From positions 1,426,001-1,490,000 of the forward strand of contig NZ_CP132911.1 of NCBI RefSeq assembly GCF_036320485.1: 64,000 bases of DNA, read 5' to 3'. Shown here piece after piece: positions 1 to 64,000 of this stretch; position 1 is the stretch's first letter, and the number at the start of each line of letters is the position of its first letter. A program made the position numbers and the translations under genes. Source of the DNA: Dyella sp. A6. Lineage in GTDB: Bacteria; Pseudomonadota; Gammaproteobacteria; Xanthomonadales; Rhodanobacteraceae. The notes under the pieces were generated by a model that ran no database searches, was not told the DNA's origin, and saw nothing but the letters and a program-made list of their open reading frames with translations.

Positions 1-881
1 CGCTGGAGCGGTTCAGTCCCGCGCATCCGCTACAGGCGCTGCTGGCACGTGCCGACCGGCTGGACAACGGCCCGGCCGGCTACATGCAGGGTCTGGACGG
101 CTATTTCGAGGCCGGGGTGTCGCCGCTGCCGGTCGCTGCGCTGACCCGAGAACTTCTGGCAAGCGATGCCGGCACCGCGACCTGGCTGTGTGCCGATCCT
201 GCCTGGGTGCAGCCGGACATGAGCGGTGCCCGACTGCTCGCCTGCGGCCGCATGCCGTTGAGCATGGACGAGGCGGTTGCGTTCGCCGATGCGCTGCAGC
301 CGGTGTTCGAGGAAGCCGGTATGCGGCTGGAGGTCTCGACGGCGGACCGGTGGCACGTGCGGCTGCCGCAGGGCCTCGATCTGCCGGTTTTTGCGTCGCC
401 CGAGCAGGCGCTTGGCGAAGACCTTTACACGCACTTGCCGCAGGGAAGTGAGGGGCGGCGCTGGCGCGTGTTGTTCAACGAAGCGCAGGTACTGCTGCAC
501 CAGCACCCGCTGCAATCCGTGCGCGCAGCCCATGGTTTGCCGCCAGTGAACAGCCTGTGGCTGTGGGGGGCGGGCGTGTTGCCCGCACGGGTGCGCACGT
601 CGCTTGCCGGCGTGATCGGCGACGACCTGCTGCTGCAGTCGCTGGCCAAGCAGGCGGGAGTGCCGCATGCCGGGCGCACGCCGGAAGCGCTGGCGGCGGC
701 AGCTGCCGGCTGGCTGGTCGACCTGCAGGATCTGCCGGTCGACGAGATCGCCAGCGGCATGGCTACTGCGTTGCAGGCACAGGCACGGCGCCAGCCGGTC
801 CGGCTGGCCTTCGCCAGTGGCGAGCGCTGGCTGCACCGCCCCTCGCATCGGCTGCGCTTCTGGCGCAGGACGCGTCAGTGA
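1..881 (+). CDS. rpfE: RpfE-like protein (phosphoglycerate-mutase-like family), 5' end outside window
   Basis: The frame is open from the first complete codon at position 3, through Met codons at 84 and later, to TGA at 879-881, so the true start lies upstream of the window. At least 292 residues are visible. The sequence resembles the RpfE protein of xanthomonads, which is annotated as a regulator of pathogenicity factors or as a cofactor-independent phosphoglycerate-mutase-like protein. I see no clear mutase active-site motif in this part. The next gene, recJ, starts on a GTG overlapping this stop codon (GTGA), so the two are translationally coupled. The rpfE-recJ pairing is a known Xanthomonadales arrangement and is the main support for the name. 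The biochemical role is unproven. Confidence 0.72.
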   Translation, partial: LERFSPAHPLQALLARADRLDNGPAGYMQGLDGYFEAGVSPLPVAALTRELLASDAGTATWLCADPAWVQPDMSGARLLACGRMPLSMDEAVAFADALQPVFEEAGMRLEVSTADRWHVRLPQGLDLPVFASPEQALGEDLYTHLPQGSEGRRWRVLFNEAQVLLHQHPLQSVRAAHGLPPVNSLWLWGAGVLPARVRTSLAGVIGDDLLLQSLAKQAGVPHAGRTPEALAAAAAGWLVDLQDLPVDEIASGMATALQAQARRQPVRLAFASGERWLHRPSHRLRFWRRTRQ

Positions 882-2650
882 GCGCTGATGGTGTGTGCCA
901 GATTGCTCTGCAGCATCGTGCCGCGCAGGGCTCACCGAAGAACTGGCCGCACGATGTGCACCCGGTGCTGCAGCGGGTTTATGCCGCTCGTGGCGTGCTG
1001 AACCCCATCGACGCCGAGCACCGGTTGCAGCGACTGCTTCCGCCGGACACGCTGGGCGGTCTGGCAACGGCGGTCGAACTGCTTGCCGAGGCGATCCGGC
1101 TGGATCATTCGATCGTGATTGCCGGCGATTACGACTGCGACGGCGCCACGGGCGCGGCGGTGGCCGTGCGTGGCCTGCGCATGCTGGGCGCGCGACGGGT
1201 GGCCTATGCGATTCCCAATCGCTTCGTGCACGGTTACGGCCTGACGCCTGAGCTGGTCGCCTCGCTGCAGCCGGCACCCGACCTGATCGTCACCGTCGAC
1301 AACGGCGTGGCCAGCGTGGCGGGCGTGGCGGCGGCGAAGGCGCGGGGTATCCGGGTCATCGTCACCGACCATCACTTGCCCGGTGAGCAGTTGCCTGCCG
1401 CCGATGCGCTGGTGAATCCGAACCTGGCCGGCGATGGCTTTCCGAGCAAGGCGCTGGCCGGCGTGGGGGTGATGTTCTACCTGCTGCTGGCGCTGCGGGC
1501 GAAGCTGTACCCGGGTGGCTCCGCGGATCGCAGCGATCGGCCGCAGCAAGGCCGGCCCGATCTTTCCACCTTGCTCGACCTGGTCGCGCTGGGCACCGTG
1601 GCCGACCTGGTGCCGTTGGACTTCAACAACCGCGTGCTGGTGGCGGCAGGCCTGCGTCGTATTCGCGCGGGGCGTGCCTGCGCCGGGGTGACGGCGCTGG
1701 TCGAGGCGGGCAAGCGCAGCCTGGCGACCCTGTGTGCCAGCGATCTCGGCTTCGTGGTCGGGCCGCGGCTCAATGCAGCGGGGCGGCTGGAGGACATGCG
1801 GCTGGGCGTGGAGTGCCTGCTCACGGATGACCCGGTCCAGGCCCGTCGCCATGCCGCGCAGCTGAGCACGATCAACCAGGAGCGGCGCGATCTGCAGGCG
1901 GCGATGGTGGCCGAGGCGGAATCGATGGTGGCTGGAACCACCTCTACCGATGCGGTCGGGGTGGCCTTGTACGAGCCTGCCTGGCACGCCGGGGTGGTGG
2001 GGCTGGTGGCCTCGAAACTGAAAGAGCGGCTGCATCGGCCGGTGGTGGCCTTCGCACCGGCCGGTCCGGACGAGGCGGGAGGCCCGTCGACGGATGCGGC
2101 CATGCTGAGGGGCTCCGGTCGATCGATCGCCGGGTTCCACCTGCGCGATGCCCTGGCCGCGGTGGATGCGCGGCATCCGGGTCTGATCGAACGTTTCGGC
2201 GGTCATGCGATGGCGGCCGGTCTGAGCCTGAAGGCTACCGACTTCGAGCGCTTTGCGGCTGCCTTCGACGCCGTGGCGCGCGAGTGGATCGCGCCGGAGC
2301 GTCTGCAGGCGGTGCTGAATACCGACGGTGCCTTGCCCGTCGATGGCTTCACCCTGGAGCTGGCCCGCCAGCTGCGCGATGCCGGTCCGTGGGGGCAGGC
2401 GTTTCCCGAGCCCGTGTTCGACAACACCTTCGAATGCGTCAGCTGGAAACTGATGGGCGAGAACCATCTGCGTCTGCAACTGCGCGACCCGCGCAGCGGG
2501 TCCGTGCATGAGGCAGTGATGTTCAACGCCTACCGTGGCGAGGCACCGCCCGCCCGCATGCATGCGGCCTACGAACTGACGATCAACGACTGGCAGGGGC
2601 GCGAGAGCGTGCGCCTGCTGCTGCGTCACATGGAACCTGCATCCGGTTGA
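878..2650 (+). CDS. recJ: Single-stranded-DNA-specific exonuclease RecJ
   Basis: RecJ degrades single-stranded DNA 5' to 3' in recombination and mismatch repair. I place the start at GTG 878: it overlaps the rpfE stop by four bases, has AGGA seven bases upstream, and gives 590 residues, close to the family norm of about 570. The frame stays open further upstream, but that part is only the shadow of rpfE. DHH-family metal-binding motifs are clear: D-Y-D-C-D-G from residue 84, V-D-N-G near residue 140, and D-H-H at 164-166. A DHHA1-type region follows, with G-G-H-A-M-A-A-G near residue 440, then the C-terminal nucleic-acid-binding domain. It is part of an rpfE-recJ transcription unit. No terminator is obvious after the stop. 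Confidence 0.96.
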   Translation: MSADGVCQIALQHRAAQGSPKNWPHDVHPVLQRVYAARGVLNPIDAEHRLQRLLPPDTLGGLATAVELLAEAIRLDHSIVIAGDYDCDGATGAAVAVRGLRMLGARRVAYAIPNRFVHGYGLTPELVASLQPAPDLIVTVDNGVASVAGVAAAKARGIRVIVTDHHLPGEQLPAADALVNPNLAGDGFPSKALAGVGVMFYLLLALRAKLYPGGSADRSDRPQQGRPDLSTLLDLVALGTVADLVPLDFNNRVLVAAGLRRIRAGRACAGVTALVEAGKRSLATLCASDLGFVVGPRLNAAGRLEDMRLGVECLLTDDPVQARRHAAQLSTINQERRDLQAAMVAEAESMVAGTTSTDAVGVALYEPAWHAGVVGLVASKLKERLHRPVVAFAPAGPDEAGGPSTDAAMLRGSGRSIAGFHLRDALAAVDARHPGLIERFGGHAMAAGLSLKATDFERFAAAFDAVAREWIAPERLQAVLNTDGALPVDGFTLELARQLRDAGPWGQAFPEPVFDNTFECVSWKLMGENHLRLQLRDPRSGSVHEAVMFNAYRGEAPPARMHAAYELTINDWQGRESVRLLLRHMEPASG

Positions 2651-2828
2651 ATGGAGCGCTTGTAGCTGCCGTGGCTGTGCGCCGGATTGCCGGCAAGCGA
2701 TGCCGTTCCGCGGGTAGGCCATGGATGAGCTGTAGCGAACCTTCGATGAGAGTAGCCGCACAACCATGTCTCGGCGACATGGCCGCGCGCTATGCTCTGC
2801 ATCAGTCAATCGATGTCGGGAGAACATC

Positions 2829-3212
2829 ATGATCGAGCAGATCGAAGGATTGCCGGCCGGCACACTGGGTTTCCGTGCACGCGGCCAGGTCACATCACAG
2901 GACTATGAGCGCGTGATCGTGCCCGATGTCGAGGCCGCATTCGCGCTCAACCGCAAGCTGCGTCTGCTGTATCACGTAGGTGACGATTTCACCGGCTTCG
3001 ACCCCGGGGCGATGTGGGATGACGCCAAGCTCGGGTTCCGGCATTTCACCGGCTGGGACCGGGTGGCGCTGGTCACCGACCTGCCGTGGCTGCGCATGAC
3101 CGCCACTGCCATGGGTTTCGCCGTTCCCGCCGAGTTCCGCCTGTTCGGCAATGCCGAGCTGGATGCGGCGAAGCGCTGGATTGCCGAGCCGAGGCCGGTC
3201 GATGGCGATTAG
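2829..3212 (+). CDS. SpoIIAA-like (STAS/DUF3478) family small protein
   Basis: This 127-residue cytoplasmic protein starts at ATG 2829 behind a GGGAG ribosome site. An upstream ATG at 2766 is in frame but has poor context and adds unrelated residues. The sequence matches the SpoIIAA-like family: an N-terminal strand with M-I-E-Q-I-E-G-L-P, a central region with Y-E-R-V-I-V-P-D-V-E, then W-D-D-A-K-L-G and a W-D-R-V-A-L-V-T-D strand. Members adopt a STAS-like fold. Their function is generally unknown; some have been linked to membrane or lipid association. It sits between recJ and the asnB leader, and a promoter for the leader begins just after its stop. It is probably unrelated functionally to either neighbour. 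Confidence 0.75.
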   Translation: MIEQIEGLPAGTLGFRARGQVTSQDYERVIVPDVEAAFALNRKLRLLYHVGDDFTGFDPGAMWDDAKLGFRHFTGWDRVALVTDLPWLRMTATAMGFAVPAEFRLFGNAELDAAKRWIAEPRPVDGD

Positions 3213-3225
3213 AACCAAAAGCCAC

Positions 3226-3254
3226 TTGCACTGCGGCGCCGGCTCTGCTTAAGT
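3226..3254 (+). promoter_or_regulatory. Candidate sigma-70 promoter of the asnB leader
   Basis: TTGCAC at 3226-3231 and TTAAGT at 3249-3254 are separated by exactly 17 bases. Both are imperfect matches to the -35 and -10 consensus. Transcription would start around 3260-3263, at or next to the leader-peptide ATG at 3263. That would explain why no Shine-Dalgarno sequence is visible before that ATG. This is an inference from sequence only. Confidence 0.4.
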
Positions 3255-3262
3255 CGACCCCC

Positions 3263-3382
3263 ATGAAGACCTTTTCCGCCATGACTGCACCTGCCAGCGC
3301 GCCTGCCGCGCGGTGCGTCATGACGGCTGCCAATAATAATCGTGCGAACAATAACGCCCATCGTTGGCGGGCCCGCGCGTAG
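3263..3382 (+). CDS. AsnB leader peptide, asparagine-codon-rich (attenuation control)
   Basis: This is a 39-codon reading frame from ATG 3263 to TAG 3380-3382. Codons 24-26 and 29-31 are all Asn (AAT AAT AAT at 3332-3340; AAC AAT AAC at 3347-3355), separated only by Arg-Ala. The frame lies directly upstream of asparagine synthetase asnB and is followed 24 bases later by a strong intrinsic terminator. Six Asn codons in eight positions, in front of the gene that makes Asn, is the hallmark of a leader peptide for ribosome-mediated attenuation, as known for his, thr, leu and trp operons. No good ribosome site precedes the ATG. Internal ATGs at 3281 and 3320 would give shorter versions that keep all Asn codons. 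Confidence 0.8.
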   Translation: MKTFSAMTAPASAPAARCVMTAANNNRANNNAHRWRARA

Positions 3383-3421
3383 CTGCAAGAAACACCACCA
3401 GACACGCGACCGAGGCCCGCC
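3366..3421 (+). promoter_or_regulatory. Candidate antiterminator of the asnB leader
   Basis: GGCGGGCC at 3366-3373 is perfectly complementary to GGCCCGCC at 3414-3421, which contains half of the terminator's left arm. The two structures are therefore mutually exclusive. The proximal segment spans leader codons 35-37, roughly 11-40 bases beyond the Asn codons. A ribosome waiting for Asn-tRNA would leave it free, and a ribosome at the stop codon (3380) would cover it. A weak competing hairpin, CGCC 3355-3358 with GGCG 3366-3369, is also possible. Confidence 0.6.
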
Positions 3422-3448
3422 CAGTGCGGGCCTCGGTCGTTTTGCGTT
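3407..3448 (+). terminator. Rho-independent attenuator terminator before asnB
   Basis: The arms at 3407-3420 and 3426-3439 form a perfect 14-bp GC-rich stem with a five-base loop, followed by TTTTGCGTT. It lies between the Asn-rich leader peptide and asnB, 105 bases before the asnB start. In this position it acts on asnB itself rather than ending an upstream gene. Confidence 0.85.
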
Positions 3449-3552
3449 CCTGATTCGCGCACCTGATCCGTCCGCGTCCGGTTGCGCCAAAGCAAACCCG
3501 GCCTCGATGGCCGCATACAACTCAATACCGATACAACCGAGGAGCCTTGCCC

Positions 3553-5229
3553 ATGTGTTCGATTTTCGGAATGTTCGATCTGCAGCCGGGAGACGACCTG
3601 ACTGCCCTGCGCCGACAGGCGCTGGAATTGTCGCAGCGTCAGCGTCACCGTGGTCCCGACTGGAGCGGCGTTTTCGTCGATGCCGGCGTGATCCTGGTGC
3701 ACGAACGGCTGGCCATCGTCGATCCGGCCAGTGGTGCGCAGCCACTGCGTTCGCGCGACGGCGCACTGGCGCTGGCGGTGAACGGCGAGATCTACAACCA
3801 CCGCGAACTGCGTGCGGCCAGCGACTACGACTTCACCACCGGCTCGGACTGCGAAGTGATCAATGCGCTGTATCGTGATCTCGGCGGCGATGCCTTTGTG
3901 AAAGAAGGCGTGGGCAAGCTCAACGGCATCTTCGCCTTTGCGCTGTGGGACGGCGCCAGCCAGCGCTACGTGATCGCCCGCGACCCGATCGGTGTCTGTC
4001 CGCTGTACTGGGGCCACGACGGGGAAGGGCGCCTGTGCGTGGCGTCGGAAATGAAGGCACTGGTCGGCGTGTGCAACGACGTCACCACTTTTCCGCCCGG
4101 CCATGTCTACGACAGTGCCACCGGCGAGCTGGCACGCTATTACAGCAAGGCATGGCGCGACTACGGCGCGACCGTGGGCAAGGGGCCGGAGGGGTTGCGC
4201 GAGGCGTTCGAGCAGGCAGTCCACCGGCAGCTGATGACCGACGTGCCTTATGGCGTACTGCTTTCCGGCGGACTGGATTCCTCGCTGGTCGCGGCATGCG
4301 CCGCACGCTTCGCGCGTGAACGGGTCGAGGACGATGACCGTTCGGAAGCCTGGTGGCCGCGTCTGCATTCGTTCGCGATCGGCCTGGAAGGCTCGCCCGA
4401 TCTGGCCGCAGCGCAGGTCGCCGCCGACGCCCTGGGCACGGTGCACCATGGTTTCGTCTACACCTTCTGGGAAGGCCTGGACGCGGTGCCCGAGGTGATC
4501 CGCCACCTGGAAACCTATGACGTCACCACCATCCGTGCAGCTACGCCGATGTACCTGCTGGCGCGCCGGATCAAGGCGATGGGCGTGAAGATGGTGCTGT
4601 CCGGCGAGGGCTCGGACGAACTGTTCGGCGGCTACCTTTACTTCCACAAGGCGCCGTCGGCCGAAGCCTTCCACGAGGAGACCGTGCGCAAGCTAGACGC
4701 CCTGCACAGCTACGACTGCCTGCGCGCCAACAAGGCGATGATGGCCTGGGGGGTGGAGGCGCGCGTGCCGTTCCTGGACCTGGAATTCATCGACGTGGCG
4801 ATGGGCCTCGACGCCGCGCACAAGATGGCGGGCGGCGGCAAGATCGAGAAGCACGTGCTGCGCGCAGCATTCGACGGCGCACTGCCTAAGGAGATCCTGT
4901 GGCGGCAGAAGGAACAGTTCTCCGATGGCGTCGGCTACGGCTGGATCGACGGCCTGAAGGCGCATGCCGAGCAGGAGGTCAGCGACCGCGAGTTCGCCGC
5001 GGCGGCCTCGCGTTTCCCGCTCAACACGCCGGCGACCAAGGAAGCCTACTTCTACCGCCGCATCTTCGAGCAGTTCTACCCCGGCGAGGCCTGTGCGGCG
5101 ACCGTGCCGGGTGGCAAGTCGATCGCCTGTTCCTCGCCCGCCGCGCTGGCCTGGGACCCGGCGTTCGCGACGATGGCCGACCCGTCCGGCCGGGCGGTGC
5201 GTGGGGTGCATGCGCAGGCACTGGACTGA
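3553..5229 (+). CDS. asnB: Asparagine synthetase B, glutamine-hydrolysing
   Basis: AsnB makes asparagine from aspartate, ATP and glutamine. I choose ATG 3553 because it places the catalytic nucleophile at Cys2 (M-C-S-I-F-G), as class II glutamine amidotransferases require, and because GAGGAG lies eight bases upstream. A TTG two codons earlier would bury the cysteine. The 558-residue length fits the E. coli AsnB type (554). The N-terminal amidotransferase domain spans about 1-200, with R-H-R-G-P-D near residue 30. The synthetase domain follows, with the pyrophosphate-binding loop S-G-G-L-D-S-S at 238-244 and S-G-E-G-S-D-E-L-F-G-G-Y near residue 350. The gene sits alone between recJ and prfB behind its own Asn-codon attenuator, so expression probably responds to charging of Asn-tRNA. 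Confidence 0.96.
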   Translation: MCSIFGMFDLQPGDDLTALRRQALELSQRQRHRGPDWSGVFVDAGVILVHERLAIVDPASGAQPLRSRDGALALAVNGEIYNHRELRAASDYDFTTGSDCEVINALYRDLGGDAFVKEGVGKLNGIFAFALWDGASQRYVIARDPIGVCPLYWGHDGEGRLCVASEMKALVGVCNDVTTFPPGHVYDSATGELARYYSKAWRDYGATVGKGPEGLREAFEQAVHRQLMTDVPYGVLLSGGLDSSLVAACAARFARERVEDDDRSEAWWPRLHSFAIGLEGSPDLAAAQVAADALGTVHHGFVYTFWEGLDAVPEVIRHLETYDVTTIRAATPMYLLARRIKAMGVKMVLSGEGSDELFGGYLYFHKAPSAEAFHEETVRKLDALHSYDCLRANKAMMAWGVEARVPFLDLEFIDVAMGLDAAHKMAGGGKIEKHVLRAAFDGALPKEILWRQKEQFSDGVGYGWIDGLKAHAEQEVSDREFAAAASRFPLNTPATKEAYFYRRIFEQFYPGEACAATVPGGKSIACSSPAALAWDPAFATMADPSGRAVRGVHAQALD

Positions 5230-5347
5230 CGCCATCGCGCCGTCGGCAGTGTGCCGTCGGCGCAGTGGCCCCGAGCCTGCCTTGGCGGGCGCTGGGCCAT
5301 GCTAAGCTAACCGGCTGCAATCGCATTCAACCTGACGAAGCCATTCC

Positions 5348-6473
5348 ATGATCGAGACCAATCCGATCCTTGCGCAGATCGCGGACCTTACGGACCGCGT
5401 CGAGTCGCTTAGGGGGTATCTTTGACTACGCCACCAAGCGTGAGCGTCTGGAAGAAGTAAGCCGCGAGCTGGAAAGCCCGACGGTTTGGGACGACCCTGC
5501 GCGTGCGCAGGAACTGGGCCGCGAGCGTGCGCGCCTGGACGTTGTCGTGACCGGTATCGACGAGCTCAGTGCGGGCCTGTCCGATGCCAGGGAGCTGCTG
5601 GAGATGGCTGCAGCCGACGGCGACGAGGAAACCGTGCAGTCGATCGTCGGTGACGTCGAGGGCCTCGAGGCGCGTGTCGGCAAGCTGGAATTCCAGCGCA
5701 TGTTCTCGGGCCAGATGGACGCGTCCAACGCCTTCGTCGACATCCAGGCCGGCGCCGGCGGCACCGAGGCCCAGGACTGGGCGGAAATGCTGCTGCGCAT
5801 GTACCTGCGCTGGGCCGAATCGCGTGGCTGGAAGACCGAGCTGCTGGAAGTTTCCGGTGGCGAAGTGGCGGGCATCAAGTCGGCCACCTTCCGGGTCGAG
5901 GGCGACTACGCCTACGGCTGGCTGAAGACCGAGATCGGCGTGCACCGGCTGGTGCGCAAGAGCCCGTTCGACTCGGACAACCGCCGCCACACCAGCTTCA
6001 CGTCGGTATTCGTGTCGCCGGAAGTGGACGACGACATCGACATCGACATCAATCCGGCCGACCTGAAGACCGACGTGTATCGCTCGTCCGGTGCCGGTGG
6101 TCAGCACGTCAACAAGACCGAGTCCGCGGTGCGTATCACCCATGTGCCTTCGGGCGTGGTGGTGGCGTGCCAGACCGAGCGATCGCAGCATGCCAACCGC
6201 GATCGCGCGATGAAGATGCTGAAGGCCAAGCTGTACGAGATCGAGGTGCAGAAGCGCAACGCCGAGAAGGATGCGCTGGAAGCGACCAAGTCCGATATCG
6301 GCTGGGGCAGCCAGATCCGCAACTATGTGCTGGACCAGAGCCGCATCAAGGACCTGCGCACCGGCATCGAGCGTTCGGATACGCAGAAAGTGCTGGACGG
6401 CGACCTGGACGAGTTCGTCGAGGGAAGCCTGAAGGCGGGCCTGGATGCGGGTGCCAAGCGTGTCGACGCCTGA
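5348..6473 (+). CDS. prfB: Peptide chain release factor 2, made by programmed +1 frameshift
   Basis: RF2 releases peptides at UGA and UAA codons. Translation starts at ATG 5348 and reads 25 codons to CTT-TGA (TGA at 5423-5425). It then slips +1 so that GAC 5424 is codon 26, giving 374 residues. The slip site has the classic elements: the internal Shine-Dalgarno-like AGGGGG at 5411-5416, then TAT CTT TGA C. After the slip, S-P-F at 205-207 (stop-codon recognition) and G-G-Q at 250-252 (peptidyl-tRNA hydrolysis) fall exactly at the E. coli RF2 positions, which confirms the reading. RF2 scarcity favours the frameshift, so the gene autoregulates. It lies upstream of lysS, as in many bacteria, but with a small secreted-protein gene between them. 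Confidence 0.97.
5408..5426 (+). promoter_or_regulatory. prfB programmed +1 frameshift site
   Basis: CTT AGG GGG TAT CTT TGA C is read in the initial frame. The AGGGGG pairs with the 16S rRNA tail and pushes the ribosome forward, while the weak in-frame UGA (itself an RF2 codon) gives time for tRNA-Leu to slip from CTT to TTT. Spacing and sequence match the classic E. coli prfB site. Confidence 0.97.
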
Positions 6474-6586
6474 GCCGGGCTGGTGCGACTGGTGTCATGC
6501 CGGTCGTCCGTCGGCGGGTGGGATCCGCTTCAGCCACGATGCGTAAGATCATCGCTCGAGTCTCACCAACCGAGGAGATAATCGCC

Positions 6587-6928
6587 GTGAACGCGAACAA
6601 ACTTTTCAGGATGCTGCTTGCCTGCACGTTGCTGGCGGCCTTCGGCGCAAGTGCGCAGACCGCGGGTCAGGACATCAAGGACGGCGCCAAGGACGTCGGT
6701 CATGGCGTCGCCGCCGGCGCGCGCGACGTGGGGCACGCCACGCGCAAGGTGGCCAAGCACATCGGCCACGGCGCCAAGGAGGCTGGCACCGGCATCGGTC
6801 ACGGCGCGAAGAAGGCCGGCATCGCCATTGGCCATGATGCCAAGGATGCGGGCAAGGCCATCGGCCATGGCGCGAAGGAAGGCTGGGACGCCACCAAGAA
6901 CGCCACCAAGAAGCTGTTCGGTCACTGA
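6587..6928 (+). CDS. Secreted small protein with 11-residue Gly-His-Ala-Lys repeats
   Basis: The frame starts at GTG 6587 with GAGGAG nine bases upstream and encodes 113 residues. Residues 1-24 look like a Sec signal peptide (Lys near the N-terminus, a hydrophobic core, cleavage after A-S-A-Q or nearby). The mature part is a run of 11-residue units of the form (I/V)-G-H-G-A-K-x-A-G-x-x: about six units between residues 36 and 102, ending in K-L-F-G-H. The units are alanine-, glycine-, lysine- and histidine-rich and would form an amphipathic helix. An 11-residue period of this kind recalls LEA-type desiccation proteins and apolipoprotein-like helices. No enzyme motif is present. It lies between prfB and lysS with no shared operon signal. 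Function is unknown; membrane binding, stress protection or metal binding by histidines are possibilities only. Confidence 0.7.
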   Translation: MNANKLFRMLLACTLLAAFGASAQTAGQDIKDGAKDVGHGVAAGARDVGHATRKVAKHIGHGAKEAGTGIGHGAKKAGIAIGHDAKDAGKAIGHGAKEGWDATKNATKKLFGH

Positions 6929-7028
6929 CCGGACCTGAAAAGCCATGCCTACGTCGTGCCCGCAGGTGCGGGCACGATGGGTATGCAACGATTATTCGAC
7001 AGCACCAACACCGGACACCCGTAAACCC

Positions 7029-8546
<1,518 letters not shown>

Positions 8547-8589
8547 ACGACGCGGCGCTCGAAAGCCCGCCACGTCGCCCGGATATTTT

Positions 8590-9285
8590 TTACCGGCGCG
8601 GAGCCCGGTTCGGCAGGGTGCGATGCCGGTGCACGCGCCGTCTGAGCATGGCTGCCTGCAACACGCTGACCGCGCTGGAGCCGGCCCAGTACAGGCCGAG
8701 ACCCGCCGACAGGTGCCATACCACCAGAAACGTGACCAGCACCGGCAGCCATTGCAGCAACACATGCACCTGCTCGGGCAAGCCCGGGTTGAGCATGATG
8801 GCGGCCCAGCTCAGCGCGGCGACCGCAAGCGTCAGCCAGAGATCGGGACGGGCCAGTCGCATCCATATGAAGTGGTCATTGCCCAGCGCGCTGCGGCGTA
8901 TCGCTGCGTAGATGCCCGCGCCGAGCGGCGCCTGCACCAGCGCCACCAGCAAGCCCTTGCCGAAGCCGCCGGAAACGCCGTGCTCGCGGTAAACCCTGCG
9001 GGTCTCGGCAAGGTAGCGGGAAGGGTCGTTCGCGTGGCGTTGCTTCAATTCCTCCAGCACGGGCTGCAGCGTGCGCATGCGCTGCTGGCGTCGCCATTGG
9101 TGTTCGGCGACGTTCAGTGTCATCGGTAACAGCAGCAGTCGCACCGCGGCGGCCAGCACAATCACCGCCAGGCCGTAGCTGCCACCAAGGCCGTGCGCGA
9201 TCTCCCCCAGCAACGTGGACAGGCTGCCCACGAAAGCATTCCATACGTACATGGCTTCCCCCGCATCGGATGTCGGCTGATACAT
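8590..9285 (-). CDS. Short YidC/Oxa1/Alb3-family membrane insertase paralog
   Basis: This 231-residue protein has the Oxa1-type core: a hydrophobic segment with G-L-A-V-I-V-L-A-A-A-V-R-L-L-L-L-P, a charged cytoplasmic hairpin containing P-V-L-E-E-L-K-Q-R-H and R-E-H-G-V-S-G, then three to four more membrane segments, ending in a basic tail. YidC family members insert proteins into the inner membrane. This copy lacks the large periplasmic domain of proteobacterial YidC, so it is a second, compact paralog rather than the essential yidC beside rnpA. The first Met codons are at 9285 and, nearer the first helix, at 9252; which one is used is unclear. It is a single minus-strand gene between plus-strand neighbours. 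Confidence 0.82.
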   Translation of the reverse strand: MYQPTSDAGEAMYVWNAFVGSLSTLLGEIAHGLGGSYGLAVIVLAAAVRLLLLPMTLNVAEHQWRRQQRMRTLQPVLEELKQRHANDPSRYLAETRRVYREHGVSGGFGKGLLVALVQAPLGAGIYAAIRRSALGNDHFIWMRLARPDLWLTLAVAALSWAAIMLNPGLPEQVHVLLQWLPVLVTFLVVWHLSAGLGLYWAGSSAVSVLQAAMLRRRVHRHRTLPNRAPRR

Positions 9286-9416
9286 GGGTATCTGCGACCG
9301 TTGTTCAAGGATGCAGGCAGGTGAGGTGCTGGGGGGCGGTTCGACCTGCGACGCCCCGGCCGATACGCACCATCCGCTAGAATGGCGCGTTCATAACCCC
9401 TGAAGGAACGCATGCC

Positions 9417-9716
9417 ATGTGGTACGCCGTCATCGCCACTGATCATCCCGGCTCGCTGGAAAAGCGCCTGGCCGCCCGGCCGGAACACCTGGCGCGGCTG
9501 CAGGCCCTGCAGGATGCGGGCCGCATGCTGCTGGCCGGCCCGTTTCCCGCGATCGACTCGGAGAACCCGGGGCCGGCGGGTTTCAGCGGCAGCCTGATCG
9601 TGGCCGAGTTCGCCAGCCTGGTGGATGCCCAGGCCTGGGCCAAGGACGATCCCTATGTCGCGGCGGGTGTCTATGCCCATGTCGAGGTCAAGCCGTTCCG
9701 CAAGACGCTTCCATGA
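9417..9716 (+). CDS. YciI-like protein
   Basis: The 99-residue product starts with M-W-Y-A-V-I-A-T-D at ATG 9417, behind GAAGGA. YciI-family proteins have a ferredoxin-like fold with a conserved histidine and aspartate. Here H10 and residues of the L-A-G-P-F-P loop fit the family, as does the closing V-E-V-K-P-F. No reaction is firmly known for YciI itself. The gene overlaps the downstream BolA-like gene by four bases (ATGA), so the two are cotranscribed. A TAGAAT at 9378-9383 could be its -10 element. Confidence 0.88.
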
Positions 9717-9976
9717 GCGCAGCGATGGTCGAGGAGATCCGCCGGCGCCTGGCCGCAGCGCTGGCGCCGCTGGAGCTGGAGGTGCTGGACGAGGGCCACA
9801 AGCACGCCGGCCATGCCAACGCGGGCAAGGGGCATTTCCACGTGCACATCGTCAGCGCGGCGTTCGCCGGGGTGCTGCCGATCAAGCGGCATCGCATGAT
9901 CTACGCGGCCCTCGATGGCCTGATGGATCAGGGCATCCACGCCCTGTCGATAGACGCTAAGGCTCCTGGCCCTTGA
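9713..9976 (+). CDS. BolA family protein
   Basis: This 87-residue protein has the BolA fold signature. The first half ends in the loop H-K-H-A-G-H, followed by [12 protein letters not shown] and the helix-turn-helix-like [13 protein letters not shown]. The C-terminus [10 protein letters not shown] matches family members. BolA proteins bind monothiol glutaredoxins and [2Fe-2S] clusters and influence cell shape and iron homeostasis. The start overlaps the yciI-like stop (ATGA). The pairing with YciI is common in Xanthomonadales and other gammaproteobacteria. A hairpin at 9985-10006 probably ends the transcript. Confidence 0.9.
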
Positions 9977-9984
9977 ATTCAATG

Positions 9985-10006
9985 GGTTGAACGTCTCCGT
10001 TCAACC
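9985..10006 (+). terminator. Probable terminator after the bolA-like gene
   Basis: A perfect 9-bp stem (GGTTGAACG at 9985-9993, CGTTCAACC at 9998-10006) with a TCTC loop lies eight bases after the BolA stop. The following GCTTTCGC is only weakly T-rich, so termination may be partial. Confidence 0.5.
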
Positions 10007-10104
10007 GCTTTCGCTGATCCGAACGCATTGCGGCCACGCCCTGCGTTTGGCACAGTGACCCGTCGCCCCTTGCGGGCCCTCGTCCAGACGACTATCGACG
10101 CCAC

Positions 10105-13100
10105 ATGCGCCTGACCACCATCAAACTCGCCGGATTCAAGTCCTTCGTGGACGCGACCACGCTGCACCTGCCGTCCAACATGATTGGCGTGGTGGGGCCG
10201 AACGGTTGCGGCAAGTCGAACATCATCGACGCGATCCGCTGGGTGATGGGCGAAAGCGCGGCCAGCCGCCTGCGCGGCGATTCGCTGACCGATGTGATCT
10301 TCTCCGGCTCGAACGCACGCAAGCCGGTGGGGCAGGCCACGGTCGAGCTGATCTTCGACAACGCCGACGGCGCGATCCAGGGCGAGTATGGCCAGTACGC
10401 CGAGATCTCGGTGAAGCGCCAGGTCACGCGCGACGGCCAGTCGTCGTATTACCTCAACGGTGCCCGCTGTCGCCGGCGCGACATCACCGACCTGTTCCTA
10501 GGCACCGGTCTGGGGCCGCGCAGCTACTCGATCATCGAGCAGGGCATGATCTCGCAGATCATCGAGGCCCACCCGGAAGAGCTGCGTACCCATCTGGAAG
10601 AAGCGGCCGGCATCTCCAAGTACAAGGAGCGCCGCAAGGAGACCGAGAGCCGCATCAAGGCCACCCGCGAGAACCTCGACCGCGTGAGGGACGTGCGCGA
10701 CGAAGTCGACAAGCAGCTCGAACACCTCAATCGCCAGGCCCGTGCGGCCGAACGCTGGAAGGCGCTGAAGGAAGAGCAGACGCGCAAGGAGGCCGAACTC
10801 CGGGCACTGGAATACCGGGCGCTGAAAACCCAGCATGAAGGCGAGGGCGAGGGGCTTTCCGCCGCCGAAATCGAGATCGAGAAGCAGCTGGCCGGGCAGC
10901 GCCAGATCGAGGCCCAGCTGGAAAGCGTACGCGAACGCCACACCGGCGCCAGCGAGCACCTGAACGCCGTGCAGGCCGAGGTCTACAAGGTCGGCAGCGA
11001 GATCGCCCGCGTCGAGCAGCAGGTGCGCCACAACAAGGAAACCGCCGAGCGCCTGCAGCGCGCCCAGGGCGAGGTCGAGCGCGAGCACGAGGAACTGGCT
11101 GCGCACATCGGCACCGATCGCGAGCAGATCGAAACCCTGCGCATGGCGCTGGCCGAAGGCGAGCCCAGGCTCGAAGCCCTGCACCAGATGCAGGACGACA
11201 CCGCCGAGGCACAGCGCAGCTCCGAGACGAAGCTGGCCGACTGGCAGCAGCGCTGGGACGCGCACACGCGCACGGCGGGCGAGTCCAACCGCGCGGCCGA
11301 AGTCGAACGCACCAAGCTCAACTACCTCGACCGCCAGGTGCTGGACCTGTCGCGGCGGCGCGAGGCGCTGGAAGCCGAGCAGAAGGCCACCGACGTCGAA
11401 GCACTCGACGCGGCCGCCGAACAGCTCGGCCAGGAACACGACACCCAGCGCGAACGGGTCGAGGCTCTGGGCAGCCTGCTCGACCAGCACAAGAGCGGTC
11501 ACGAACGCGTGCTGGAGGAAGAGCGCCAGCTGCAGTCCGCGCTGAACGAGGCACGCCAGCAATTGCAGGCGGCGCGTGGCCGGCATGCCTCGCTGGAGGC
11601 GCTGCAGACTGCGGCGCTGGGTCAGGAGGAGAGTGCCGCCAGCAGCTGGCTGGCGGGCCTGGGCCTGGACAAGGCCCGTCGCCTGGGTGCTGCCCTGCAG
11701 GTGGATGCCGGCTGGGAAACCGCGGTGGAAACCGTGCTGGCCGGACTGCTCGATGGCGTGCTGGTGGACGATCCGGTGGCGCTGGCGACCGAGCTTGGCA
11801 CGCTGGGCGACGCCGATATCGCCCTGCTGCATGGCGGTGCGGGCGAGCCCGGCGCGGAAGGCACCCTGGCCGCACGCGTGCGCGGTCCTGCCGCCGCGCT
11901 GCAATGGCTGGCGCAGGTGCATACCGCGGAAACGCTTGACGAGGCGCGCAACCGGGCCGCTGCGCTCGGACCGCAGGCGTCGATCATCACGCGCAATGGC
12001 GAGTGGCTGTCCCCGCACTGGGTACGCGTGCGCCGCGCGCAAGGCAACCAGGTGGGCGTGCTGGCGCGCGAACGCGAGCTGCGCACGCTGACCGACCAGA
12101 TCGCCGCACTCGAAGCGCATCTGGAAGAAGCCGGCGAGCAACTGGAAGACCTGCGCACCCGCAAGTTCGAAACCGAGCGCGCGCGCGACGATGCGCAGCG
12201 CGAGCTTTACAACGCGCACCGCCGCCAGTCGGAGCTGGCCGGTCAGCTGCAGAGTCACCGCGGCAAGGTGGAAACCGCCCGCGCACGGGCCGAAAAGGTG
12301 GCCGGCGAGCTGTCGACCCTGATCGAGCAGGTCGACGAACTGCAGTCGCAGACGCGTGAGGCGCGGGCACGGCTGGACGAGTCGGTCAACCACATGGGTG
12401 ACCTGGAAGACCTGCGCCGCGAGCTGGAAAACGAACGCCGCGCCTTGCTCGAAGCCCGCGAAGAGGCCCGCATGAACGCCCGCGAGGCTTCCGAGCAGGT
12501 CCATGCGCTGGCGTTGTCGATGGAGTCCAAGCGCTCCTCGCTGGCGTCGCTGGAACAGTCGCTGGCACGCATGGAAACCCAGCTGCGCCAGATCGAGTCG
12601 CGCCGTACCGAGATCGCCCAGCAGCTTGAAGCGGGCTCCGATCCGATTGCCGAGCTGGAAGCCGAGCGGCAGACCTACCTGGACCAGCGCCTGCTGGTGG
12701 ACAAGCAGCTGGTCGAGGCACGGCGCGCGCTGGAAGACTGCGACATCGAGTTTCGCCGGCTGGAGCAGCAGCGCCATCTGGCCGAACAGGGTCTGGCCAC
12801 CTTGCGCGAGAACCTCTCGCAGAAGCGGCTCGCTGCGCAGGCACTGCAATTACGGGCGGATCAGCTGGCCGAGGCGATCGTCGGCTCGGGCCTCGAGCTG
12901 GAACCGTTGCTGGCCGAATTGCCCGGCGAGGCCGATGCCGGGCAGTGGCGCCAGCAACTGGGCGAACTGGCGCAGAAGATCGTGCGACTGGAGCCGGTCA
13001 ATCTCGCGGCGATCCAGGAGCATGCCGAGCAGAGCGAGCGCAAGACCTACCTAGACAACCAGCTGGCCGACCTGGTCAGCGCGATGGAAACGCTGGAGGG

Positions 13101-13605
13101 TGCGATCAAGAAGATCGACCGCGAAACGCGCCAGCGCTTCAAAGAAACCTTCGAGAAGGTCAACGCCGGCGTGCAGGAACTGTTCCCGCGCCTGTTCGGC
13201 GGCGGTCATGCCTATCTGGAACTGACCGGCGACGACCTGCTCAACACCGGCGTGTCGATCATGGCGCGCCCGCCGGGCAAGCGGCCTTCCAACATCTCGC
13301 TGCTTTCCGGCGGCGAGAAGGCGCTGACCGCGGTGGCGCTGGTATTCGCCATCTTCAGTCTCAACCCCGCGCCGTTCTGCCTGCTCGACGAGGTGGACGC
13401 ACCGCTGGACGAAGCCAACGTGGGGCGCTTCTCAAACATGGTGAAGGAGATGAGCGAGAAGGTGCAGTTCATTTTCATCAGCCACAACAAGGCGACCATG
13501 GAAGCGGCCAGCCAGCTCTGCGGCGTGACCATGCGCGAACCGGGCGTGTCGCGCCTGGTGCAGGTCGACCTGGCCGAAGCGGCTAAACTGGCCGGGGCCG
13601 CCTGA
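10105..13605 (+). CDS. smc: Chromosome partition protein SMC
   Basis: SMC is an ATP-driven DNA-organising protein of the condensin family. The 1166-residue length is typical. The N-terminal ATPase head has Walker A G-P-N-G-C-G-K-S-N at 31-39. Coiled coil runs from about 170 to 500, a globular hinge follows around 510-650, and a second coiled coil runs to about 1000. The C-terminal head has the signature L-S-G-G-E-K near 1065 and Walker B L-L-D-E-V-D-A-P-L-D near 1093. I see no scpA or scpB in the window. The downstream zipA follows within 30 bases, an arrangement typical of Xanthomonadales and other gammaproteobacteria. Confidence 0.97.
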   Translation: MRLTTIKLAGFKSFVDATTLHLPSNMIGVVGPNGCGKSNIIDAIRWVMGESAASRLRGDSLTDVIFSGSNARKPVGQATVELIFDNADGAIQGEYGQYAEISVKRQVTRDGQSSYYLNGARCRRRDITDLFLGTGLGPRSYSIIEQGMISQIIEAHPEELRTHLEEAAGISKYKERRKETESRIKATRENLDRVRDVRDEVDKQLEHLNRQARAAERWKALKEEQTRKEAELRALEYRALKTQHEGEGEGLSAAEIEIEKQLAGQRQIEAQLESVRERHTGASEHLNAVQAEVYKVGSEIARVEQQVRHNKETAERLQRAQGEVEREHEELAAHIGTDREQIETLRMALAEGEPRLEALHQMQDDTAEAQRSSETKLADWQQRWDAHTRTAGESNRAAEVERTKLNYLDRQVLDLSRRREALEAEQKATDVEALDAAAEQLGQEHDTQRERVEALGSLLDQHKSGHERVLEEERQLQSALNEARQQLQAARGRHASLEALQTAALGQEESAASSWLAGLGLDKARRLGAALQVDAGWETAVETVLAGLLDGVLVDDPVALATELGTLGDADIALLHGGAGEPGAEGTLAARVRGPAAALQWLAQVHTAETLDEARNRAAALGPQASIITRNGEWLSPHWVRVRRAQGNQVGVLARERELRTLTDQIAALEAHLEEAGEQLEDLRTRKFETERARDDAQRELYNAHRRQSELAGQLQSHRGKVETARARAEKVAGELSTLIEQVDELQSQTREARARLDESVNHMGDLEDLRRELENERRALLEAREEARMNAREASEQVHALALSMESKRSSLASLEQSLARMETQLRQIESRRTEIAQQLEAGSDPIAELEAERQTYLDQRLLVDKQLVEARRALEDCDIEFRRLEQQRHLAEQGLATLRENLSQKRLAAQALQLRADQLAEAIVGSGLELEPLLAELPGEADAGQWRQQLGELAQKIVRLEPVNLAAIQEHAEQSERKTYLDNQLADLVSAMETLEGAIKKIDRETRQRFKETFEKVNAGVQELFPRLFGGGHAYLELTGDDLLNTGVSIMARPPGKRPSNISLLSGGEKALTAVALVFAIFSLNPAPFCLLDEVDAPLDEANVGRFSNMVKEMSEKVQFIFISHNKATMEAASQLCGVTMREPGVSRLVQVDLAEAAKLAGAA

Positions 13606-13634
13606 GCCCGTGAAGAAGTCCTGAGGAACCCGTG

Positions 13635-14639
13635 ATGATGTTGCCCATCGTGCCCGCGCTTGCATGGAACCCTTCCGTCGGCATTCCGCTGCTGGTCGTC
13701 GGCCTGATCGCGTTCGCGCTGATCTGGCTGTTCGGCAAGCCGAAGCAGGAGCAGGGCCGCAGGCGTCAGGCGCCGGCTGAAACAACCGGCGGCGAACGGC
13801 GCGAACCGACCCTGGGCGGCGAGTCCAGTCTGGCGGACGACCCGGTGTTCGACGACATGGGACCGGCCAGGGGCCGTGCACCGGCCGTCGAACCGGAGCA
13901 GGGCGAGCTCGACATGGGCCTGCGCGAGGAGCTGGAGCGCCTCGGTGCGGCGCTGGCAGGCGAGCAGCGGAATCACGCGCCGTCGGCGCGTGCGCCGTTG
14001 AGCGGTACCGCGGCGTCCATCGTGGATGCCTTGCGCAGTCCCGGCGACGGCCATGCCGCCGCATCGCCGGCACCCGCGCCCTCGAAGCCGGCGTCCGTCG
14101 AACCGGTATGCCCGGCGCCGGTACCTGCACCCGCACCGGCGCCCGCTGCGGCACCACCGCGTTCGGACCTCGGGCGGCGTCCGGCGCAGATGCCGGTGGA
14201 GCGCATCGTCAGCCTGTTCGTGGTGGCGCGCGAGGGCGAGCGCTTCCATGGCCCCGATCTCGTGGTGGCGGCCGAAAAAGCCGGCCTGGAGTTCGGCGAC
14301 ATGGGCATCTATCACCGGCTGGTGGACGGCAAGCGCGAGCTGGGTCCGATCTTCAGCGTGGCCAACATGCTCAAGCCCGGCAGTTTCGACCTGGCGCGGC
14401 TCGATGCGCTGCACACGCCCGGGGTGAGCTTCTTCATGACGCTGCCGGCGCCGGTGCCGGCGCTGGATGCGTGGGACACCATGCTGCCGACCGCGCAGCG
14501 GCTGGCCGAACTGCTGGAGGGTCAGGTGCTGGACGAGGAACGCAACGCACTGGGTCGCCAGCGCATCGCGTATATCCGCGACGAGCTGCGCGGCTGGGAC
14601 CGCAACCACGAAGGCGACGAGATCCAGTTCGGCCGCTGA
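13635..14639 (+). CDS. zipA: Cell division protein ZipA
   Basis: ZipA anchors FtsZ to the inner membrane at the division site. Residues 1-34 form an N-terminal membrane anchor (G-I-P-L-L-V-V-G-L-I-A-F-A-L-I-W-L-F-G) facing the cytoplasm. A long Ala/Pro/Glu-rich linker runs to about residue 180. The C-terminal FtsZ-binding domain follows, beginning around P-V-E-R-I-V-S-L-F-V-V-A-R and containing G-I-Y-H-R-L. Consecutive GTG 13632, ATG 13635 and ATG 13638 are possible starts; GAGGAA at 13623 best suits either ATG. smc lies 29 bases upstream. ligA, the usual gene after zipA in gammaproteobacteria, is not here; an ABC exporter follows instead. Confidence 0.9.
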   Translation: MMLPIVPALAWNPSVGIPLLVVGLIAFALIWLFGKPKQEQGRRRQAPAETTGGERREPTLGGESSLADDPVFDDMGPARGRAPAVEPEQGELDMGLREELERLGAALAGEQRNHAPSARAPLSGTAASIVDALRSPGDGHAAASPAPAPSKPASVEPVCPAPVPAPAPAPAAAPPRSDLGRRPAQMPVERIVSLFVVAREGERFHGPDLVVAAEKAGLEFGDMGIYHRLVDGKRELGPIFSVANMLKPGSFDLARLDALHTPGVSFFMTLPAPVPALDAWDTMLPTAQRLAELLEGQVLDEERNALGRQRIAYIRDELRGWDRNHEGDEIQFGR

Positions 14640-14766
14640 CCGGCATGGCCGGGCCGACCTGCGGGTCGTGCCGTGGCGATCGAGCCGCTGACGGGTTGCG
14701 TTGCCGCGCCGGACACCGCATGTTGTCGGTTGGCGCGCTCCCGCTGCTCCTTCCCCGGCTTCAATC

Positions 14767-16611
14767 ATGATCTTCCGCTGGTTCGAATCCCTTATCGACG
14801 CGTTCAAGGAGCCGGTCGACGGCATGCCGCCGAAGTCGGTCTGGCGCTTCTACGTGTTCTACCTGCGCCAGGTCTGGCCGGTCTTTGCGGCGGTGATCGT
14901 GGTCGGCTTCGTCGTGGCGCTGATCGAGGTGTCGCTGTTCGGCTTCATCGGTCGCATCGTTGACCTGGCACGCGGCGTGCCGATGACCGATTTCTTCCGT
15001 CTGCACGGGCACGAGCTGATCTGGATGGCGTTGGTGGCGCTGGTGGCGCGGCCGGTGTTCAACAGCCTGCACGATCTGCTGGTGAACCAGGCGATCGTGC
15101 CCAGCCTGACCAACCGTATCCGCTGGCAGAACCACCGCTATGTGATCCGCCAGAGTCTGGGTTTTTTCCAGAACGACTATGCCGGTCGCATTGCCAACCG
15201 GATCATGCAGACCGGCGGCTCGCTGCGCGAGTCGACGGTGCAGATCGTCGATGCGATCTGGTACGTACTGGTCTACACCGGTACGGCCGCAGCGCTGTTC
15301 GCCCATGCCGACATGTGGCTGGCCGCACCGTTGCTGGCCTGGGTCTTCGCCTATGTCGGGCTGCTGGCGTTCTTCATACCGCGCATCAAGCAGCGTTCGT
15401 GGAAAGCGTCCGAGGCGCGCTCGAAGCTGATGGGGCGCATCGTCGACGGCTACACCAACGTGCTGACCCTGAAGCTGTTCGCACATACCCGGCGCGAGGA
15501 AGCCTATGTGGCCGACGCGATGGCCGAGCAGACCGACAAGCTGCGCCGCATGACCCGGCTGACCACGGCGATGGACGCCAGCATCACCATCCTCAACGGC
15601 TTCCTGATCGTCGGCACATCGGGTCTGGCGCTGTGGCTGTGGAGCCGGGGCCATGTGACGGTGGGCGCCATCGCGCTTTCCACCGGGCTGGTGATCCGCA
15701 TCAACAACATGTCCGGCTGGATCATGTGGGTGGTCAACGGCATTTTCGAGAACGTAGGCACCGTGCAGGACGGCATCACGACCATCGCGCAGCCGCGCGC
15801 GGTGCAGGACCACGAGGGTGCAATGCCGCTGGAGGTGACTACCGGCGCGGTGCGCTTCCACGACATCCATTTCCATTACGGCAAGCAGGGCGGCGTCATC
15901 GCCGGGCTGGACCTGGCGGTGCGGGCCGGCGAGAAGATCGGCGTGGTCGGCCCGTCGGGTGCGGGCAAGTCCACCCTGGTCAACGTGCTGCTGCGGCTGT
16001 ACGACCTGGAAAACGGCCATATCAGCATCGACGGGCAGGACATCGCCGGGGTGACCCAGGAAAGCCTGCGCTCGCAGATTGGCGTGGTGACCCAGGACAC
16101 CTCGCTGCTGCATCGCTCGATCCGCGACAACATCCTTTACGGCCGGCCCGATGCCAGCGAGGCGCAGGTGCTGGATGCGGTGCGCAAGGCGCGTGCGGAC
16201 GAGTTCATTCCCACGCTGACGGATGGTGAAGGCCGCACCGGTTTCGACGCTCTGGTCGGCGAACGCGGCGTGAAGCTTTCCGGCGGCCAGCGCCAGCGCA
16301 TCGCGATTGCCCGCGTGCTGTTGAAGGACGCGCCGATCCTGGTGCTGGACGAGGCCACCAGTGCGCTGGATTCCGAGGCGGAAGCGGCGATCCAGGACAG
16401 CCTGGACCTGCTGATGCAGGGCAAGACGGTGATCGCGATCGCGCATCGCCTGTCCACGATCGCCCGGATGGACCGGCTGGTGGTCATGGACAAGGGGCGC
16501 ATCGTGGAAACTGGCAACCATGCCGAACTGGTTGCCCGCGACGGTCTCTACGCGCGCCTGTGGAAACGACAGACCGGCGGTTTCGTGGCGGCGGAAGATA
16601 CGCTGGCGTGA
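14767..16611 (+). CDS. ABC exporter, fused membrane and ATPase domains
   Basis: This 614-residue half-transporter has an N-terminal six-helix ABC membrane domain (about residues 30-340) and a nucleotide-binding domain. That domain has Walker A G-P-S-G-A-G-K-S-T near 395, signature L-S-G-G-Q-R-Q-R at about 504, Walker B I-L-V-L-D-E-A-T-S-A-L-D near 528 and an A-H-R-L-S-T switch region. It is expected to function as a homodimer exporting a lipid, peptide or drug. It is not close enough by eye to call MsbA, and no substrate is evident. ATG 14767 is preferred; an earlier in-frame ATG at 14701 would add a run unlike the family. It is followed by convergent minus-strand genes. Confidence 0.9.
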   Translation: MIFRWFESLIDAFKEPVDGMPPKSVWRFYVFYLRQVWPVFAAVIVVGFVVALIEVSLFGFIGRIVDLARGVPMTDFFRLHGHELIWMALVALVARPVFNSLHDLLVNQAIVPSLTNRIRWQNHRYVIRQSLGFFQNDYAGRIANRIMQTGGSLRESTVQIVDAIWYVLVYTGTAAALFAHADMWLAAPLLAWVFAYVGLLAFFIPRIKQRSWKASEARSKLMGRIVDGYTNVLTLKLFAHTRREEAYVADAMAEQTDKLRRMTRLTTAMDASITILNGFLIVGTSGLALWLWSRGHVTVGAIALSTGLVIRINNMSGWIMWVVNGIFENVGTVQDGITTIAQPRAVQDHEGAMPLEVTTGAVRFHDIHFHYGKQGGVIAGLDLAVRAGEKIGVVGPSGAGKSTLVNVLLRLYDLENGHISIDGQDIAGVTQESLRSQIGVVTQDTSLLHRSIRDNILYGRPDASEAQVLDAVRKARADEFIPTLTDGEGRTGFDALVGERGVKLSGGQRQRIAIARVLLKDAPILVLDEATSALDSEAEAAIQDSLDLLMQGKTVIAIAHRLSTIARMDRLVVMDKGRIVETGNHAELVARDGLYARLWKRQTGGFVAAEDTLA

Positions 16612-16648
16612 AGCGACCGCGGCCACGCGGCCGCCGTCGCCGGCGCGG

Positions 16649-17785
16649 TCAGGCGAGGTCTGCGGCCTTTGTCGTGCGCGGCGGGCAGGCCTGTTCCAGC
16701 CAGCGCACCGAGGCCTCGGCCGCTGCGGCGCCGCCCAGCGAAACCGGTGCGTGCATGCCACGGTTGTGCGGTCCGTAGGGCTGGTACTTTTCCAGGTTGT
16801 GCTGGATGAACAGCCCCAACGTGGGCGTTTCCGAGGCACAGGCTAGGTGCATCACGCCGCAGTCGCCGCTGATGAAGCCGTCCATGGCCGCGAACACCGC
16901 CGCCATCCGGCGCAGGTTGCGCGAATAGAAGGTGGCATGGGTGCCGGGCAACTGCGAACGACCATGGTCGGCCAGCACGTTGACGATGCGGATGTCCGGT
17001 CGCAGCGTCTGCAGCGTCGTGACGAAGTCCGACCACCAGGTTTCCGGGTAACGCTTGGCACCGGTCGCGTTGGGAAACAGTCCGATCACCGGGCCGTCGC
17101 CGTCGTGGCCCGCAATGGCGGCCAGCGCTCGCCGGCCACGGACCAGTTCCTCGGTATCGAGCTCGATGCCCAGGGTCGGCCAGTCGGCGGACTGGTTGTC
17201 GCCGATGGCGGCCCGCAGCAGGTGCACGCTGCGGGTGGCCATGTGGGTGGGGCAGGCGTCCAGATAGCCCTGCAGCGGTCCCGGGGTCTCGTCCAGCGGA
17301 AAGCCCAGCTTGTAGGTGGCATGGCTGAGACCCAACGCCATGCGGCCGGAATAGGAGTCAGCGCAGGCGTCGATCGCCAGGTCGTAGCGGTTCCGCCGCA
17401 TCGCGCGGATCTGCGCGAACAAGGTCCACAGGTGACGGGCGGCTTTGCTGGGCAGGGCGAAGATCGAGCCGAGCATCGGGTGCTCGCCGAACACCATGTC
17501 GGCGGCGTGCCCCGAGCACATGATGTCGATTTCGGCGCCGGGATAACGGGCTTCGATCTCGCGCAGCAGTGGGCTGAGCAGCAGCGTGTTGCCCAGCCGG
17601 TGATTCAGCCGGCACACCAGGATGCGGTGCATGCCCTGGCCGGGCAGGCCGCCGGGCGGGCACAGGCCGCTGTCGACCGAGCGCAGCAGCATCGAGCTGA
17701 ACATACCGACGAGGCGGCGGCGCAGCCGCATGACGCGAGCGCGGCGGGTGTCGGCAGTCGGAGCGTGAGGTGGTGTCGTGGACAT
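16649..17785 (-). CDS. Family 9 glycosyltransferase (heptosyltransferase-like)
   Basis: The 378-residue product from ATG at 17785 shows the GT9 pattern: an N-terminal domain beginning I-L-V-C-R-L-N-H-R-L-G-N-T-L-L-L-S-P-L, a nucleotide-sugar half with G-L-F-P-N-A-T-G-A-K-R-Y-P-E-T-W-W, and F-I-S-G-D-C-G-V-M-H-L-A near residue 305. GT9 enzymes add heptose or related sugars to the lipopolysaccharide inner core at the cytoplasmic face of the inner membrane. The substrate here is not decidable by eye. The first 45 residues are basic and variable, so the start could be further in. It shares direction with the PAP2 gene upstream, which suggests a loose link to envelope lipids. Confidence 0.82.
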   Translation of the reverse strand: MSTTPPHAPTADTRRARVMRLRRRLVGMFSSMLLRSVDSGLCPPGGLPGQGMHRILVCRLNHRLGNTLLLSPLLREIEARYPGAEIDIMCSGHAADMVFGEHPMLGSIFALPSKAARHLWTLFAQIRAMRRNRYDLAIDACADSYSGRMALGLSHATYKLGFPLDETPGPLQGYLDACPTHMATRSVHLLRAAIGDNQSADWPTLGIELDTEELVRGRRALAAIAGHDGDGPVIGLFPNATGAKRYPETWWSDFVTTLQTLRPDIRIVNVLADHGRSQLPGTHATFYSRNLRRMAAVFAAMDGFISGDCGVMHLACASETPTLGLFIQHNLEKYQPYGPHNRGMHAPVSLGGAAAAEASVRWLEQACPPRTTKAADLA

Positions 17786-17841
17786 GCGTTCGATCAATGA
17801 ATTTCGACTCGTGGACCGGCAATGGTGCCAGACATGGGGCG

Positions 17842-18462
17842 TCAGAAGCGGTAAGCCAACCCGATCTGGAAACCGCCCGGCAGCCAGCCCAGTATGACCG
17901 GACTGTGCGTATGCGTCGCCCACAGACCGAAACCGGTACCCAGCGCGGCGCCGGCCAGCACGTCGCTCTGCCAGTGGCCGCGCACCTTCATGCGGGCGAT
18001 GGCGTCGTAGACCGGCAGCAGTTCCAGTGCATAGACGGCCGGGTGCTCGCGGCCATAGGTCGCCACGAAGGGCGTCACGGCTGCCGAGATCATGGTCACT
18101 TCGCCGCTGGGGAAGCTGTTGTTGTGGATGCCCTGGAAGAAGCGATTCGGGTTGCTGGTGTCGCGCGGACGTTCACGCTGGAAGCTGACTTTCAGGGCCG
18201 CCGATGCCACGCTGGAAAAGGCCACCGCATCGACCGAGCGCCAGAACGTGTCGCCCAGCTGGTTGTGGTCACCCAGCAGCAGCGCGCCGCCGGCGACGGT
18301 CAGTGCGGTGCCGTATTCAAGATCGATCTGGGTACTGCGCTTCCAGATGCCGTGATCGTCGTAGTGCAGACGGTGGTCGATGCCCAGCAGGCCGCCGGCA
18401 TGGGCGCAGGGGCTGCCCAGCACGGCCAGGCAGCACACCATGAAAATGGCGACGCGACGCAT
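17842..18462 (-). CDS. Exported PAP2-family phosphatase
   Basis: This 206-residue protein has a Sec signal peptide (residues 1-22, ending A-H-A). The PAP2 catalytic motifs are present: K-x6-R-P as K-V-S-F-Q-R-E-R-P, P-S-G-E within N-S-F-P-S-G-E-V-T, and R-x5-H-x3-D as R-M-K-V-R-G-H-W-Q-S-D. In canonical PAP2 enzymes the second motif is P-S-G-H; here the histidine is glutamate. The third-motif His and Asp are intact. Such enzymes remove phosphate from lipid phosphates or lipid A in the periplasm. The C-terminus ends in an aromatic F, and the sequence has few long hydrophobic helices, so a soluble or outer-membrane-associated location is possible. Confidence 0.8.
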   Translation of the reverse strand: MRRVAIFMVCCLAVLGSPCAHAGGLLGIDHRLHYDDHGIWKRSTQIDLEYGTALTVAGGALLLGDHNQLGDTFWRSVDAVAFSSVASAALKVSFQRERPRDTSNPNRFFQGIHNNSFPSGEVTMISAAVTPFVATYGREHPAVYALELLPVYDAIARMKVRGHWQSDVLAGAALGTGFGLWATHTHSPVILGWLPGGFQIGLAYRF

Positions 18463-18638
18463 GATGTTTCCCCTCCGGCAGTCCCCGTGGCTGCGCTCGG
18501 TCCAGCGGCAGCATGGTCGCGCACAGCGCTTTGCCCTTACTTAGGGTTGCCCTGACGGGCCCCGGCGCAACCATGGCCAAGTCCGGATAAGGATGGTACT
18601 GCCGGTCCGTTTGTTCTGGCGACACCGCCGACCATGGG

Positions 18639-18670
18639 TTGACTCTTGACCTTGATCCATGGTCTAGACT
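18639..18670 (+). promoter_or_regulatory. Candidate MerR-type promoter of the metal-resistance operon
   Basis: TTGACT at 18639-18644 and TAGACT at 18665-18670 are separated by 20 bases, the over-long spacer typical of MerR-activated promoters. The spacer contains the imperfect dyad GACC-N9-GGTC (18648-18664), a plausible regulator site. The regulator start codon is only seven bases beyond the -10, so the transcript would be almost leaderless. Confidence 0.55.
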
Positions 18671-18676
18671 TTTCGC

Positions 18677-19102
18677 ATGACCATGCAAAATGCCTCCCTG
18701 ACCATCGGTGCCGTCGCCAAGCGCGTCGGTGTTGCCATCGACACCATCCGCTACTACGAGCGCGAAGGCCTGCTGCCGGAACCGCAGCGGCGCGCGTCGG
18801 GCTATCGCAGCTATGACGAAGGCGCGATCACGCAGCTTCGCTTCATCCGGCGGGCCAAGGACCTGGGCTTCACCCTCGAGGAGATCCGCGAGCTGCTGGC
18901 GCTGTCGGCCGATCGCCAGCGCGGCGTGAAGGCGGTGAAGCAGCGTGCCGAGCAGCGGCTGGCGGCCATTGAGCAACGTATCGCCGAACTGCAGCGCGTG
19001 CGCGACGGCTTGTCGAAGCTGGTGGCGTCCTGCCCGGGGCATGGCCGGCCGGAGGAATGTCCGATCCTGCGCGCGCTTGCCGATGACGGAGAACTGTCAT
19101 GA
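18677..19102 (+). CDS. MerR-family metal-responsive regulator
   Basis: The 141-residue protein has the MerR winged-helix DNA-binding domain at residues 8-75 ([10 protein letters not shown] ... [11 protein letters not shown]), then the dimerisation coiled coil. A C-terminal cysteine loop, [14 protein letters not shown], resembles metal-binding loops of CueR/PbrR/ZntR-type proteins. It overlaps the downstream P-type ATPase gene by four bases (ATGA), so the pair forms one operon, probably activated by the protein itself on metal binding. The ATPase's C-P-C motif makes copper or silver the likeliest effector, but lead, zinc or cadmium cannot be excluded from the regulator alone. Confidence 0.88.
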
Positions 19103-21678
19103 GCGAGAAGGGAAGCTGCTGCCATGCGGGCGCCCCCGTGACGAAGCCGGCCGCGAAAGCCATCGACCCGGTCTGCGGCATGACCGTGGATACTGACGCG
19201 TCGGCCCATTCGACAACGCACGACGGGCAGCTTTTCCACTTCTGCTGCGCCGGCTGCAAGACGGCATTCGAGGCCGAGCCCGCACGCTACCCGCACAAAC
19301 CCGCAGCGATGCCGCTGGCTTCGTCCTGCTGTGCGGCGAAGGCGGCGGCCGAACATCAGGTGGCGCATGCCGACACGGCCAGCCACACCATGGCGAAGGA
19401 CCCGGTCTGCGGCATGACCGTCGATCCGCAGACCGCGAAACACCACGCGGAGCATGCGGGGACCACCTACTTCTTCTGCGCGGCACGTTGCCGCGAGAAA
19501 TTCATGGCCGATCCGGAGGCCTATCTGGGCGGTCGCAAACCGGCGGTCGCGGCACCTGCTGGCGCCATCTATACCTGCCCGATGCACCCGGATGTGCAGC
19601 AGGTTGGTCCGGGCGACTGTCCCAAGTGCGGCATGGCGCTGGAGCCGATGATGCCGAGCCTGGACGAGGACGGGAGTGACGAGCTGCGCTCCATGGCGCG
19701 GCGTTTCGCGACCCTGCTCGCGCTGACCCTGCCGGTGTTCGTGCTGGCGATGGCGTCGCATCTGGGCGGCTGGCACATGCCGGTGCGATGGGCGGTCGCA
19801 GCCGGCTGGGTCGAGGCGCTGCTGGCGACGGTCGTGGTGCTGTGGGGCGGCGCGCCGTTCTTCGTGCGTGGCTGGCGTTCACTGCGGCCGTGGTCGCCGA
19901 ACATGTACACGCTGATCGCCCTGGGCACCGGCGTGGCCTGGCTCTACAGCATCGTGGCGTTCCTGTTGCCGGCGGTGTTCCCGGCGGGTTTTCGCGATGC
20001 GCAGGGCCGTGTCGCGGTGTATTTCGAATCAGCCGCGGTGATTGTCACCCTGGTGACCCTGGGCGACTTCCTCGAGCTGCGTGCGCGACGCCGTACCGGT
20101 TCGGCCCTCAAGGCCCTGCTGGGGCTGGCGCCGAAGACGGCGCTGCGGATCGCCGCCGATGGCAGCGAAGCCGAGGTGCCGCTCGATCAGGTGCATGTCG
20201 ACGATGTGCTACGTGTGCGTCCCGGCGAGAAGGTGCCGGTCGACGGCGAGGTGCTGTCGGGCGACAGCCATGTCGATGAGTCCATGCTCACCGGCGAACC
20301 GATGCCGGTGGCCAAGGCTGCCGGGGATGCGCTGGCCGGCGGCACCGTGAACGGCAATGGCGTGCTGACCCTGCGTGCGCGCAAGGTCGGCAATGACACC
20401 TTGCTGGCGCAGATCGTGGCGCAGGTGGCGCAGGCGCAGCGCAGCAAGGCCCCGCTGCAGCGCACGGCCGACCGCGTGGCGGCGTGGTTCGTGCCGGCGG
20501 TGGTGGCGGTGGCATGCATGGCGTTTGCGGCCTGGGCGCTGCTGGGGCCGGAACCGCGCCTGGCGCATGCGCTGATCGCTGGTGTGTCGGTGCTGATCGT
20601 GGCGTGTCCATGCGCGCTGGGGCTGGCGACACCGATCTCGATCATGGTGGCCAGCGGTCGCGGCGCGCAGCATGGCGTGTTGTTCAAGGACGCCGGGGCG
20701 ATCGAGAGCTTGCGCGACATCGACACGCTGGTGCTGGACAAGACCGGCACGCTGACCGATGGTCGCCCGGTGTTACGCGACGTGGAGCCCCTGGCCGGGC
20801 TGCCGAAGACGCGCCTGCTGGCGCTGGCGGCGGCGCTGGAGCGCTCCAGCGAACATCCGCTGGCCCGGGCTGTCGTGGCCGGTGCGGACGCCGGGGATGT
20901 GCCAGCGCTGGTGTCGGCTGATGTCCGCGCGGAGCCGGGGCGCGGCGTCGGCGGCGTGGTGGATGGCTGCAAGGTGGTGCTGGGTAATGCGCCGTGGTTG
21001 CAGGATCTCGGGATCGCCATTGACCAGGATGCGCTGTCCCGTGCCGAGGCAATGCGCAAGGAAGGCGCGACGGCGGTGTTTCTGGCCGTGGACAACGCGC
21101 TGGTCGGCCTGCTTGCGGTCGCCGATCGGATCAAGCCGGGTACCCCGGCCGCACTCGACGCACTGCGCGAGGCCGGCCTGCGCATCGTCATGCTCACCGG
21201 CGACAACGCCACCACTGCGCAGGCGGTGGCGACGGCGCTCCACATCGACGAGGTCCATGCGGATGCCACGCCCACCGGCAAGGCCGACGTGGTGAATGCC
21301 CTGCGTCGGCAGGGACAGCGCGTGGCGATGGCCGGCGACGGCATCAACGATGCCCCGGCGCTGGCTGCCGCCGACATCGGCATTGCCATGGGCAATGGCA
21401 CCGACGTGGCGATGGAAAGCGCGCAGGTGACCCTGGTGAAAGGCGAGCTGGGCGCGATCCTGCGTGCACGACAGCTGTCGCAGGCCACCGTGCGCAACAT
21501 CCGCCAGAACCTGTTCTTTGCCTTCGTCTACAACGGCATCGGCGTGCCGCTGGCGGCTGGTGTGCTGTATCCGTGGTTCGGCATCGTGCTGTCGCCGATG
21601 ATCGCCGCGCTGGCGATGAGCCTGAGTTCGGTGTCGGTGGTCAGCAACGCACTGCGGCTGCGTCACGCTTCGGCGTGA
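19099..21678 (+). CDS. Copper-type P1B ATPase with two YHS domains
   Basis: This 859-residue heavy-metal export ATPase has two N-terminal YHS domains (D-P-V-C-G-M-T-V-D at about 25 and again near 98). A heavy-metal-binding segment follows (Y-T-C-P-M-H-P-D-V ... D-C-P-K-C-G-M-A-L, about 156-180), then eight membrane helices. The transport motif is C-P-C at 503-505, the phosphorylation site D-K-T-G-T begins at 547, the nucleotide-domain motif S-S-E-H-P-L-A-R is present, and G-D-G-I-N-D begins at 746. The C-P-C motif is typical of Cu(I)/Ag(I) exporters. No classic C-x2-C HMA domain is present; the YHS pair and the Cys-rich start (G-S-C-C-H-A) replace it. It overlaps the MerR regulator upstream and probably gives copper resistance. 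Confidence 0.92.
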
Positions 21679-21773
21679 CGACGGTGTCGCCGGGTTCCGC
21701 CGCCGGGGCATGCCGTGCCCGCGTCCCGGCGATGCCTTAAGCTGCGCGCCTGCCTGTCCCGCACGGTTTCCGC

Positions 21774-23057
21774 ATGACCCGAACACTTTCCGAATGGCTG
21801 GCGTATCAGGAACACGTCAACCCGCGCAGTATCGAGCTCGGGCTCGAGCGGGTGCGTGCCGTCTGGCAGCGCATGGGGCATGCGGCACCGGCGCGGCGGG
21901 TCGTCACCGTCGGCGGCACCAACGGCAAGGGTTCCACGGTGGCGCTGCTGGAAGCCATGCTGCGCGCGGCCGGCCTGAGTGTGGGCTGCTACACGTCGCC
22001 GCACCTGCTGAACTACAACGAGCGTGTGCGCATCGACGGGCGGGATGCCGACGACGCGGCCCTGGTCGACAGCTTCGAGCGCATCGAAGCGGCACGGGGC
22101 GATACGCCGCTGACCTATTTCGAGTTCGGCACGCTGGCGGCACTGGACCTGTTCGCGCGGGCGGCACTCGATGTCGCGGTGCTCGAGGTCGGTCTGGGGG
22201 GGCGGCTCGATGCGGTCAACATCGTCGATGCCGACGTGGCGGTGGTGACCACGGTGGATCTCGACCACATGGACTGGCTGGGCCCGGACCGCGACAGCAT
22301 CGGGCACGAAAAGGCGGGTATCGCACGGCAAGGGCGCCCCGTCGTGGTAGGTGAAACCGAGCCGCCCGCCGGGCTGCTCGACGCGCTTGCCACTGCCGGT
22401 GCGGTTGTCGAGCGTGCGGGACGCGATTTTTTCGCGGAGCGTGGCACAACGGACTGGCGTTGGCGTCATCGCGACGGCACCGTGCTGACACTGCCGAATC
22501 TCGCACTGGCCGCGCCGGTGCAGTTCGCGAATGCCGCCACGGCGGTCGCGGTCCTGCATGTCACGCTGGCGGATGGCCAGCGGCTGCTTGCGCCGGCGAA
22601 GCTGGCCGATGCGGCACCAGCCGGCCTGCGCGAGGTGAAGGTAGCGGCACGCCTGCAGGCGCTGGGCGGCGACCCGGCCGTGTTTGTCGATGTAGCCCAC
22701 AACCCGCAGGCGGCGCGGGCGCTGGCGGCATGGCTGGACACCCAGCCGGCGATGCCCACGCATGCCGTGTACGGCGCGCTTGCCGACAAGGATGTGGCTG
22801 GCGTGATCGCTGCACTGGGCGACCGTATCGCGCACTGGCACCTGGCCGGTCTTGAGCGTGACACGCCACGCGGATTGCCGGTCGCGGCGCTGGTCGAGCG
22901 CCTGCAGACGATCTTGCCGGACGCACCGTACGACGCTTGCGACGACGTGGCTGCCGCACTGACGGCGGCCCGCGCAAAGGCTTGTCCGGGGGCGCGCATC
23001 CTGGTGTTCGGCTCCTTTTTCTTGGCGACGGCGGTGCTCGGGCACGTCGCCGCCTGA
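21774..23057 (+). CDS. folC: Bifunctional dihydrofolate/folylpolyglutamate synthase
   Basis: FolC joins glutamate to dihydropteroate and extends the polyglutamate tail of folates. The 427-residue length fits. The ATP-binding loop G-G-T-N-G-K-G-S-T lies near residue 45. The motifs Y-T-S-P-H-L-L-N-Y-N-E-R-V and L-E-V-G-L-G-G-R-L-D-A-V-N follow in family order, and the C-terminal domain contains V-D-V-A-H-N-P-Q-A-A. It heads the conserved series folC-dedD-cvpA-purF known from E. coli, with accD (its usual upstream neighbour) absent here. Its start lies 95 bases after the copper ATPase stop. Confidence 0.95.
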   Translation: MTRTLSEWLAYQEHVNPRSIELGLERVRAVWQRMGHAAPARRVVTVGGTNGKGSTVALLEAMLRAAGLSVGCYTSPHLLNYNERVRIDGRDADDAALVDSFERIEAARGDTPLTYFEFGTLAALDLFARAALDVAVLEVGLGGRLDAVNIVDADVAVVTTVDLDHMDWLGPDRDSIGHEKAGIARQGRPVVVGETEPPAGLLDALATAGAVVERAGRDFFAERGTTDWRWRHRDGTVLTLPNLALAAPVQFANAATAVAVLHVTLADGQRLLAPAKLADAAPAGLREVKVAARLQALGGDPAVFVDVAHNPQAARALAAWLDTQPAMPTHAVYGALADKDVAGVIAALGDRIAHWHLAGLERDTPRGLPVAALVERLQTILPDAPYDACDDVAAALTAARAKACPGARILVFGSFFLATAVLGHVAA

Positions 23058-23145
23058 ATCAACAGGCCGCCGATGCCGTTAAGGCGGGTGCGGGCGGGTA
23101 TAATCACGCTGCTGCATGCCGTCCCCGTCGCTTCTGGAGTCAACC

Positions 23146-24162
23146 TTGAACACACGTCTGCTGGGAGCCGCCGTTCTGATTGCACTGGCGGTGCTGGTCG
23201 TGCCGATGCTTTTTTCCAGCAAGCCGTCGACGGGAAGCAGCGACCAGCCGGTAAGCCTGGCGATACCGCCGGCGCCGGACAGCAACCTGCAGACCAAAAC
23301 GCTGAGCCTGGTGCCCGGTGGCGTGGCGCCGGCCTCGTCGGTCGGCACGGCGCAGCACCCGGTCATTCCGATGAACACCACTACCGTGACGCCCGGCGCG
23401 GGTGACCGCCTGGCGACGGTGAACATTGGTTCCAGCCGGCCCCGTGACGTGGGTCCGGGTGCCGCGGCGCCGACCAACACCACGCCTGCGGCAGCGCCGG
23501 TACAGACGCCGACCGCTACCGCTCCCGCACCGGTGCCCGCACCCGTGCAGAAAGCCGTATCCAGGCCGGTCGCGGCGGCGCCGAAAGCCGTCGTCCCGCA
23601 GCAGCAGGCGCCGAAACCCGCGCCAGCGTTGCCGCCGGCCACCGCCGCACGCGGCCATTACACGCTCAACCTCAGCGCCTACAGCGCCAGTGGCGCGCAA
23701 CGCCTGATCGGACGCGTGCGCGCGCTGGGTTATCCGGCCCATGGCCAGGTCATCCAGCGGGCGGGCAAGTCGCTGACGCTGGTCAGCGCGGGGCCGTTCA
23801 ATACGCGCGCAGCGGCGGAAGCGGCACGGTTGAAGATAGTGCAGTCGATTCCCGGCGCGCCGGCGCATCTGGAAAGCGGTGCGGGCACGCCGGGCGGGGA
23901 CATGCCGGCGGCGGCCACGACGCGTGTCGGTGGCTGGGCCGTGCAGGTGGCCGCGATGGGTGGCCAGGCGGACGCCAACGCCTTGCGCGACAAGCTGCGT
24001 GCGGCCGGTTTCGACGGTTTCGTGGATTCGGTCAGCGTGAACGGCAAGCGCCTGTGGCGGGTGCGCGCGGGTCCGCAGACCCAGCGCGACGACGCCATGC
24101 GCGTGCGTGACCAGATCAAGGCACGACTGGGGCTGGCCGGCAATGTGGTCAGCGTCCCCTGA
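23146..24162 (+). CDS. dedD: DedD-like SPOR-domain membrane protein
   Basis: This 338-residue protein has one N-terminal membrane segment (L-L-G-A-A-V-L-I-A-L-A-V-L-V-V-P-M-L-F), a Pro/Ala/Thr-rich periplasmic linker to about residue 170, and two SPOR-like stretches near 172-245 and 260-338. SPOR domains bind denuded septal peptidoglycan, and DedD supports cell constriction. I prefer TTG 23146, which has TGGAG seven bases upstream and puts the membrane helix near the N-terminus as in E. coli DedD. An in-frame ATG at 23116 would add ten residues. Position between folC and cvpA supports the name. Confidence 0.85.
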   Translation: MNTRLLGAAVLIALAVLVVPMLFSSKPSTGSSDQPVSLAIPPAPDSNLQTKTLSLVPGGVAPASSVGTAQHPVIPMNTTTVTPGAGDRLATVNIGSSRPRDVGPGAAAPTNTTPAAAPVQTPTATAPAPVPAPVQKAVSRPVAAAPKAVVPQQQAPKPAPALPPATAARGHYTLNLSAYSASGAQRLIGRVRALGYPAHGQVIQRAGKSLTLVSAGPFNTRAAAEAARLKIVQSIPGAPAHLESGAGTPGGDMPAAATTRVGGWAVQVAAMGGQADANALRDKLRAAGFDGFVDSVSVNGKRLWRVRAGPQTQRDDAMRVRDQIKARLGLAGNVVSVP

Positions 24163-24196
24163 GTACGGCTTTTGACGGTTCGGGAGTGCAGTCCAG

Positions 24197-24829
24197 GTGA
24201 GTTGGGTCGACTACATCATCCTCGTTGTGCTGGGCATGTCCGTGCTGGTCGGGCTACTGCGTGGCCTGGTTTCTGAGGTGCTGGCGCTGGCCACCTGGAT
24301 CGCCGCGTTCTGGGTGGCCTGGACGTTCGGTCCGGACGTTTCGGCGCGCCTCGAACACCACATCGATGAGCCGTCGATCCGGCTGGTGGCCGGATATGCG
24401 CTGTGTTTCGTGTCCGTGTTGGTATTGGGTGCGCTGGTCCGTTTCGTGATCCACCGGCTGGTGGAAGGGACCGGGCTGAGCGGTACCGACCGCCTGCTGG
24501 GCATGCTGTTCGGTTTCGCCCGCGGCGTGCTGCTGGTGAGCCTGATGGTGTTCCTGATGGGGTTCACCAACGCCACCAACGATACGTGGTGGACACATTC
24601 GGCGCTGCTGCCGCAGTTCCAGGGTGTTGCCACCTGGCTGGGCGGGCAGTTGCCCGCAAACGTGCGCCAGCATCTGCATCCGGTGCGCATCCCCAGCCAT
24701 TTACCGACGTTGCCTTCGACCCTGCCGGCCGGCTTGCAGCCTGCCCATGGAGAATCGGCTGCGTCGCCCCCACTTTCCATGCCTGTCGCGGCGACGCGAC
24801 CGGCAGCAACGGCCAACAGCAGCAGGTAG
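24197..24829 (+). CDS. cvpA: CvpA family inner-membrane protein
   Basis: The 210-residue protein starts at GTG 24197 (M-S-W-V-D-Y-I-I-L). It has four hydrophobic segments in the first 125 residues, including the typical [13 protein letters not shown] and [13 protein letters not shown] motifs. The tail is Pro/Ala-rich and low in complexity. CvpA is needed for colicin V production in E. coli and has been linked to envelope stress tolerance; its molecular role is unsettled. purF starts seven bases after its stop, so they are cotranscribed. Confidence 0.9.
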
Positions 24830-24836
24830 CAGTTCC

Positions 24837-26312
24837 ATGTGCGGAATCATCGGTATTGTCGGTACCACCGAGGTGGCGTCGGCGCTTTATGACGGCTTGA
24901 CGGTGCTTCAGCATCGCGGCCAGGACGCGGCAGGCATCGCCACCGTGGATGGTGCGCGACTGCGCCTGCACAAGGGCAACGGCCTGGTGCGCGACGTGTT
25001 CACTCAGCGTGCCATGAGCGGCCTGCGCGGGCGTGTCGGCATCGGTCACTGCCGTTACCCGACGGCCGGTTCGGAGGGCGCCGAGGAGGCCCAGCCGTTC
25101 TACGTGAACTCGCCGTACGGCATCGCCTTCGCGCACAACGGCAACCTGGTGAACACCGAATCGCTGCGCAAGGAGATGTTCGAGGACGACCGGCGTCACA
25201 TCAACACCGACTCGGACTCGGAGATCCTGCTCAACGTGCTGGCGCACGAGCTGCAGATCCAGGACCGCATGGCGCTGACGCCCGATCACATCTTCAAGGC
25301 GGTGGCCGGCGTGCACGCGCGGGCGCGCGGCGGTTATGCCTGCATCGCGCTGCTGCTGGGCTATGGTCTGCTGGCGTTCCGCGATCCGCATGGCATCCGG
25401 CCGCTGGTGCTGGGCGAGCGGGTGACTTCGGAGGGGCGCGAATACGCGGTCGCGTCGGAGTCGGTGGCGCTTGACGTGCTGGGCTTCAAGCGCCTGCGCG
25501 ACGTGGCCCCGGGCGAGGCGGTGTTCATCACCAACGATGGCCAGTTGTTCTCCCGGCATTGCGCCGACGGCGCGGTCCATTCGCCGTGCATTTTCGAGTA
25601 TGTCTACCTGGCCCGGCCTGACTCGATGATCGAGAACGTGTCGGTGTACAAGGCGCGCCTGCGCATGGGCCAGAAGCTGGCCGAGAAGATCATGCGTGAG
25701 CGGCCCGACCATGGCATCGATGCCGTCATCCCGATTCCCGACACCGCGCGCACGGCGGCCAGTGCGCTGGCCGAGGCGCTGGGCGTGCCGTTCCGCGAGG
25801 GCTTCGTGAAGAACCGCTACGTGGGGCGCACCTTCATCATGCCGGGGCAGGGCGACCGGGTGAAATCGGTACGCCGCAAGCTCAACCCGGTCGAGCTGGA
25901 ATTCCGCAAGAAGACCGTGTTGCTGGTGGACGACTCGATCGTGCGCGGCACCACGTCGCGGCAGATCATCCAGATGGCGCGCGACGCGGGGGCCAGGCAG
26001 GTGTATTTCGCGTCTGCCGCGCCGCCGGTGCGCTACCCCAACGTGTACGGCATCGACATGCCTTCGGCCACGGAACTGGTGGCTGCCGGCAAGACCGAGC
26101 AGGAAGTGCAGGGCATGCTCGGCGCCGACTGGCTGATCTACCAGGATCTGAGCGATCTGGTGTGGGCAGTTCAGGACGGCAACGAGTCGTTGCAGGATTT
26201 CGATGCCTCGTGCTTCAACGGCGAGTACATCACCGGGCTCGACGACAACTACCTGCGCCAGATCGAGATGCTGCGCTCGGACGACGCCAAGGCCGCGCGC
26301 CGCAGCGCGTGA
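24837..26312 (+). CDS. purF: Amidophosphoribosyltransferase
   Basis: PurF makes phosphoribosylamine from PRPP and glutamine, the first committed step of purine synthesis. Met1-Cys2 (M-C-G-I-I-G-I-V-G) places the amidotransferase nucleophile next to the initiator, with no propeptide, as in E. coli. The product has 491 residues. The amidotransferase domain includes R-G-Q-D-A-A-G-I-A and G-H-C-R-Y-P-T. The PRPP-binding loop is [13 protein letters not shown] near residue 365. An in-frame frame upstream from 24624 is only the shadow of cvpA. It closes the folC-dedD-cvpA-purF unit. Confidence 0.97.
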
Positions 26313-26369
26313 GCAGGCGCTGTCCGCTCCGCGCCGGAAGACAGGTCCGTACCGGGCGGAGCATCTCGC

Positions 26370-27215
26370 ATGCGTCCGGCTGAGACTGCTGTGGCGCTGA
26401 CCGGAGCGGCAGACCTGCATGCCGCCGCCAAGGCTTGCCTGGACGCCACCGATCCCGCCGAGAAACTGTGCCTGACACGCGCGGTGTGGGCGGCGGTGGC
26501 ATCCGGCGAACTGCGGCCGGACCCCTCTGCGGACCCACCCGAGCCGATCGGCGCTGCCGGTCGGCCGGCGCGGCCGCAGCTGGTCAGCGCGCGTCAGGTG
26601 CCGCAGCGTGGCCTTGGTACGGCGGAGGGGCGTGCCGCGCTGGTGCATGCGGTGGCGCATATCGAGTTCAACGCGATAAACCTGGCCTGGGATGCGGTCT
26701 ACCGCTTCCGCGGCATGCCCGGCGATTACTACCGGGACTGGGTCAGTTGCGCCCACGACGAGGCGCGGCACTTCGCCCTGCTGTCCGCGCGGCTGGCCGA
26801 GCTGGGGCATGCCTACGGTGACTTCGACGCGCACAACGGCTTGTGGGACATGGCCGAGAAGACCGCGCACCACGACACCGCGCGCATGGCCCTGGTGCCG
26901 CGCGTGCTGGAGGCGCGCGGACTGGACGTGACGCCGGGCATGATCGAGCGTCTGCACCACGCCGGCGACGAACGCACCATCGCCGTGCTGGAGGTGATCC
27001 TGCGCGAGGAAGTGGCCCACGTGGCTGCTGGCACGCGCTGGTATCGCTGGTGCTGCGAACGAGACGGTAGCGACCCGTTCGAAACCTTCTTCGCGTTGTT
27101 GCGCGAGTACATGGGCGTCAGCCTGCGTGGCCCCTTCAACCGCCCGGCACGACTGGAGGCAGGCTTCATCGAGGCCGAGCTGGACAGGCTGGCGGCATTG
27201 GCTGCGGCTGGCTGA
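26370..27215 (+). CDS. DUF455 ferritin-like protein
   Basis: This 281-residue protein matches the DUF455 family, predicted to have a ferritin-like four-helix bundle. Candidate metal ligands are visible: E near H-I-E-F-N-A-I-N, the H-D-E-A-R-H-F pair, a Y-G-D-F-D-A-H-N-G-L-W loop, and E-V-I-L-R-E-E-V-A-H-V near residue 215. The pattern of paired Glu/His residues on two helices suggests a di-iron site, as in MiaE-like tRNA hydroxylases, but the substrate is unknown. It begins 57 bases after purF and may be cotranscribed with it. Confidence 0.8.
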   Translation: MRPAETAVALTGAADLHAAAKACLDATDPAEKLCLTRAVWAAVASGELRPDPSADPPEPIGAAGRPARPQLVSARQVPQRGLGTAEGRAALVHAVAHIEFNAINLAWDAVYRFRGMPGDYYRDWVSCAHDEARHFALLSARLAELGHAYGDFDAHNGLWDMAEKTAHHDTARMALVPRVLEARGLDVTPGMIERLHHAGDERTIAVLEVILREEVAHVAAGTRWYRWCCERDGSDPFETFFALLREYMGVSLRGPFNRPARLEAGFIEAELDRLAALAAAG

Positions 27216-27427
27216 AGGAGCCCGGCGGAAAGCGGCTTGGTCGCTGTCGCAAGGTCAAGGTTCGATGCCGAGGAAACGGATCGTCAGGCCCCGCTGGCAA
27301 GCGGCTGAGCCGGCGCTGCACTGCAGCTTTTTCCCCACCGACGGGGCGAGTATGTTCGGGCGGTCGCCACTCGGACCGCCGGGGCGCGATCCTGCTTCGA
27401 CGGCCGATCCCTCGATGGAGAGCTGTC

Positions 27428-27700
27428 ATGCCGAAATTCCTGATCGAACGCGAAATCCCGGGCGCCGGTGCACTTACATCGGAGCAGCTCAAGAGCATCT
27501 CGCAGACTTCCTGCGGTGTACTGCAGTCGATGGGGCCCCGCATCCAGTGGGTGCAAAGCTACGTCACCGACGACAAGGTCTACTGCGTCTACATCGCGCC
27601 GGACGAGGCGACCGTGCGCGAGCATGCCAGCCAGGGAGGCTTTCCGGCCAACAAGGTAACCCCGATCCATGCCGTCATCGACCCGACCACGGCCGAATGA
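27428..27700 (+). CDS. DUF4242 family protein
   Basis: The 90-residue product begins M-P-K-F-L-I-E-R-E-I-P-G-A-G and shows the DUF4242 pattern: W-V-Q-S-Y-V-T-D-D-K-V-Y-C-V-Y-I-A near the middle and A-P-D-E-A-T-V-R-E-H-A towards the end. A nickel-binding actinobacterial homolog of this family is known, but the role is generally undefined. The ribosome site GGAGAG lies six bases upstream. A strong terminator follows eight bases after the stop codon region. It appears to be a single-gene unit. Confidence 0.8.
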   Translation: MPKFLIEREIPGAGALTSEQLKSISQTSCGVLQSMGPRIQWVQSYVTDDKVYCVYIAPDEATVREHASQGGFPANKVTPIHAVIDPTTAE

Positions 27701-27705
27701 CGGGC

Positions 27706-27738
27706 AACGAAAAGCCGGCGCAAGGCCGGCTTTTCGTT
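27706..27738. terminator. Bidirectional terminator between DUF4242 gene and tRNA-Pro
   Basis: A perfect 14-bp stem (27706-27719 with 27725-27738) with a five-base loop has AAAA on the left arm and TTTT on the right. It can therefore terminate both the plus-strand DUF4242 gene and the minus-strand tRNA gene that ends at 27746. Confidence 0.85.
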
Positions 27739-27745
27739 GAAACAT

Positions 27746-27822
27746 TGGTCGGGGAGACAGGATTTGAACCTGCGACTTCTACGTCCCGAACGTAGCGCTC
27801 TACCAGGCTGAGCTACACCCCG
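27746..27822 (-). tRNA. tRNA-Pro (anticodon CGG)
   Basis: The minus strand folds into a 77-base cloverleaf with an encoded CCA end (TGG at 27746-27748 on the plus strand). The anticodon stem CTACG/CGTAG encloses the loop TTCGGGA, giving anticodon CGG, which reads proline codon CCG. The T arm has GGTTCAAAT, the D arm AGCTCAGCCTGGTAGAGC. One T-T mismatch is visible in the acceptor stem at pair 6-67. Confidence 0.95.
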
Positions 27823-27975
27823 TGGGAGCCGCGTATCTTAGTGTCAGTGTCGCCACTTGGCAACAGGTCGATGCGGATTCGCGATCTGCGGCGCCGGTCG
27901 GCGGGCGGCAGCCTTCTGCTACCCTATAAGGCTGCCGTCGTACGGCTTACCGTCAACGTTGAATCGAGGAATTCC

Positions 27976-29349
27976 ATGGCGCTTACACCGGCCCGCACCA
28001 TGCCTGGCGTGCTCGAATTGCTGCCGCTCGACCAGATCGCGTTCCAGCGCATGCTCGACACGATCCGCCGCAACTACGAGCGCTTCGGTTTCCTGCCGAT
28101 CGAAACGCCGGCCATCGAATTTTCCGACGTGCTGCTGACCAAGACCGGCGGCGAAACCGAGCGGCAGGTGTATTTCGTGCAGTCGACCGGTGCGCTGGCC
28201 AAGGAGGGTACGCCGGAGCTGGCGTTGCGCTTCGACCTCACCGTGCCGCTGGCGCGCTACGTGGCCGAGCACGAGCACGACCTGAGCTTTCCGTTCCGCC
28301 GCTACCAGATGCAGCGCGTGTACCGCGGTGAGCGCGCGCAGCGCGGTCGCTTCCGCGAGTTCTACCAGTGCGACATCGACGTGATCGGCAAGGACAGCCT
28401 GTCGATCCGCTATGACGCCGAGATTCCGGCGGTGATCTACAGCGTGTTCCGTGAGCTGGATATCGGCGCCTTCACCATCCAGCTCAACAACCGCAAGCTG
28501 ATGCGCGGCTACTTCGAGAGTCTGGGCATCGCCGATGGCGAGCAGCAGATGCTGGTGCTGCGCGAAGTGGACAAGCTGGACAAGCGCGGTGCCGACTACG
28601 TACGCGACACGCTTACCAGCGAGGCCTTCGGCCTGTCGGTCGAGGTGGCCGACAAGATCCTCGCCTTCGTTCAGGTGCGTTCGAGCTCGCTGCAGGACGC
28701 CTTCGACAAGCTCGATGCGCTGGGCGCCGGTCCCGCGTCGATGGAGCAGGGCCGCGCCGAACTGAAGGAAGTGCTGGGCCTGATCCGCGACTTCGGCGTG
28801 CCGGAAACGCACTTCGCGCTGAACCTGTCGATCGCGCGCGGACTCGACTATTACACCGGCATGGTCTACGAGACCACGCTGAACGAGCACCCGCAGATCG
28901 GCTCGATCTGTTCCGGCGGGCGTTACGAGAATCTGGCCAGCCAGTACACCAAGTCGAAGCTGCCCGGCGTGGGCATTTCCATCGGCCTGACGCGCCTGTA
29001 CTGGCAGCTGCGCGATGCAGGGCTGATCGACACTGCGCGCAGCACCGTCGAGGTGCTGGTGACGCAGATGGACGAATCGCAGCTGCCAGCCTACCTGGCT
29101 TTGGCCAGTGAGCTGCGCGGTGCCGGCATCGCCACCGAAGTGGTACTGGAAGGCGGCAAGCTGGGCAAGCAGTTCAAGTACGCCGACCGCGCGGGCATCC
29201 GTTTCGTGATCGTGCTGGGCGAGGACGAGATCGCCAAGAACGTGGTCACCGTGAAGGACCTGCGTCGGGAAGACCAGTTCGAGGTGTCGCGCGACGACCT
29301 CATCAAGACCCTGCGGGTGGAGCTGGAGCAGGCTGCCGCGATGGGTTGA
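27976..29349 (+). CDS. hisS: Histidyl-tRNA synthetase
   Basis: HisRS charges tRNA-His. The 457-residue product from ATG 27976 (GAGGA five bases upstream) has class II motifs: [11 protein letters not shown] with motif 2 [12 protein letters not shown], and histidine-specific loops including [11 protein letters not shown] and S-G-G-R-Y-E-N-L. The C-terminal anticodon-binding domain runs from about 365. An in-frame upstream extension to 27841 is not family-like. The gene stands between tRNA-Pro and an ammonia-lyase, five genes of histidine metabolism away from hisG. Confidence 0.96.
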
Positions 29350-29384
29350 GCCCGGCCCTGTCTGCCGGCTTGACGTAATCCAGT

Positions 29385-29410
29385 GCCGCACCTGTCGGAG
29401 CAGGTGCGGC
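29385..29410. repeat. Hairpin between hisS and the ammonia-lyase
   Basis: GCCGCACCTG at 29385-29394 pairs perfectly with CAGGTGCGGC at 29401-29410 around a six-base loop. No T tract follows on either strand, so a simple intrinsic terminator is not clear. It lies 31 bases before the GTG start of the lyase gene. Confidence 0.5.
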
Positions 29411-29441
29411 GATCGACACATGCATGCGTTGGAGCGTTTTC

Positions 29442-31325
29442 GTGAGCGAAACCATTCGTCTTGATGGCCGCAGTCTCAGTCGTGCCCAGCTGGTCGCCGT
29501 GGCCAGGCACGGTGCGAAGGTGGAACTTGATCCCGGGCAGCTGCAACACGTGCAGCGGGCCGCGGACTTCCTGGCCGAGAAGGTGAGCTGCGGCGAGCCG
29601 ACCTATGGTGTCACCACCGGCTTCGGCAGCAATGCCGACAAGCTGCTGGGCGCGCATCGCGTGCGCGACGAACTGCCCGGCGGCAATCCGCATCAGCCGC
29701 AGGGCACGCTGATGGAGGAACTGCAGCACAACCTGATCACCACCCATGCCGTCTGCGTGGGCAAGCCGTTCGCGGCCGACGTGGTGCGCGCGATGCTGGC
29801 GATCCGGGTCAATACGCTGATGCGCGGCCATTCCGGCATCCGGGTGGAGACGCTGCAGGCGCTGGCGGCCATGCTCAATGCGGGCGTGGTGCCGGTAGTG
29901 CCGGAAAAGGGCTCGGTCGGCGCAAGTGGCGACCTGGCACCGCTGTCGCACCTGGCGATCGTGCTGCTGGGTGGCGGCGAGGCGTTCTACCGGGACGAGC
30001 GCATGCCCGGCGGCGAGGCACTCAAGCGTGCCGGGCTCGAGCCGGTGCGGCTGTCGTTCAAGGAAGGCCTGGCGCTGAACAACGGCACCGCGCAGATGCT
30101 GGCGACCGCGACCCTGGCGCTGGACGACCTGGACTATCTGCTGGGCCTGGCCGATCTGGCTGCAGCGATGACGCTGGACGCCTTCGCCGGGCGCAGCGGC
30201 GCGCTGCGTCCGGAGGTGCATGCCCTGCGTCCGCATCCGGGGCAGGTCGACACCGCGGCGCACGTGCGCGGGCTGCTGCAGGGCTCGACCCTGCTCGACA
30301 TTCCGTATCACCTGGTGCCGCGCTTCAAGTCATGGAGTGCCGAGGCATGGACCACGCCGGAAGACCAGGCACTCAGCTTCGACATCGGCTGGGACTGGGT
30401 GCCGGCCAATCAGCGGCATGGCCGCGAGGCGTTCTATGCGCGCTTCCTGCCGTTCAAGGGCGGCAAGAAGCATCAGCCGCAGGACGCCTACTGCCTGCGC
30501 TGCATGCCGCAGGTGCATGGCGCGGTGCGCGATGCCTGGGCGCAGGCCTGCCGGGTGATCGATATCGAACTGAATGCGGTCACCGACAATCCGCTGATCT
30601 TCCCCGAAGCCGAGAATCCCCAGTTCATCGAGGACCAGGTGATCTCGGCCGGCCACTTCCACGGCATGCCGCTGGCACTGGCGATGAGCTACGTGAAGGC
30701 GGCGATTCCCGTGCTGGCTTCGATCTCCGAGCGACGCCTCAACAAGCTGGTCGACCCGGCCACCAACGATGGTCTGCCGGCGTTTCTGACCGGCAACGAG
30801 GACGGTACCGATTCCGGTTTCATGATCGTGCAGTACACCGCGGCGGCCCTGGTCAACGACCTGGCCACACGTGCGCACCCGGCCAGTGTGTATTCGGTGC
30901 CGACCAGCGCCAATGCCGAGGACCACGTGTCGATGGGCGCCAACGAGGCGCGTCACGTGCTGGGGATGATGGACGACCTTGGCCACGTGGTTGCGCTGGA
31001 GCTCTACACCGCCGCCCAGGCATTGGATTTCCGCCAGGAAATGCTCAATGCGGCGCGTCGGCTGGCCGCGCGTGGTGACTGGCAGGCGCTGGCCGAGAAG
31101 GTGGCCAATGCGCCGCGCGAAGGCCATTCGCACCATGCCGCTTTCGTCGACGAGGTGAAGACGCTGACTGCCGCACTGGCACAGGTGGGCGACTTCCATG
31201 CCGGTACGTCCGTGCGTGCCGCGCATGAGACGCTGCGTCGGCACATCGGCTTCATGCATCGCGACCGGGCGATGGACGGTGACGTGCGCACGGTCTGCGA
31301 ACTGGTGCGGCAACGGGTGTTCTGA
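29442..31325 (+). CDS. Histidine/aromatic amino-acid ammonia-lyase, long form
   Basis: The protein belongs to the MIO-containing HAL/PAL family, which removes ammonia from histidine or aromatic amino acids. GTG 29442 (GGAG seven bases upstream) gives 627 residues, about 115 longer than ordinary HutH. The catalytic Tyr is at 55 in Y-G-V-T-T-G-F-G. Ala161-Ser162-Gly163 form the self-cyclising MIO group within V-G-A-S-G-D-L-A-P-L-S-H. The selectivity loop L-Q-H-N-L-I-T-T-H-A resembles histidine lyases more than tyrosine lyases. An insertion at about 285-345, rich in Trp, Phe and basic residues, precedes Q-D-A-Y-C-L-R-C-M-P-Q-V-H-G, and the C-terminal region is also long. No hutU, hutI or hutG is nearby, so histidine catabolism is not supported by context. 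Confidence 0.82.
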   Translation: MSETIRLDGRSLSRAQLVAVARHGAKVELDPGQLQHVQRAADFLAEKVSCGEPTYGVTTGFGSNADKLLGAHRVRDELPGGNPHQPQGTLMEELQHNLITTHAVCVGKPFAADVVRAMLAIRVNTLMRGHSGIRVETLQALAAMLNAGVVPVVPEKGSVGASGDLAPLSHLAIVLLGGGEAFYRDERMPGGEALKRAGLEPVRLSFKEGLALNNGTAQMLATATLALDDLDYLLGLADLAAAMTLDAFAGRSGALRPEVHALRPHPGQVDTAAHVRGLLQGSTLLDIPYHLVPRFKSWSAEAWTTPEDQALSFDIGWDWVPANQRHGREAFYARFLPFKGGKKHQPQDAYCLRCMPQVHGAVRDAWAQACRVIDIELNAVTDNPLIFPEAENPQFIEDQVISAGHFHGMPLALAMSYVKAAIPVLASISERRLNKLVDPATNDGLPAFLTGNEDGTDSGFMIVQYTAAALVNDLATRAHPASVYSVPTSANAEDHVSMGANEARHVLGMMDDLGHVVALELYTAAQALDFRQEMLNAARRLAARGDWQALAEKVANAPREGHSHHAAFVDEVKTLTAALAQVGDFHAGTSVRAAHETLRRHIGFMHRDRAMDGDVRTVCELVRQRVF

Positions 31326-31359
31326 GCGCGTTATGCGCGCAGTTCACGAGTAAGCGGAG

Positions 31360-31385
31360 AGGGCGGCCATGGGCCGCCCTTTTTC
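31360..31385 (+). terminator. Rho-independent terminator after the ammonia-lyase
   Basis: AGGGCGGCC (31360-31368) and GGCCGCCCT (31372-31380) form a perfect 9-bp stem with a three-base loop, followed by TTTTC. It separates the lyase from the his operon. Confidence 0.85.
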
Positions 31386-31462
31386 ATACATGCTTCCCGG
31401 ATGAATGTGGCGGGTGGGCATCGCTTGCCGGTGTCATGGGATTAGCGTATCCTTGATCCACT

Positions 31463-31480
31463 GTATTAACGCATTAGCAC
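31463..31480 (+). promoter_or_regulatory. Candidate HisR operator and promoter of the his operon
   Basis: The 18-base imperfect palindrome GTATTAACGCATTAGCAC has matched outer GT/AC and inner TAA/TTA half-sites, similar in style to TrpR-type operators. It ends three bases before the ATG of the TrpR-like regulator gene. TATTAA at 31464-31469 inside it could be the -10, giving a transcript that starts close to the ATG. Both assignments are inferred. Confidence 0.5.
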
Positions 31481-31483
31481 ATT

Positions 31484-31822
31484 ATGAAGCGTCGTTCGCT
31501 CGATCCAGAGACACCGGCGGAGTCCGTCGAGGCAAGCCTGTACAAGGCTTTGCTCTCGCTGAAGACACCGGCCGAGATGTCCGCCTTCCTGCACGATCTG
31601 TGCACACCGGCGGAACTGGAGGTGCTGGTGGACCGCTGGCGCGTGGTGCCGTTGCTGCTGGATGGCATGCCGTATCGGCAGATCCACGAACGCACCGCCG
31701 TCAGCATCACCACGATCGGGCGCGTGGCGCGTTTCCTCAACCAGGGCAACGGCGGTTATCTCGCTGCCGCGGCACGCGCCACGCGCGGCCAGTCCGTCGC
31801 CAAGAAGAAGGCCAGCACATGA
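31484..31822 (+). CDS. hisR: TrpR-like (YerC/YecD-type) regulator, probable HisR
   Basis: This 112-residue protein is a TrpR-superfamily helix-turn-helix repressor: helices around L-C-T-P-A-E-L-E-V-L-V-D-R-W-R-V-V, then the reading head G-M-P-Y-R-Q-I-H-E-R-T-A-V-S-I-T-T-I-G-R-V-A-R-F-L. In Xanthomonadales such a protein at the head of the histidine operon has been predicted to be the histidine-responsive regulator HisR. No Shine-Dalgarno sequence precedes ATG 31484, which fits a nearly leaderless transcript. The gene overlaps hisG by four bases (ATGA), so regulator and pathway are coexpressed and probably autorepressed through the palindrome just upstream. The co-repressor is unknown; histidine is the natural guess. 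Confidence 0.85.
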   Translation: MKRRSLDPETPAESVEASLYKALLSLKTPAEMSAFLHDLCTPAELEVLVDRWRVVPLLLDGMPYRQIHERTAVSITTIGRVARFLNQGNGGYLAAAARATRGQSVAKKKAST

Positions 31823-32712
31823 AACAGCGCGACCGTCTGCGCATCGCCATGCAGAAATCCGGCCGGCTCACCGAGCCGGCACTCGACCTGCTGAAGCGGT
31901 GTGGGCTTACTTTCCGTCAGAGCCGCGACAAGCTGTTCTGCTTCGGCGAGGGCGAGCCGGTGGACCTGCTGCTGGTCCGTGACGACGACATCCCCGGCCT
32001 GATCGCCCAGGGTGTCTGCGATCTGGGCATCGTCGGCCGCAATGTGCTGGACGAGTTCCGCCTCACCGACGGTCGCGAAGCCGCTCCGCTGGCGGAGCTG
32101 CGTCCGCTGGGTTTCGGTCGTTGTCGCCTGTCCATCGCGGTGCCGCAGGAGATGGAATACAGCGAACCGGGCCAACTGTCCGGCATGCGCATCGCCACCT
32201 CGTATCCGGGGCTGCTCGGCGAATGGCTGCGTAACCATGGCGTGGACGCCGGTGTGGTGACCCTGGCCGGCTCGGTCGAAATCGCGCCGCGGCTGGGCAC
32301 GGCCGAACTGATCTGCGATCTGGTGCAGAGCGGTGGCACCCTGGTCGCCAACCAGTTGCGCGAGGCCGACGTGCTGCTGGAAAGCGAGGCCGTGCTGGCC
32401 GGTCCGCAGGCGCTGCCCAGCGACGAGCGCGGCGACATGCTGGAGCTGCTGCTGAAGCGGCTCGACGGCGTGATTCAGGTCAGTGAGTCGCGGTTGCTGC
32501 TGCTGCAGACCTCGCGCGGTGCGCTGGATGCGATCACCCGGCTGTTGCCCGGTGGCCCGCAGCCGACCCTGCTGCCGGTGGCCGGCCAGCCGGACCAGCT
32601 GATGGTGCAGGCGCTGTGTGCCGGCGAAGTGAGCTGGCGGCAGCTCGAGGAAATCAAACGAGCCGGTGCGCGCGAGATGTTCGTGCTGCCGGTGGAGAAG
32701 ATGCTGGCATGA
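31819..32712 (+). CDS. hisG: ATP phosphoribosyltransferase (long form)
   Basis: HisG condenses ATP and PRPP in the first step of histidine synthesis and is the feedback-controlled enzyme. The 297-residue length marks the long, homohexameric form with a C-terminal histidine-binding domain (from about residue 225). Typical motifs are [23 protein letters not shown] and the PRPP-binding D-L-V-Q-S-G-G-T-L near residue 175. It overlaps hisR upstream and hisD downstream, each by ATGA. Confidence 0.96.
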
Positions 32713-34076
32713 ACCCGGTGGGTACGAACTTGATCGAGATGAAGCGTCTGGACTGGTCGCAGCTGGACGAGGCTGCCCGTGGCGAGGCACTGGCACGTCC
32801 GGTGCAGTCGCGCGGCGAGGAATTACGCGCCGGTGTGGAAGGCATCATCGCGGCCGTGCGCGCACGCGGCGACGACGCATTGCGCGAGCTCAGCGCCAAG
32901 TACGACCGCTGCACGCTCGATGCGATCGAAGTCGGCGAAGCCGAGTTCGCGGCTGCCGAGTCCGCACTGGACCCGGCCCTGAAGCAGGCGATCCACGAGG
33001 CGGCGGAAAGGATCGAGGCCTTCCATCGTGCCGCCGCGCCGCAATCGGTGTCGCTGGACACCGCGCCGGGTGTGCGGGTGGAGCGCATGCTGCGCCCGGT
33101 GGCGCGGGTGGGCCTGTATGTGCCGGCCGGCAGCGCGCCGCTGCCGTCCACCGCGCTGATGCTTGGCGTGCCGGCCCGCATTGCGGGTTGCCGCGAGGTG
33201 GTGTTGTGTTCGCCGGCGCGCGCCGATGGGTCGTGCGACGAGGCGGTACTGTACGCGGCCCGCGTCACCGGCGTGCACAAGGTGTTCAAGCTGGGCGGCG
33301 CGCAGGCGATCGCGGCGATGGCCTACGGCACCCGCAGTGTGCCCGCGTGCGACAAGCTGTTCGGTCCGGGCAACGCCTGGGTGACCGAGGCGAAACTGCA
33401 GGTTTCGGGCGATCCGGAAGGCGCCGCCATCGACATGCCGGCCGGGCCGTCCGAGGTGCTGGTGATCGCCGATGCCCACGCCAATCCGGTGTTCGTCGCG
33501 GCCGACCTGCTCTCGCAGGCCGAGCATGGCCCGGATTCGCAGGTCATCCTGCTGAGCGATTCCGACCAGCTGCTCGATCGTGTCGAGGTCGAGGTGCGCG
33601 CGCAGTGCGCTGCCTTGCCGCGCGCGGAGATCGCGGTGCAGGCGCTTTCGCGCAGCCGCCTGATCCGGGTGGCGTCGCTGGCACAGGCGGTCGAGGTCAG
33701 CAACCGCTATGCACCGGAGCACCTGATCCTGCAGGTGGCCGAGCCGCGCGACCTGCTTGCGGGTATCGAGAGTGCGGGGTCGGTATTCCTGGGCGCGTGG
33801 ACGCCGGAGTCGGTGGGCGATTACTGCAGCGGCAGCAATCACGTGCTGCCGACCTACGGCTATGCGCGCAGCTACAGCGGCGTGTCGGTGGCCAGCTTCC
33901 AGAAGCAGATCACCGTGCAGCAGCTTTCGGCCGACGGGCTGCGCGCCATCGGTCCGTGCACGGCGACATTGGCGGCGGCCGAGCAACTGGAGGCCCATCG
34001 TCGTGCGGTGACCCTGCGCCTGGCGGCGCTGGACGGCGTCGCGCCGGCAACATTTTCGACGGAGAAGGCGGTATGA
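32709..34076 (+). CDS. hisD: Histidinol dehydrogenase
   Basis: HisD oxidises histidinol to histidine in two NAD-dependent steps. The 455-residue sequence shows [23 protein letters not shown], and the zinc and base residues in [13 protein letters not shown] and Y-A-P-E-H-L. ATG 32709 overlaps the hisG stop. A second Met at 32742 (M-K-R-L-D-W) would also fit some homologs. It overlaps hisC by four bases. Confidence 0.96.
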
Positions 34077-35167
34077 ACGTGCTTGACCTCGCGCGGCCGG
34101 AAATCCGCGCACTGCAACCTTATTCTTCGGCCCGCATGGAGGCCGACGGCGGTCAGCTGATGCTGAACGCGAACGAGTCGGCCTGGCCGCCGGTGGGCGA
34201 CACCGGGCAGGGCTGCAACCGGTATCCGGAACCGCAGCCGTCGGCCCTGCTCGATGCGCTGGCGCTGCTGTATGGCGTGCGTCGCGAGCAGTTGCTGGTG
34301 GGGCGTGGCAGTGACGAGGCCATCGACCTGCTGGTGCGCGCGTTCTGCCGGGCCGGCCAGGATGCGATCCTGATCCAGCCGCCGACCTTCGGCATGTATG
34401 CGGTCTGTGCGCGTGTCCAGGGTGCGGCCGTGATCGAAGCGCCGCTGGACAAGGATTTCAGGCTCGACGTGGACGCGTTGCTGGCCGCGGTGACGCCGGC
34501 GGTGAAGCTGGTGTTCGTCTGCCGGCCGAGCAACCCCACCGGGCAGGACGTGCCGCGTGCCGATATCGAGACCCTGGCCAGGGCACTGGCCGGTCGTGCC
34601 CTGCTGGTCGTGGACGAGGCTTATGTCGAGTTCGCCGACCAGCCCAGCGTGGCCGACCTGATCGACCGTTACGACAACGTGGCGGTGCTGCGCACCCTGT
34701 CCAAGGCCTGGGCACTGGCTGGCGCTCGCATCGGCAGCCTGCTGGCGAATGCCGACGTGATCGCCCTGCTGCGGCGGATCATGCCGCCTTATCCGCTGCC
34801 GCTGCCCTGCGTGGATGCCGCGCTGATCGCGCTGTCGGGCTGGGGGCAGGCGAATACGCGCCAGCGCATCGGTACGGTATGCAAGCAGCGTGAGGCGATG
34901 CAGTCGGCGCTGGCGGCTCTGGCCGGCGTGAAGCAGGTGCTGCCGTCACAGGCCAATTTCCTCACGGTCCGTTTCCACGATGCCGGCGACGTGCTGCGCC
35001 GCCTGCTGGCCGAGGGCATCGTGGTGCGCGACGTGCGCCGCTATCCGGGCCTGTCGGATGCGCTGCGCATCACCATCGGCACGCCCGAGGAAAATGCCCA
35101 GGTGATCAAGGTCCTGAAGCAGTCCGCGGTCGCGCAGCCGGTTGCCGTGGCGGGACAGGGCACATGA
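34073..35167 (+). CDS. hisC: Histidinol-phosphate aminotransferase
   Basis: HisC is a PLP enzyme converting imidazole-acetol phosphate to histidinol phosphate. The 364-residue protein has the class I/II aminotransferase pattern: [10 protein letters not shown] near the start, [34 protein letters not shown], and the PLP lysine in [12 protein letters not shown]. Start and stop codons overlap those of hisD and hisB by four bases. Confidence 0.96.
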
Positions 35168-36228
35168 GTCGGAAGTTGCTCTTCGTGGACCGCGATGGCT
35201 GCCTGATCGAGGAGCCGGCGGACGAACAGATCGACAGCTACGAAAAACTTGCCCTGTTGCCTGGCGTGATCGCCGCATTGCAGCGCTTCGTGGCGGCTGG
35301 CTACGAACTGGTGATGGTGACCAACCAGGACGGGCTGGGCACGGCGAGCTTTCCCGAGGCCGATTTCGCCGGGCCGCACGCCTTGCTGCTGCGTATCCTC
35401 GCATCGCAGGGAGTCGGTTTCCGCGAAGTGCTGGTGGATCGCAGTTTTCCGCATGAGGGCAAGGACACCCGCAAACCCGGCGTGGGCCTGATGCGCAGTT
35501 ATCTTGCGGACGATGGCTGGAGCCGCGCCGCGTCGCTGATGGTGGGCGACCGTGAGAGCGACCTGCTGTTCGCCGCGAACATGGGCGTGCGCGGCTTCCG
35601 GGTGGGGCCTGACGGCATCGACTGGGCCGATGTCGCGCACCAGGTGCTGGACGCGCCGCGTGTCGCCACGGTCACGCGCAACACCAAGGAAACCCGCATC
35701 CAGGTGAGCGTCAATCTGGACAAGGTGGCCGAGCCGCAGGTCCACACCGGCCTTGGCTTCTTCGACCACATGCTGGAACAGATCGGCAAGCATGGCGGTT
35801 TCGCCCTGACGCTGCACTGCGACGGCGACATCCATATCGACGATCACCACACCATCGAGGACTGCGCGCTGGCTCTCGGGCAGGCCCTGCGGCAGGCCCT
35901 GGGCGACAAGCGCGGGATCGGCCGCTATGGCTTCTCGTTGCCGATGGACGAGAGTGCAGCGGATGCCCGGCTGGACCTTTCCGGTCGACCGTATTTCGTT
36001 TTCGAGGGCACGTTTCCGCGCGATCGCGTGGGCGAGGTCTCCACCGAACTGGTGCCGCACTTCTTCCGTTCGCTGTGCGAGACGCTGGGCGCCAACCTGC
36101 ACCTGTCGGTGCGTGGCGAGAACGCGCACCACATGGTCGAAGCCTGTTTCAAGGTAGTGGCCCGCGCGCTGCGCCAGGCGATCCAGCGCGAGGGCAGCGA
36201 ACTGCCCAGCACCAAGGGAGCGCTGTAA
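35164..36228 (+). CDS. hisB: Bifunctional histidinol-phosphatase/imidazoleglycerol-phosphate dehydratase
   Basis: The 354-residue fusion carries both HisB activities. Residues 1-165 form a HAD phosphatase with the nucleophile motif D-R-D-G-C-L-I and H-K-P-equivalent residues in K-D-T-R-K-P-G. The dehydratase part begins near [12 protein letters not shown] and has manganese-binding H-D/H-H motifs: G-F-F-D-H-M-L and D-D-H-H-T-I-E-D-C near 230, then G-E-N-A-H-H-M-V-E. The fused form is typical of Enterobacteria and Xanthomonadales. TAATG links it to hisH. Confidence 0.96.
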
Positions 36229-36818
36229 TGAGCGTGGTACTGGTGGATGCCGGTGGCACCAACATCGGTTCGGTGCGCTACGCCCTGCAGCGGCTGGGCG
36301 TCGAAGCGGCGCTTACTGCCGATGCGGCAGCGATCCGCGCCGCCGACAAGGTGATCCTGCCGGGCGTGGGTGCGGCCGGGCCCGGCATGGCACGGTTGCG
36401 CGAGCTGGGCCTGGTCGAGCTGATGCGATCGCTGACCCAGCCGGTGCTGGGCGTGTGCCTGGGCATGCAGCTGCTGTGCGCGCATTCGGAGGAGGGCGAT
36501 ACCGAGTGCCTGGGCGTGATCGATGCTCCGGTGCGCCGCTTCCACGAGGTACCGGGGTTGCGCGTTCCGCACATGGGCTGGAACGCGCTTGAAGCCGTGC
36601 GCGAGCATCCGCTGCTGGACGGACTGGTAGCCGGCGAACAGGCTTATTTCGTACACAGCTACGCGGTGCCGGCCGGCGACTACACGCTGGCGACGACCGA
36701 TTTTGGCGGTCCGTTTTCGGCGGTGATCGCCCGCGGCAATTTCCACGGCATGCAATTCCATCCCGAGCGGTCCGCCAGCGTGGGCTCCCGACTCCTGAAG
36801 AATTTCCTCTCGCTATGA
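36228..36818 (+). CDS. hisH: Imidazole glycerol phosphate synthase, glutaminase subunit
   Basis: HisH supplies ammonia from glutamine to HisF. The 196-residue class I amidotransferase has the nucleophile Cys in P-V-L-G-V-C-L-G-M-Q-L-L and the His-Glu pair in M-Q-F-H-P-E-R-S. The start shares one base with the hisB stop (TAATG); the end overlaps hisA by four bases. The oxyanion-strand motif near L-P-G-V-G-A is standard. Confidence 0.95.
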   Translation: MSVVLVDAGGTNIGSVRYALQRLGVEAALTADAAAIRAADKVILPGVGAAGPGMARLRELGLVELMRSLTQPVLGVCLGMQLLCAHSEEGDTECLGVIDAPVRRFHEVPGLRVPHMGWNALEAVREHPLLDGLVAGEQAYFVHSYAVPAGDYTLATTDFGGPFSAVIARGNFHGMQFHPERSASVGSRLLKNFLSL

Positions 36819-37543
36819 CGTTCAACGTGATTCCCGCGATCGACCTGCGCGGCGGCCAGGTGGTCCGCCTCAAACAGGGCGACTACGCACAGCAGACCGA
36901 CTATCCGTTCGACCCGGTCCAACTGGCATCGCGCTACGCAGCAGCCGGCGCGGCGTGGCTGCACCTGGTGGACCTGGACGGTGCCCGCTCCGGCAGCCTG
37001 GACAACCTGAAGGTGATCGAGACGATCGCGGCGAACGGCATGCAGGTGCAGGCCGGCGGTGGCGTACGTGGCGAAGGCGACCTGCGCCGCTTGTTCGATG
37101 CCGGCGTGCAGCGGGTGGTCTTGGGCAGCGTGGCGATCCGCGATCCGGAGACCGTGGCCGGCTGGCTGGCCAGTCATGGGCCGGAGCGGCTCACGCTGGC
37201 CCTGGATACCCGTCGCATCGAGGGACGCTGGGCGCTGCCGAGCGCGGGCTGGACCGAGCTGGAAGCGCGCACCCTGGATGAATTGGCGCCGTGGTACGCG
37301 GTACGCGGTGCGCGCCACCTGCTGTGCACCGACATCGATCGCGACGGCATGCTGGCCGGCTTCAACCTCGATCTTTACCGGCATCTGGCCGATACCGTGC
37401 CGACGCTGGCAGTGCAGGCTTCCGGCGGCGTGCGTTCGCTGGATGATATCCGTGCCGCGCGTGAGGCCGGAGCGGGTGGCGTGATTCTTGGCCGTGCCCT
37501 GCTGGAGGGGCGTTTCACTGTGGAGGAGGCGCTGGCATGCTGA
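36815..37543 (+). CDS. hisA: ProFAR isomerase
   Basis: HisA is the TIM-barrel isomerase that opens the ribose of ProFAR. The 242-residue product begins [15 protein letters not shown], with the catalytic Asp in A-I-D-L. A second Asp lies in C-T-D-I-D-R-D-G-M. Phosphate-binding glycines appear in Q-A-G-G-G-V-R and A-S-G-G-V-R-S. It overlaps hisF by seven bases. Confidence 0.96.
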
Positions 37544-38310
37544 GTCGCCGCATCATCCCCTGCCTCGACGTGCGCGATGGTCAGGTGGTCAAGGGCGTGC
37601 GTTTCCGCGACCACGTGGTGATGGGCGACATCGTCGACCTGGCGCTGCGTTATCGCGACGAGGGCGCGGACGAACTGGTGTTCTACGACATCACTGCCAG
37701 CCCCGAAGGGCGCAGCGTCGATCGCGGCTGGGTCGAGAAAGTGGCGCGGGTGATCGACATACCGTTCTGCGTGGCCGGCGGCATCCGTTCCGTCGCCGAG
37801 GCGCGCGCTACGCTGCACGCCGGCGCGGACAAGGTGTCGGTGAATTCGCCGGCACTGGAGCGTCCCGAACTGATCGACGAGCTGGCCGATGCGTTCGGTG
37901 TGCAATGCGTGGTGGTGGGTGTGGATTCGCTGCGCGACGATGACGGCGAGTGGCGGGTACGCCAATACACCGGCGACCCGTCGAAGACCCGTGCGCTGGC
38001 GCGGCGTACCCTGGACTGGGTGACCGAGGTGCAGCAGCGTGGCGCGGGCGAGATCGTGCTCAACTGCATGGGCAGCGATGGCGTGCGGCAGGGTTACGAC
38101 CTCGAGCAACTCAAGCTGGTCCGGTCACTTTGTCGCGTTCCGCTGGTCGCCTCGGGCGGCGCCGGTGCGCCAGTGCATTTCCGCGACGCTTTCGTCGATG
38201 CCGACGTGGATGCGGCGCTGGCCGCCAGCGTGTTCCATTCCGGTGCCATCGCCATTCCCGGACTCAAGCGCTACCTGCGGGAGCAGGGCGTGGCGATGCG
38301 CATCGACTAG
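37537..38310 (+). CDS. hisF: Imidazole glycerol phosphate synthase, cyclase subunit
   Basis: HisF is the TIM-barrel partner of HisH; it closes the imidazole ring and releases AICAR to purine synthesis. The 257-residue product shows [16 protein letters not shown] (catalytic Asp near residue 11), [16 protein letters not shown], and [13 protein letters not shown] near residue 180. HisF is the last gene of the overlapping run; hisIE follows after 97 bases. Confidence 0.96.
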
Positions 38311-38324
38311 ACGATGGCTTTCCC

Positions 38325-38358
38325 TCCGGTCACGCCGGCTTGTACTGCGGTGACCGGA
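38325..38358. repeat. Hairpin in the hisF-hisIE gap
   Basis: TCCGGTCAC at 38325-38333 is the exact inverted repeat of GTGACCGGA at 38350-38358, with a 16-base loop. It has no T tract. It is the only spacer longer than a few bases inside the operon, so it could be a processing or attenuation site, or simply a chance palindrome. Confidence 0.4.
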
Positions 38359-38407
38359 AACCGAATACTGACGTATGTCCCGGCGCATGCCGGCAACAGG
38401 TACCAAG

Positions 38408-39058
38408 ATGACTGCTGCCAACCCGACCGATCTTTCCCGCCTCGACTGGTCCAAGGGCGGCGGCCTGCTGCCGGCCATCGTGCAGCACTGGCGCAGTGGT
38501 GAAGTGCTGATGCTGGGCTACATGAATGCCGAGGCGCTGGCCGAGACGCAACGCACCGGCCATGTCACGTTTTTCAGTCGAAGCAAGCAGCGCCTGTGGA
38601 CCAAGGGTGAAAGCTCGGGCCACGTGCTCGACCTGAAGTCAGTACGCATCGACTGCGATGCCGATACCTTGCTGCTGCAGGCAGAACCCCGCGGTCCGAC
38701 CTGCCATACCGGCAGCTTCAGCTGCTTCGGCGAACGTGACGAGGTGCGGCCGCCGCTGGGTTTCCTGGCCGAACTCGACGCGCTGGTCGAGTCACGCCAT
38801 GCCGAGCGTCCGGAGGGCAGTTACACCACCAAACTGTTCGACAGCGGCATCCGTCGCATGGCGCAGAAGGTCGGCGAGGAGGGCGTGGAAAGCGCACTCG
38901 CGGCCGTAGCCCAGGGTGACGAGGAACTGCTCGGCGAATCCGCGGATCTGCTGTTCCATCTCACCGTGCTGTTGCGGGCTCGTGGTCTTGGCCTGGCCGA
39001 TGTCGCGAACCTGCTCGCGCAGAGGCACTCCAGGCGTCGCCAGGACGGCGGGCACTAG
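38408..39058 (+). CDS. hisI: Bifunctional phosphoribosyl-AMP cyclohydrolase/phosphoribosyl-ATP pyrophosphatase
   Basis: The protein (HisIE) catalyses steps two and three of histidine synthesis. I prefer ATG 38408 (CAACAGG seven bases upstream), giving 216 residues; an in-frame ATG at 38375 would add 11. The cyclohydrolase half has M-L-G-Y-M-N-A-E-A-L, F-F-S-R-S-K-Q-R-L-W-T-K-G-E-S-S-G and zinc cysteines in P-T-C-H-T-G-S-F-S-C-F. The pyrophosphatase half begins near L-A-E-L-D-A-L-V and has G-E-E-G-V-E and E-S-A-D-L-L-F-H motifs. It is the final his gene. Confidence 0.95.
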   Translation: MTAANPTDLSRLDWSKGGGLLPAIVQHWRSGEVLMLGYMNAEALAETQRTGHVTFFSRSKQRLWTKGESSGHVLDLKSVRIDCDADTLLLQAEPRGPTCHTGSFSCFGERDEVRPPLGFLAELDALVESRHAERPEGSYTTKLFDSGIRRMAQKVGEEGVESALAAVAQGDEELLGESADLLFHLTVLLRARGLGLADVANLLAQRHSRRRQDGGH

Positions 39059-39080
39059 AGCCGGGCATGACCACCATCGC

Positions 39081-40097
39081 CTAGGGTTGCCGTGCGGGCG
39101 CCTGCGGAGCGAACGGCACGGCCGGGCCGGGTTTGATGCCCTTGCGCCAACGGGCTAGCTCGGCGGCGATGTTTTTGCCGGCGTAGATCTGCGGGTCGGA
39201 CGGCGTCAGCTTGTCCTGCGTTTCCCAGCGGGCGATCTGGCTGCGTGCCTGCTGGAAGGCGGTCACGAAGTTGTCGGTCCGGTTCATGGCATCGACCAGC
39301 CAGGCATGGCCGAAGTACGTGATGTCCGACTCGCTGCCGCAGCCGAACGAGCTGCGGTCGGCGCGCGCGGCGGTGAGCACCAGGGTGTCCGGGTTGCGCA
39401 GCGGCGGGATGAAACCGCCGGAATAGCAGGCATTCACCACCACCACTTTCCACTTGAACTTGTGCTCGGCAAGGATTCCAGGCAGGTCGGTGGCACTGAT
39501 CTGGTCAAGCGGCAGCGGGTCCATGTCCACCAGCAGTTGGTGGTCCTCGCTGCCGTGGCTGGTGAAGTAGAGCATCAGGATGTCATCCGGCTTCATCACG
39601 CGGGCCAATCCGTCCAGTGCGTACTCGAGGTTGCTCCAGTCGGCCAGCGGATGAGTCTCGAGGGTGGCCGGATTGTTTTCGAGAACCAGCGCATGCGTGC
39701 TCGGGCCGAAGCGGCGGGTGAACAGCTGCGCGGCGTACTCGGCCTCGTTGCGAAAGACGCCTTCGCTGCCATCGCCGGCAAAGGCAATCAGGTACAGGTT
39801 GGGTGTGCCGGGTTTGCGCGGCCCCAGATCAGCCAGTGCACGTTGCATCAGGTCGGACTGGTCGTAGACCACCTGCTCAGGAGTCGGAGCCTTTGCCGGC
39901 CAGTCACGCCATCCATCGTCGCTACCCGTGGCGTCGCCTGTCGACATCGCGATACCCCCAGCGGGTTGCGGCAGCACCGTGCCGGCAGCTGCGGGAAGGC
40001 TGTCGATCGCAGTCGACCGCGTGGTACGGCCGGGAAGCAGCAACATGAGCAGCACACCGGCGGCGAAGGCCAGCAGGGCGGCGATGGTCGTGCGCAT
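39081..40097 (-). CDS. Membrane-anchored caspase/legumain-like C13 peptidase
   Basis: The 338-residue protein from ATG at 40097 has an N-terminal membrane segment (residues 3-22, A-L-L-A-F-A-A-G-V-L-L-M-L-L-L-P) and a caspase-fold domain. The catalytic histidine is in L-M-L-Y-F-T-S-H-G-S and the catalytic cysteine in V-V-V-N-A-C-Y-S-G-G-F, the order and context of the peptidase C13 (legumain) family. A Pro/Ala-rich linker lies between anchor and domain. Orientation suggests a periplasmic domain tethered to the inner membrane. It sits 7 bases downstream of mtnC on the same strand, so it may be cotranscribed with the methionine-salvage genes, but a functional link is not obvious. A longer in-frame extension to 40217 is probably not translated. 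Confidence 0.8.
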   Translation of the reverse strand: MRTTIAALLAFAAGVLLMLLLPGRTTRSTAIDSLPAAAGTVLPQPAGGIAMSTGDATGSDDGWRDWPAKAPTPEQVVYDQSDLMQRALADLGPRKPGTPNLYLIAFAGDGSEGVFRNEAEYAAQLFTRRFGPSTHALVLENNPATLETHPLADWSNLEYALDGLARVMKPDDILMLYFTSHGSEDHQLLVDMDPLPLDQISATDLPGILAEHKFKWKVVVVNACYSGGFIPPLRNPDTLVLTAARADRSSFGCGSESDITYFGHAWLVDAMNRTDNFVTAFQQARSQIARWETQDKLTPSDPQIYAGKNIAAELARWRKGIKPGPAVPFAPQAPARQP

Positions 40098-40104
40098 GGA
40101 CGGT

Positions 40105-40791
40105 TCAGACCGTGATCGTGTCGAAGTCGGCAACGGCCGGGTGACGTGGTGCCTGGGGTATGGCCTGTGGCGGACGTACCAGCCAGGTCGTCTGGAAACC
40201 GGCGGCACGCGCCGCATCCAGTTCCTCGACGATATCGGAGAGGAACAGCAGGTGCCCGGGCTGCTCGTCGATTGCGCTGGCGATGCGATCGTAGGAACCG
40301 GTTTCGCGCTTCGGTCCGGTCACGGTGTCGAAGTAACCGGCAAACAGTGGCGTCAGGTCGCCGGCGGTGCTGTAGCGGAAGAACAGCTTCTGCGCAGCCA
40401 CCGAACCAGACGAATAGACGTACAGGCGCAGCCCCTCTGCGCGCCAGGCGCGGAGCTTTGCCGGAACCTCCGGGTAGACATGGGCCTGGTAGTCGCCGGC
40501 CTCGTAGCCTTCCTGCCAGATCATGCCCTGCAGCGCCTTCAACGCTGTCGACTTGCGGTCCTCGTCGATCCAGCGCAGCAGCAGCTCGACCACTTCCTGT
40601 CGCGTGGCTTCGATGTAGCCGGCTTCCTTGGCGGCCTCGTGCAGCCAGTGCTGTATCTCGGGGCGGTCACCATGGGTTTCGATGAAGGCCGGAAGACGCT
40701 TGCGCGCGTAGGGAAACAGCACGTCCTTGACGAAGCTGATCGAGCTGGTGGTGCCTTCGATGTCGGTGACGATGGCGCGGATTTCAGACAT
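40105..40791 (-). CDS. mtnC: Enolase-phosphatase E1 (methionine salvage)
   Basis: MtnC enolises and dephosphorylates diketo-methylthiopentyl phosphate to acireductone. The 228-residue product from ATG at 40791 is a HAD hydrolase: nucleophile motif V-T-D-I-E-G-T-T-S, motif 2 Y-V-Y-S-S-G-S-V-A-A-Q, motif 3 lysine in P-K-R-E-T-G-S-Y, and acidic motif F-L-S-D-I-V-E-E-L-D-A-A. Its substrate comes from MtnB and its product goes to MtnD, both encoded just upstream on the same strand. Confidence 0.95.
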   Translation of the reverse strand: MSEIRAIVTDIEGTTSSISFVKDVLFPYARKRLPAFIETHGDRPEIQHWLHEAAKEAGYIEATRQEVVELLLRWIDEDRKSTALKALQGMIWQEGYEAGDYQAHVYPEVPAKLRAWRAEGLRLYVYSSGSVAAQKLFFRYSTAGDLTPLFAGYFDTVTGPKRETGSYDRIASAIDEQPGHLLFLSDIVEELDAARAAGFQTTWLVRPPQAIPQAPRHPAVADFDTITV

Positions 40792-40866
40792 GCGGAAACA
40801 CCTTTCAGGAGCGGTGAGCAAGCTTAGCCGACGGACTGTGACGCGCGCGCAGTGACGGGCGTGGCT

Positions 40867-41427
40867 TCAGCGGGCCGATGCGTGCGGTGTCATGCGCGGA
40901 AAGCGCTGGGCGATATCGTCGCCGGTAAAGTTGGCCACCCAGCCATCCTTGTTGGTGAACAGCCGGATCGCCACGAAGTAGGGCGATTCGCTCATGTCGA
41001 ACCAGTGGCGCGTGCCGTCGGGTACCCCGATCAGATCACCCTGTTCGCACAGAATGTCGTAGACCTTGCCGCCGAGGTGCAGGGTGAACTGGCCGGCCCC
41101 GGCGACGAAGAAGCGGACTTCGTCCTCGCTGTGCGTATGTTCGCTGAGGAACTTCTGGCGCAGTGCCGCCCGCTCGGGGTGGTCAGGCTTGAGGCTGATC
41201 ACATCCACCGACTGGTAGCCTTCCTCACTCATCAGCCGGTCGATATCCGCCCGGTAGGCGGCGATCACCGTGTCCGGATCGGCACCCGGAGAGATCGGTT
41301 GATCAGCGACCCATTGCTCGAAGCGGACACCGACCCCGGCCAGTTCGCGCGCGATGTCGGCGTGGTCGCCGTATTCGGCCAGCGGCGATTGAGGGCGGTT
41401 TTCCTCGAAAATGCGCAGGCGGCTCAT
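40867..41427 (-). CDS. mtnD: Acireductone dioxygenase
   Basis: MtnD oxidises acireductone to the ketoacid precursor of methionine (Fe form) or to off-pathway products (Ni form). The 186-residue cupin has metal ligands in [12 protein letters not shown] and H in G-T-R-H-W-F-D-M. The start codon of mtnD overlaps the mtnB stop, so translation is coupled. Confidence 0.95.
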
Positions 41428-42071
41428 GTGGTCAGTTTCCTCAGGTCCAGTTCGCAGCCCAGCAGGAACTCCAAGGCTTCGATGTGACGACGGGCCTCGG
41501 CCATGTCGCGGCCCCATGTATAGATGCCATGGCCGTCGATCAGGTAGGCAGCCAGTGGCTTGCCGGCGTCCAGCCAGCCATCGATGCGCTGGACCAGTTC
41601 GGGCATGTGCTGGGTGTTGGGGAAGACCGGGATCTCCAGCACGCTCTCGTGCGTGGTGTATCCGGCAATGGCCTTCTGCAGTTCCCAGCCTTCCAGTCGG
41701 ATGACGCCTTCACGCGCAAACAGCCGCGAGGCGACGCTCTGCGTGCGCGAATGGGTGTGGAGCACCGCCTGGGCCTCGGGCCAGCGGCGATAGATATGCG
41801 TATGCAGATCGGTCTCGGCGCTGGGGCGTGCATCGGTGCCCACGGCCTTGCCCTGCATGTCCACCAGCATGATGTCGTCGCGGCCAAGGCTTCCCTTGTC
41901 GCGACCGGAGATGGTGATGGCCGCGTGTCCGGCATCCACGCGCATGGAAAAGTTGCTGCTGGTGGCCGGGGTCCAGCCAAGCGCTGACAGGGCGCGCGCC
42001 GCTGCGGCGACGGCGTCGGCACGCTGGGCGAAAAGCTCGGCGGAAATGGTGTCGGGAAGGATCTGGCTCAT
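41424..42071 (-). CDS. mtnB: Methylthioribulose-1-phosphate dehydratase
   Basis: MtnB dehydrates methylthioribulose-1-phosphate in methionine salvage. The 215-residue class II aldolase-type protein has S-S-N-F-S-M-R near residue 40, the acidic base in S-A-E-T-D-L-H-T-H with zinc-binding histidines, and V-L-H-T-H-S. ATG at 42071 is chosen; a frame open to 42374 is not family-like. It leads the mtnB-mtnD-mtnC unit. The kinase/isomerase genes mtnK and mtnA are not in the window. Confidence 0.94.
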
Positions 42072-42228
42072 GCAAATGGACGTCCAAACAGGGCCTGATG
42101 ATACACCATGCACACGCTGGCCTGTCGGGAAATGCGAGCCATTCGCGCCACGATCGCGCGACGGGCGTAGCATGCTGGTCAGTACCGCCATGTGCGGTGG
42201 ATGTTGTATCAACGCGGGAGGTTTCCAA

Positions 42229-42555
42229 ATGTCGCAAGAAGAAAACAGCGAGTCACGCCGCCGTTTCCTGAAGATCGCCGCCGGCACTGCCGCGGTTGCG
42301 GTCGTAGGCGGTTTTCCCCGGTTCGCTCGGGCTGCCGATTTGCCGCACCTCACGGATGCCGACCCCACTGCCAAGGCGCTGGGTTACGTTGCGGATGCCA
42401 GTACCACCAAGAATCCGAAGCACACGCCGGGCGCTGACTGTGCGAACTGCCAGTTCTACACGGGTGGCCCGACCGGGTTCGGTCCTTGCCAGTTGTTCCC
42501 GGGCAAGGCGGTCAGTGCGAAAGGCTGGTGTGTTTCGCATACGGCGAAGAGCTGA
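42229..42555 (+). CDS. High-potential iron-sulfur protein, Tat-exported
   Basis: The 108-residue precursor has a twin-arginine signal (S-R-R-R-F-L-K at 9-15, hydrophobic stretch, A-R-A near 33-35). The mature part has four cysteines at 71, 74, 87 and 101 that match the HiPIP [4Fe-4S] pattern C-x2-C-x12-C-x13-C. HiPIPs carry single electrons in the periplasm, for example to terminal oxidases or reaction centres. GGGAGG precedes ATG 42229. A strong terminator follows, so it is a single-gene unit. Confidence 0.92.
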
Positions 42556-42578
42556 GCAGTAGCTAGTTCAACGTATCC

Positions 42579-42606
42579 AAAAGGCCGGCCATGTGCCGGC
42601 CTTTTT
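42579..42606 (+). terminator. Rho-independent terminator after the HiPIP gene
   Basis: AAAAGGCCGGC (42579-42589) pairs with GCCGGCCTTTT (42595-42605), loop CATGT, with T's at 42602-42606. It can act in both directions but best serves the HiPIP transcript. Confidence 0.87.
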
Positions 42607-42908
42607 CGTGTCCGCAGGTGCGCCGGAAGATTGACGAGGCGGAAGAAAATGCTGCCCGACGCATCAGGCTGAGGAGCTGACTCGCCTGACGCGCCGGGCG
42701 GCAATCCGGGGCCCACTGCCAAGTGATCAACCCGCGGACTGAGGATCATACTCCGGTTGGTCGGTGCGGGCTAACCTGGGGGTGTGTTCTGTGCTGCCTT
42801 TGGTCCCGCAATAAAATCAATGACTTAAAATAAGATCATCAGTTTCACCTAATTGGGTGAAACTGGTTTGATCAACGCATTTAAAGGCATTTGATTACTT
42901 TTTAAGGA
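42607..42908. other. 302-base gene-free spacer with two hairpins and AT-rich end
   Basis: No reading frame here looks like a protein. Two folded elements are visible. The first is an imperfect 12-bp stem at 42661-42673/42681-42692 with one mismatch and one bulge. The second is a perfect 10-bp stem, CAGTTTCACC 42840-42849 with GGTGAAACTG 42856-42865, around TAATTG. Bases 42810-42908 are markedly AT-rich for this genome. On the minus strand the second stem lies 44-69 bases after the permease stop and could be its terminator, although the T-rich stretch after it is broken. A small RNA cannot be excluded. Confidence 0.5.
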
Positions 42909-44384
42909 TTATTCGGCTTTTTCGGCGGCGTTCACTGTTAATGCGGCTGTTTGCCGGCGAAGGTGGCTGTGCCGATACCCGTAGCCGAAATAGATCGCCA
43001 GGCCGATGGCAGTCCATACGATCATCAGCGCCCAGTTGAACCACTCAAAGGTGAGCAACAGGGCCAGGCAGCTAAGCACGCCCGCGCTGCAGATGCCCCA
43101 TGCCCACGGCACCCGGAACGTGCGCGGAAGTTCTGGCGACGTATAGCGCAGGATGAGTACGCCGGCGCATACGGCCACGAAGGCGATCAGGGTACCCATC
43201 GAGGTGAGGTTGGCCAGCAGGTCGAGCGGGAAGACGGCGGCCAGCGCCGCGATGCAGAAGCCGGTGATCAGGGTGTTGATGTGCGGTGTGCGATGGCGCG
43301 GATGAATGCGTGCCAGCACCGGCGGCAGCAGGCCGTCGCGCGCCATGATCATGAAGATGCGCGGCTGGGCGATGATCATCACCAGGATCACCGAGGCAAG
43401 TCCGATCAGGGCGCCGAATTCCACCACCCAGCGCAACCAGTCGAGCTGCGGATGCACCTTGACGGCGGTCACCACCGGCTCGACGGTGTCCAGCTGGGCA
43501 TAGGGAATCAGTCCGGTCAGTACCGCGGCCATGGCCAGGTACAGGATGGTGCAGATCGCCAGCGAGACGAGCATGCCGAACGGCAGATCACGCTGCGGGT
43601 TCTTGCATTCCTGGGCGGCGGTTGAGGTGGCCTCGAAGCCGATATACGCGAAGAACACCATCGCCGCACCGCGGAAGATGCCGGACCAGCCGTACTTGTC
43701 CGGTCCCTGCGGGGCCGGAATGAACGGGTGCCAGTTCGCCGGGTTGATATAGCGGTAGCCGGCGACCACCACAATGATGATCAACCCCACCTTGAGCCCC
43801 ACCATCAGCAGGTTGATCCCGGCCGACTCGCGGATGCCGACGTAGCAGACCCAGGTCAGCGCCAGCACGATGGCCACGGCAGGCAGGTTGATCAAGGCGC
43901 CGGTCGCGACCAGGTGGCCGTTGGTGAAGGCCAGCGGAGCCGATGTCAGCGTCACCGGCAGATGCAGGCCGATGTTGTCCATCAGGCTGGTGAAGTAGCC
44001 GGTCCAACTGGCGGCGACGGCGGATGCCGAGATGCCGTATTCCAGCACCATGTTCCAGCCGATGAACCAGGCCAGCAGCTCGCCGAGCGTGGCGTAGGCG
44101 TAGGAATAGGAACTGCCCGAGATCGGGATCAGGGTGGCGAACTCGGCGTAGCACAGAGCGGTGAAGCCGCTGCAGATCGCTGCAAGGATGAAGGAGATCA
44201 GTACTGCCGGCCCGGCATGTTCTGCCGCGGCCTGCCCGGTGACCACGAAGATGCCGGTGCCGATGACGGCGCCGATGCCCAGCGCGGTGATACCCCATGG
44301 TCCGAGCGTGCGGCGAAGGCCCTGATCGTGCAGGTCGTCGGCGTTACTGAAATCGGTCTTGCGGGCGAGCAGTTGCTTGAGCAT
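42909..44384 (-). CDS. APC-superfamily amino-acid permease
   Basis: This 491-residue inner-membrane protein has about 12 hydrophobic helices. The first contains the APC substrate-binding loop in G-I-G-A-V-I-G-T-G-I-F-V-V-T-G. Other family features are F-A-Y-I-G-F-E-A-T-S-T-A-A-Q-E-C-K-N-P-Q-R-D-L-P and a cationic-amino-acid-transporter style C-terminus. It probably imports an amino acid by proton symport; the substrate is unknown. It is the second of two tandem paralogs on the minus strand; the one upstream (44470-46005) has the same domain order and similar core motifs, so a duplication is likely. Confidence 0.92.
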   Translation of the reverse strand: MLKQLLARKTDFSNADDLHDQGLRRTLGPWGITALGIGAVIGTGIFVVTGQAAAEHAGPAVLISFILAAICSGFTALCYAEFATLIPISGSSYSYAYATLGELLAWFIGWNMVLEYGISASAVAASWTGYFTSLMDNIGLHLPVTLTSAPLAFTNGHLVATGALINLPAVAIVLALTWVCYVGIRESAGINLLMVGLKVGLIIIVVVAGYRYINPANWHPFIPAPQGPDKYGWSGIFRGAAMVFFAYIGFEATSTAAQECKNPQRDLPFGMLVSLAICTILYLAMAAVLTGLIPYAQLDTVEPVVTAVKVHPQLDWLRWVVEFGALIGLASVILVMIIAQPRIFMIMARDGLLPPVLARIHPRHRTPHINTLITGFCIAALAAVFPLDLLANLTSMGTLIAFVAVCAGVLILRYTSPELPRTFRVPWAWGICSAGVLSCLALLLTFEWFNWALMIVWTAIGLAIYFGYGYRHSHLRRQTAALTVNAAEKAE

Positions 44385-44432
44385 CGGGATGAGTATCTTG
44401 CGGCGGGATGCGAACGAGGAGGGGCGAAAGCA

Positions 44433-44463
44433 GACGAGCCGATGCGTCTGGCATCGGCTCGTC
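44433..44463. terminator. Strong hairpin between the two permease genes
   Basis: GACGAGCCGATGC at 44433-44445 is the exact inverted repeat of GCATCGGCTCGTC at 44451-44463, with a five-base loop. On the minus strand it follows the first permease stop at 44470, but only CTGCTTTC comes after it. On the plus strand GGGTTTTC follows. It may terminate part of the upstream permease transcript. Confidence 0.55.
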
Positions 44464-44469
44464 GGGTTT

Positions 44470-46005
44470 TCAGGCCGTGGTCTTGCGAAGCTTGCTGTTG
44501 CGGTAGCCGTAGAAACCGTAGATCAGGAAGCCGATGGTGGTCCATCCCAGGATCAGCCACCAGCGCACCACGAATGCCTGCCAGAACAGGAACAGGCAGG
44601 CCGCGGCACCCAGCGGGCAAACGATCCACGGCAGCGGCACGCGGAACGAGCGTGGCAGATCCGGGCGGGTATAGCGCAGCACCAGCACGCCGATGCAGAC
44701 GGTGGTGAAGGCCAGCAGGGTGCCCATCGAGACCAGGTCGCCCAGCACGTCGACCGGGAACAGGCTGGCCAGGACTGCAGCGATCACACCCACGATGATG
44801 GTGCCGACGTAGGGCGTGCGGTGCTTCGGATGTACGCGCCCCAGTGCCTTCGGCAGCAGGCCGTCGCCGGACATGGCGTAGAAGATACGCGGCTGGCCCA
44901 TCAGCATCACCAACACCACCGAGCTGAGGCCGGCAAGCGCGGCGAATACCACCAGGATGCGCAGCACGCCCAATACATGGCTGGCGAAGCTGCCTGCCGC
45001 CACGGTGCCCAGCACGTAGTTCAGCGCGGTCGCCACCGGCTCGGGCGTGTTCAGGTCGCGGAATGGGGCCAGGCCGGTCAGCGCCGCCGACATGGCGATG
45101 TAGAGCAGGGTGCAGATGAACAGCGAGCCGAGGATGCCGATCGGCATGTCGCGTTGCGGGTTCTTCGCTTCGCCCGCCGCGGTCGATACCGCGTCGAAGC
45201 CGATGTAGGCGAAGAACACCAAGGTCGCGGCGCGGATCACGCCACTCCAGCCGTATTTGAAGCCGCCCTCGTTGGCCGGAATGAAGGGATGCCACAGCGA
45301 CGGGTTGAGGAAGTGGAAGGTCACGATCAGGAACAGCATGATCACGATGACCTTGATCGCCACGATGATCGCATTGACCGTGGCCGACTGCGTGATGCCG
45401 CGGTAGCACAGCCAGCTGATGGCACCCACGATCAGCAGTGCCGGCAGGTTGATGATGGCGCCGGTGGTGACCAGGTGGTTGGCCGCATTGAAGGTGAAGG
45501 GCGCCGAGGACAGTGCCGGCGGCAGGGTCAGCGTGAGCCCGGTCCAGCTGCTGAGCATGTGCAGCAGTTCGTTGAAGTAGCCGGACCAGCCCACCGCCAC
45601 GGTGGAGGCGGCGAACAGGTATTCCAGGACCAGGTTCCAGCCGACGAACCAGGCGATGACTTCGCCCAGCGTGGCGTAGGAATACGAGTAGGCACTGCCG
45701 GACACCGGCAGCATCGCGGAAAATTCGGCGTAGCACAGGCCGGCGAGGGCGCAGGCGAAACCGGCCATCATGAAGCTGATCACCAGTGCCGGTCCGGCGA
45801 ACTGCGCGGCTGCGGTACCGGTCAACACGAAGATGCCCGCACCGATCACCGCGCCGACGCCCAGCATGACCAGATGTTTCGCGGTCAGCGCCCGCTTCAG
45901 TGTGGCGTCGCCATGCACGCCGTGCGCATCGCCGATGACGACTTCGCCGGCTTCGACTTCCGGCATGGCATCGATCGGGTGGGTGGCGAACAGGTTCTTG
46001 AGCAT
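44470..46005 (-). CDS. APC-superfamily amino-acid permease (upstream paralog)
   Basis: The 511-residue protein from ATG at 46005 (M-L-K-N-L-F-A-T) has 12 predicted helices and APC motifs G-V-G-A-V-I-G-A-G-I-F-V-L-T-G-T-A-A and F-A-Y-I-G-F-D-A-V-S-T-A-A-G-E-A-K-N-P-Q-R-D-M-P, very similar to the downstream copy. A soluble N-terminal stretch of about 45 residues precedes the first helix. An in-frame extension to 46074 is unlikely to be translated. Substrate unknown; amino-acid uptake is the family role. Confidence 0.92.
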   Translation of the reverse strand: MLKNLFATHPIDAMPEVEAGEVVIGDAHGVHGDATLKRALTAKHLVMLGVGAVIGAGIFVLTGTAAAQFAGPALVISFMMAGFACALAGLCYAEFSAMLPVSGSAYSYSYATLGEVIAWFVGWNLVLEYLFAASTVAVGWSGYFNELLHMLSSWTGLTLTLPPALSSAPFTFNAANHLVTTGAIINLPALLIVGAISWLCYRGITQSATVNAIIVAIKVIVIMLFLIVTFHFLNPSLWHPFIPANEGGFKYGWSGVIRAATLVFFAYIGFDAVSTAAGEAKNPQRDMPIGILGSLFICTLLYIAMSAALTGLAPFRDLNTPEPVATALNYVLGTVAAGSFASHVLGVLRILVVFAALAGLSSVVLVMLMGQPRIFYAMSGDGLLPKALGRVHPKHRTPYVGTIIVGVIAAVLASLFPVDVLGDLVSMGTLLAFTTVCIGVLVLRYTRPDLPRSFRVPLPWIVCPLGAAACLFLFWQAFVVRWWLILGWTTIGFLIYGFYGYRNSKLRKTTA

Positions 46006-46182
46006 CGAATTCCCCTCAACTCTGCGATGACGCCCGTGGCTGTAACCGTCACGGTACGTGGCTGCTGCGCGCATGGCGCATCAGCGGGCCACCATAGCCC
46101 AGCGCAGGTCGCAGGTACAAGCCGGGCAGCGGCGTTGTCTAGGCTATCCTGTGCGCTGTTTTGCAACGCGAAATCGCCGCAT

Positions 46183-46737
46183 ATGACGCTGCCAAGCCAA
46201 TCGTTGCAGGTTGCCCTGCGCCACTACCATGACCTATGGCAGGGGGAGGCGGAGCAGGCTGCCGAATTCATCGCGTTCGCGCATTCGCACCCCGATGTTT
46301 TTCATCGCCATCACCGAACCGGGCATTTCACCGGGTCGGCCTGGCTGGTCAGCGCCGACGGCGAGCGCGTACTGCTGATGCATCACCGCAAGCTCGGCCG
46401 CTGGCTGCAGCCCGGAGGGCATGCCGACGGCGAAGCGGATCTGGCGGGCGTGGCCCTGCGCGAAGCTCAGGAAGAAACCGGTGTGGCCGGGCTGCAGGTC
46501 CTGGGGGGAATCTTCGACATCGATCGCCACCGGATTCCGGCCCGTGGCGATGAGCCGGAGCATTGGCACTACGACGTGCGCTACGTCGTTTGTGCCGGTG
46601 ATGACGAGCGCTTCCATATCAACCACGAGGCCCATGCGCTGGCCTGGCGCCCAGTGGCCGAAGTGGCGAACGATCCCGCACTGGATGCATCGTTGCGCCG
46701 CATGGCCGACAAGTGGTTGCGGCGTCGGGCCGGCTAG
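46183..46737 (+). CDS. Nudix hydrolase
   Basis: The 184-residue protein from ATG 46183 has a Nudix box beginning Q-P-G-G-H-A-D-G-E-A-D-L and continuing L-R-E-A-Q-E-E-T-G-V. The last part (R-E-x2-E-E-x-G) is intact. The first Glu sits one residue off the usual G-x5-E spacing, within the G-G-H-A-D-G variant. Such enzymes split nucleoside diphosphates linked to another group; the substrate is not known. A very long frame upstream is a permease shadow. It is a lone plus-strand gene, divergent from the permeases and convergent with the 3-HAO gene. Confidence 0.85.
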   Translation: MTLPSQSLQVALRHYHDLWQGEAEQAAEFIAFAHSHPDVFHRHHRTGHFTGSAWLVSADGERVLLMHHRKLGRWLQPGGHADGEADLAGVALREAQEETGVAGLQVLGGIFDIDRHRIPARGDEPEHWHYDVRYVVCAGDDERFHINHEAHALAWRPVAEVANDPALDASLRRMADKWLRRRAG

Positions 46738-46755
46738 GGCAGTCGTGCGAGGGGT

Positions 46756-47292
46756 TCAGTCGGCCGCGTACTTGGCCGGCGCCGGGTTCAGGTGCCCGCA
46801 GGCATCGCAGGTACGGGCCTGGCGCGAACCGTAGAAGCGCTCGAACACCGGCGGGAAGTCGTGCTCGATGCTCTGCAGCGTGAAATATTCTTCGTACAGC
46901 TTGTGGTTGCAGCGCTCGCAGAACCACAGCAGGCCGTCTTGTTCGTGCGGCCGCCGCCTGCGCTCGATCACCAGTCCGATCGAGTCCGGCATGCGCTGTG
47001 GCGAGTGGGGTACGCGCGGCGGCAGGTAGAACATCTCGCCGGCACGGATCGGCAGGTCACGCGCGGCGCCGTCGTCCTGCACCTTCAACATCATCTCGCC
47101 TTCGAGCTGGTAGAAGAATTCGGGACCTTCGTCGTAGTGGTAGTCGGTGCGTGCGTTGGGGCCGCCCACGATCATCACGATGAAGTCGCCGTCGACGATG
47201 CACTTGTTGCCGACGGGCGGTTTCAGCAGGTGGCGATGTTCATCGATCCAGCGTTGCAGGTCGAACGGGGGTACCAGGGCCATGGGCGGCAT
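46756..47292 (-). CDS. 3-Hydroxyanthranilate 3,4-dioxygenase
   Basis: The enzyme opens the ring of 3-hydroxyanthranilate in tryptophan breakdown and NAD synthesis from tryptophan. The 178-residue cupin has iron ligands in [16 protein letters not shown] and H in [10 protein letters not shown]. The bacterial C-terminal rubredoxin-like metal site is present as F-C-E-R-C ... R-T-C-D-A-C-G. Met codons at 47292 and 47283 are both possible starts. Other kynurenine-pathway genes are absent from the window. Confidence 0.9.
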
Positions 47293-47363
47293 TCGATGCG
47301 GGACGGGCCATTACCTTAGCGCCGTTGTCGGCGCGAGATAAATGTTTGCGCGGATGTGCCTGC

Positions 47364-48479
47364 TCAGTCGGGCCAGCGGCCGCTGGCGACGACCTCGTCA
47401 AGCCGGCGCTGCCAGCTCGCCACGTCCAGTCCGGTTGCCGCGATCCAGGCCTCGTCGTAGTAGGTGCCGCGGTAGCGCTCGCCGCCGTCGCAGATCATGG
47501 TCACCACCGGTCCGGGCGTACCGTTCGCATGCAGCTCGCACATCAATTGCAGTGCGCCGACGAAATTGGTGCCGGTGGAGCCGCCGCAGCGCCGGCCGAG
47601 CAGGCGTTCGAGCACGCGCAGGGCGGCGAACGTGGCGGCGTCCGGCACCTGGATCATGCGGTCGATCACGCCGCGTACGAACGAGGGCTCGACCCGGGGA
47701 CGCCCGATGCCTTCGATGCGCGAGCCCCGGCTAAGGGTCAGCGTGGTATCGCCGCTGACGAAGTAGTCGTGGAACACCGAGCGCTCCGGATCGACCACGG
47801 CCAGGCGTGTCGTGACCTGCGTACCCGGGCGGTAACGGATATAACGCCCGATGGTCGCCGAGGTGCCACCGGTGCCGGCCGAAACCACGATCCAGTGCGG
47901 TTCGGGATCGGCCTTGTGCGCCATCTGGCGGAAGATAGATTCGGCGATGTTGCTGTTGCCGCGCCAGTCGGTGGCGCGTTCGGCATAGGTGAACTGGTCC
48001 ATGTAATGACCGTCCAGTTCGTCCGCCAGCCGCTGCGCGGTGCCGTAGACGTCGGTGTCGTCGATGAAGTGGCAGCGCCCGCCGAAATGCTCGATCAGGG
48101 CGACCTTGTCCGGCGAGGTGCTGCGTGGCATCACGGCGACGAAAGGCAGGCCGAGCAGGCGCGCGAAGTAGGCTTCCGAGATCGCCGTGCTGCCGCTGGA
48201 GGCCTCGATCACCGGGCGTCCCTCGCGCAGCCAGCCGTTGCAGATCGCGTAGATGAACAGCGAGCGTGCCAGGCGGTGCTTCAGGCTGCCGGTGGGGTGG
48301 ACGGATTCGTCCTTGAGGTACAACGGAATGCCGGGGAAGGACGGCAGGTCCAGGCGCAGCAGGTGCGTATCGGCGGAGCGATGCGTTTCGGCTTCGAGCG
48401 CTTCGATGGCGCGGCGTGTCCAGTCGCGTTGTGGCATGGCGGCAGCATCACCGGGTTGTTGGCGTGCCGTCTTGATCAT
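47364..48479 (-). CDS. PLP-dependent cysteine-synthase-family enzyme
   Basis: This fold-type II PLP enzyme has 371 residues if started at ATG 48479, or 357 from ATG 48437; neither has a strong ribosome site. The PLP lysine is in [10 protein letters not shown], the asparagine/serine loop in [10 protein letters not shown], and the phosphate-binding glycines in [10 protein letters not shown] stretch [10 protein letters not shown] lies near the C-terminus. The family includes cysteine synthases and cysteine desulfhydrases, so either synthesis or breakdown of cysteine is possible. It follows parE on the minus strand with only 16-22 bases between. Confidence 0.82.
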
Positions 48480-48500
48480 GGTCAAGACGGCACGAATGGG

Positions 48501-50390
48501 TCAGACATCCAGCGTCGCGAGGTCGCCCTTTTCCTCCAGCCAGGCCTTGCGGTCGCCGGCGCGTTTCTTGGCCAGCAGCATGTCCATCAGCTTTGCGGTG
48601 CCGTCGTCATCGTCGACGGTGAGCTGGACCAGACGACGGGTGTCGGGATCGATCGTGGATTCGCGCAATTGTCCCGGGTTCATCTCGCCCAGGCCCTTGA
48701 AGCGGGTGACGCTGACCGCACCGCGCATTTTTTCGCGCTCGATACGGTCCAGCATGGCTTGCTTCTCGCCCTCGTCCAGACAGTAGAAGACCTGTTTGCC
48801 CACGTCGACGCGGAACAGCGGCGGCATCGCCACGAACACGTGGCCCTCGCTGACCAGCTTCGGGAAGTGACGCAGGAACAGCGCTGACAGCAGGGTGGCG
48901 ATGTGCAGGCCGTCGGAGTCGGCGTCGGCGAGGATCACGACCTTGCCGTAGCGCAGTCCGGAAAGATCGTCCTTGCCGGGGTCGCAGCCGATCGCCACGG
49001 CAAGGTTGTGCACTTCCTCGGAGCCCAGCACGGTGGTCGATTCCACCTCCCAGGTGTTGAGGATCTTGCCGCGTAGCGGAAGGATCGCCTGGAACTCCTT
49101 GTCGCGTGCCTGCTTGGCGCTGCCGCCGGCCGAGTCGCCCTCGACCAGGAAAAGTTCGGTGCGCGACAGGTCGGTGGCGGTGCAGTCGGCCAGCTTGCCC
49201 GGAAGTGCAGGGCCCTGGACGACTTTCTTGCGCACGACCTGCTTGGCCGCCTTGAGCCGGGCACTGGCGTGCTCGATGGCGAGCTGGGCGATGCGCTCGC
49301 CGCTTTCCACGTTCTGGTTCAGCCACAGGCTGAAGGCGTCGTGCACCACGTTTTCCACCAGCGCAGCGGCGTTGCGCGATGACAGCCGCTCCTTGGTCTG
49401 GCCGGCGAACTGCGGGTCGAGCAGCTTGGCGCTGAGCACGAAGGCCAGCCGTTCCCAGACGTCCTCGGGCGCCAGCTTCACACCACGTGGCAGCAGGTTG
49501 CGGATGTCGCAGAACTCGCGGATGGCGTTGGTGAGGCCGGTGCGCAGGCCGTTCACGTGGGTGCCGCCCTGGGCGGTGGGAATCAGGTTGACGTAGCTTT
49601 CCTGCACCAGCTCGCCCTCGGGCAGCCAGGTGAGGGCAACGTCCATGCCTTCGGTATCGCGCGCCACATGATGCACGAACAGCTCGGCCGGGATTGCTTC
49701 GGCCTGGCCGAGTTCTCCACGCAGGTAGTCGCGCAGGCCATCCTCGTAATGCCATGCGCTGACTTCGCCACTGGCCTCGTCGGTCAGCTTCACGTTGAGA
49801 CCCGCGCACAGCACGGCCTTGGCACGCAGCAGATGCTTGAGGCGAGCCATCGCGATCTTCGGCGAGTCGAAGTATTTCGGGTCGGCCCAGAAGCGCACCG
49901 TGGTACCGGTGCGCTTCTTCGGTACGCTGCCGATGATCTCCAGTTCGCTGACGCGATCGCCGTGTTCGAAGGCCATCTGGTATTCGTTGCCGTCGCGGCG
50001 GATGGTGACCTCGACCCGGCTGGACAGCGCATTGACCACTGACACGCCCACGCCGTGCAGGCCGCCGGAGAAGTTGTAGTTCTTGCCGCTGAACTTGCCG
50101 CCCGCATGCAGCCGGGTGAGGATCAGTTCGACACCTGGCACCCCTTCCTCGGGGTGAATGTCCACCGGCATGCCGCGGCCGTCATCGCTGACCTCGACGG
50201 ACCCGTCAGTGTGGACGATCACGTCGATGTTCTCGGCGTGGCCGGCCAGGGCCTCGTCCACCGAGTTGTCGATCACTTCCTGCGCCAGATGGTTGGGCCG
50301 GGTCGTGTCGGTGTACATGCCCGGCCGGCGCTTGACCGGGTCAAGGCCGGAGAGGACTTCGATGTCGGCGGCGTTGTAGCGACTGCTCAT
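48501..50390 (-). CDS. parE: DNA topoisomerase IV subunit B
   Basis: ParE is the ATPase subunit of topoisomerase IV, which unlinks daughter chromosomes. The 629-residue length fits ParE rather than the longer GyrB. The GHKL ATP-binding part has E-V-I-D-N-S-V-D-E-A, D-D-G-R-G-M-P and G-G-L-H-G-V-G. The transducer has the conserved Q-G-G-T-H-V-N-G. The Toprim domain has E-G-D-S-A-G-G-S-A near 420 and I-L-A-D-A-D-S-D-G near 490. Quinolone/topoisomerase signatures agree. Confidence 0.96.
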   Translation of the reverse strand: MSSRYNAADIEVLSGLDPVKRRPGMYTDTTRPNHLAQEVIDNSVDEALAGHAENIDVIVHTDGSVEVSDDGRGMPVDIHPEEGVPGVELILTRLHAGGKFSGKNYNFSGGLHGVGVSVVNALSSRVEVTIRRDGNEYQMAFEHGDRVSELEIIGSVPKKRTGTTVRFWADPKYFDSPKIAMARLKHLLRAKAVLCAGLNVKLTDEASGEVSAWHYEDGLRDYLRGELGQAEAIPAELFVHHVARDTEGMDVALTWLPEGELVQESYVNLIPTAQGGTHVNGLRTGLTNAIREFCDIRNLLPRGVKLAPEDVWERLAFVLSAKLLDPQFAGQTKERLSSRNAAALVENVVHDAFSLWLNQNVESGERIAQLAIEHASARLKAAKQVVRKKVVQGPALPGKLADCTATDLSRTELFLVEGDSAGGSAKQARDKEFQAILPLRGKILNTWEVESTTVLGSEEVHNLAVAIGCDPGKDDLSGLRYGKVVILADADSDGLHIATLLSALFLRHFPKLVSEGHVFVAMPPLFRVDVGKQVFYCLDEGEKQAMLDRIEREKMRGAVSVTRFKGLGEMNPGQLRESTIDPDTRRLVQLTVDDDDGTAKLMDMLLAKKRAGDRKAWLEEKGDLATLDV

Positions 50391-50445
50391 GCGTTGAAAT
50401 CGAGTGTGGTTAAACGCAGCAGGATGGCGGCCGCCGCCGGGCGGG

Positions 50446-51609
50446 TCAAGCCGGCGTGGCGTTGATGGCCGTACCGGCTGGCCGCACCAGCAGCCACCAC
50501 GCCGCGCCGGCGATGGCGACGGTCAGCACGCACGCCGTCGGCGGCCACCACCAGCCGAGCGCGCGCAGCAGCAGCAGGCTGGATGCCAACGGCAGCAACA
50601 TGCCGACCAGTAGCACCGACCACAGGCGGCGAAAGCCGGGAAGCCCGTACAGCAGGCAGGGCACCGACAGGACGATGGCACCGACGACCAGTTGCAGGGT
50701 GAATCCCAGCGGGGTCAGCAGAAGCCCGCGTTGCAGCGATTCCAGGATGTTCGCCTGGTACTCGACACCCGGCATCAGGCCGTCCGGTGTGCGAACGATG
50801 TCGCGCATGCCCTCGGCGGTGGCACCGATCAGCACGGTTTTACCTTTCAGTAGCGAGGGCGGTACCTTCTTGTCGAGCACGTCGGCATAGGAAACGCGAC
50901 CGAACGTGCCTGATGGGCCGGCGTAATGCAGTAGTGCGTAGTAATCGCGGATCCACAGGTATGGCGATTCGCCAGTCGGCATTGGATTGCGCAGGCCTGG
51001 CAGTTGTGCGCTCGGGTGCCTGGGGTGGTCCTGGCGGTAGAGCGCCAGGCCCAGCGATGGCCAGTAGGCCTGTCCCAGTCCTGCCATCAGGTAGACGCCA
51101 CGCGAGATGCCGTCGGTGCTCTCGTCGACATCCACCTGGCCGAATGCCGCGGCTTCCCTGGCCAGGCCGGGGACTGGAAGCATTTCTTCCAGCGTGCCGC
51201 CCAGGTCGGTGGGTTCGGCGAAGACCGGCATCACTACATGGCCGTTGCGTCGAAGTGCACTGGCCAGTGCCTTGTCATAGGCTGGATGGGCAGCATCGGG
51301 CGTGGTCATGGTGATGTCGAGACCGATGGCACGTACGCCGTCGTCGGTGAGCCGGTTGATCAAGCGTGCGTGCAGCAGGCGGGGGAACGGCCAGCGTCCA
51401 AGTTTGGTAAGGCTGCTGGGATCGATCGCGACGATGACCACGTCGTTGCCAGGCGTATAGGTCCAGTGACGCATGTTGATGTCATACAGGGCACTGTCCA
51501 CATGTCCCGTTGCATCAAAGGTGAGCAACAGGGCCAGCAGGCCGGTGGCAACCAGCCAGACCGCACCCCGCACCAGCCAGGCGAAACCGCGCGGCAACAT
51601 GTCAGGCAT
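50446..51609 (-). CDS. CHASE2-domain membrane protein without an output domain
   Basis: The 387-residue protein has one N-terminal membrane helix (about 12-29), a large periplasmic CHASE2 domain (about 35-300, with V-V-I-V-A-I-D-P-S-S, G-R-W-P-F-P-R and L-K-G-K-T-V-L-I-G-A-T-A-E-G), then three C-terminal membrane helices (about 305-375) and a short tail. CHASE2 is normally fused to an adenylate cyclase, kinase or diguanylate cyclase; no such domain is present. It starts 25-30 bases after the LysM/FecR gene, and in many bacteria CHASE2 proteins are encoded with FecR-domain partners, so the two probably act together in sensing the envelope. Confidence 0.85.
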   Translation of the reverse strand: MPDMLPRGFAWLVRGAVWLVATGLLALLLTFDATGHVDSALYDINMRHWTYTPGNDVVIVAIDPSSLTKLGRWPFPRLLHARLINRLTDDGVRAIGLDITMTTPDAAHPAYDKALASALRRNGHVVMPVFAEPTDLGGTLEEMLPVPGLAREAAAFGQVDVDESTDGISRGVYLMAGLGQAYWPSLGLALYRQDHPRHPSAQLPGLRNPMPTGESPYLWIRDYYALLHYAGPSGTFGRVSYADVLDKKVPPSLLKGKTVLIGATAEGMRDIVRTPDGLMPGVEYQANILESLQRGLLLTPLGFTLQLVVGAIVLSVPCLLYGLPGFRRLWSVLLVGMLLPLASSLLLLRALGWWWPPTACVLTVAIAGAAWWLLVRPAGTAINATPA

Positions 51610-51633
51610 CCGTTGCCGGCGGTGTATCGGGCA

Positions 51634-53292
51634 TCAGAGCAGTAACCAGAGAACGGTGGCGCCGCCTCCGATGGCGGCGATGCGGCAGGGTATGCAGGGC
51701 AGCCGGAACTTCTGGACCGGGCCCCAGGCGCCAGCATAGCCGTCGGTGTCGATGGTGCGTACCCGCACGTACCAGGTGCCCGAATGCGGTTTGCGCATCT
51801 GCAGCGATGGGGTGTCCAGCATCCGGTCGACCAGTGGATGGGTGAACTGGGCGTCGCGGGCGAGCTGGATGCGGTAGTGCTGTCCGGGTTTACCGGCGGA
51901 CCAGCCGAGCGTCAACTCATGCTTTGAGCTTTTGGGCGCCCCCACGCTCGGGGCCGGCGGCGGCGCGACACGTTCAAATGGCAGGGCGTCGGTATATGGG
52001 CCGAGGTTGCCTTGGGCGTCGCGACTCGCAATACGCCAGTAATAGCGTCCCAGCGGAAGTACGGCAGGGGCGCGCACGTGATCGTTATCGATCTGCGGGC
52101 GTTCGGCCAGAACGTGGGCAAATTGGGCATCGCTCGCCAGCTGCCAGTCGTAGGATTTGGCCTCGGAGCTTTCGGTCCAGCGGAATTGCGGGCGTGGGTC
52201 GCGCACTTTGCTGCCCGCCTGCGGCTGTTGCACCAGCGGTGGCTGCGGATGCATGGCGGTACGCAGGGTGCAGGTGGCATCCAGTCCTTCCAGACCGGCG
52301 CTGTCGATGCCGTGGATGCGGATCGCATGTTCGCCGTTCGGCAGATCCGGCACGCTGACGTGGGGCAGGGCACCGGTCACACTGTCGAGCAGAAGGGTTT
52401 CAAAGCGTGCATCCGGCGCGATCTCGACGCGGTAGTGAACAGCACCATGCATGGCCGTCCAGCTCAGTGTATCGCCGATGTGGGTGACCGGCTGACTCGG
52501 GCAATCGAGCACGGGCGCAGGCAACAGTTTGCGCACCTGGCCGGGGCGATGGCCGTCGGTGACGGATACGCCGGAACCACGGTTGACCTGCACGTGGCGC
52601 CGGTGGCCGGCGACATCGACACGGCCCTTCAGTACCTCGGTTTGCGAATGGTCGTCACCGGCGGCTACGCGGAAATGGGTGCCGCGCACACTGGAAATGG
52701 CACCGGGTGTCTGCACCACGAAGTGTGCCGTGTTGCCCGGCATCGGCGTCACGGCATTGCTGATGCGGCCATGTTGCAGGCGCAGTTTGGTGTCGGCCAT
52801 ACCGGTGTTGCCGTAGGCACTCATGCGGTCCAGCGTCAGTTCGCTGCCGGATTGCATGAGCACATGCGAGTCATCAGCAAACTTCAGTGTCAGGCTGGCA
52901 TGGGGTCCGGTCTCGATACGAACGCCATAGCCGAGCTTCATGCCCGGGGTGATGACGACTCCAGCGGTCTGACCTGCGATGTAAGCATGTGCCATGCCGG
53001 CGACGGCGATCACCGTGGCCTTGGCTGGCTGAACACGCAGCCATTCCACCGGTATGCGTAGACGCGAGCCCGGTACCAGGTGATACGGATCGGCGACCTT
53101 GTTGTAGGTCTGGAGTTTCTGCCAGCCAACGCCAGGCTTGAGAAAGCGACTGTTCAGTGTCCAGATATTGTCGTGCGGCCTTACGCGGTAATACCAGTCG
53201 CCCGCATGAGCAGCCGGCACAGCGAGGAAAACCAGCGCAGCGATTCCCAGGCGACCAAAGCAAGAGCGTAACCAATGGCGGATGGATTGCAT
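51634..53292 (-). CDS. Secreted LysM/FecR-domain protein with fibronectin-like repeats
   Basis: I place the start at ATG 53292 (552 residues); a TTG two codons upstream is also in frame. A Sec signal covers about residues 1-30 (A-H-A at the end). A LysM-like segment follows (Y-R-V-R-P-H-D-N-I-W-T-L), then a FecR-type beta domain (about 95-225, with V-V-Q-T-P-G-A-I-S-S-V-R-G-T-H-F-R-V), then three fibronectin-like repeats and a C-terminal hydrophobic end preceded by C-I-P-C. LysM suggests peptidoglycan binding. Coexpression with the CHASE2 protein suggests a shared envelope-sensing role. Confidence 0.85.
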   Translation of the reverse strand: MQSIRHWLRSCFGRLGIAALVFLAVPAAHAGDWYYRVRPHDNIWTLNSRFLKPGVGWQKLQTYNKVADPYHLVPGSRLRIPVEWLRVQPAKATVIAVAGMAHAYIAGQTAGVVITPGMKLGYGVRIETGPHASLTLKFADDSHVLMQSGSELTLDRMSAYGNTGMADTKLRLQHGRISNAVTPMPGNTAHFVVQTPGAISSVRGTHFRVAAGDDHSQTEVLKGRVDVAGHRRHVQVNRGSGVSVTDGHRPGQVRKLLPAPVLDCPSQPVTHIGDTLSWTAMHGAVHYRVEIAPDARFETLLLDSVTGALPHVSVPDLPNGEHAIRIHGIDSAGLEGLDATCTLRTAMHPQPPLVQQPQAGSKVRDPRPQFRWTESSEAKSYDWQLASDAQFAHVLAERPQIDNDHVRAPAVLPLGRYYWRIASRDAQGNLGPYTDALPFERVAPPPAPSVGAPKSSKHELTLGWSAGKPGQHYRIQLARDAQFTHPLVDRMLDTPSLQMRKPHSGTWYVRVRTIDTDGYAGAWGPVQKFRLPCIPCRIAAIGGGATVLWLLL

Positions 53293-53484
53293 CTTCAACC
53301 CCTGTATGCCGTCCGTGATTTCACATCGGACCGGTGAGCGCCCCCTCGCTCCTGACTGGCCACGACGGACGGCCTGTATCCTCAGCCCGGAAACGTCTGA
53401 ACAGCGTGTTTGAGCGCGGATTCTGATGGAGAGATGCCGAAAATGCCAACTGCGTCACGTTTTGATGTCGTGTCCGGGGTGGGG

Positions 53485-56007
53485 TCAAGCACCGTCCGGC
53501 AGTTGCATCACTTGTTCGCGAAGGCGGGCAAGGCTGGTGGGGAAATCGTCCAGTGCGGCGGGCGATGCGCCTTCTTCCAGCGCATCCAGTAACTGTCGTG
53601 CCTTTCCGATATCCGGGCCGCCGATGAATATCTGCAATGCGCCCAGCAGGCGGTGCAGTCTGCGCGCAACGGTGGCTGCATCCCCGTTCGCCATGGCCAG
53701 CTCGATCGCGTCAAGGTCGGCCATACTGGTCTCGCGCAATAGCCTGAGCATGTCGGCTTGAGTCGCTGGCGCGGTCGCGACTGATGGGGACGGCGATATG
53801 GTTTGTCCTTCAGGTCGGAGCCACGTCTGCAGTTTTTCCTGCAGTACCTTCAGCTGGACCGGCTTGCTCAGATAGTCGTCCATGCCGGCATCACGGCAGC
53901 GGACGATCTCGTCGCCCAGAGTGTGCGCCGTCATCGCGATGATCGGCAGGCGTGTCGTTCGTTGCTCGTCCGCCTCCAGTTGCCGCCACGCAGCAGCCAG
54001 TTCGTAGCCATCCATCTCGGGCATCTGGCAATCGGTCATCAACAGGGCGTAGTCGTTGTGTCGAAGCGCCTCGAGGGCGGCACGTCCGTTGTCCACGATA
54101 TCGCATGCCCACCCCAGCAACGCCAGCTGCCGTCTTGCCAATGCCTGATTCACCGGATGGTCTTCGGCAATCAATATCCGGCCTGCGGAAGTGGGTGAAG
54201 GAGACGGCGGCGCTGTTATGGCAGTACTGGTCGAGGGATGCCCCCCTGCCGGCAACGAGGTGGCTGTCGATGGTCGCTGGGGTTCCAGTGTCATGGCGCA
54301 TGCGCGGACCATTGACTGCCATTTGAGCGGGTTGCAGCCAAGCACGATGCGCTCTCCGTCGCGATAGGGGCGCGTTTGTGTTTCAGGCGAGTCGGTGAGG
54401 GCGATGACATGCGCGGCAATCCTTGACGAGCTTTCTTCGTCATCGATGTCGACGAACAGGATATTGGCCGCAATGCCTGGTCGCATGGACTGCGACGGCG
54501 GAACAGTCTCTACACTGAGTCCAAGTGCGGCAAGGTGCGCACGCACGATGGCGGTCAGTTCGTGGTTGTCGAGACGGACCACAGCATGCTGGCCTGCCAG
54601 GTCCACCGGGTTAGCAATTTCGCGTTGGACGACCGGTAGACGGACCTCCACGGTGATGGTCGTGCCCAGTTCGACCTCGCTCGATAGCGCGATCTTGCCG
54701 TCCATCAGTTCAACCAAGTGATGGCAGATGGCAAGGCCGAGTCCGGTGCCGCCATGGCGACGCGCTGTCCACGATTCGGCCTGCGAGAACGGCATGAACA
54801 GGTTTTCCTGTTTGTCTGCCGGAATGCCGATGCCGGTATCGGCGATACTGAATTGCAGGCGTTGGTACTCGCCATCGTCACCCAGTACGCGAAGACTGAC
54901 CGTGATGCTTCCGTGTTCAGTGAACTTGCCTGCATTGTTGAGAAGATTGAGCAGGATCTGGCGCAGCCTGACATCGTCCCCGAGCAGGCGGCCGGCGATC
55001 AGCGTGTCCATGCCGACCCTGACATCCAGGCCTTTCTGGTGCAGTGGGCCGGCGACCAGGCCCACTGCACTGTCGACAAGTGCACGCAAGTCGAACGGGA
55101 CCGGATCCAGTCTGAGGTTGCCGGCCTCGAGCTTGGAGAAATCCAGTACATCGTTGAGGATCTGCATCAGCACGCTGGCAGAATCGCCGACGGCCTGCAG
55201 CAGCTCGATTTGGTCCGGATTCAGAGACGTATGTTCCAGCAACTCGAGCATGCCGATCACGCCATTCATCGGCGTGCGGATCTCGTGGCTCATGGTGGCC
55301 AGGAAGTCCGCCTTGGCGCGGGAAGCTCGCTCGGCGGCGTCGCGTGCTGCGCGCAAGGCCTCGTTGTGGGCGTTGAGATTGGTGGTGTCGATCAGGTAGC
55401 CGACCCAGCGCGTGTTGCCCTTGCCCTGAGGGTATGCAGCCATGACCAGATGGAACCAACGAAGTCCATCCTCGGCATAGGCACGGAAATCGACAGAGGT
55501 AGCGCGGGCGTGCCGCAGGCTGTGGCGCAGCTGGAGGCGCAGGCTGTCGACATCATCAGGATAGATTCGGTCTCCGAATGGCCAGTCTCGTAGCAGGTCG
55601 GTGGCTTCGAGTGCCTCGTTGGGATCGACCCCGAACAGTGCCTGTAGGTCGCCCGTTAGCGACTCGAGTCTGTGATGGCGGTTGCGGTCACGATGCATGG
55701 TGAACACCACGACCGGCATGCGGGCACTGATCTCGCGGAGGCTGCGCTCGTTTGCATGAAGCTGTTGTTCATGCCTGCGAAGCGACTCTATCTCGTCCGC
55801 CAACCGGTTCTGTTGTGATCGGGCCTGCTTCAGCCGCAGCTGTTGCTTCCAGATCATCCTCAGCAACAGCAGGCACAGCATGCCGGATGCCATCAACAGA
55901 CCGGCAAGCACCTCGATGCTTGCCGTGGCAGGAATAGCCCCGGGGTTGAACATGGCGACTGCGATGTCTGGACGCGGCCGCATATGCAGAAACGGCAGCG
56001 CGTTCAT
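53485..56007 (-). CDS. Hybrid histidine kinase (PAS-HisKA-ATPase-REC-HPt)
   Basis: The 840-residue kinase has one membrane helix (about 31-52), a coiled stretch, a PAS domain (about 97-212), and HisKA with the phosphorylated His241 in T-M-S-H-E-I-R-T-P-M-N-G. The HATPase region follows (N-N-A-G-K-F, D-T-G-I-G-I-P, G-G-T-G-L-G-L-A-I), then a degenerate receiver (about 470-570, no clear acceptor Asp), a full receiver with Asp659 in M-T-D-C-Q-M-P-E-M-D-G, and a C-terminal HPt-like helix with His785 in R-L-H-R-L-L-G-A-L. The order matches BvgS/EvgS-type phosphorelays. No periplasmic sensor domain is present. It is divergent from a LuxR-type response regulator 131 bases away. Confidence 0.92.
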   Translation of the reverse strand: MNALPFLHMRPRPDIAVAMFNPGAIPATASIEVLAGLLMASGMLCLLLLRMIWKQQLRLKQARSQQNRLADEIESLRRHEQQLHANERSLREISARMPVVVFTMHRDRNRHHRLESLTGDLQALFGVDPNEALEATDLLRDWPFGDRIYPDDVDSLRLQLRHSLRHARATSVDFRAYAEDGLRWFHLVMAAYPQGKGNTRWVGYLIDTTNLNAHNEALRAARDAAERASRAKADFLATMSHEIRTPMNGVIGMLELLEHTSLNPDQIELLQAVGDSASVLMQILNDVLDFSKLEAGNLRLDPVPFDLRALVDSAVGLVAGPLHQKGLDVRVGMDTLIAGRLLGDDVRLRQILLNLLNNAGKFTEHGSITVSLRVLGDDGEYQRLQFSIADTGIGIPADKQENLFMPFSQAESWTARRHGGTGLGLAICHHLVELMDGKIALSSEVELGTTITVEVRLPVVQREIANPVDLAGQHAVVRLDNHELTAIVRAHLAALGLSVETVPPSQSMRPGIAANILFVDIDDEESSSRIAAHVIALTDSPETQTRPYRDGERIVLGCNPLKWQSMVRACAMTLEPQRPSTATSLPAGGHPSTSTAITAPPSPSPTSAGRILIAEDHPVNQALARRQLALLGWACDIVDNGRAALEALRHNDYALLMTDCQMPEMDGYELAAAWRQLEADEQRTTRLPIIAMTAHTLGDEIVRCRDAGMDDYLSKPVQLKVLQEKLQTWLRPEGQTISPSPSVATAPATQADMLRLLRETSMADLDAIELAMANGDAATVARRLHRLLGALQIFIGGPDIGKARQLLDALEEGASPAALDDFPTSLARLREQVMQLPDGA

Positions 56008-56138
56008 CGCGTGGTCATCACATTTGGGTTGCTTATCATGACCGTCAATCTTCTTTACACGTCGCGCTCGATCTTGTAGGAGGATGCCATTCTGTTGACG
56101 ATGCTACTTCAAGTAACCGTACAAGGATTTCATCGAAC

Positions 56139-56831
56139 ATGACGATGTCGTGGAACAACGCTCCCGTACGATTGGTTATCGCTGATGATCACCCTGTGGT
56201 GTTACTTGGCATCAGGGCACTGTTGCAAGAGTTCAGGGCGGAACTGGAGGTGGTTGGTGAGGCCAGCGGCGCACGTGAGTTGCAGGCTCTACTTTCTACC
56301 TGTGAATGTGAGCTTCTGATCACGGACTACTCGATGCCGGATGATGTCGGTAGCGAGGATGGCCTGGCCTGGCTCAAACGGCTTCGTCGTGATCGGCCGG
56401 CACTTCCCGTCATCGTGCTTACCATGATTCATAACCCTGCACTGGTCCGGGGAATGCTGGATGCAGGGGTGAATGGCGTCGTTGCAAAAGCGGCGATGAC
56501 GCGCGAACTGGTGCTGGCCGTTCGAACGGTTCTGGGCGGACGCACTTATGTGAGCGAAGACCTGCGGGATGTTGTTGTCGATATCCCGACTGCGCAGCGT
56601 GCAGGTTCCGGCGATGACGGTGCGGGTGGTGAAGTGTCCATCCTGTCCCGGCGTGAGGCCGAAGTGGTACGACTCTATGCATCGGGTCTGTCGATCACAC
56701 AGATTGCCGAACGGGTGCATCGTAGCGTCAAGACGATCAGCCAGCAAAAGAACAATGCCATGCGGAAGCTGGGGTTGACCAGCAACAGCCAACTCTATGA
56801 GTACGCCCGGGTAAAAGGACTGACGACCTGA
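56139..56831 (+). CDS. LuxR-type response regulator (RcsB/BvgA/EvgA-like), copy 1
   Basis: The 230-residue protein has a receiver domain (acidic pocket D16-D17, acceptor Asp63 in L-L-I-T-D-Y-S-M-P, Thr in V-L-T-M-I) and a C-terminal LuxR helix-turn-helix (L-S-R-R-E-A-E-V-V-R-L ... S-V-K-T-I-S-Q-Q-K). The layout fits regulators that take phosphate from an HPt domain, and the hybrid kinase lies divergently just upstream, so this is its probable partner. ATG 56145 is an alternative start. A close paralog follows at 57420. Confidence 0.93.
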   Translation: MTMSWNNAPVRLVIADDHPVVLLGIRALLQEFRAELEVVGEASGARELQALLSTCECELLITDYSMPDDVGSEDGLAWLKRLRRDRPALPVIVLTMIHNPALVRGMLDAGVNGVVAKAAMTRELVLAVRTVLGGRTYVSEDLRDVVVDIPTAQRAGSGDDGAGGEVSILSRREAEVVRLYASGLSITQIAERVHRSVKTISQQKNNAMRKLGLTSNSQLYEYARVKGLTT

Positions 56832-57419
56832 TACCGGAGCGTGAACACTGGTGCGAGGTGAGTGGGTCGAGTAATTAGGAATTATCCGATCTCAATATGC
56901 TGGCGGTGCAGTCAAGATGCGATCTTTAGCGGGCTGCTGTTGCCCTTAATGAATGCGTTTTGCAGTTAGGGGGACGAGGGCGACCCAGATCTCTCTTGGC
57001 TGTATGCCAACGAATTCGTTGACGATACTGACCATGAATTGATGGGCCGGAGCGTTGCTGGTCAGCTCGTCGTTACGCCGAAACTCGATGCGTTGACGTG
57101 GGCCCGTTCAGCGCTATCGATACGAGTTTACGGCTAAAGATCCGGAACCTTTGACTGACATGAAATCAGCGCCATTCGTGGTGTCTGGGTTAGGGCTTAT
57201 TGCTTTCGGAATCATCCGATATCTTCAGTGTCGGCTTTTTCTGTAGCTTTGATCGAAATAGATGTTGTTACGTACCTAGATATTACGCAGCGCATGTGTG
57301 TATTTTGATCGCATCTTTGCGTCTGTTGTTCATGGCACTCCGAGAGCTATTGCTCTATGCCACTGCTTGGTACGTAGGGCGTTGTGTATCCATGAAGCGT
57401 TCGGTTAAAGCGAAGTTCT
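56832..57419. other. 588-base spacer between two response-regulator genes
   Basis: I find no credible gene. Two open stretches exist: about 59 codons ending near 57136 and 76 codons at 57200-57430. Neither has a recognisable motif, and the second runs into the next gene start. Base composition is clearly more AT-rich than the rest of the window, especially 57130-57420. The spacer may hold regulatory sites for the second regulator or decayed coding sequence. I cannot identify a parent gene. Confidence 0.45.
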
Positions 57420-58115
57420 ATGCACGATGAAGCGCACCCGCTAAGAGTCGTCATTTCAGACGATCATCCCGTTGTCCTCATGGGGTTGAGATCCCTTATG
57501 AGGAACTTTCAAAACGATTTTTGTATCGTTGGCGAGGCGTCACAAGGCAAGGAGCTTCTTGCATTGCTGACCAAGCAGCCATGTGATCTCCTTATTACCG
57601 ATTTTTCGATGCCTGCAGGCGAGGACTCGGAAGATGGGCTGCAACTGCTGCGACGATTGCGCCGTCGGTACCCTGAGCTCCGAATCATCGTGCTGACCAT
57701 GATTCACAACCTCGCCTTGGTACGCGGCATGCTTGCAGCGGGGGCTAATGGTGTGGTGGCCAAGACGGCCATGACCAGAGAGTTGCTTCAGGCCATGCAA
57801 GTGGTCTCAAGTGGCCAGGCTTTTCTTGGTGAGGGTATGCAAGGGGCGCTGAGCCATGCGGCGAAAGCCGACGCGGCAGGTTCGGGGCCTGATGAGACAG
57901 ACTCTGCGGCGGCAAACATGGAAATGCTCTCGCCGCGTGAGGCTGAAGTGGTTCGCATGTATGCAAATGGACTTACCGTAACGCAGATTGCCGAACGCCT
58001 GCGGCGAAGTGTGAAAACAATCAGTCAGCAGAAGAGCGACGCGATGCGCAAGCTTGGCCTTACAAGTAATACACAACTGTACGAATTTGCCAGGGGCTCT
58101 GGCTTACTGACGTGA
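57420..58115 (+). CDS. LuxR-type response regulator (RcsB/BvgA/EvgA-like), copy 2
   Basis: The 231-residue protein aligns along its whole length with copy 1: receiver with D14-D15, acceptor Asp61 in L-L-I-T-D-F-S-M-P, the shared V-L-T-M-I-H-N block, and a nearly identical LuxR domain (L-S-P-R-E-A-E-V-V-R-M ... S-V-K-T-I-S-Q-Q-K-S). The linker between domains is longer and diverged. No kinase gene is adjacent on its own side, so it is either a second output of the hybrid kinase or an orphan. No clear Shine-Dalgarno precedes ATG 57420. Base composition is lower in GC than copy 1, hinting at transfer or relaxed evolution. Confidence 0.92.
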   Translation: MHDEAHPLRVVISDDHPVVLMGLRSLMRNFQNDFCIVGEASQGKELLALLTKQPCDLLITDFSMPAGEDSEDGLQLLRRLRRRYPELRIIVLTMIHNLALVRGMLAAGANGVVAKTAMTRELLQAMQVVSSGQAFLGEGMQGALSHAAKADAAGSGPDETDSAAANMEMLSPREAEVVRMYANGLTVTQIAERLRRSVKTISQQKSDAMRKLGLTSNTQLYEFARGSGLLT

Positions 58116-58464
58116 TACGGATTAGCTATATCAAAATTAGGATATGTCTGATTCTATTTGTAATTTCTAGGAGCCATTATCTAGGCCGTGTTTGGAGTGA
58201 ACTGATCATCTGTGGTCACAAGCTCTTTCTAGTGTTTCCCTATTGCCATGGATAGGCATGGGCTGGCGAGATTACGCCAGCGATAGGTTGCGACCGCCCC
58301 CTGTGTCGTTAGTCTATTGGGGACTTTATTTGCAAACAAAAGACGCCGAGTCATTTTATGGCTCGGCGTCTTTTGTTTGAGTCTGGCAAATGGTGGTCAG
58401 GCTGTCGGTGGTCTGGCGTCTATAGATGGCGCCGGTTGAATGGCTTAGTAAAAGCAGTTGCGCC
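58116..58464. other. 349-base spacer with terminator
   Basis: No protein-coding frame is supported. The left part (58116-58260) is AT-rich. A small perfect hairpin, CTGGCG 58263-58268 with CGCCAG 58275-58280, precedes the strong terminator at 58333-58379. Bases 58380-58464 separate this from the minus-strand aminopeptidase gene end. Confidence 0.5.
58333..58379. terminator. 18-bp bidirectional terminator
   Basis: CAAACAAAAGACGCCGAG at 58333-58350 is the exact inverted repeat of bases 58362-58379, with an 11-base loop. A-rich and T-rich flanks on both arms make it a good terminator in both directions, between response regulator copy 2 and the aminopeptidase gene. Confidence 0.88.
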
Positions 58465-60270
58465 TCAGTTGCCAAGTGGAGCGCAGTGCCGCGTCAGCCA
58501 TGCGAGATCAGCGCCATCGAGCAGTGGGGCGATCGCGGCACGGACGGTGGCGTGGTAGTCGTCCAGCCAGGCACGTTCGTCATGGCTCAGCAGTGCGATG
58601 TCCAACACCTGTCGGTCGAACGGACAAAGCGTAAGCGTTTCGAAGGCCAGGAAGTCGCCGAACTCTGTCTGGTCAGCCTCGACCACGACCGCAAGGTTTT
58701 CATGGCGGATGCCATGCCGGTCGGGTTTGTAGAGGCCTGGCTCGATGGAGCTGATCATGCCGGGCTCAAGTGCTACGAGCGCACCGCCGCTGACCGGCGG
58801 ACGGATTGACTGAGGTCCCTCGTGAACGTTGAGGAAGTAGCCGACGCCATGCCCGGTGCCGTGTCCGTAATCGCAACCGGCAGCCCACAGCGGCGCACGC
58901 GCCAGTGCGTCGAGTTGCGGGCCACTGGCTCCCTTGGGGAAGCGGGCACGGCTCAGAGCGATCATGCCTTTGAGTACTAGCGTGGCATCCCGGCGCTGCT
59001 CAGCAGTGACCGGGCCCAGTGCAAGCATTCGAGTGATGTCGGTGGTGCCGCCCAGATACTGTCCGCCGGAGTCGATTAGCAGCAGCCCCTCGGCCTTCAG
59101 TGGGCTGTGGGATTCGGGGGTTGCGCGGTAGTGGGGCATCGCGCCGTTGGCCTGGTAGCCGGCGATCGTGTCGAAACTCTCGCCCACGAAGCCGGGCTGA
59201 GCGGCACGCGCCGCGTGCACCAGTCGATGCACGTCGAGCTCCGTCAATGGCTTGCCCTCGTCGAGCTGCTGCCCGATTTCACGGAAGGCGCGGGCAAGCG
59301 CGGCACCATCGCGGCGCATCACTTCACGGATGTGATCGAGTTCGGCGGGGCCCTTGACGGCCTTGAGCGCGGTTGAGGGATTGGCCGCTTCGACGCGCCG
59401 TACGCTCGCGGGAATCGCGTCGGCAATGGTGCAGACCACGCGGCTGGGGTCCAGCAGCAGGGCGCTCTCTGCAGGAAGGCCGGTCAGGACGTCGGTGACC
59501 GTGGCGTAGTCGGCAACCGTGATGCCATCACTGGCAAGCCTGGCGATCAGCTCGTCGTTCAGTTTGTCGCGGCCGGTGAACAGGGTAGTGCCGGCATCGG
59601 CACTGATCAGCAGATGGGCCAGGAATACCGGATTGCACGGAACGTCGCTGCCGCGCAGATTGGTGATCCACGCGATGTCGTCAAGGCTGGACAGAAGATG
59701 ATGCGTGGCGCCGAGTTTGTGCATGCGTTTGCGTACACGGGCCAGCTTGTCGGAGCGTGGCGTGCATGCGTAATCCAGTGCATGTTCCGTTATCGGCGAA
59801 CGCGGTAGCGCGGGGCGCTCGGTCCATATTTCGCCGGGCAGGTCCAGGTCGGTGCGTAGCCGGGCGCCATGTTCGGCAAGCAGGGTTTCCATCTGACGTC
59901 GGGATGAAATGGGCAGGCTATCGCCGGCCACGGCGACGACGTCGCCCCGGTGCAGCTCACTGGCCAGCCATTGCAGATGTTCCGGTGTATGCGGTACGCG
60001 CAGCTTCATCAGCGTGAAACCGGTGCCTTCGAGTTGGCGCTCGGCCTGGGCGAAGTAGCGGGAATCGGTCCAGAGTCCGGCATGTTTTGCGGTGACGATC
60101 ACGGTACCGGCCGAGCCGGTGAAGCCCGACACCCACGCGCGTCCCTGCCAGTGTTCGGGCAGGTATTCGGACAGGTGCGGGTCGGCGCTGGGGATGATGC
60201 AGGCGCTGACGCCATGCTGGCGCATGGCCTGGCGCAGTGCGGCGAGACGGGTGGGGATCGGTGTGTTCAT
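58465..60270 (-). CDS. Xaa-Pro aminopeptidase (aminopeptidase P)
   Basis: The 601-residue M24 metallopeptidase removes N-terminal residues before proline. It is the long, three-domain form. Two N-terminal creatinase-like domains (residues 1-310, with S-A-D-P-H-L-S-E-Y and W-T-D-S-R-Y-F-x-Q) precede the pita-bread catalytic domain. Metal ligands there are D in L-L-I-D-S-G-G-Q-Y and T-T-D-I-T-R, H in G-T-G-H-G-V-G-Y, and E in S-I-E-P-G-L-Y and R-H-E-N-L. ATG at 60270 is used. It is divergent from cyoA, with a 237-base spacer. Confidence 0.93.
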   Translation of the reverse strand: MNTPIPTRLAALRQAMRQHGVSACIIPSADPHLSEYLPEHWQGRAWVSGFTGSAGTVIVTAKHAGLWTDSRYFAQAERQLEGTGFTLMKLRVPHTPEHLQWLASELHRGDVVAVAGDSLPISSRRQMETLLAEHGARLRTDLDLPGEIWTERPALPRSPITEHALDYACTPRSDKLARVRKRMHKLGATHHLLSSLDDIAWITNLRGSDVPCNPVFLAHLLISADAGTTLFTGRDKLNDELIARLASDGITVADYATVTDVLTGLPAESALLLDPSRVVCTIADAIPASVRRVEAANPSTALKAVKGPAELDHIREVMRRDGAALARAFREIGQQLDEGKPLTELDVHRLVHAARAAQPGFVGESFDTIAGYQANGAMPHYRATPESHSPLKAEGLLLIDSGGQYLGGTTDITRMLALGPVTAEQRRDATLVLKGMIALSRARFPKGASGPQLDALARAPLWAAGCDYGHGTGHGVGYFLNVHEGPQSIRPPVSGGALVALEPGMISSIEPGLYKPDRHGIRHENLAVVVEADQTEFGDFLAFETLTLCPFDRQVLDIALLSHDERAWLDDYHATVRAAIAPLLDGADLAWLTRHCAPLGN

Positions 60271-60366
60271 CCCTGAATGGTAGAGCTCCGGGCACCGGTT
60301 CGACTAGGGAGCTCAGCCAATGGGGACGAGCCCACAAGTGTGCTCGGGGGCGCTGGGGAGAGCGTT

Positions 60367-60380
60367 GATCTGGCTCAATT
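60367..60380 (+). promoter_or_regulatory. Candidate Anr/FNR box upstream of cyoA
   Basis: TTGATCTGGCTCAA matches the FNR/Anr consensus TTGAT-N4-ATCAA at nine of ten conserved bases. It is centred 134 bases before the cyoA start. FNR or Anr repression of cyo operons in low oxygen is known in other gammaproteobacteria, so the position is sensible, but the promoter itself is not clear enough to fix. Confidence 0.45.
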
Positions 60381-60507
60381 CGGGGGAGGAAAGCCCTGCA
60401 ACTGCGACATAGTGTCCCGTGCAGTGTCATTTTTTGCAGTGCAACGTTAAACTTCGCGGGCCGCTCCCCACGGCGATCCCTTCCGATTGTCTTTTCAAGG
60501 GCTGTAC

Positions 60508-61428
60508 GTGAACAAGCGAACTCTCGTTTCCGGCTTGCGCTGGATGTGCGCAAGTGCCGCCGTTTTGCTCGGTGGTTGCAATATGGACGTCCTCTCGCCT
60601 AAGGGCGCTGTCGGGATGCACGAACGCACTCTGATCCTGGTCGCACTGGGACTGATGTGCGTGGTGGTGGTCCCCACGATCGTCCTGACCCTGGTGTTTG
60701 CCTGGCGTTACCGGGCCTCCAACACCAAGGCGACCTACGCGCCGAAATGGTCGCACTCCACCGCCATTGAGGTGGTGATGTGGGCCATTCCCTGCGTGAT
60801 CATCGTGATTCTGGGTGCCATCACCTGGACATCGACTCATGAGCTCGACCCTTACCGGCCGCTCGAGTCGAGTGTGAAGCCGGTGACCATCGAAGCGGTC
60901 GCGCTCGACTGGAAGTGGCTGTTCATCTACCCGGATTACGGCGTCGCCAGCGTCAACCAGATCGCCTTCCCCGAGGGTACCCCGGTGGATTTCAAGATCA
61001 CCTCGGGCACGGTGATGAACGCATTCTTCATCCCGCAGCTGGGTAGCCAGGTCTATGCGATGTCGGGCATGCAGACCCAGGTTCACCTGATCGCCAATGA
61101 GAAGGGCAGTTACGACGGTTTCTCGTCGAACTTCAGTGGTCCTGGCTTCGCCGACATGCACTTTACTGCGCTGGCCACATCGCAGAAGGGCTTCGAGGCC
61201 TGGATCGCGAAGGCCAAGGCATCGGCCGGCACGCTCGACGTGAATGCCTACCAGTCGCTGCTGATGCCCAGCCGCAAGGTGCCCGTGTCGTTCTACGGCA
61301 CCGTGTCGCCGAACATGTTCGGCTACATCATCAAGCATCCGGCAACGAACGGCGCCCCGGCGGCCAGTGCGGCCCCGAGCGTTGCAGCCGTTCCCTCGCA
61401 TTCCACTCACGCCCAGGCTGCGGAGTAA
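60508..61428 (+). CDS. cyoA: Cytochrome o ubiquinol oxidase subunit II
   Basis: Subunit II of the proton-pumping quinol oxidase. I use GTG 60508, which has CAAGG seven bases upstream and gives a 306-residue lipoprotein precursor with lipobox L-G-G-C ending at about residue 25. TTG 60487 is in frame but would lengthen the signal. Two membrane helices (about 37-60 and 85-105) and a periplasmic cupredoxin-like domain follow. The domain lacks a CuA motif, as expected for a quinol rather than cytochrome c oxidase. The C-terminal tail is Ala/Pro-rich. cyoB follows after three bases. Confidence 0.93.
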   Translation: MNKRTLVSGLRWMCASAAVLLGGCNMDVLSPKGAVGMHERTLILVALGLMCVVVVPTIVLTLVFAWRYRASNTKATYAPKWSHSTAIEVVMWAIPCVIIVILGAITWTSTHELDPYRPLESSVKPVTIEAVALDWKWLFIYPDYGVASVNQIAFPEGTPVDFKITSGTVMNAFFIPQLGSQVYAMSGMQTQVHLIANEKGSYDGFSSNFSGPGFADMHFTALATSQKGFEAWIAKAKASAGTLDVNAYQSLLMPSRKVPVSFYGTVSPNMFGYIIKHPATNGAPAASAAPSVAAVPSHSTHAQAAE

Positions 61429-61431
61429 GTC

Positions 61432-63447
61432 ATGTTCGGAAAACTCTCTTTCTCGGCGATTCCTGTCCATGAGCCGATCATCATGGGGACGCTGCTTGTC
61501 GTCTCCATTCTCGGTGCGACCCTGCTGGGTGCAGTGACCTACTTCGGCAAGTGGGGCTATCTGTGGAAGGAGTGGTTCACCACGGTGGACCACAAGAAGA
61601 TCGGCGTCATGTACGTGATCATGGCGCTGGTGATGCTGCTTCGCGGTTTCGCCGACGCGATCATGATGCGTGCGCAGCAGGCGCTTGCTGCCGGTCATGC
61701 CGTCGGTTACCTACCGCCGCATCACTTCGACCAGATCTTCACCGCGCACGGCGACATCATGATTTTCTTCATGGCGATGCCGTTCATCACCGGTCTGATG
61801 AACCTGGTGGTGCCGCTGCAGATCGGCGCGCGCGACGTGGCCTATCCGTTCCTGAACTCGCTCAGCTTCTGGCTGACCGCCGGCGGTGTGGTTCTGATCA
61901 TGCTGTCGATGTTCATCGGCGACTTCGCGGCGACCGGTTGGCTGGCGTATCCGCCGCTGTCGGAGCTGAAGTTCAGCCCGACCGTGGGCGTCGACTACTA
62001 CATCTGGGCCCTACAGCTTTCCGGCCTGGGTACGACCCTGAGCGGCATCAACTTCATCGTGACCATCCTGCGCATGCGCGTGCCGGGCATGAAGCTGATG
62101 CAGATGCCGGTGTTCACCTGGACCGCGCTGGTCACCAACATCCTCATCGTGGCCGCGTTCCCGGTGCTGACCGTGACCCTGGCCCTGCTGGGTGCCGACC
62201 GCTACCTGGGCATGCACTTCTTCACGAACGGCTTCGGCGGCAACGCCATGATGTACGTGAACCTGATCTGGATCTGGGGCCACCCAGAGGTATACATCCT
62301 GATCCTGCCTTGCTTTGGTGCGTACTCCGAAATCATCGCCACTTTCTGCGGCAAGCCGCTGTTCGGCTACAAGTCGATGGTCTATGCAACCGTGGCGATC
62401 GGCGTGCTGTCCTTCCTGGTGTGGCTGCACCACTTCTTCACCATGGGTTCGGGCGCCGACGTGAATGCCTTCTTCGGCATCATGACGATGATCATCTCGA
62501 TTCCCACCGGGGTGAAGGTATTCAACTGGCTGTTCACCATGTACCGCGGCCGCATCCGCTTCACCGTGCCGGTGCTGTGGACGATCGGCTTCATGGTCAC
62601 CTTCGTGATTGGCGGTATGACCGGCGTGCTGCTGGCGGTGCCGGGTGCCGACTTCGTGCTGCACAACAGCCTGTTCCTGATTGCCCACTTCCACAACATG
62701 ATCATCGGTGGCGTGGTGTTCGGCTGCCTGGCGGCCATGAACTACTGGTTCCCGAAAGCGCTGGGCTTCAAGCTTGAGGAGCGCTGGGGCAAGTGGTCGT
62801 TCTGGTGCTGGCTGGTCGGCTTCTACGTGGCCTTCATGCCGCTGTACATCCTGGGCTTCATGGGCGCTACCCGCCGCATGCAGCACTACGACAACGTTGC
62901 CTGGCAGCCGTACTTCGTGGTGGCCTTCATCGGCGCGGCGATCATCTTCGCGGGTATCGGCTTCACCCTGCTGCAGGTGTTCGTGAGCGTGCGCAACCGT
63001 GAGGCGAACCGCGATCTCACCGGTGATCCGTGGGGTGGTCGCACCCTGGAGTGGTCGACCAGCTCGCCGCCGCCGTTCTACAACTTCGCGGTGCTGCCGA
63101 AGATCGATTCGCTGGACCAGTTCTGGCACGACAAGGAAGCGGGTACGGCCTACCGTCAGCCGGCCAAGTACGCCGATATCCACATGCCGCGCAACACCGG
63201 CGTAGGCGTGATCATGGGTGGTTTCGGCGTGGTGCTTGGCTTTGCCCTGATCTGGCACATCTGGTGGATGGCCATCCTGGGCCTGGTCGGCATGGTCGGC
63301 ACCTTCCTGACCCGCGCCTATGACCGCGATACCGATTACTACGTGCCGGCCGCCGAGGTCGAGAAGATCGAGCGTGCCCGCATGGTGCCGCTGCAGGGCC
63401 TGATCGACCGTGTCGACCCGGCCTCGTCCGAACAGAGGGTTGCCTAA
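61432..63447 (+). CDS. cyoB: Cytochrome o ubiquinol oxidase subunit I
   Basis: Catalytic subunit with low-spin heme, heme-copper centre and proton channels. The 671-residue protein has about 15 helices. Visible ligands are H in [11 protein letters not shown] (low-spin heme), the copper site and cross-linked Tyr in [12 protein letters not shown] in [10 protein letters not shown], and the heme histidines in L-I-A-H-F-H-N-M-I. It is a single polypeptide of the E. coli CyoB type. cyoC starts three bases after its stop. Confidence 0.96.
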
Positions 63448-63450
63448 GCC

Positions 63451-64000
63451 ATGACCAGTTCCGTTCTCACTGCCGACAACGGCATCGTCGCCCACGACGA
63501 CCACGCGCATCACGACGATGGATCCAAGACCCTGCTGGGGTTCTGGATCTACCTGATGAGCGACTGCCTGATCTTCTCGGCACTGTTCGCCACCTTCGCC
63601 GTGATGTCGCACGCCTATGCGGGCGGCCCCACCGGCAAGGACATCTTCGACCTCAAGTACGTGCTGGGCGAGACGATGCTGCTGCTGGTCAGCAGCTTCA
63701 CCTTCGGCATGGCGATGCTGAACATGCATGCCGGCCAGCGCAACAAGGTGCTGGTCTGGATGGCCATCACCTTCCTGTTCGGCGCCGCCTTCGTGGGCAT
63801 GGAAATCCACGAGTTCGTGCATCTGATCCATGAAGGCACCGGTCCGGATCGCAGCGCGTTCCTGTCGGCCTACTTCACCCTGGTCGGTACCCACGGCCTG
63901 CACGTGACCTGCGGCCTGATCTGGATCCTGGTGATGCTGGACATGGTCCGTCGCAACGGCCTGGACGATACGGTCAAGCGTCGCCTGTCCTGCCTCAGCC
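63451..64000 (+). CDS. cyoC: Cytochrome o ubiquinol oxidase subunit III, 3' end outside window
   Basis: The frame runs from ATG 63451 to the window end, covering 183 codons. It begins with a histidine-rich cytoplasmic stretch (D-D-H-A-H-H-D-D-G), then the CyoC pattern: [22 protein letters not shown], helices around [23 protein letters not shown], and [11 protein letters not shown]. The remaining C-terminal part and cyoD should follow beyond the edge. Confidence 0.94.

Follow-up and report, generated by a model that had tools for sequence, protein, structure and literature searches.

Ahead of asnB, the asparagine synthetase gene of Dyella sp. A6, there is a short open reading frame with runs of asparagine codons followed by a hairpin, and this raises the question of whether the supply of asparagine decides if the gene is transcribed. 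The locus is part of a stretch of 64,000 nucleotides, here called the window. Judged from sequence comparisons, the region upstream of asnB is an asparagine-specific ribosome-mediated transcription attenuator with a probability of roughly 0.91. The kind of mechanism is known for other amino acids, and the specificity for asparagine is probably the new part.

The leader region of asnB in Dyella sp. A6

The following features are found in the window:

3226..3231, + strand: TTGCAC, -35-like element of the predicted leader promoter, based on the TTGC spacing across loci
3249..3254, + strand: TTAAGT, -10-like element, 17 nt past the -35-like element and with TG ahead of it at 3246-3247
3263..3382, + strand: leader peptide ORF of 39 codons with the Asn clusters NNN-RA-NNN, predicted to be leaderless or nearly so, with homologous leaders in relatives
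3332..3340, + strand: first Asn control codons, AAT AAT AAT (codons 24-26), read from the window letters
3347..3355, + strand: second Asn control codons, AAC AAT AAC (codons 29-31), read from the window letters
3366..3373, + strand: strand 2, the antiterminator 5' half within the last leader codons, exact complement of 3414-3421
3406..3420, + strand: strand 3, the terminator 5' arm, of which 3414-3421 is the alternative partner of strand 2
3426..3440, + strand: strand 4, the 3' arm of the terminator; a short T tract comes next (T at 3440-3443)
3553..5229, + strand: asnB, glutamine-dependent asparagine synthetase, the presumed controlled gene (Pfam Asn_synthase 2.2e-88, GATase_7 5.4e-37)

The ORF at 3263-3382 is translated as MKTFSAMTAPASAPAARCVMTAANNNRANNNAHRWRARA and ends at the stop codon 3380-3382; six Asn codons are found within eight. 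The terminator stem at 3406-3440 has 15 pairs and the loop CCAGT, 14 of the pairs (3407-3439) being Watson-Crick and the outer one G-U, and its T tract consists of TTTT followed by GCGTT. Strand 2, GGCGGGCC, matches the reverse complement of GGCCCGCC at 3414-3421 in every base, giving a helix of 8 bp. When 3332-3448 was folded, only two of 200 shuffles did better (z -2.8). A GAGGAG motif at 3539-3544 precedes the asnB start. An earlier note on this DNA had described a 39-codon leader with Asn at codons 24-26 and 29-31, a perfect 14-bp stem with a T tract, the 8-nt complementarity and an asnB start at 3553, and all of these agree with the window letters, the T tract being present but short. The note had also taken recJ as the gene bordering the leader region. 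This has to be corrected, as a SpoIIAA-like gene (2766-3212) is the immediate upstream neighbour and is itself preceded by recJ (557-2650).

Transcription is predicted to begin at the leader ATG or within about two bases of it, and a ribosome would then trail the RNA polymerase along the leader. With charged Asn-tRNA in short supply, the ribosome would very probably stall on the Asn codons at 3332-3355 with its front edge near 3365. Strand 2 would be left free to pair with 3414-3421, so that the terminator cannot form and asnB would be read. With ample Asn-tRNA, the ribosome would instead reach the stop codon and cover 3366-3373; the terminator at 3406-3440 would then form, and transcription would end ahead of asnB.

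An in-frame leader ATG is found 35-37 nt after a TTGC in 104 of 114 loci, and the mRNA of the leader peptide is probably leaderless because this -35-like element is so close to the ATG. With the distance widened to 31-37 nt the count is 106 of 114, against 102 of 2280 in the shuffled control. The pattern TTGC..T..A.T..ATG, which was derived from these same loci, is present in 81 of the 114 and in one of 2280 shuffles; by family it is found in 80 of 91 f1 loci, in the single f3 locus and in none of the 22 f2 loci. The gap between the -10-like element and the ATG is 6-7 nt in 76 of the 81 pattern loci and 8 nt in the window.

Conservation and covariation among related loci

The earlier note had looked to the Xanthomonadales for kept Asn codons and a kept hairpin, and both are retained in the relatives. 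A leader with at least four Asn in nine is found at 77 of 80 related asnB loci, and the upstream DNA of the three loci without one comprises just 60, 123, and 250 nt. Among 40 further asnB loci across the order, 36 have a leader with at least three Asn in nine, while the four misses belong to family f10, with 70-72% AsnB identity. There is no leader ahead of AsnB in L151-L154. Of the 29 distant AsnB loci L161-L189, the 28 that could be oriented (all but L173) comprise L163, which has a leader, and 27 that gave none. No leader was counted at two AsnB loci from another order. One of the two, L194, has one ORF with three Asn in nine, which lies far upstream and was left uncounted.

Clusters of at least five Asn in nine are present in 95 of 114 loci and in none of 2280 dinucleotide shuffles. 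The spacing is rigid as well; in 100 of the 114 loci the stop codon ends either 27 or 30 nt after the last Asn run. This placement of control codons and stop fits a strand 2 that is freed by a stalled ribosome or covered by a terminating one, given the usual size of the ribosome footprint.

Groups of loci also share leader segments other than the Asn run (RWRARA or RPMRVCD, for example), and Ala clusters likewise exceed the shuffled level (39/114 loci vs 69/2280). Both would fit a leader peptide that acts through its own amino acid sequence, as an arrest peptide or in trans, the signal then being something other than Asn-tRNA charging, and passages of PMC7298713 report a trans-acting leader peptide, peTrpL. 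Between families, however, the Asn runs are kept while the leader tails differ, and the tail codons under conservation are the ones containing strand 2. As the enriched amino acid is also the exact product of asnB, a peptide of this kind is barely conceivable as the main explanation.

The compensatory changes anticipated by the earlier note are seen in the terminator, where 9 of 13 pairs are changed on both sides and the covariation score was reached by none of 500 shuffles. For the antiterminator, the best pairing of strand 2 with the arm was determined for each of the 114 loci, while the cell counts refer to the 30 of these that were aligned. Here 92.9% of the cells are paired, compared with 32.5-51.9% when the strands are slid by 1-3 columns. 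Double changes are found in three of eight pairs (five cells), a number of pairs changed on both sides that was matched by 19 of 500 shuffles; they are genuine but few because the core, GCGGGCC/GGCCCGC, varies little. Ranked against its own shuffles, the leader segment falls in the top 5% at 86 of the 114 loci, though not at all of them.

The conservation which the earlier note had expected for the pairing of 3366-3373 with 3414-3421 is borne out. From family to family, differences in the leader strand go along with differences in the terminator arm. The same is seen in single loci such as L139 and L148, where the arm has T for C and the leader A for G, giving a Gln codon where the relatives have Arg. 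On the other side, the pairing is weaker in some genera (L115-L120, L121-L125, and L127), and it is weak or interrupted also in L057 and L148. When arms were exchanged within f1, leaders gave practically the same energy with the arms of other loci (-17.1 kcal/mol) and with their own (-17.3), and f2 leaders gave similar values with f1 arms (-15.1 and -15.7) and with their own (-15.8 and -14.5). Swapping families led to loss of pairing in one direction only, for f1 leaders with GCATC-type arms (-9.7). Pairing of strand 2 with upstream sequence, as in a possible 1:2 pause hairpin, involves at least five of its eight bases in 76 of 114 folds, with a mean z of -0.43 and an energy hardly more favourable than that of shuffled codon order.

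A simpler possibility is that the hairpin is the constitutive terminator of the SpoIIAA-like gene, the Asn-rich ORF being there by chance or encoding a separate small protein, and that asnB has its own promoter further downstream. The hairpin does lie between two genes on the same strand, and similar GGCCCGC-type stems are found behind ordinary genes in these genomes. There may be an internal asnB promoter too; a simple scan of 2900-3700 found no promoter at all. This explanation would nevertheless leave unexplained why the leader starts at a fixed distance from the promoter-like TTGC in so many loci, why Asn codons, stop distance, and arm complement are all retained together, and why leader and arm letters differ in a linked manner in L139 and L148. 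It is considered extremely unlikely and was rejected on conservation, spacing, and the linked letters. The interpretation given in the earlier note, stalling on the Asn codons and formation of an antiterminator, is supported by conservation, spacing, and covariation in the relatives.

Genome-wide matches and known leaders

A covariance model, R1, was built from the attenuator. It gives a single match of at least 51 bits in 50 of 73 family genomes, and the 40 of these 50 for which the position of asnB is listed all lie less than 200 nt upstream of that gene. None of the 20 full-length weaker matches (28-36 bits) among the matches listed has an ORF with at least four Asn in nine, and one has an ORF with three. 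The stems behind ordinary genes of the same genomes appear as weak R1 matches.

An Rfam scan of 2500-5500 in the window, T-box and amino acid leader families included, gave nothing up to E = 1, and a T-box or known riboswitch was ruled out on this ground. In 12 relatives there were 34 matches, all below the gathering scores. Of these, 22, mostly to microRNA families, belong to L148, where they cover a palindrome or the sequence flanking it. Several others fall on the attenuator hairpins of L120, L137, L143, and L163. The L163 attenuator is matched by Trp_leader (30.6 bits; gathering 41, E 0.0085), Thr_leader (25.2), and Leu_leader (22.6). Thr_leader also matches the attenuators of L137 (24.4) and L120 (24.1), and Leu_leader that of L143 (23.9), again below threshold.

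It could be imagined that attenuation is real, but that it is decided by another signal, such as a general slowdown of translation, Rho or an RNA-binding protein, the Asn codons only setting the basal position of the ribosome. AAT makes up 239 of 577 Asn codons in the leaders and 78 of 562 in asnB, which could slow translation generally, and in some genera the antiterminator pairs weakly. However, the leaders are enriched for the very amino acid that the controlled gene makes, their spacing is as rigid as expected for stalling on Asn codons, and 2500-5500 of the window has no match to a known RNA family up to E = 1; another deciding signal is therefore judged very unlikely.

The proposed asnB attenuator has the same parts as the his, thr, leu, ilv, phe, and trp attenuators of proteobacteria, namely an ORF with codons for the product, an intrinsic terminator, a competing antiterminator, and a spacing set by the ribosome. 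It differs from the systems behind the Rfam families His_leader, Leu_leader, Thr_leader, and Trp_leader in having asparagine as the amino acid and asnB as the gene. In the four relatives L120, L137, L143, and L163, sub-threshold matches to three of these families fall on the attenuator itself. Asn-specific T-boxes of Firmicutes sense the charging of Asn-tRNA and control asparagine genes, but they bind the tRNA directly and do so without translation of a leader; both types of element would thus report Asn-tRNA charging.

Some other leaders come close. Passages on trpL of Sinorhizobium meliloti place the 5' end of the RNA at the ATG of the leader ORF (PMC7298713). The ATG start is common to both systems, the 5' end being known for trpL and predicted for the asnB leader, while trpL has tryptophan codons and precedes trpE(G). 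For uORFC-8-2 ahead of cysS in the Rhodobacterales, stalling at codons for a single amino acid has likewise been proposed to give transcriptional read-through, but in the account given in passages of PMC8632094 the codons are for cysteine, the gene encodes a tRNA synthetase, and the order is alphaproteobacterial. In the ilvB uORF motif of Corynebacterium, a biosynthesis gene is likewise preceded by a uORF with an antiterminator and a terminator stem, here with Ile, Leu, and Val codons and in a Gram-positive genus (PMC11109978). The passages of PMC6685928 that combine 'Asn codons' with 'leader peptide' concern misincorporation and ermC. Among the matches listed in the open literature, apart from two older surveys (Vitreschak 2004; Lopatovskaya 2010) and supplements, there is no asparagine attenuator, and the statement in the earlier note that no asparagine-specific one is established holds for this literature and for the Rfam scans of 2500-5500 and of the 12 relatives.

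Asparagine supply and significance

The genome of Dyella sp. A6 encodes AsnRS and lacks GatB, so the charging of Asn-tRNA should depend on free asparagine, and the sensor would consequently report the product of AsnB. AsnRS was found in all 27 sampled genomes with an AsnB of at least 75% identity. In 299 genomes, this type of AsnB is present in 216 and GatB in 58, with no overlap.

Taken as a whole, this is likely to be the first asparagine-specific ribosome-mediated attenuator. It would be present as one conserved copy per genome ahead of asnB in the Rhodanobacteraceae with this AsnB, in another large family of the order, f2, and in one genus or more of f3 and of f8, nearly always on a leaderless mRNA and with the last leader codons doubling as antiterminator. 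It would occur together with AsnB and AsnRS and without GatB, charging thereby reporting free asparagine. The predicted leaderless start of the leader peptide has a precedent in the trpL passages on Sinorhizobium meliloti (PMC7298713), and R1 could be used for annotation. If the proposed mechanism is true, asparagine joins the short list of amino acids under leader-peptide attenuation, and the control of asnB would be accounted for across a large bacterial group. There would also be a testable link between the route to Asn-tRNA, by AsnB and AsnRS or by GatCAB, and which regulator evolves.

The leader region of asnB

The asnB gene is preceded by an open reading frame rich in Asn codons (the leader) and by a terminator, and from the sequence we put the probability that this locus is an asparagine-specific ribosome-mediated transcription attenuator at roughly 90%. 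The features of the window are as follows.

557-2650: recJ, upstream of the leader
2766-3212: SpoIIAA-like gene, between recJ and the leader
3226-3231, + strand: -35-like TTGCAC, followed by a 17 nt spacer
3249-3254, + strand: -10-like TTAAGT, followed by 8 nt to the leader ATG
3263-3382, + strand: leader ORF, translation MKTFSAMTAPASAPAARCVMTAANNNRANNNAHRWRARA
3366-3373 and 3414-3421, + strand: antiterminator halves (leader end and terminator arm), exact complements
3406-3440, + strand: terminator stem of 15 pairs (14 Watson-Crick and an outer G-U), followed by a short T tract
3553 (start), + strand: asnB, with glutamine amidotransferase and asparagine synthase domains

The exact complementarity of the antiterminator halves, claimed in the earlier note, is borne out on the letters of the window. 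That note implied a leader directly behind recJ, which needs correction, since the SpoIIAA-like gene lies in between. Downstream, at 5348-6473, is a release-factor gene with PCRF and RF-1 domains, whose apparent start, ATG 5348, seems by eye to be in a different frame from the main ORF. A programmed frameshift is usual in prfB and would fit this frame change.

The leader was compared in 114 loci, comprising the window, 77 near and 36 further relatives; L050, L055, L077 and L151-L154, which have no leader ORF, were left out. ATG-started ORFs of 15-70 codons in the 400 nt upstream, with at least five of nine residues identical, contain Asn clusters in 95/114 loci and in 0/2280 dinucleotide shuffles. 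Ala clusters also exceed the shuffles (39/114 against 69/2280), Arg clusters occur in 9/114 loci against 136/2280 shuffles, and every other amino acid clusters in at most one locus. In the set of 77 loci plus the window, AAT makes up 239/577 of the Asn codons in leaders, roughly three times its share in asnB (78/562).

A TTGC lies 35-37 nt ahead of the in-frame leader ATG in 104/114 loci, and within the wider span of 31-37 nt in 106/114 loci against 102/2280 shuffled controls; the eight loci without it all belong to f1, the family of the window. A fuller pattern with a T..A.T hexamer, derived from the same loci in which it was counted, is present in 81/114 loci and in 1/2280 shuffles. By family it is found in 80/91 f1 loci, in the single f3 locus and in 0/22 loci of f2, and the gap between hexamer and ATG is 6-7 nt in 76 of the 81. 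Because these promoter-like elements sit at a short, set distance before the ATG, the leader mRNA should be leaderless or nearly so. An exception, judged by eye, is the f8 locus L163, where TTGACA is found 54 nt before the ATG. A plain sigma-70 scan gave no promoter at the window locus; TTGCAC agrees with three of the six positions of its first hexamer and falls under the threshold.

Alternative pairing and the ribosome

A ribosome covers about 15 nt ahead of its P-site. Given this footprint, a ribosome held up at the final Asn codon (3353-3355) would have its front at about 3365 and leave 3366-3373 free, while one at the leader stop codon would cover this segment. The last run of at least two Asn codons ends 27 or 30 nt before the final base of the stop codon in 100/114 loci, and 19-33 nt separate the stop codon from the stem. 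A 1:2 pause hairpin was not established in folds of the 114 loci.

Pairing was studied in 30 of the 114 loci, hand-picked for spread and aligned. The structure imposed on them came from the window, a choice that favours the unslid version; the shuffles take no account of relatedness. The terminator has 91.4% of its cells paired, and the antiterminator 92.9% against 32.5-51.9% when slid by 1-3 columns; the covariation score of each was matched by 0/500 shuffles. The compensatory changes which the earlier note proposed to look for are clear in the terminator, with changes on both sides in 9/13 pairs, and more limited in the antiterminator, with 3/8 pairs (equalled by 19/500 shuffles) and five cells (equalled by 0/500). 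Taken singly, L139 and L148 give the clearest examples: CCTGC in their terminator arms stands opposite GCAGG in the leader. The terminator of L139 itself retains a U-G pair at the changed position.

Other results count against the alternative pairing. The antiterminator core is nearly fixed across the loci. Partners swapped within f1 pair as well as their own (-17.1 vs -17.3 kcal/mol), leaders from f2, the second large family, pair about equally well with f1 arms and with their own, and pairing is lost (-9.7) only where f1 leaders are combined with GCATC-type arms. No more than 86/114 loci have a leader segment that ranks in the top 5% against its own shuffles, and the pairing is short or interrupted in L115-L120, L121-L125 and L127.

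Distribution and copy number

The predicted attenuator is conserved ahead of asnB in Rhodanobacteraceae with AsnB of this clade, in f2, and in one genus or more of both f3 and f8. The near relatives are the best 80 of 485 loci from an AsnB search of genome contigs; 70 are titled Rhodanobacter, Dyella, Frateuria, Fulvimonas or Rhodanobacteraceae, from which we infer that f1 is this family, and the other ten are loosely named metagenome bins. The comparison proposed earlier shows that the relatives keep both elements: an ORF with at least four Asn in nine residues lies within 700 nt before asnB in 77/80 loci, and 77/77 loci with a leader have a stem whose two arms contain GGCCCGC and GCGGGCC. 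The typical leader has NNN or NNNN, then NN or NNN a few residues on. In the three loci without a leader, L050, L055 and L077, the sequence available ahead of asnB is 60, 123 and 250 nt long. The best f1 matches in the order-wide AsnB search (L086-L114), which include several species already among the 80, have a leader in 29/29.

AsnB was found at E <= 1e-100 in 216/299 genomes sampled from the order. Among 40 further loci, hand-picked from this set for spread across families and genera, a leader with three or more Asn in nine is present in 36, and the four without belong to family f10 (AsnB 70-72% identity). The stems of the 22 f2 loci are unlike the f1 form. The terminator 5' arm contains CCCGCATC in 11 loci, of which nine end their leader with its exact complement, GATGCGGG, and two (L128, L129) do not; it contains CCCGCGC in five, with CGCGGG in the leader of four; and it contains CCGCAC or CTGCAC in six, with GCGGG in three leaders, GCAGG in L139 and L148, and GGGGCC in L134. 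In L148 the leader hairpin ends 283 nt ahead of asnB, and the stretch between has two strong CCCCCG...CGGGGG hairpins, which attract many microRNA-model matches, as if repeats had been inserted. About 262-323 nt upstream of asnB, ahead of its leader, L129 has a long imperfect palindrome of GCGCCCTGGGGCGC type that is likely to be an intergenic repeat.

In a distant set of 30 loci (AsnB 59-69% identity in 29), L160 (76%) has a leader, L163 (67%) has a different leader, MFAIYNTINTTNNRLLRSAGSF, and its own terminator, 27 have none, and L173 was left out of the count because of its orientation. Of 369 genomes sampled across the class, a set that includes members of this order, only two from outside the order have an AsnB of this kind, neither with a comparable leader; one of these loci, L194, has an ORF with three Asn in nine about 290-470 nt upstream, not counted as a leader.

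Among the matches listed for a covariance model of the attenuator (R1) in 73 family genomes, there is at most one strong copy per genome. The model was built from the 30-locus alignment, which includes some sequences of the genomes searched. Matches of at least 51 bits occur in 50 genomes, and the 40 in genomes where the position of asnB is known all lie less than 200 nt upstream of it. Among the matches listed the best other reaches 36 bits, weak ones mostly span only the terminator end, and 20 weak full-length ones include an ORF with at least four Asn in nine in 0/20 and with three in 1/20. Strong matches are missing from 23 genomes. An AsnB search of 19 of them gave a distant AsnB (63-67%) in five, a partial weak match only in three, and nothing at 1e-30 in 11. 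The remaining four (G067, G230, G277, G279) have a distant AsnB (65-67%). The genome of the window (G000) carries two more AsnB-like genes (G000:C1:1562470-1563549 and 3606646-3607770; pieces of 31-43% identity in open reading frames 759 and 684 aa long), neither with a strong R1 match among those listed.

Known leaders and the supply of Asn-tRNA

Rfam families gave no match up to E = 1 in window positions 2500-5500, and the 34 matches in 12 relatives are all under gathering scores. Thr, Leu and Trp leader models match the attenuators of L120, L137, L143 and L163 below threshold (22.6-30.6 bits), which fits a likeness in architecture, not membership. No asparagine attenuator was found described in the open literature searched, to which Vitreschak 2004 and Lopatovskaya 2010 did not belong, and no paper there joins asnB, attenuator and leader peptide. 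The word asparagine is absent from the main text of PMC2965389 (whose single 'asn' sits in the reference list), PMC1262725, PMC8632094, PMC11109978, PMC4833913 and PMC6685928, as is 'asn' from PMC7298713. Attenuators of this kind are already established; what appears to be new is the amino acid and the RNA family.

Asn-tRNA can be made by direct charging with asparagine (AsnRS) or by the GatCAB route, for which GatB stands here. In 299 genomes of the order, AsnB of this clade is found in 216, a GatB match in 58, both in none and neither in 25 (P = 2e-42 for the exclusion, ignoring relatedness). AsnRS is present in 95/101 genomes sampled, including 27/27 with AsnB of at least 75% identity. Two results fit less well. 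AsnRS does not by itself split the groups, because most sampled GatB genomes have it too. G079 and G092, two genomes of the order with a distant AsnB, gave a match neither to AsnRS (at 1e-100) nor to GatB; incomplete bins may be the reason. The genome of the window has AsnRS and gave no match to GatB, so its tRNA-Asn should be charged with free asparagine. The leader would then sense, through Asn-tRNA charging, the product of asnB, the gene under its control.
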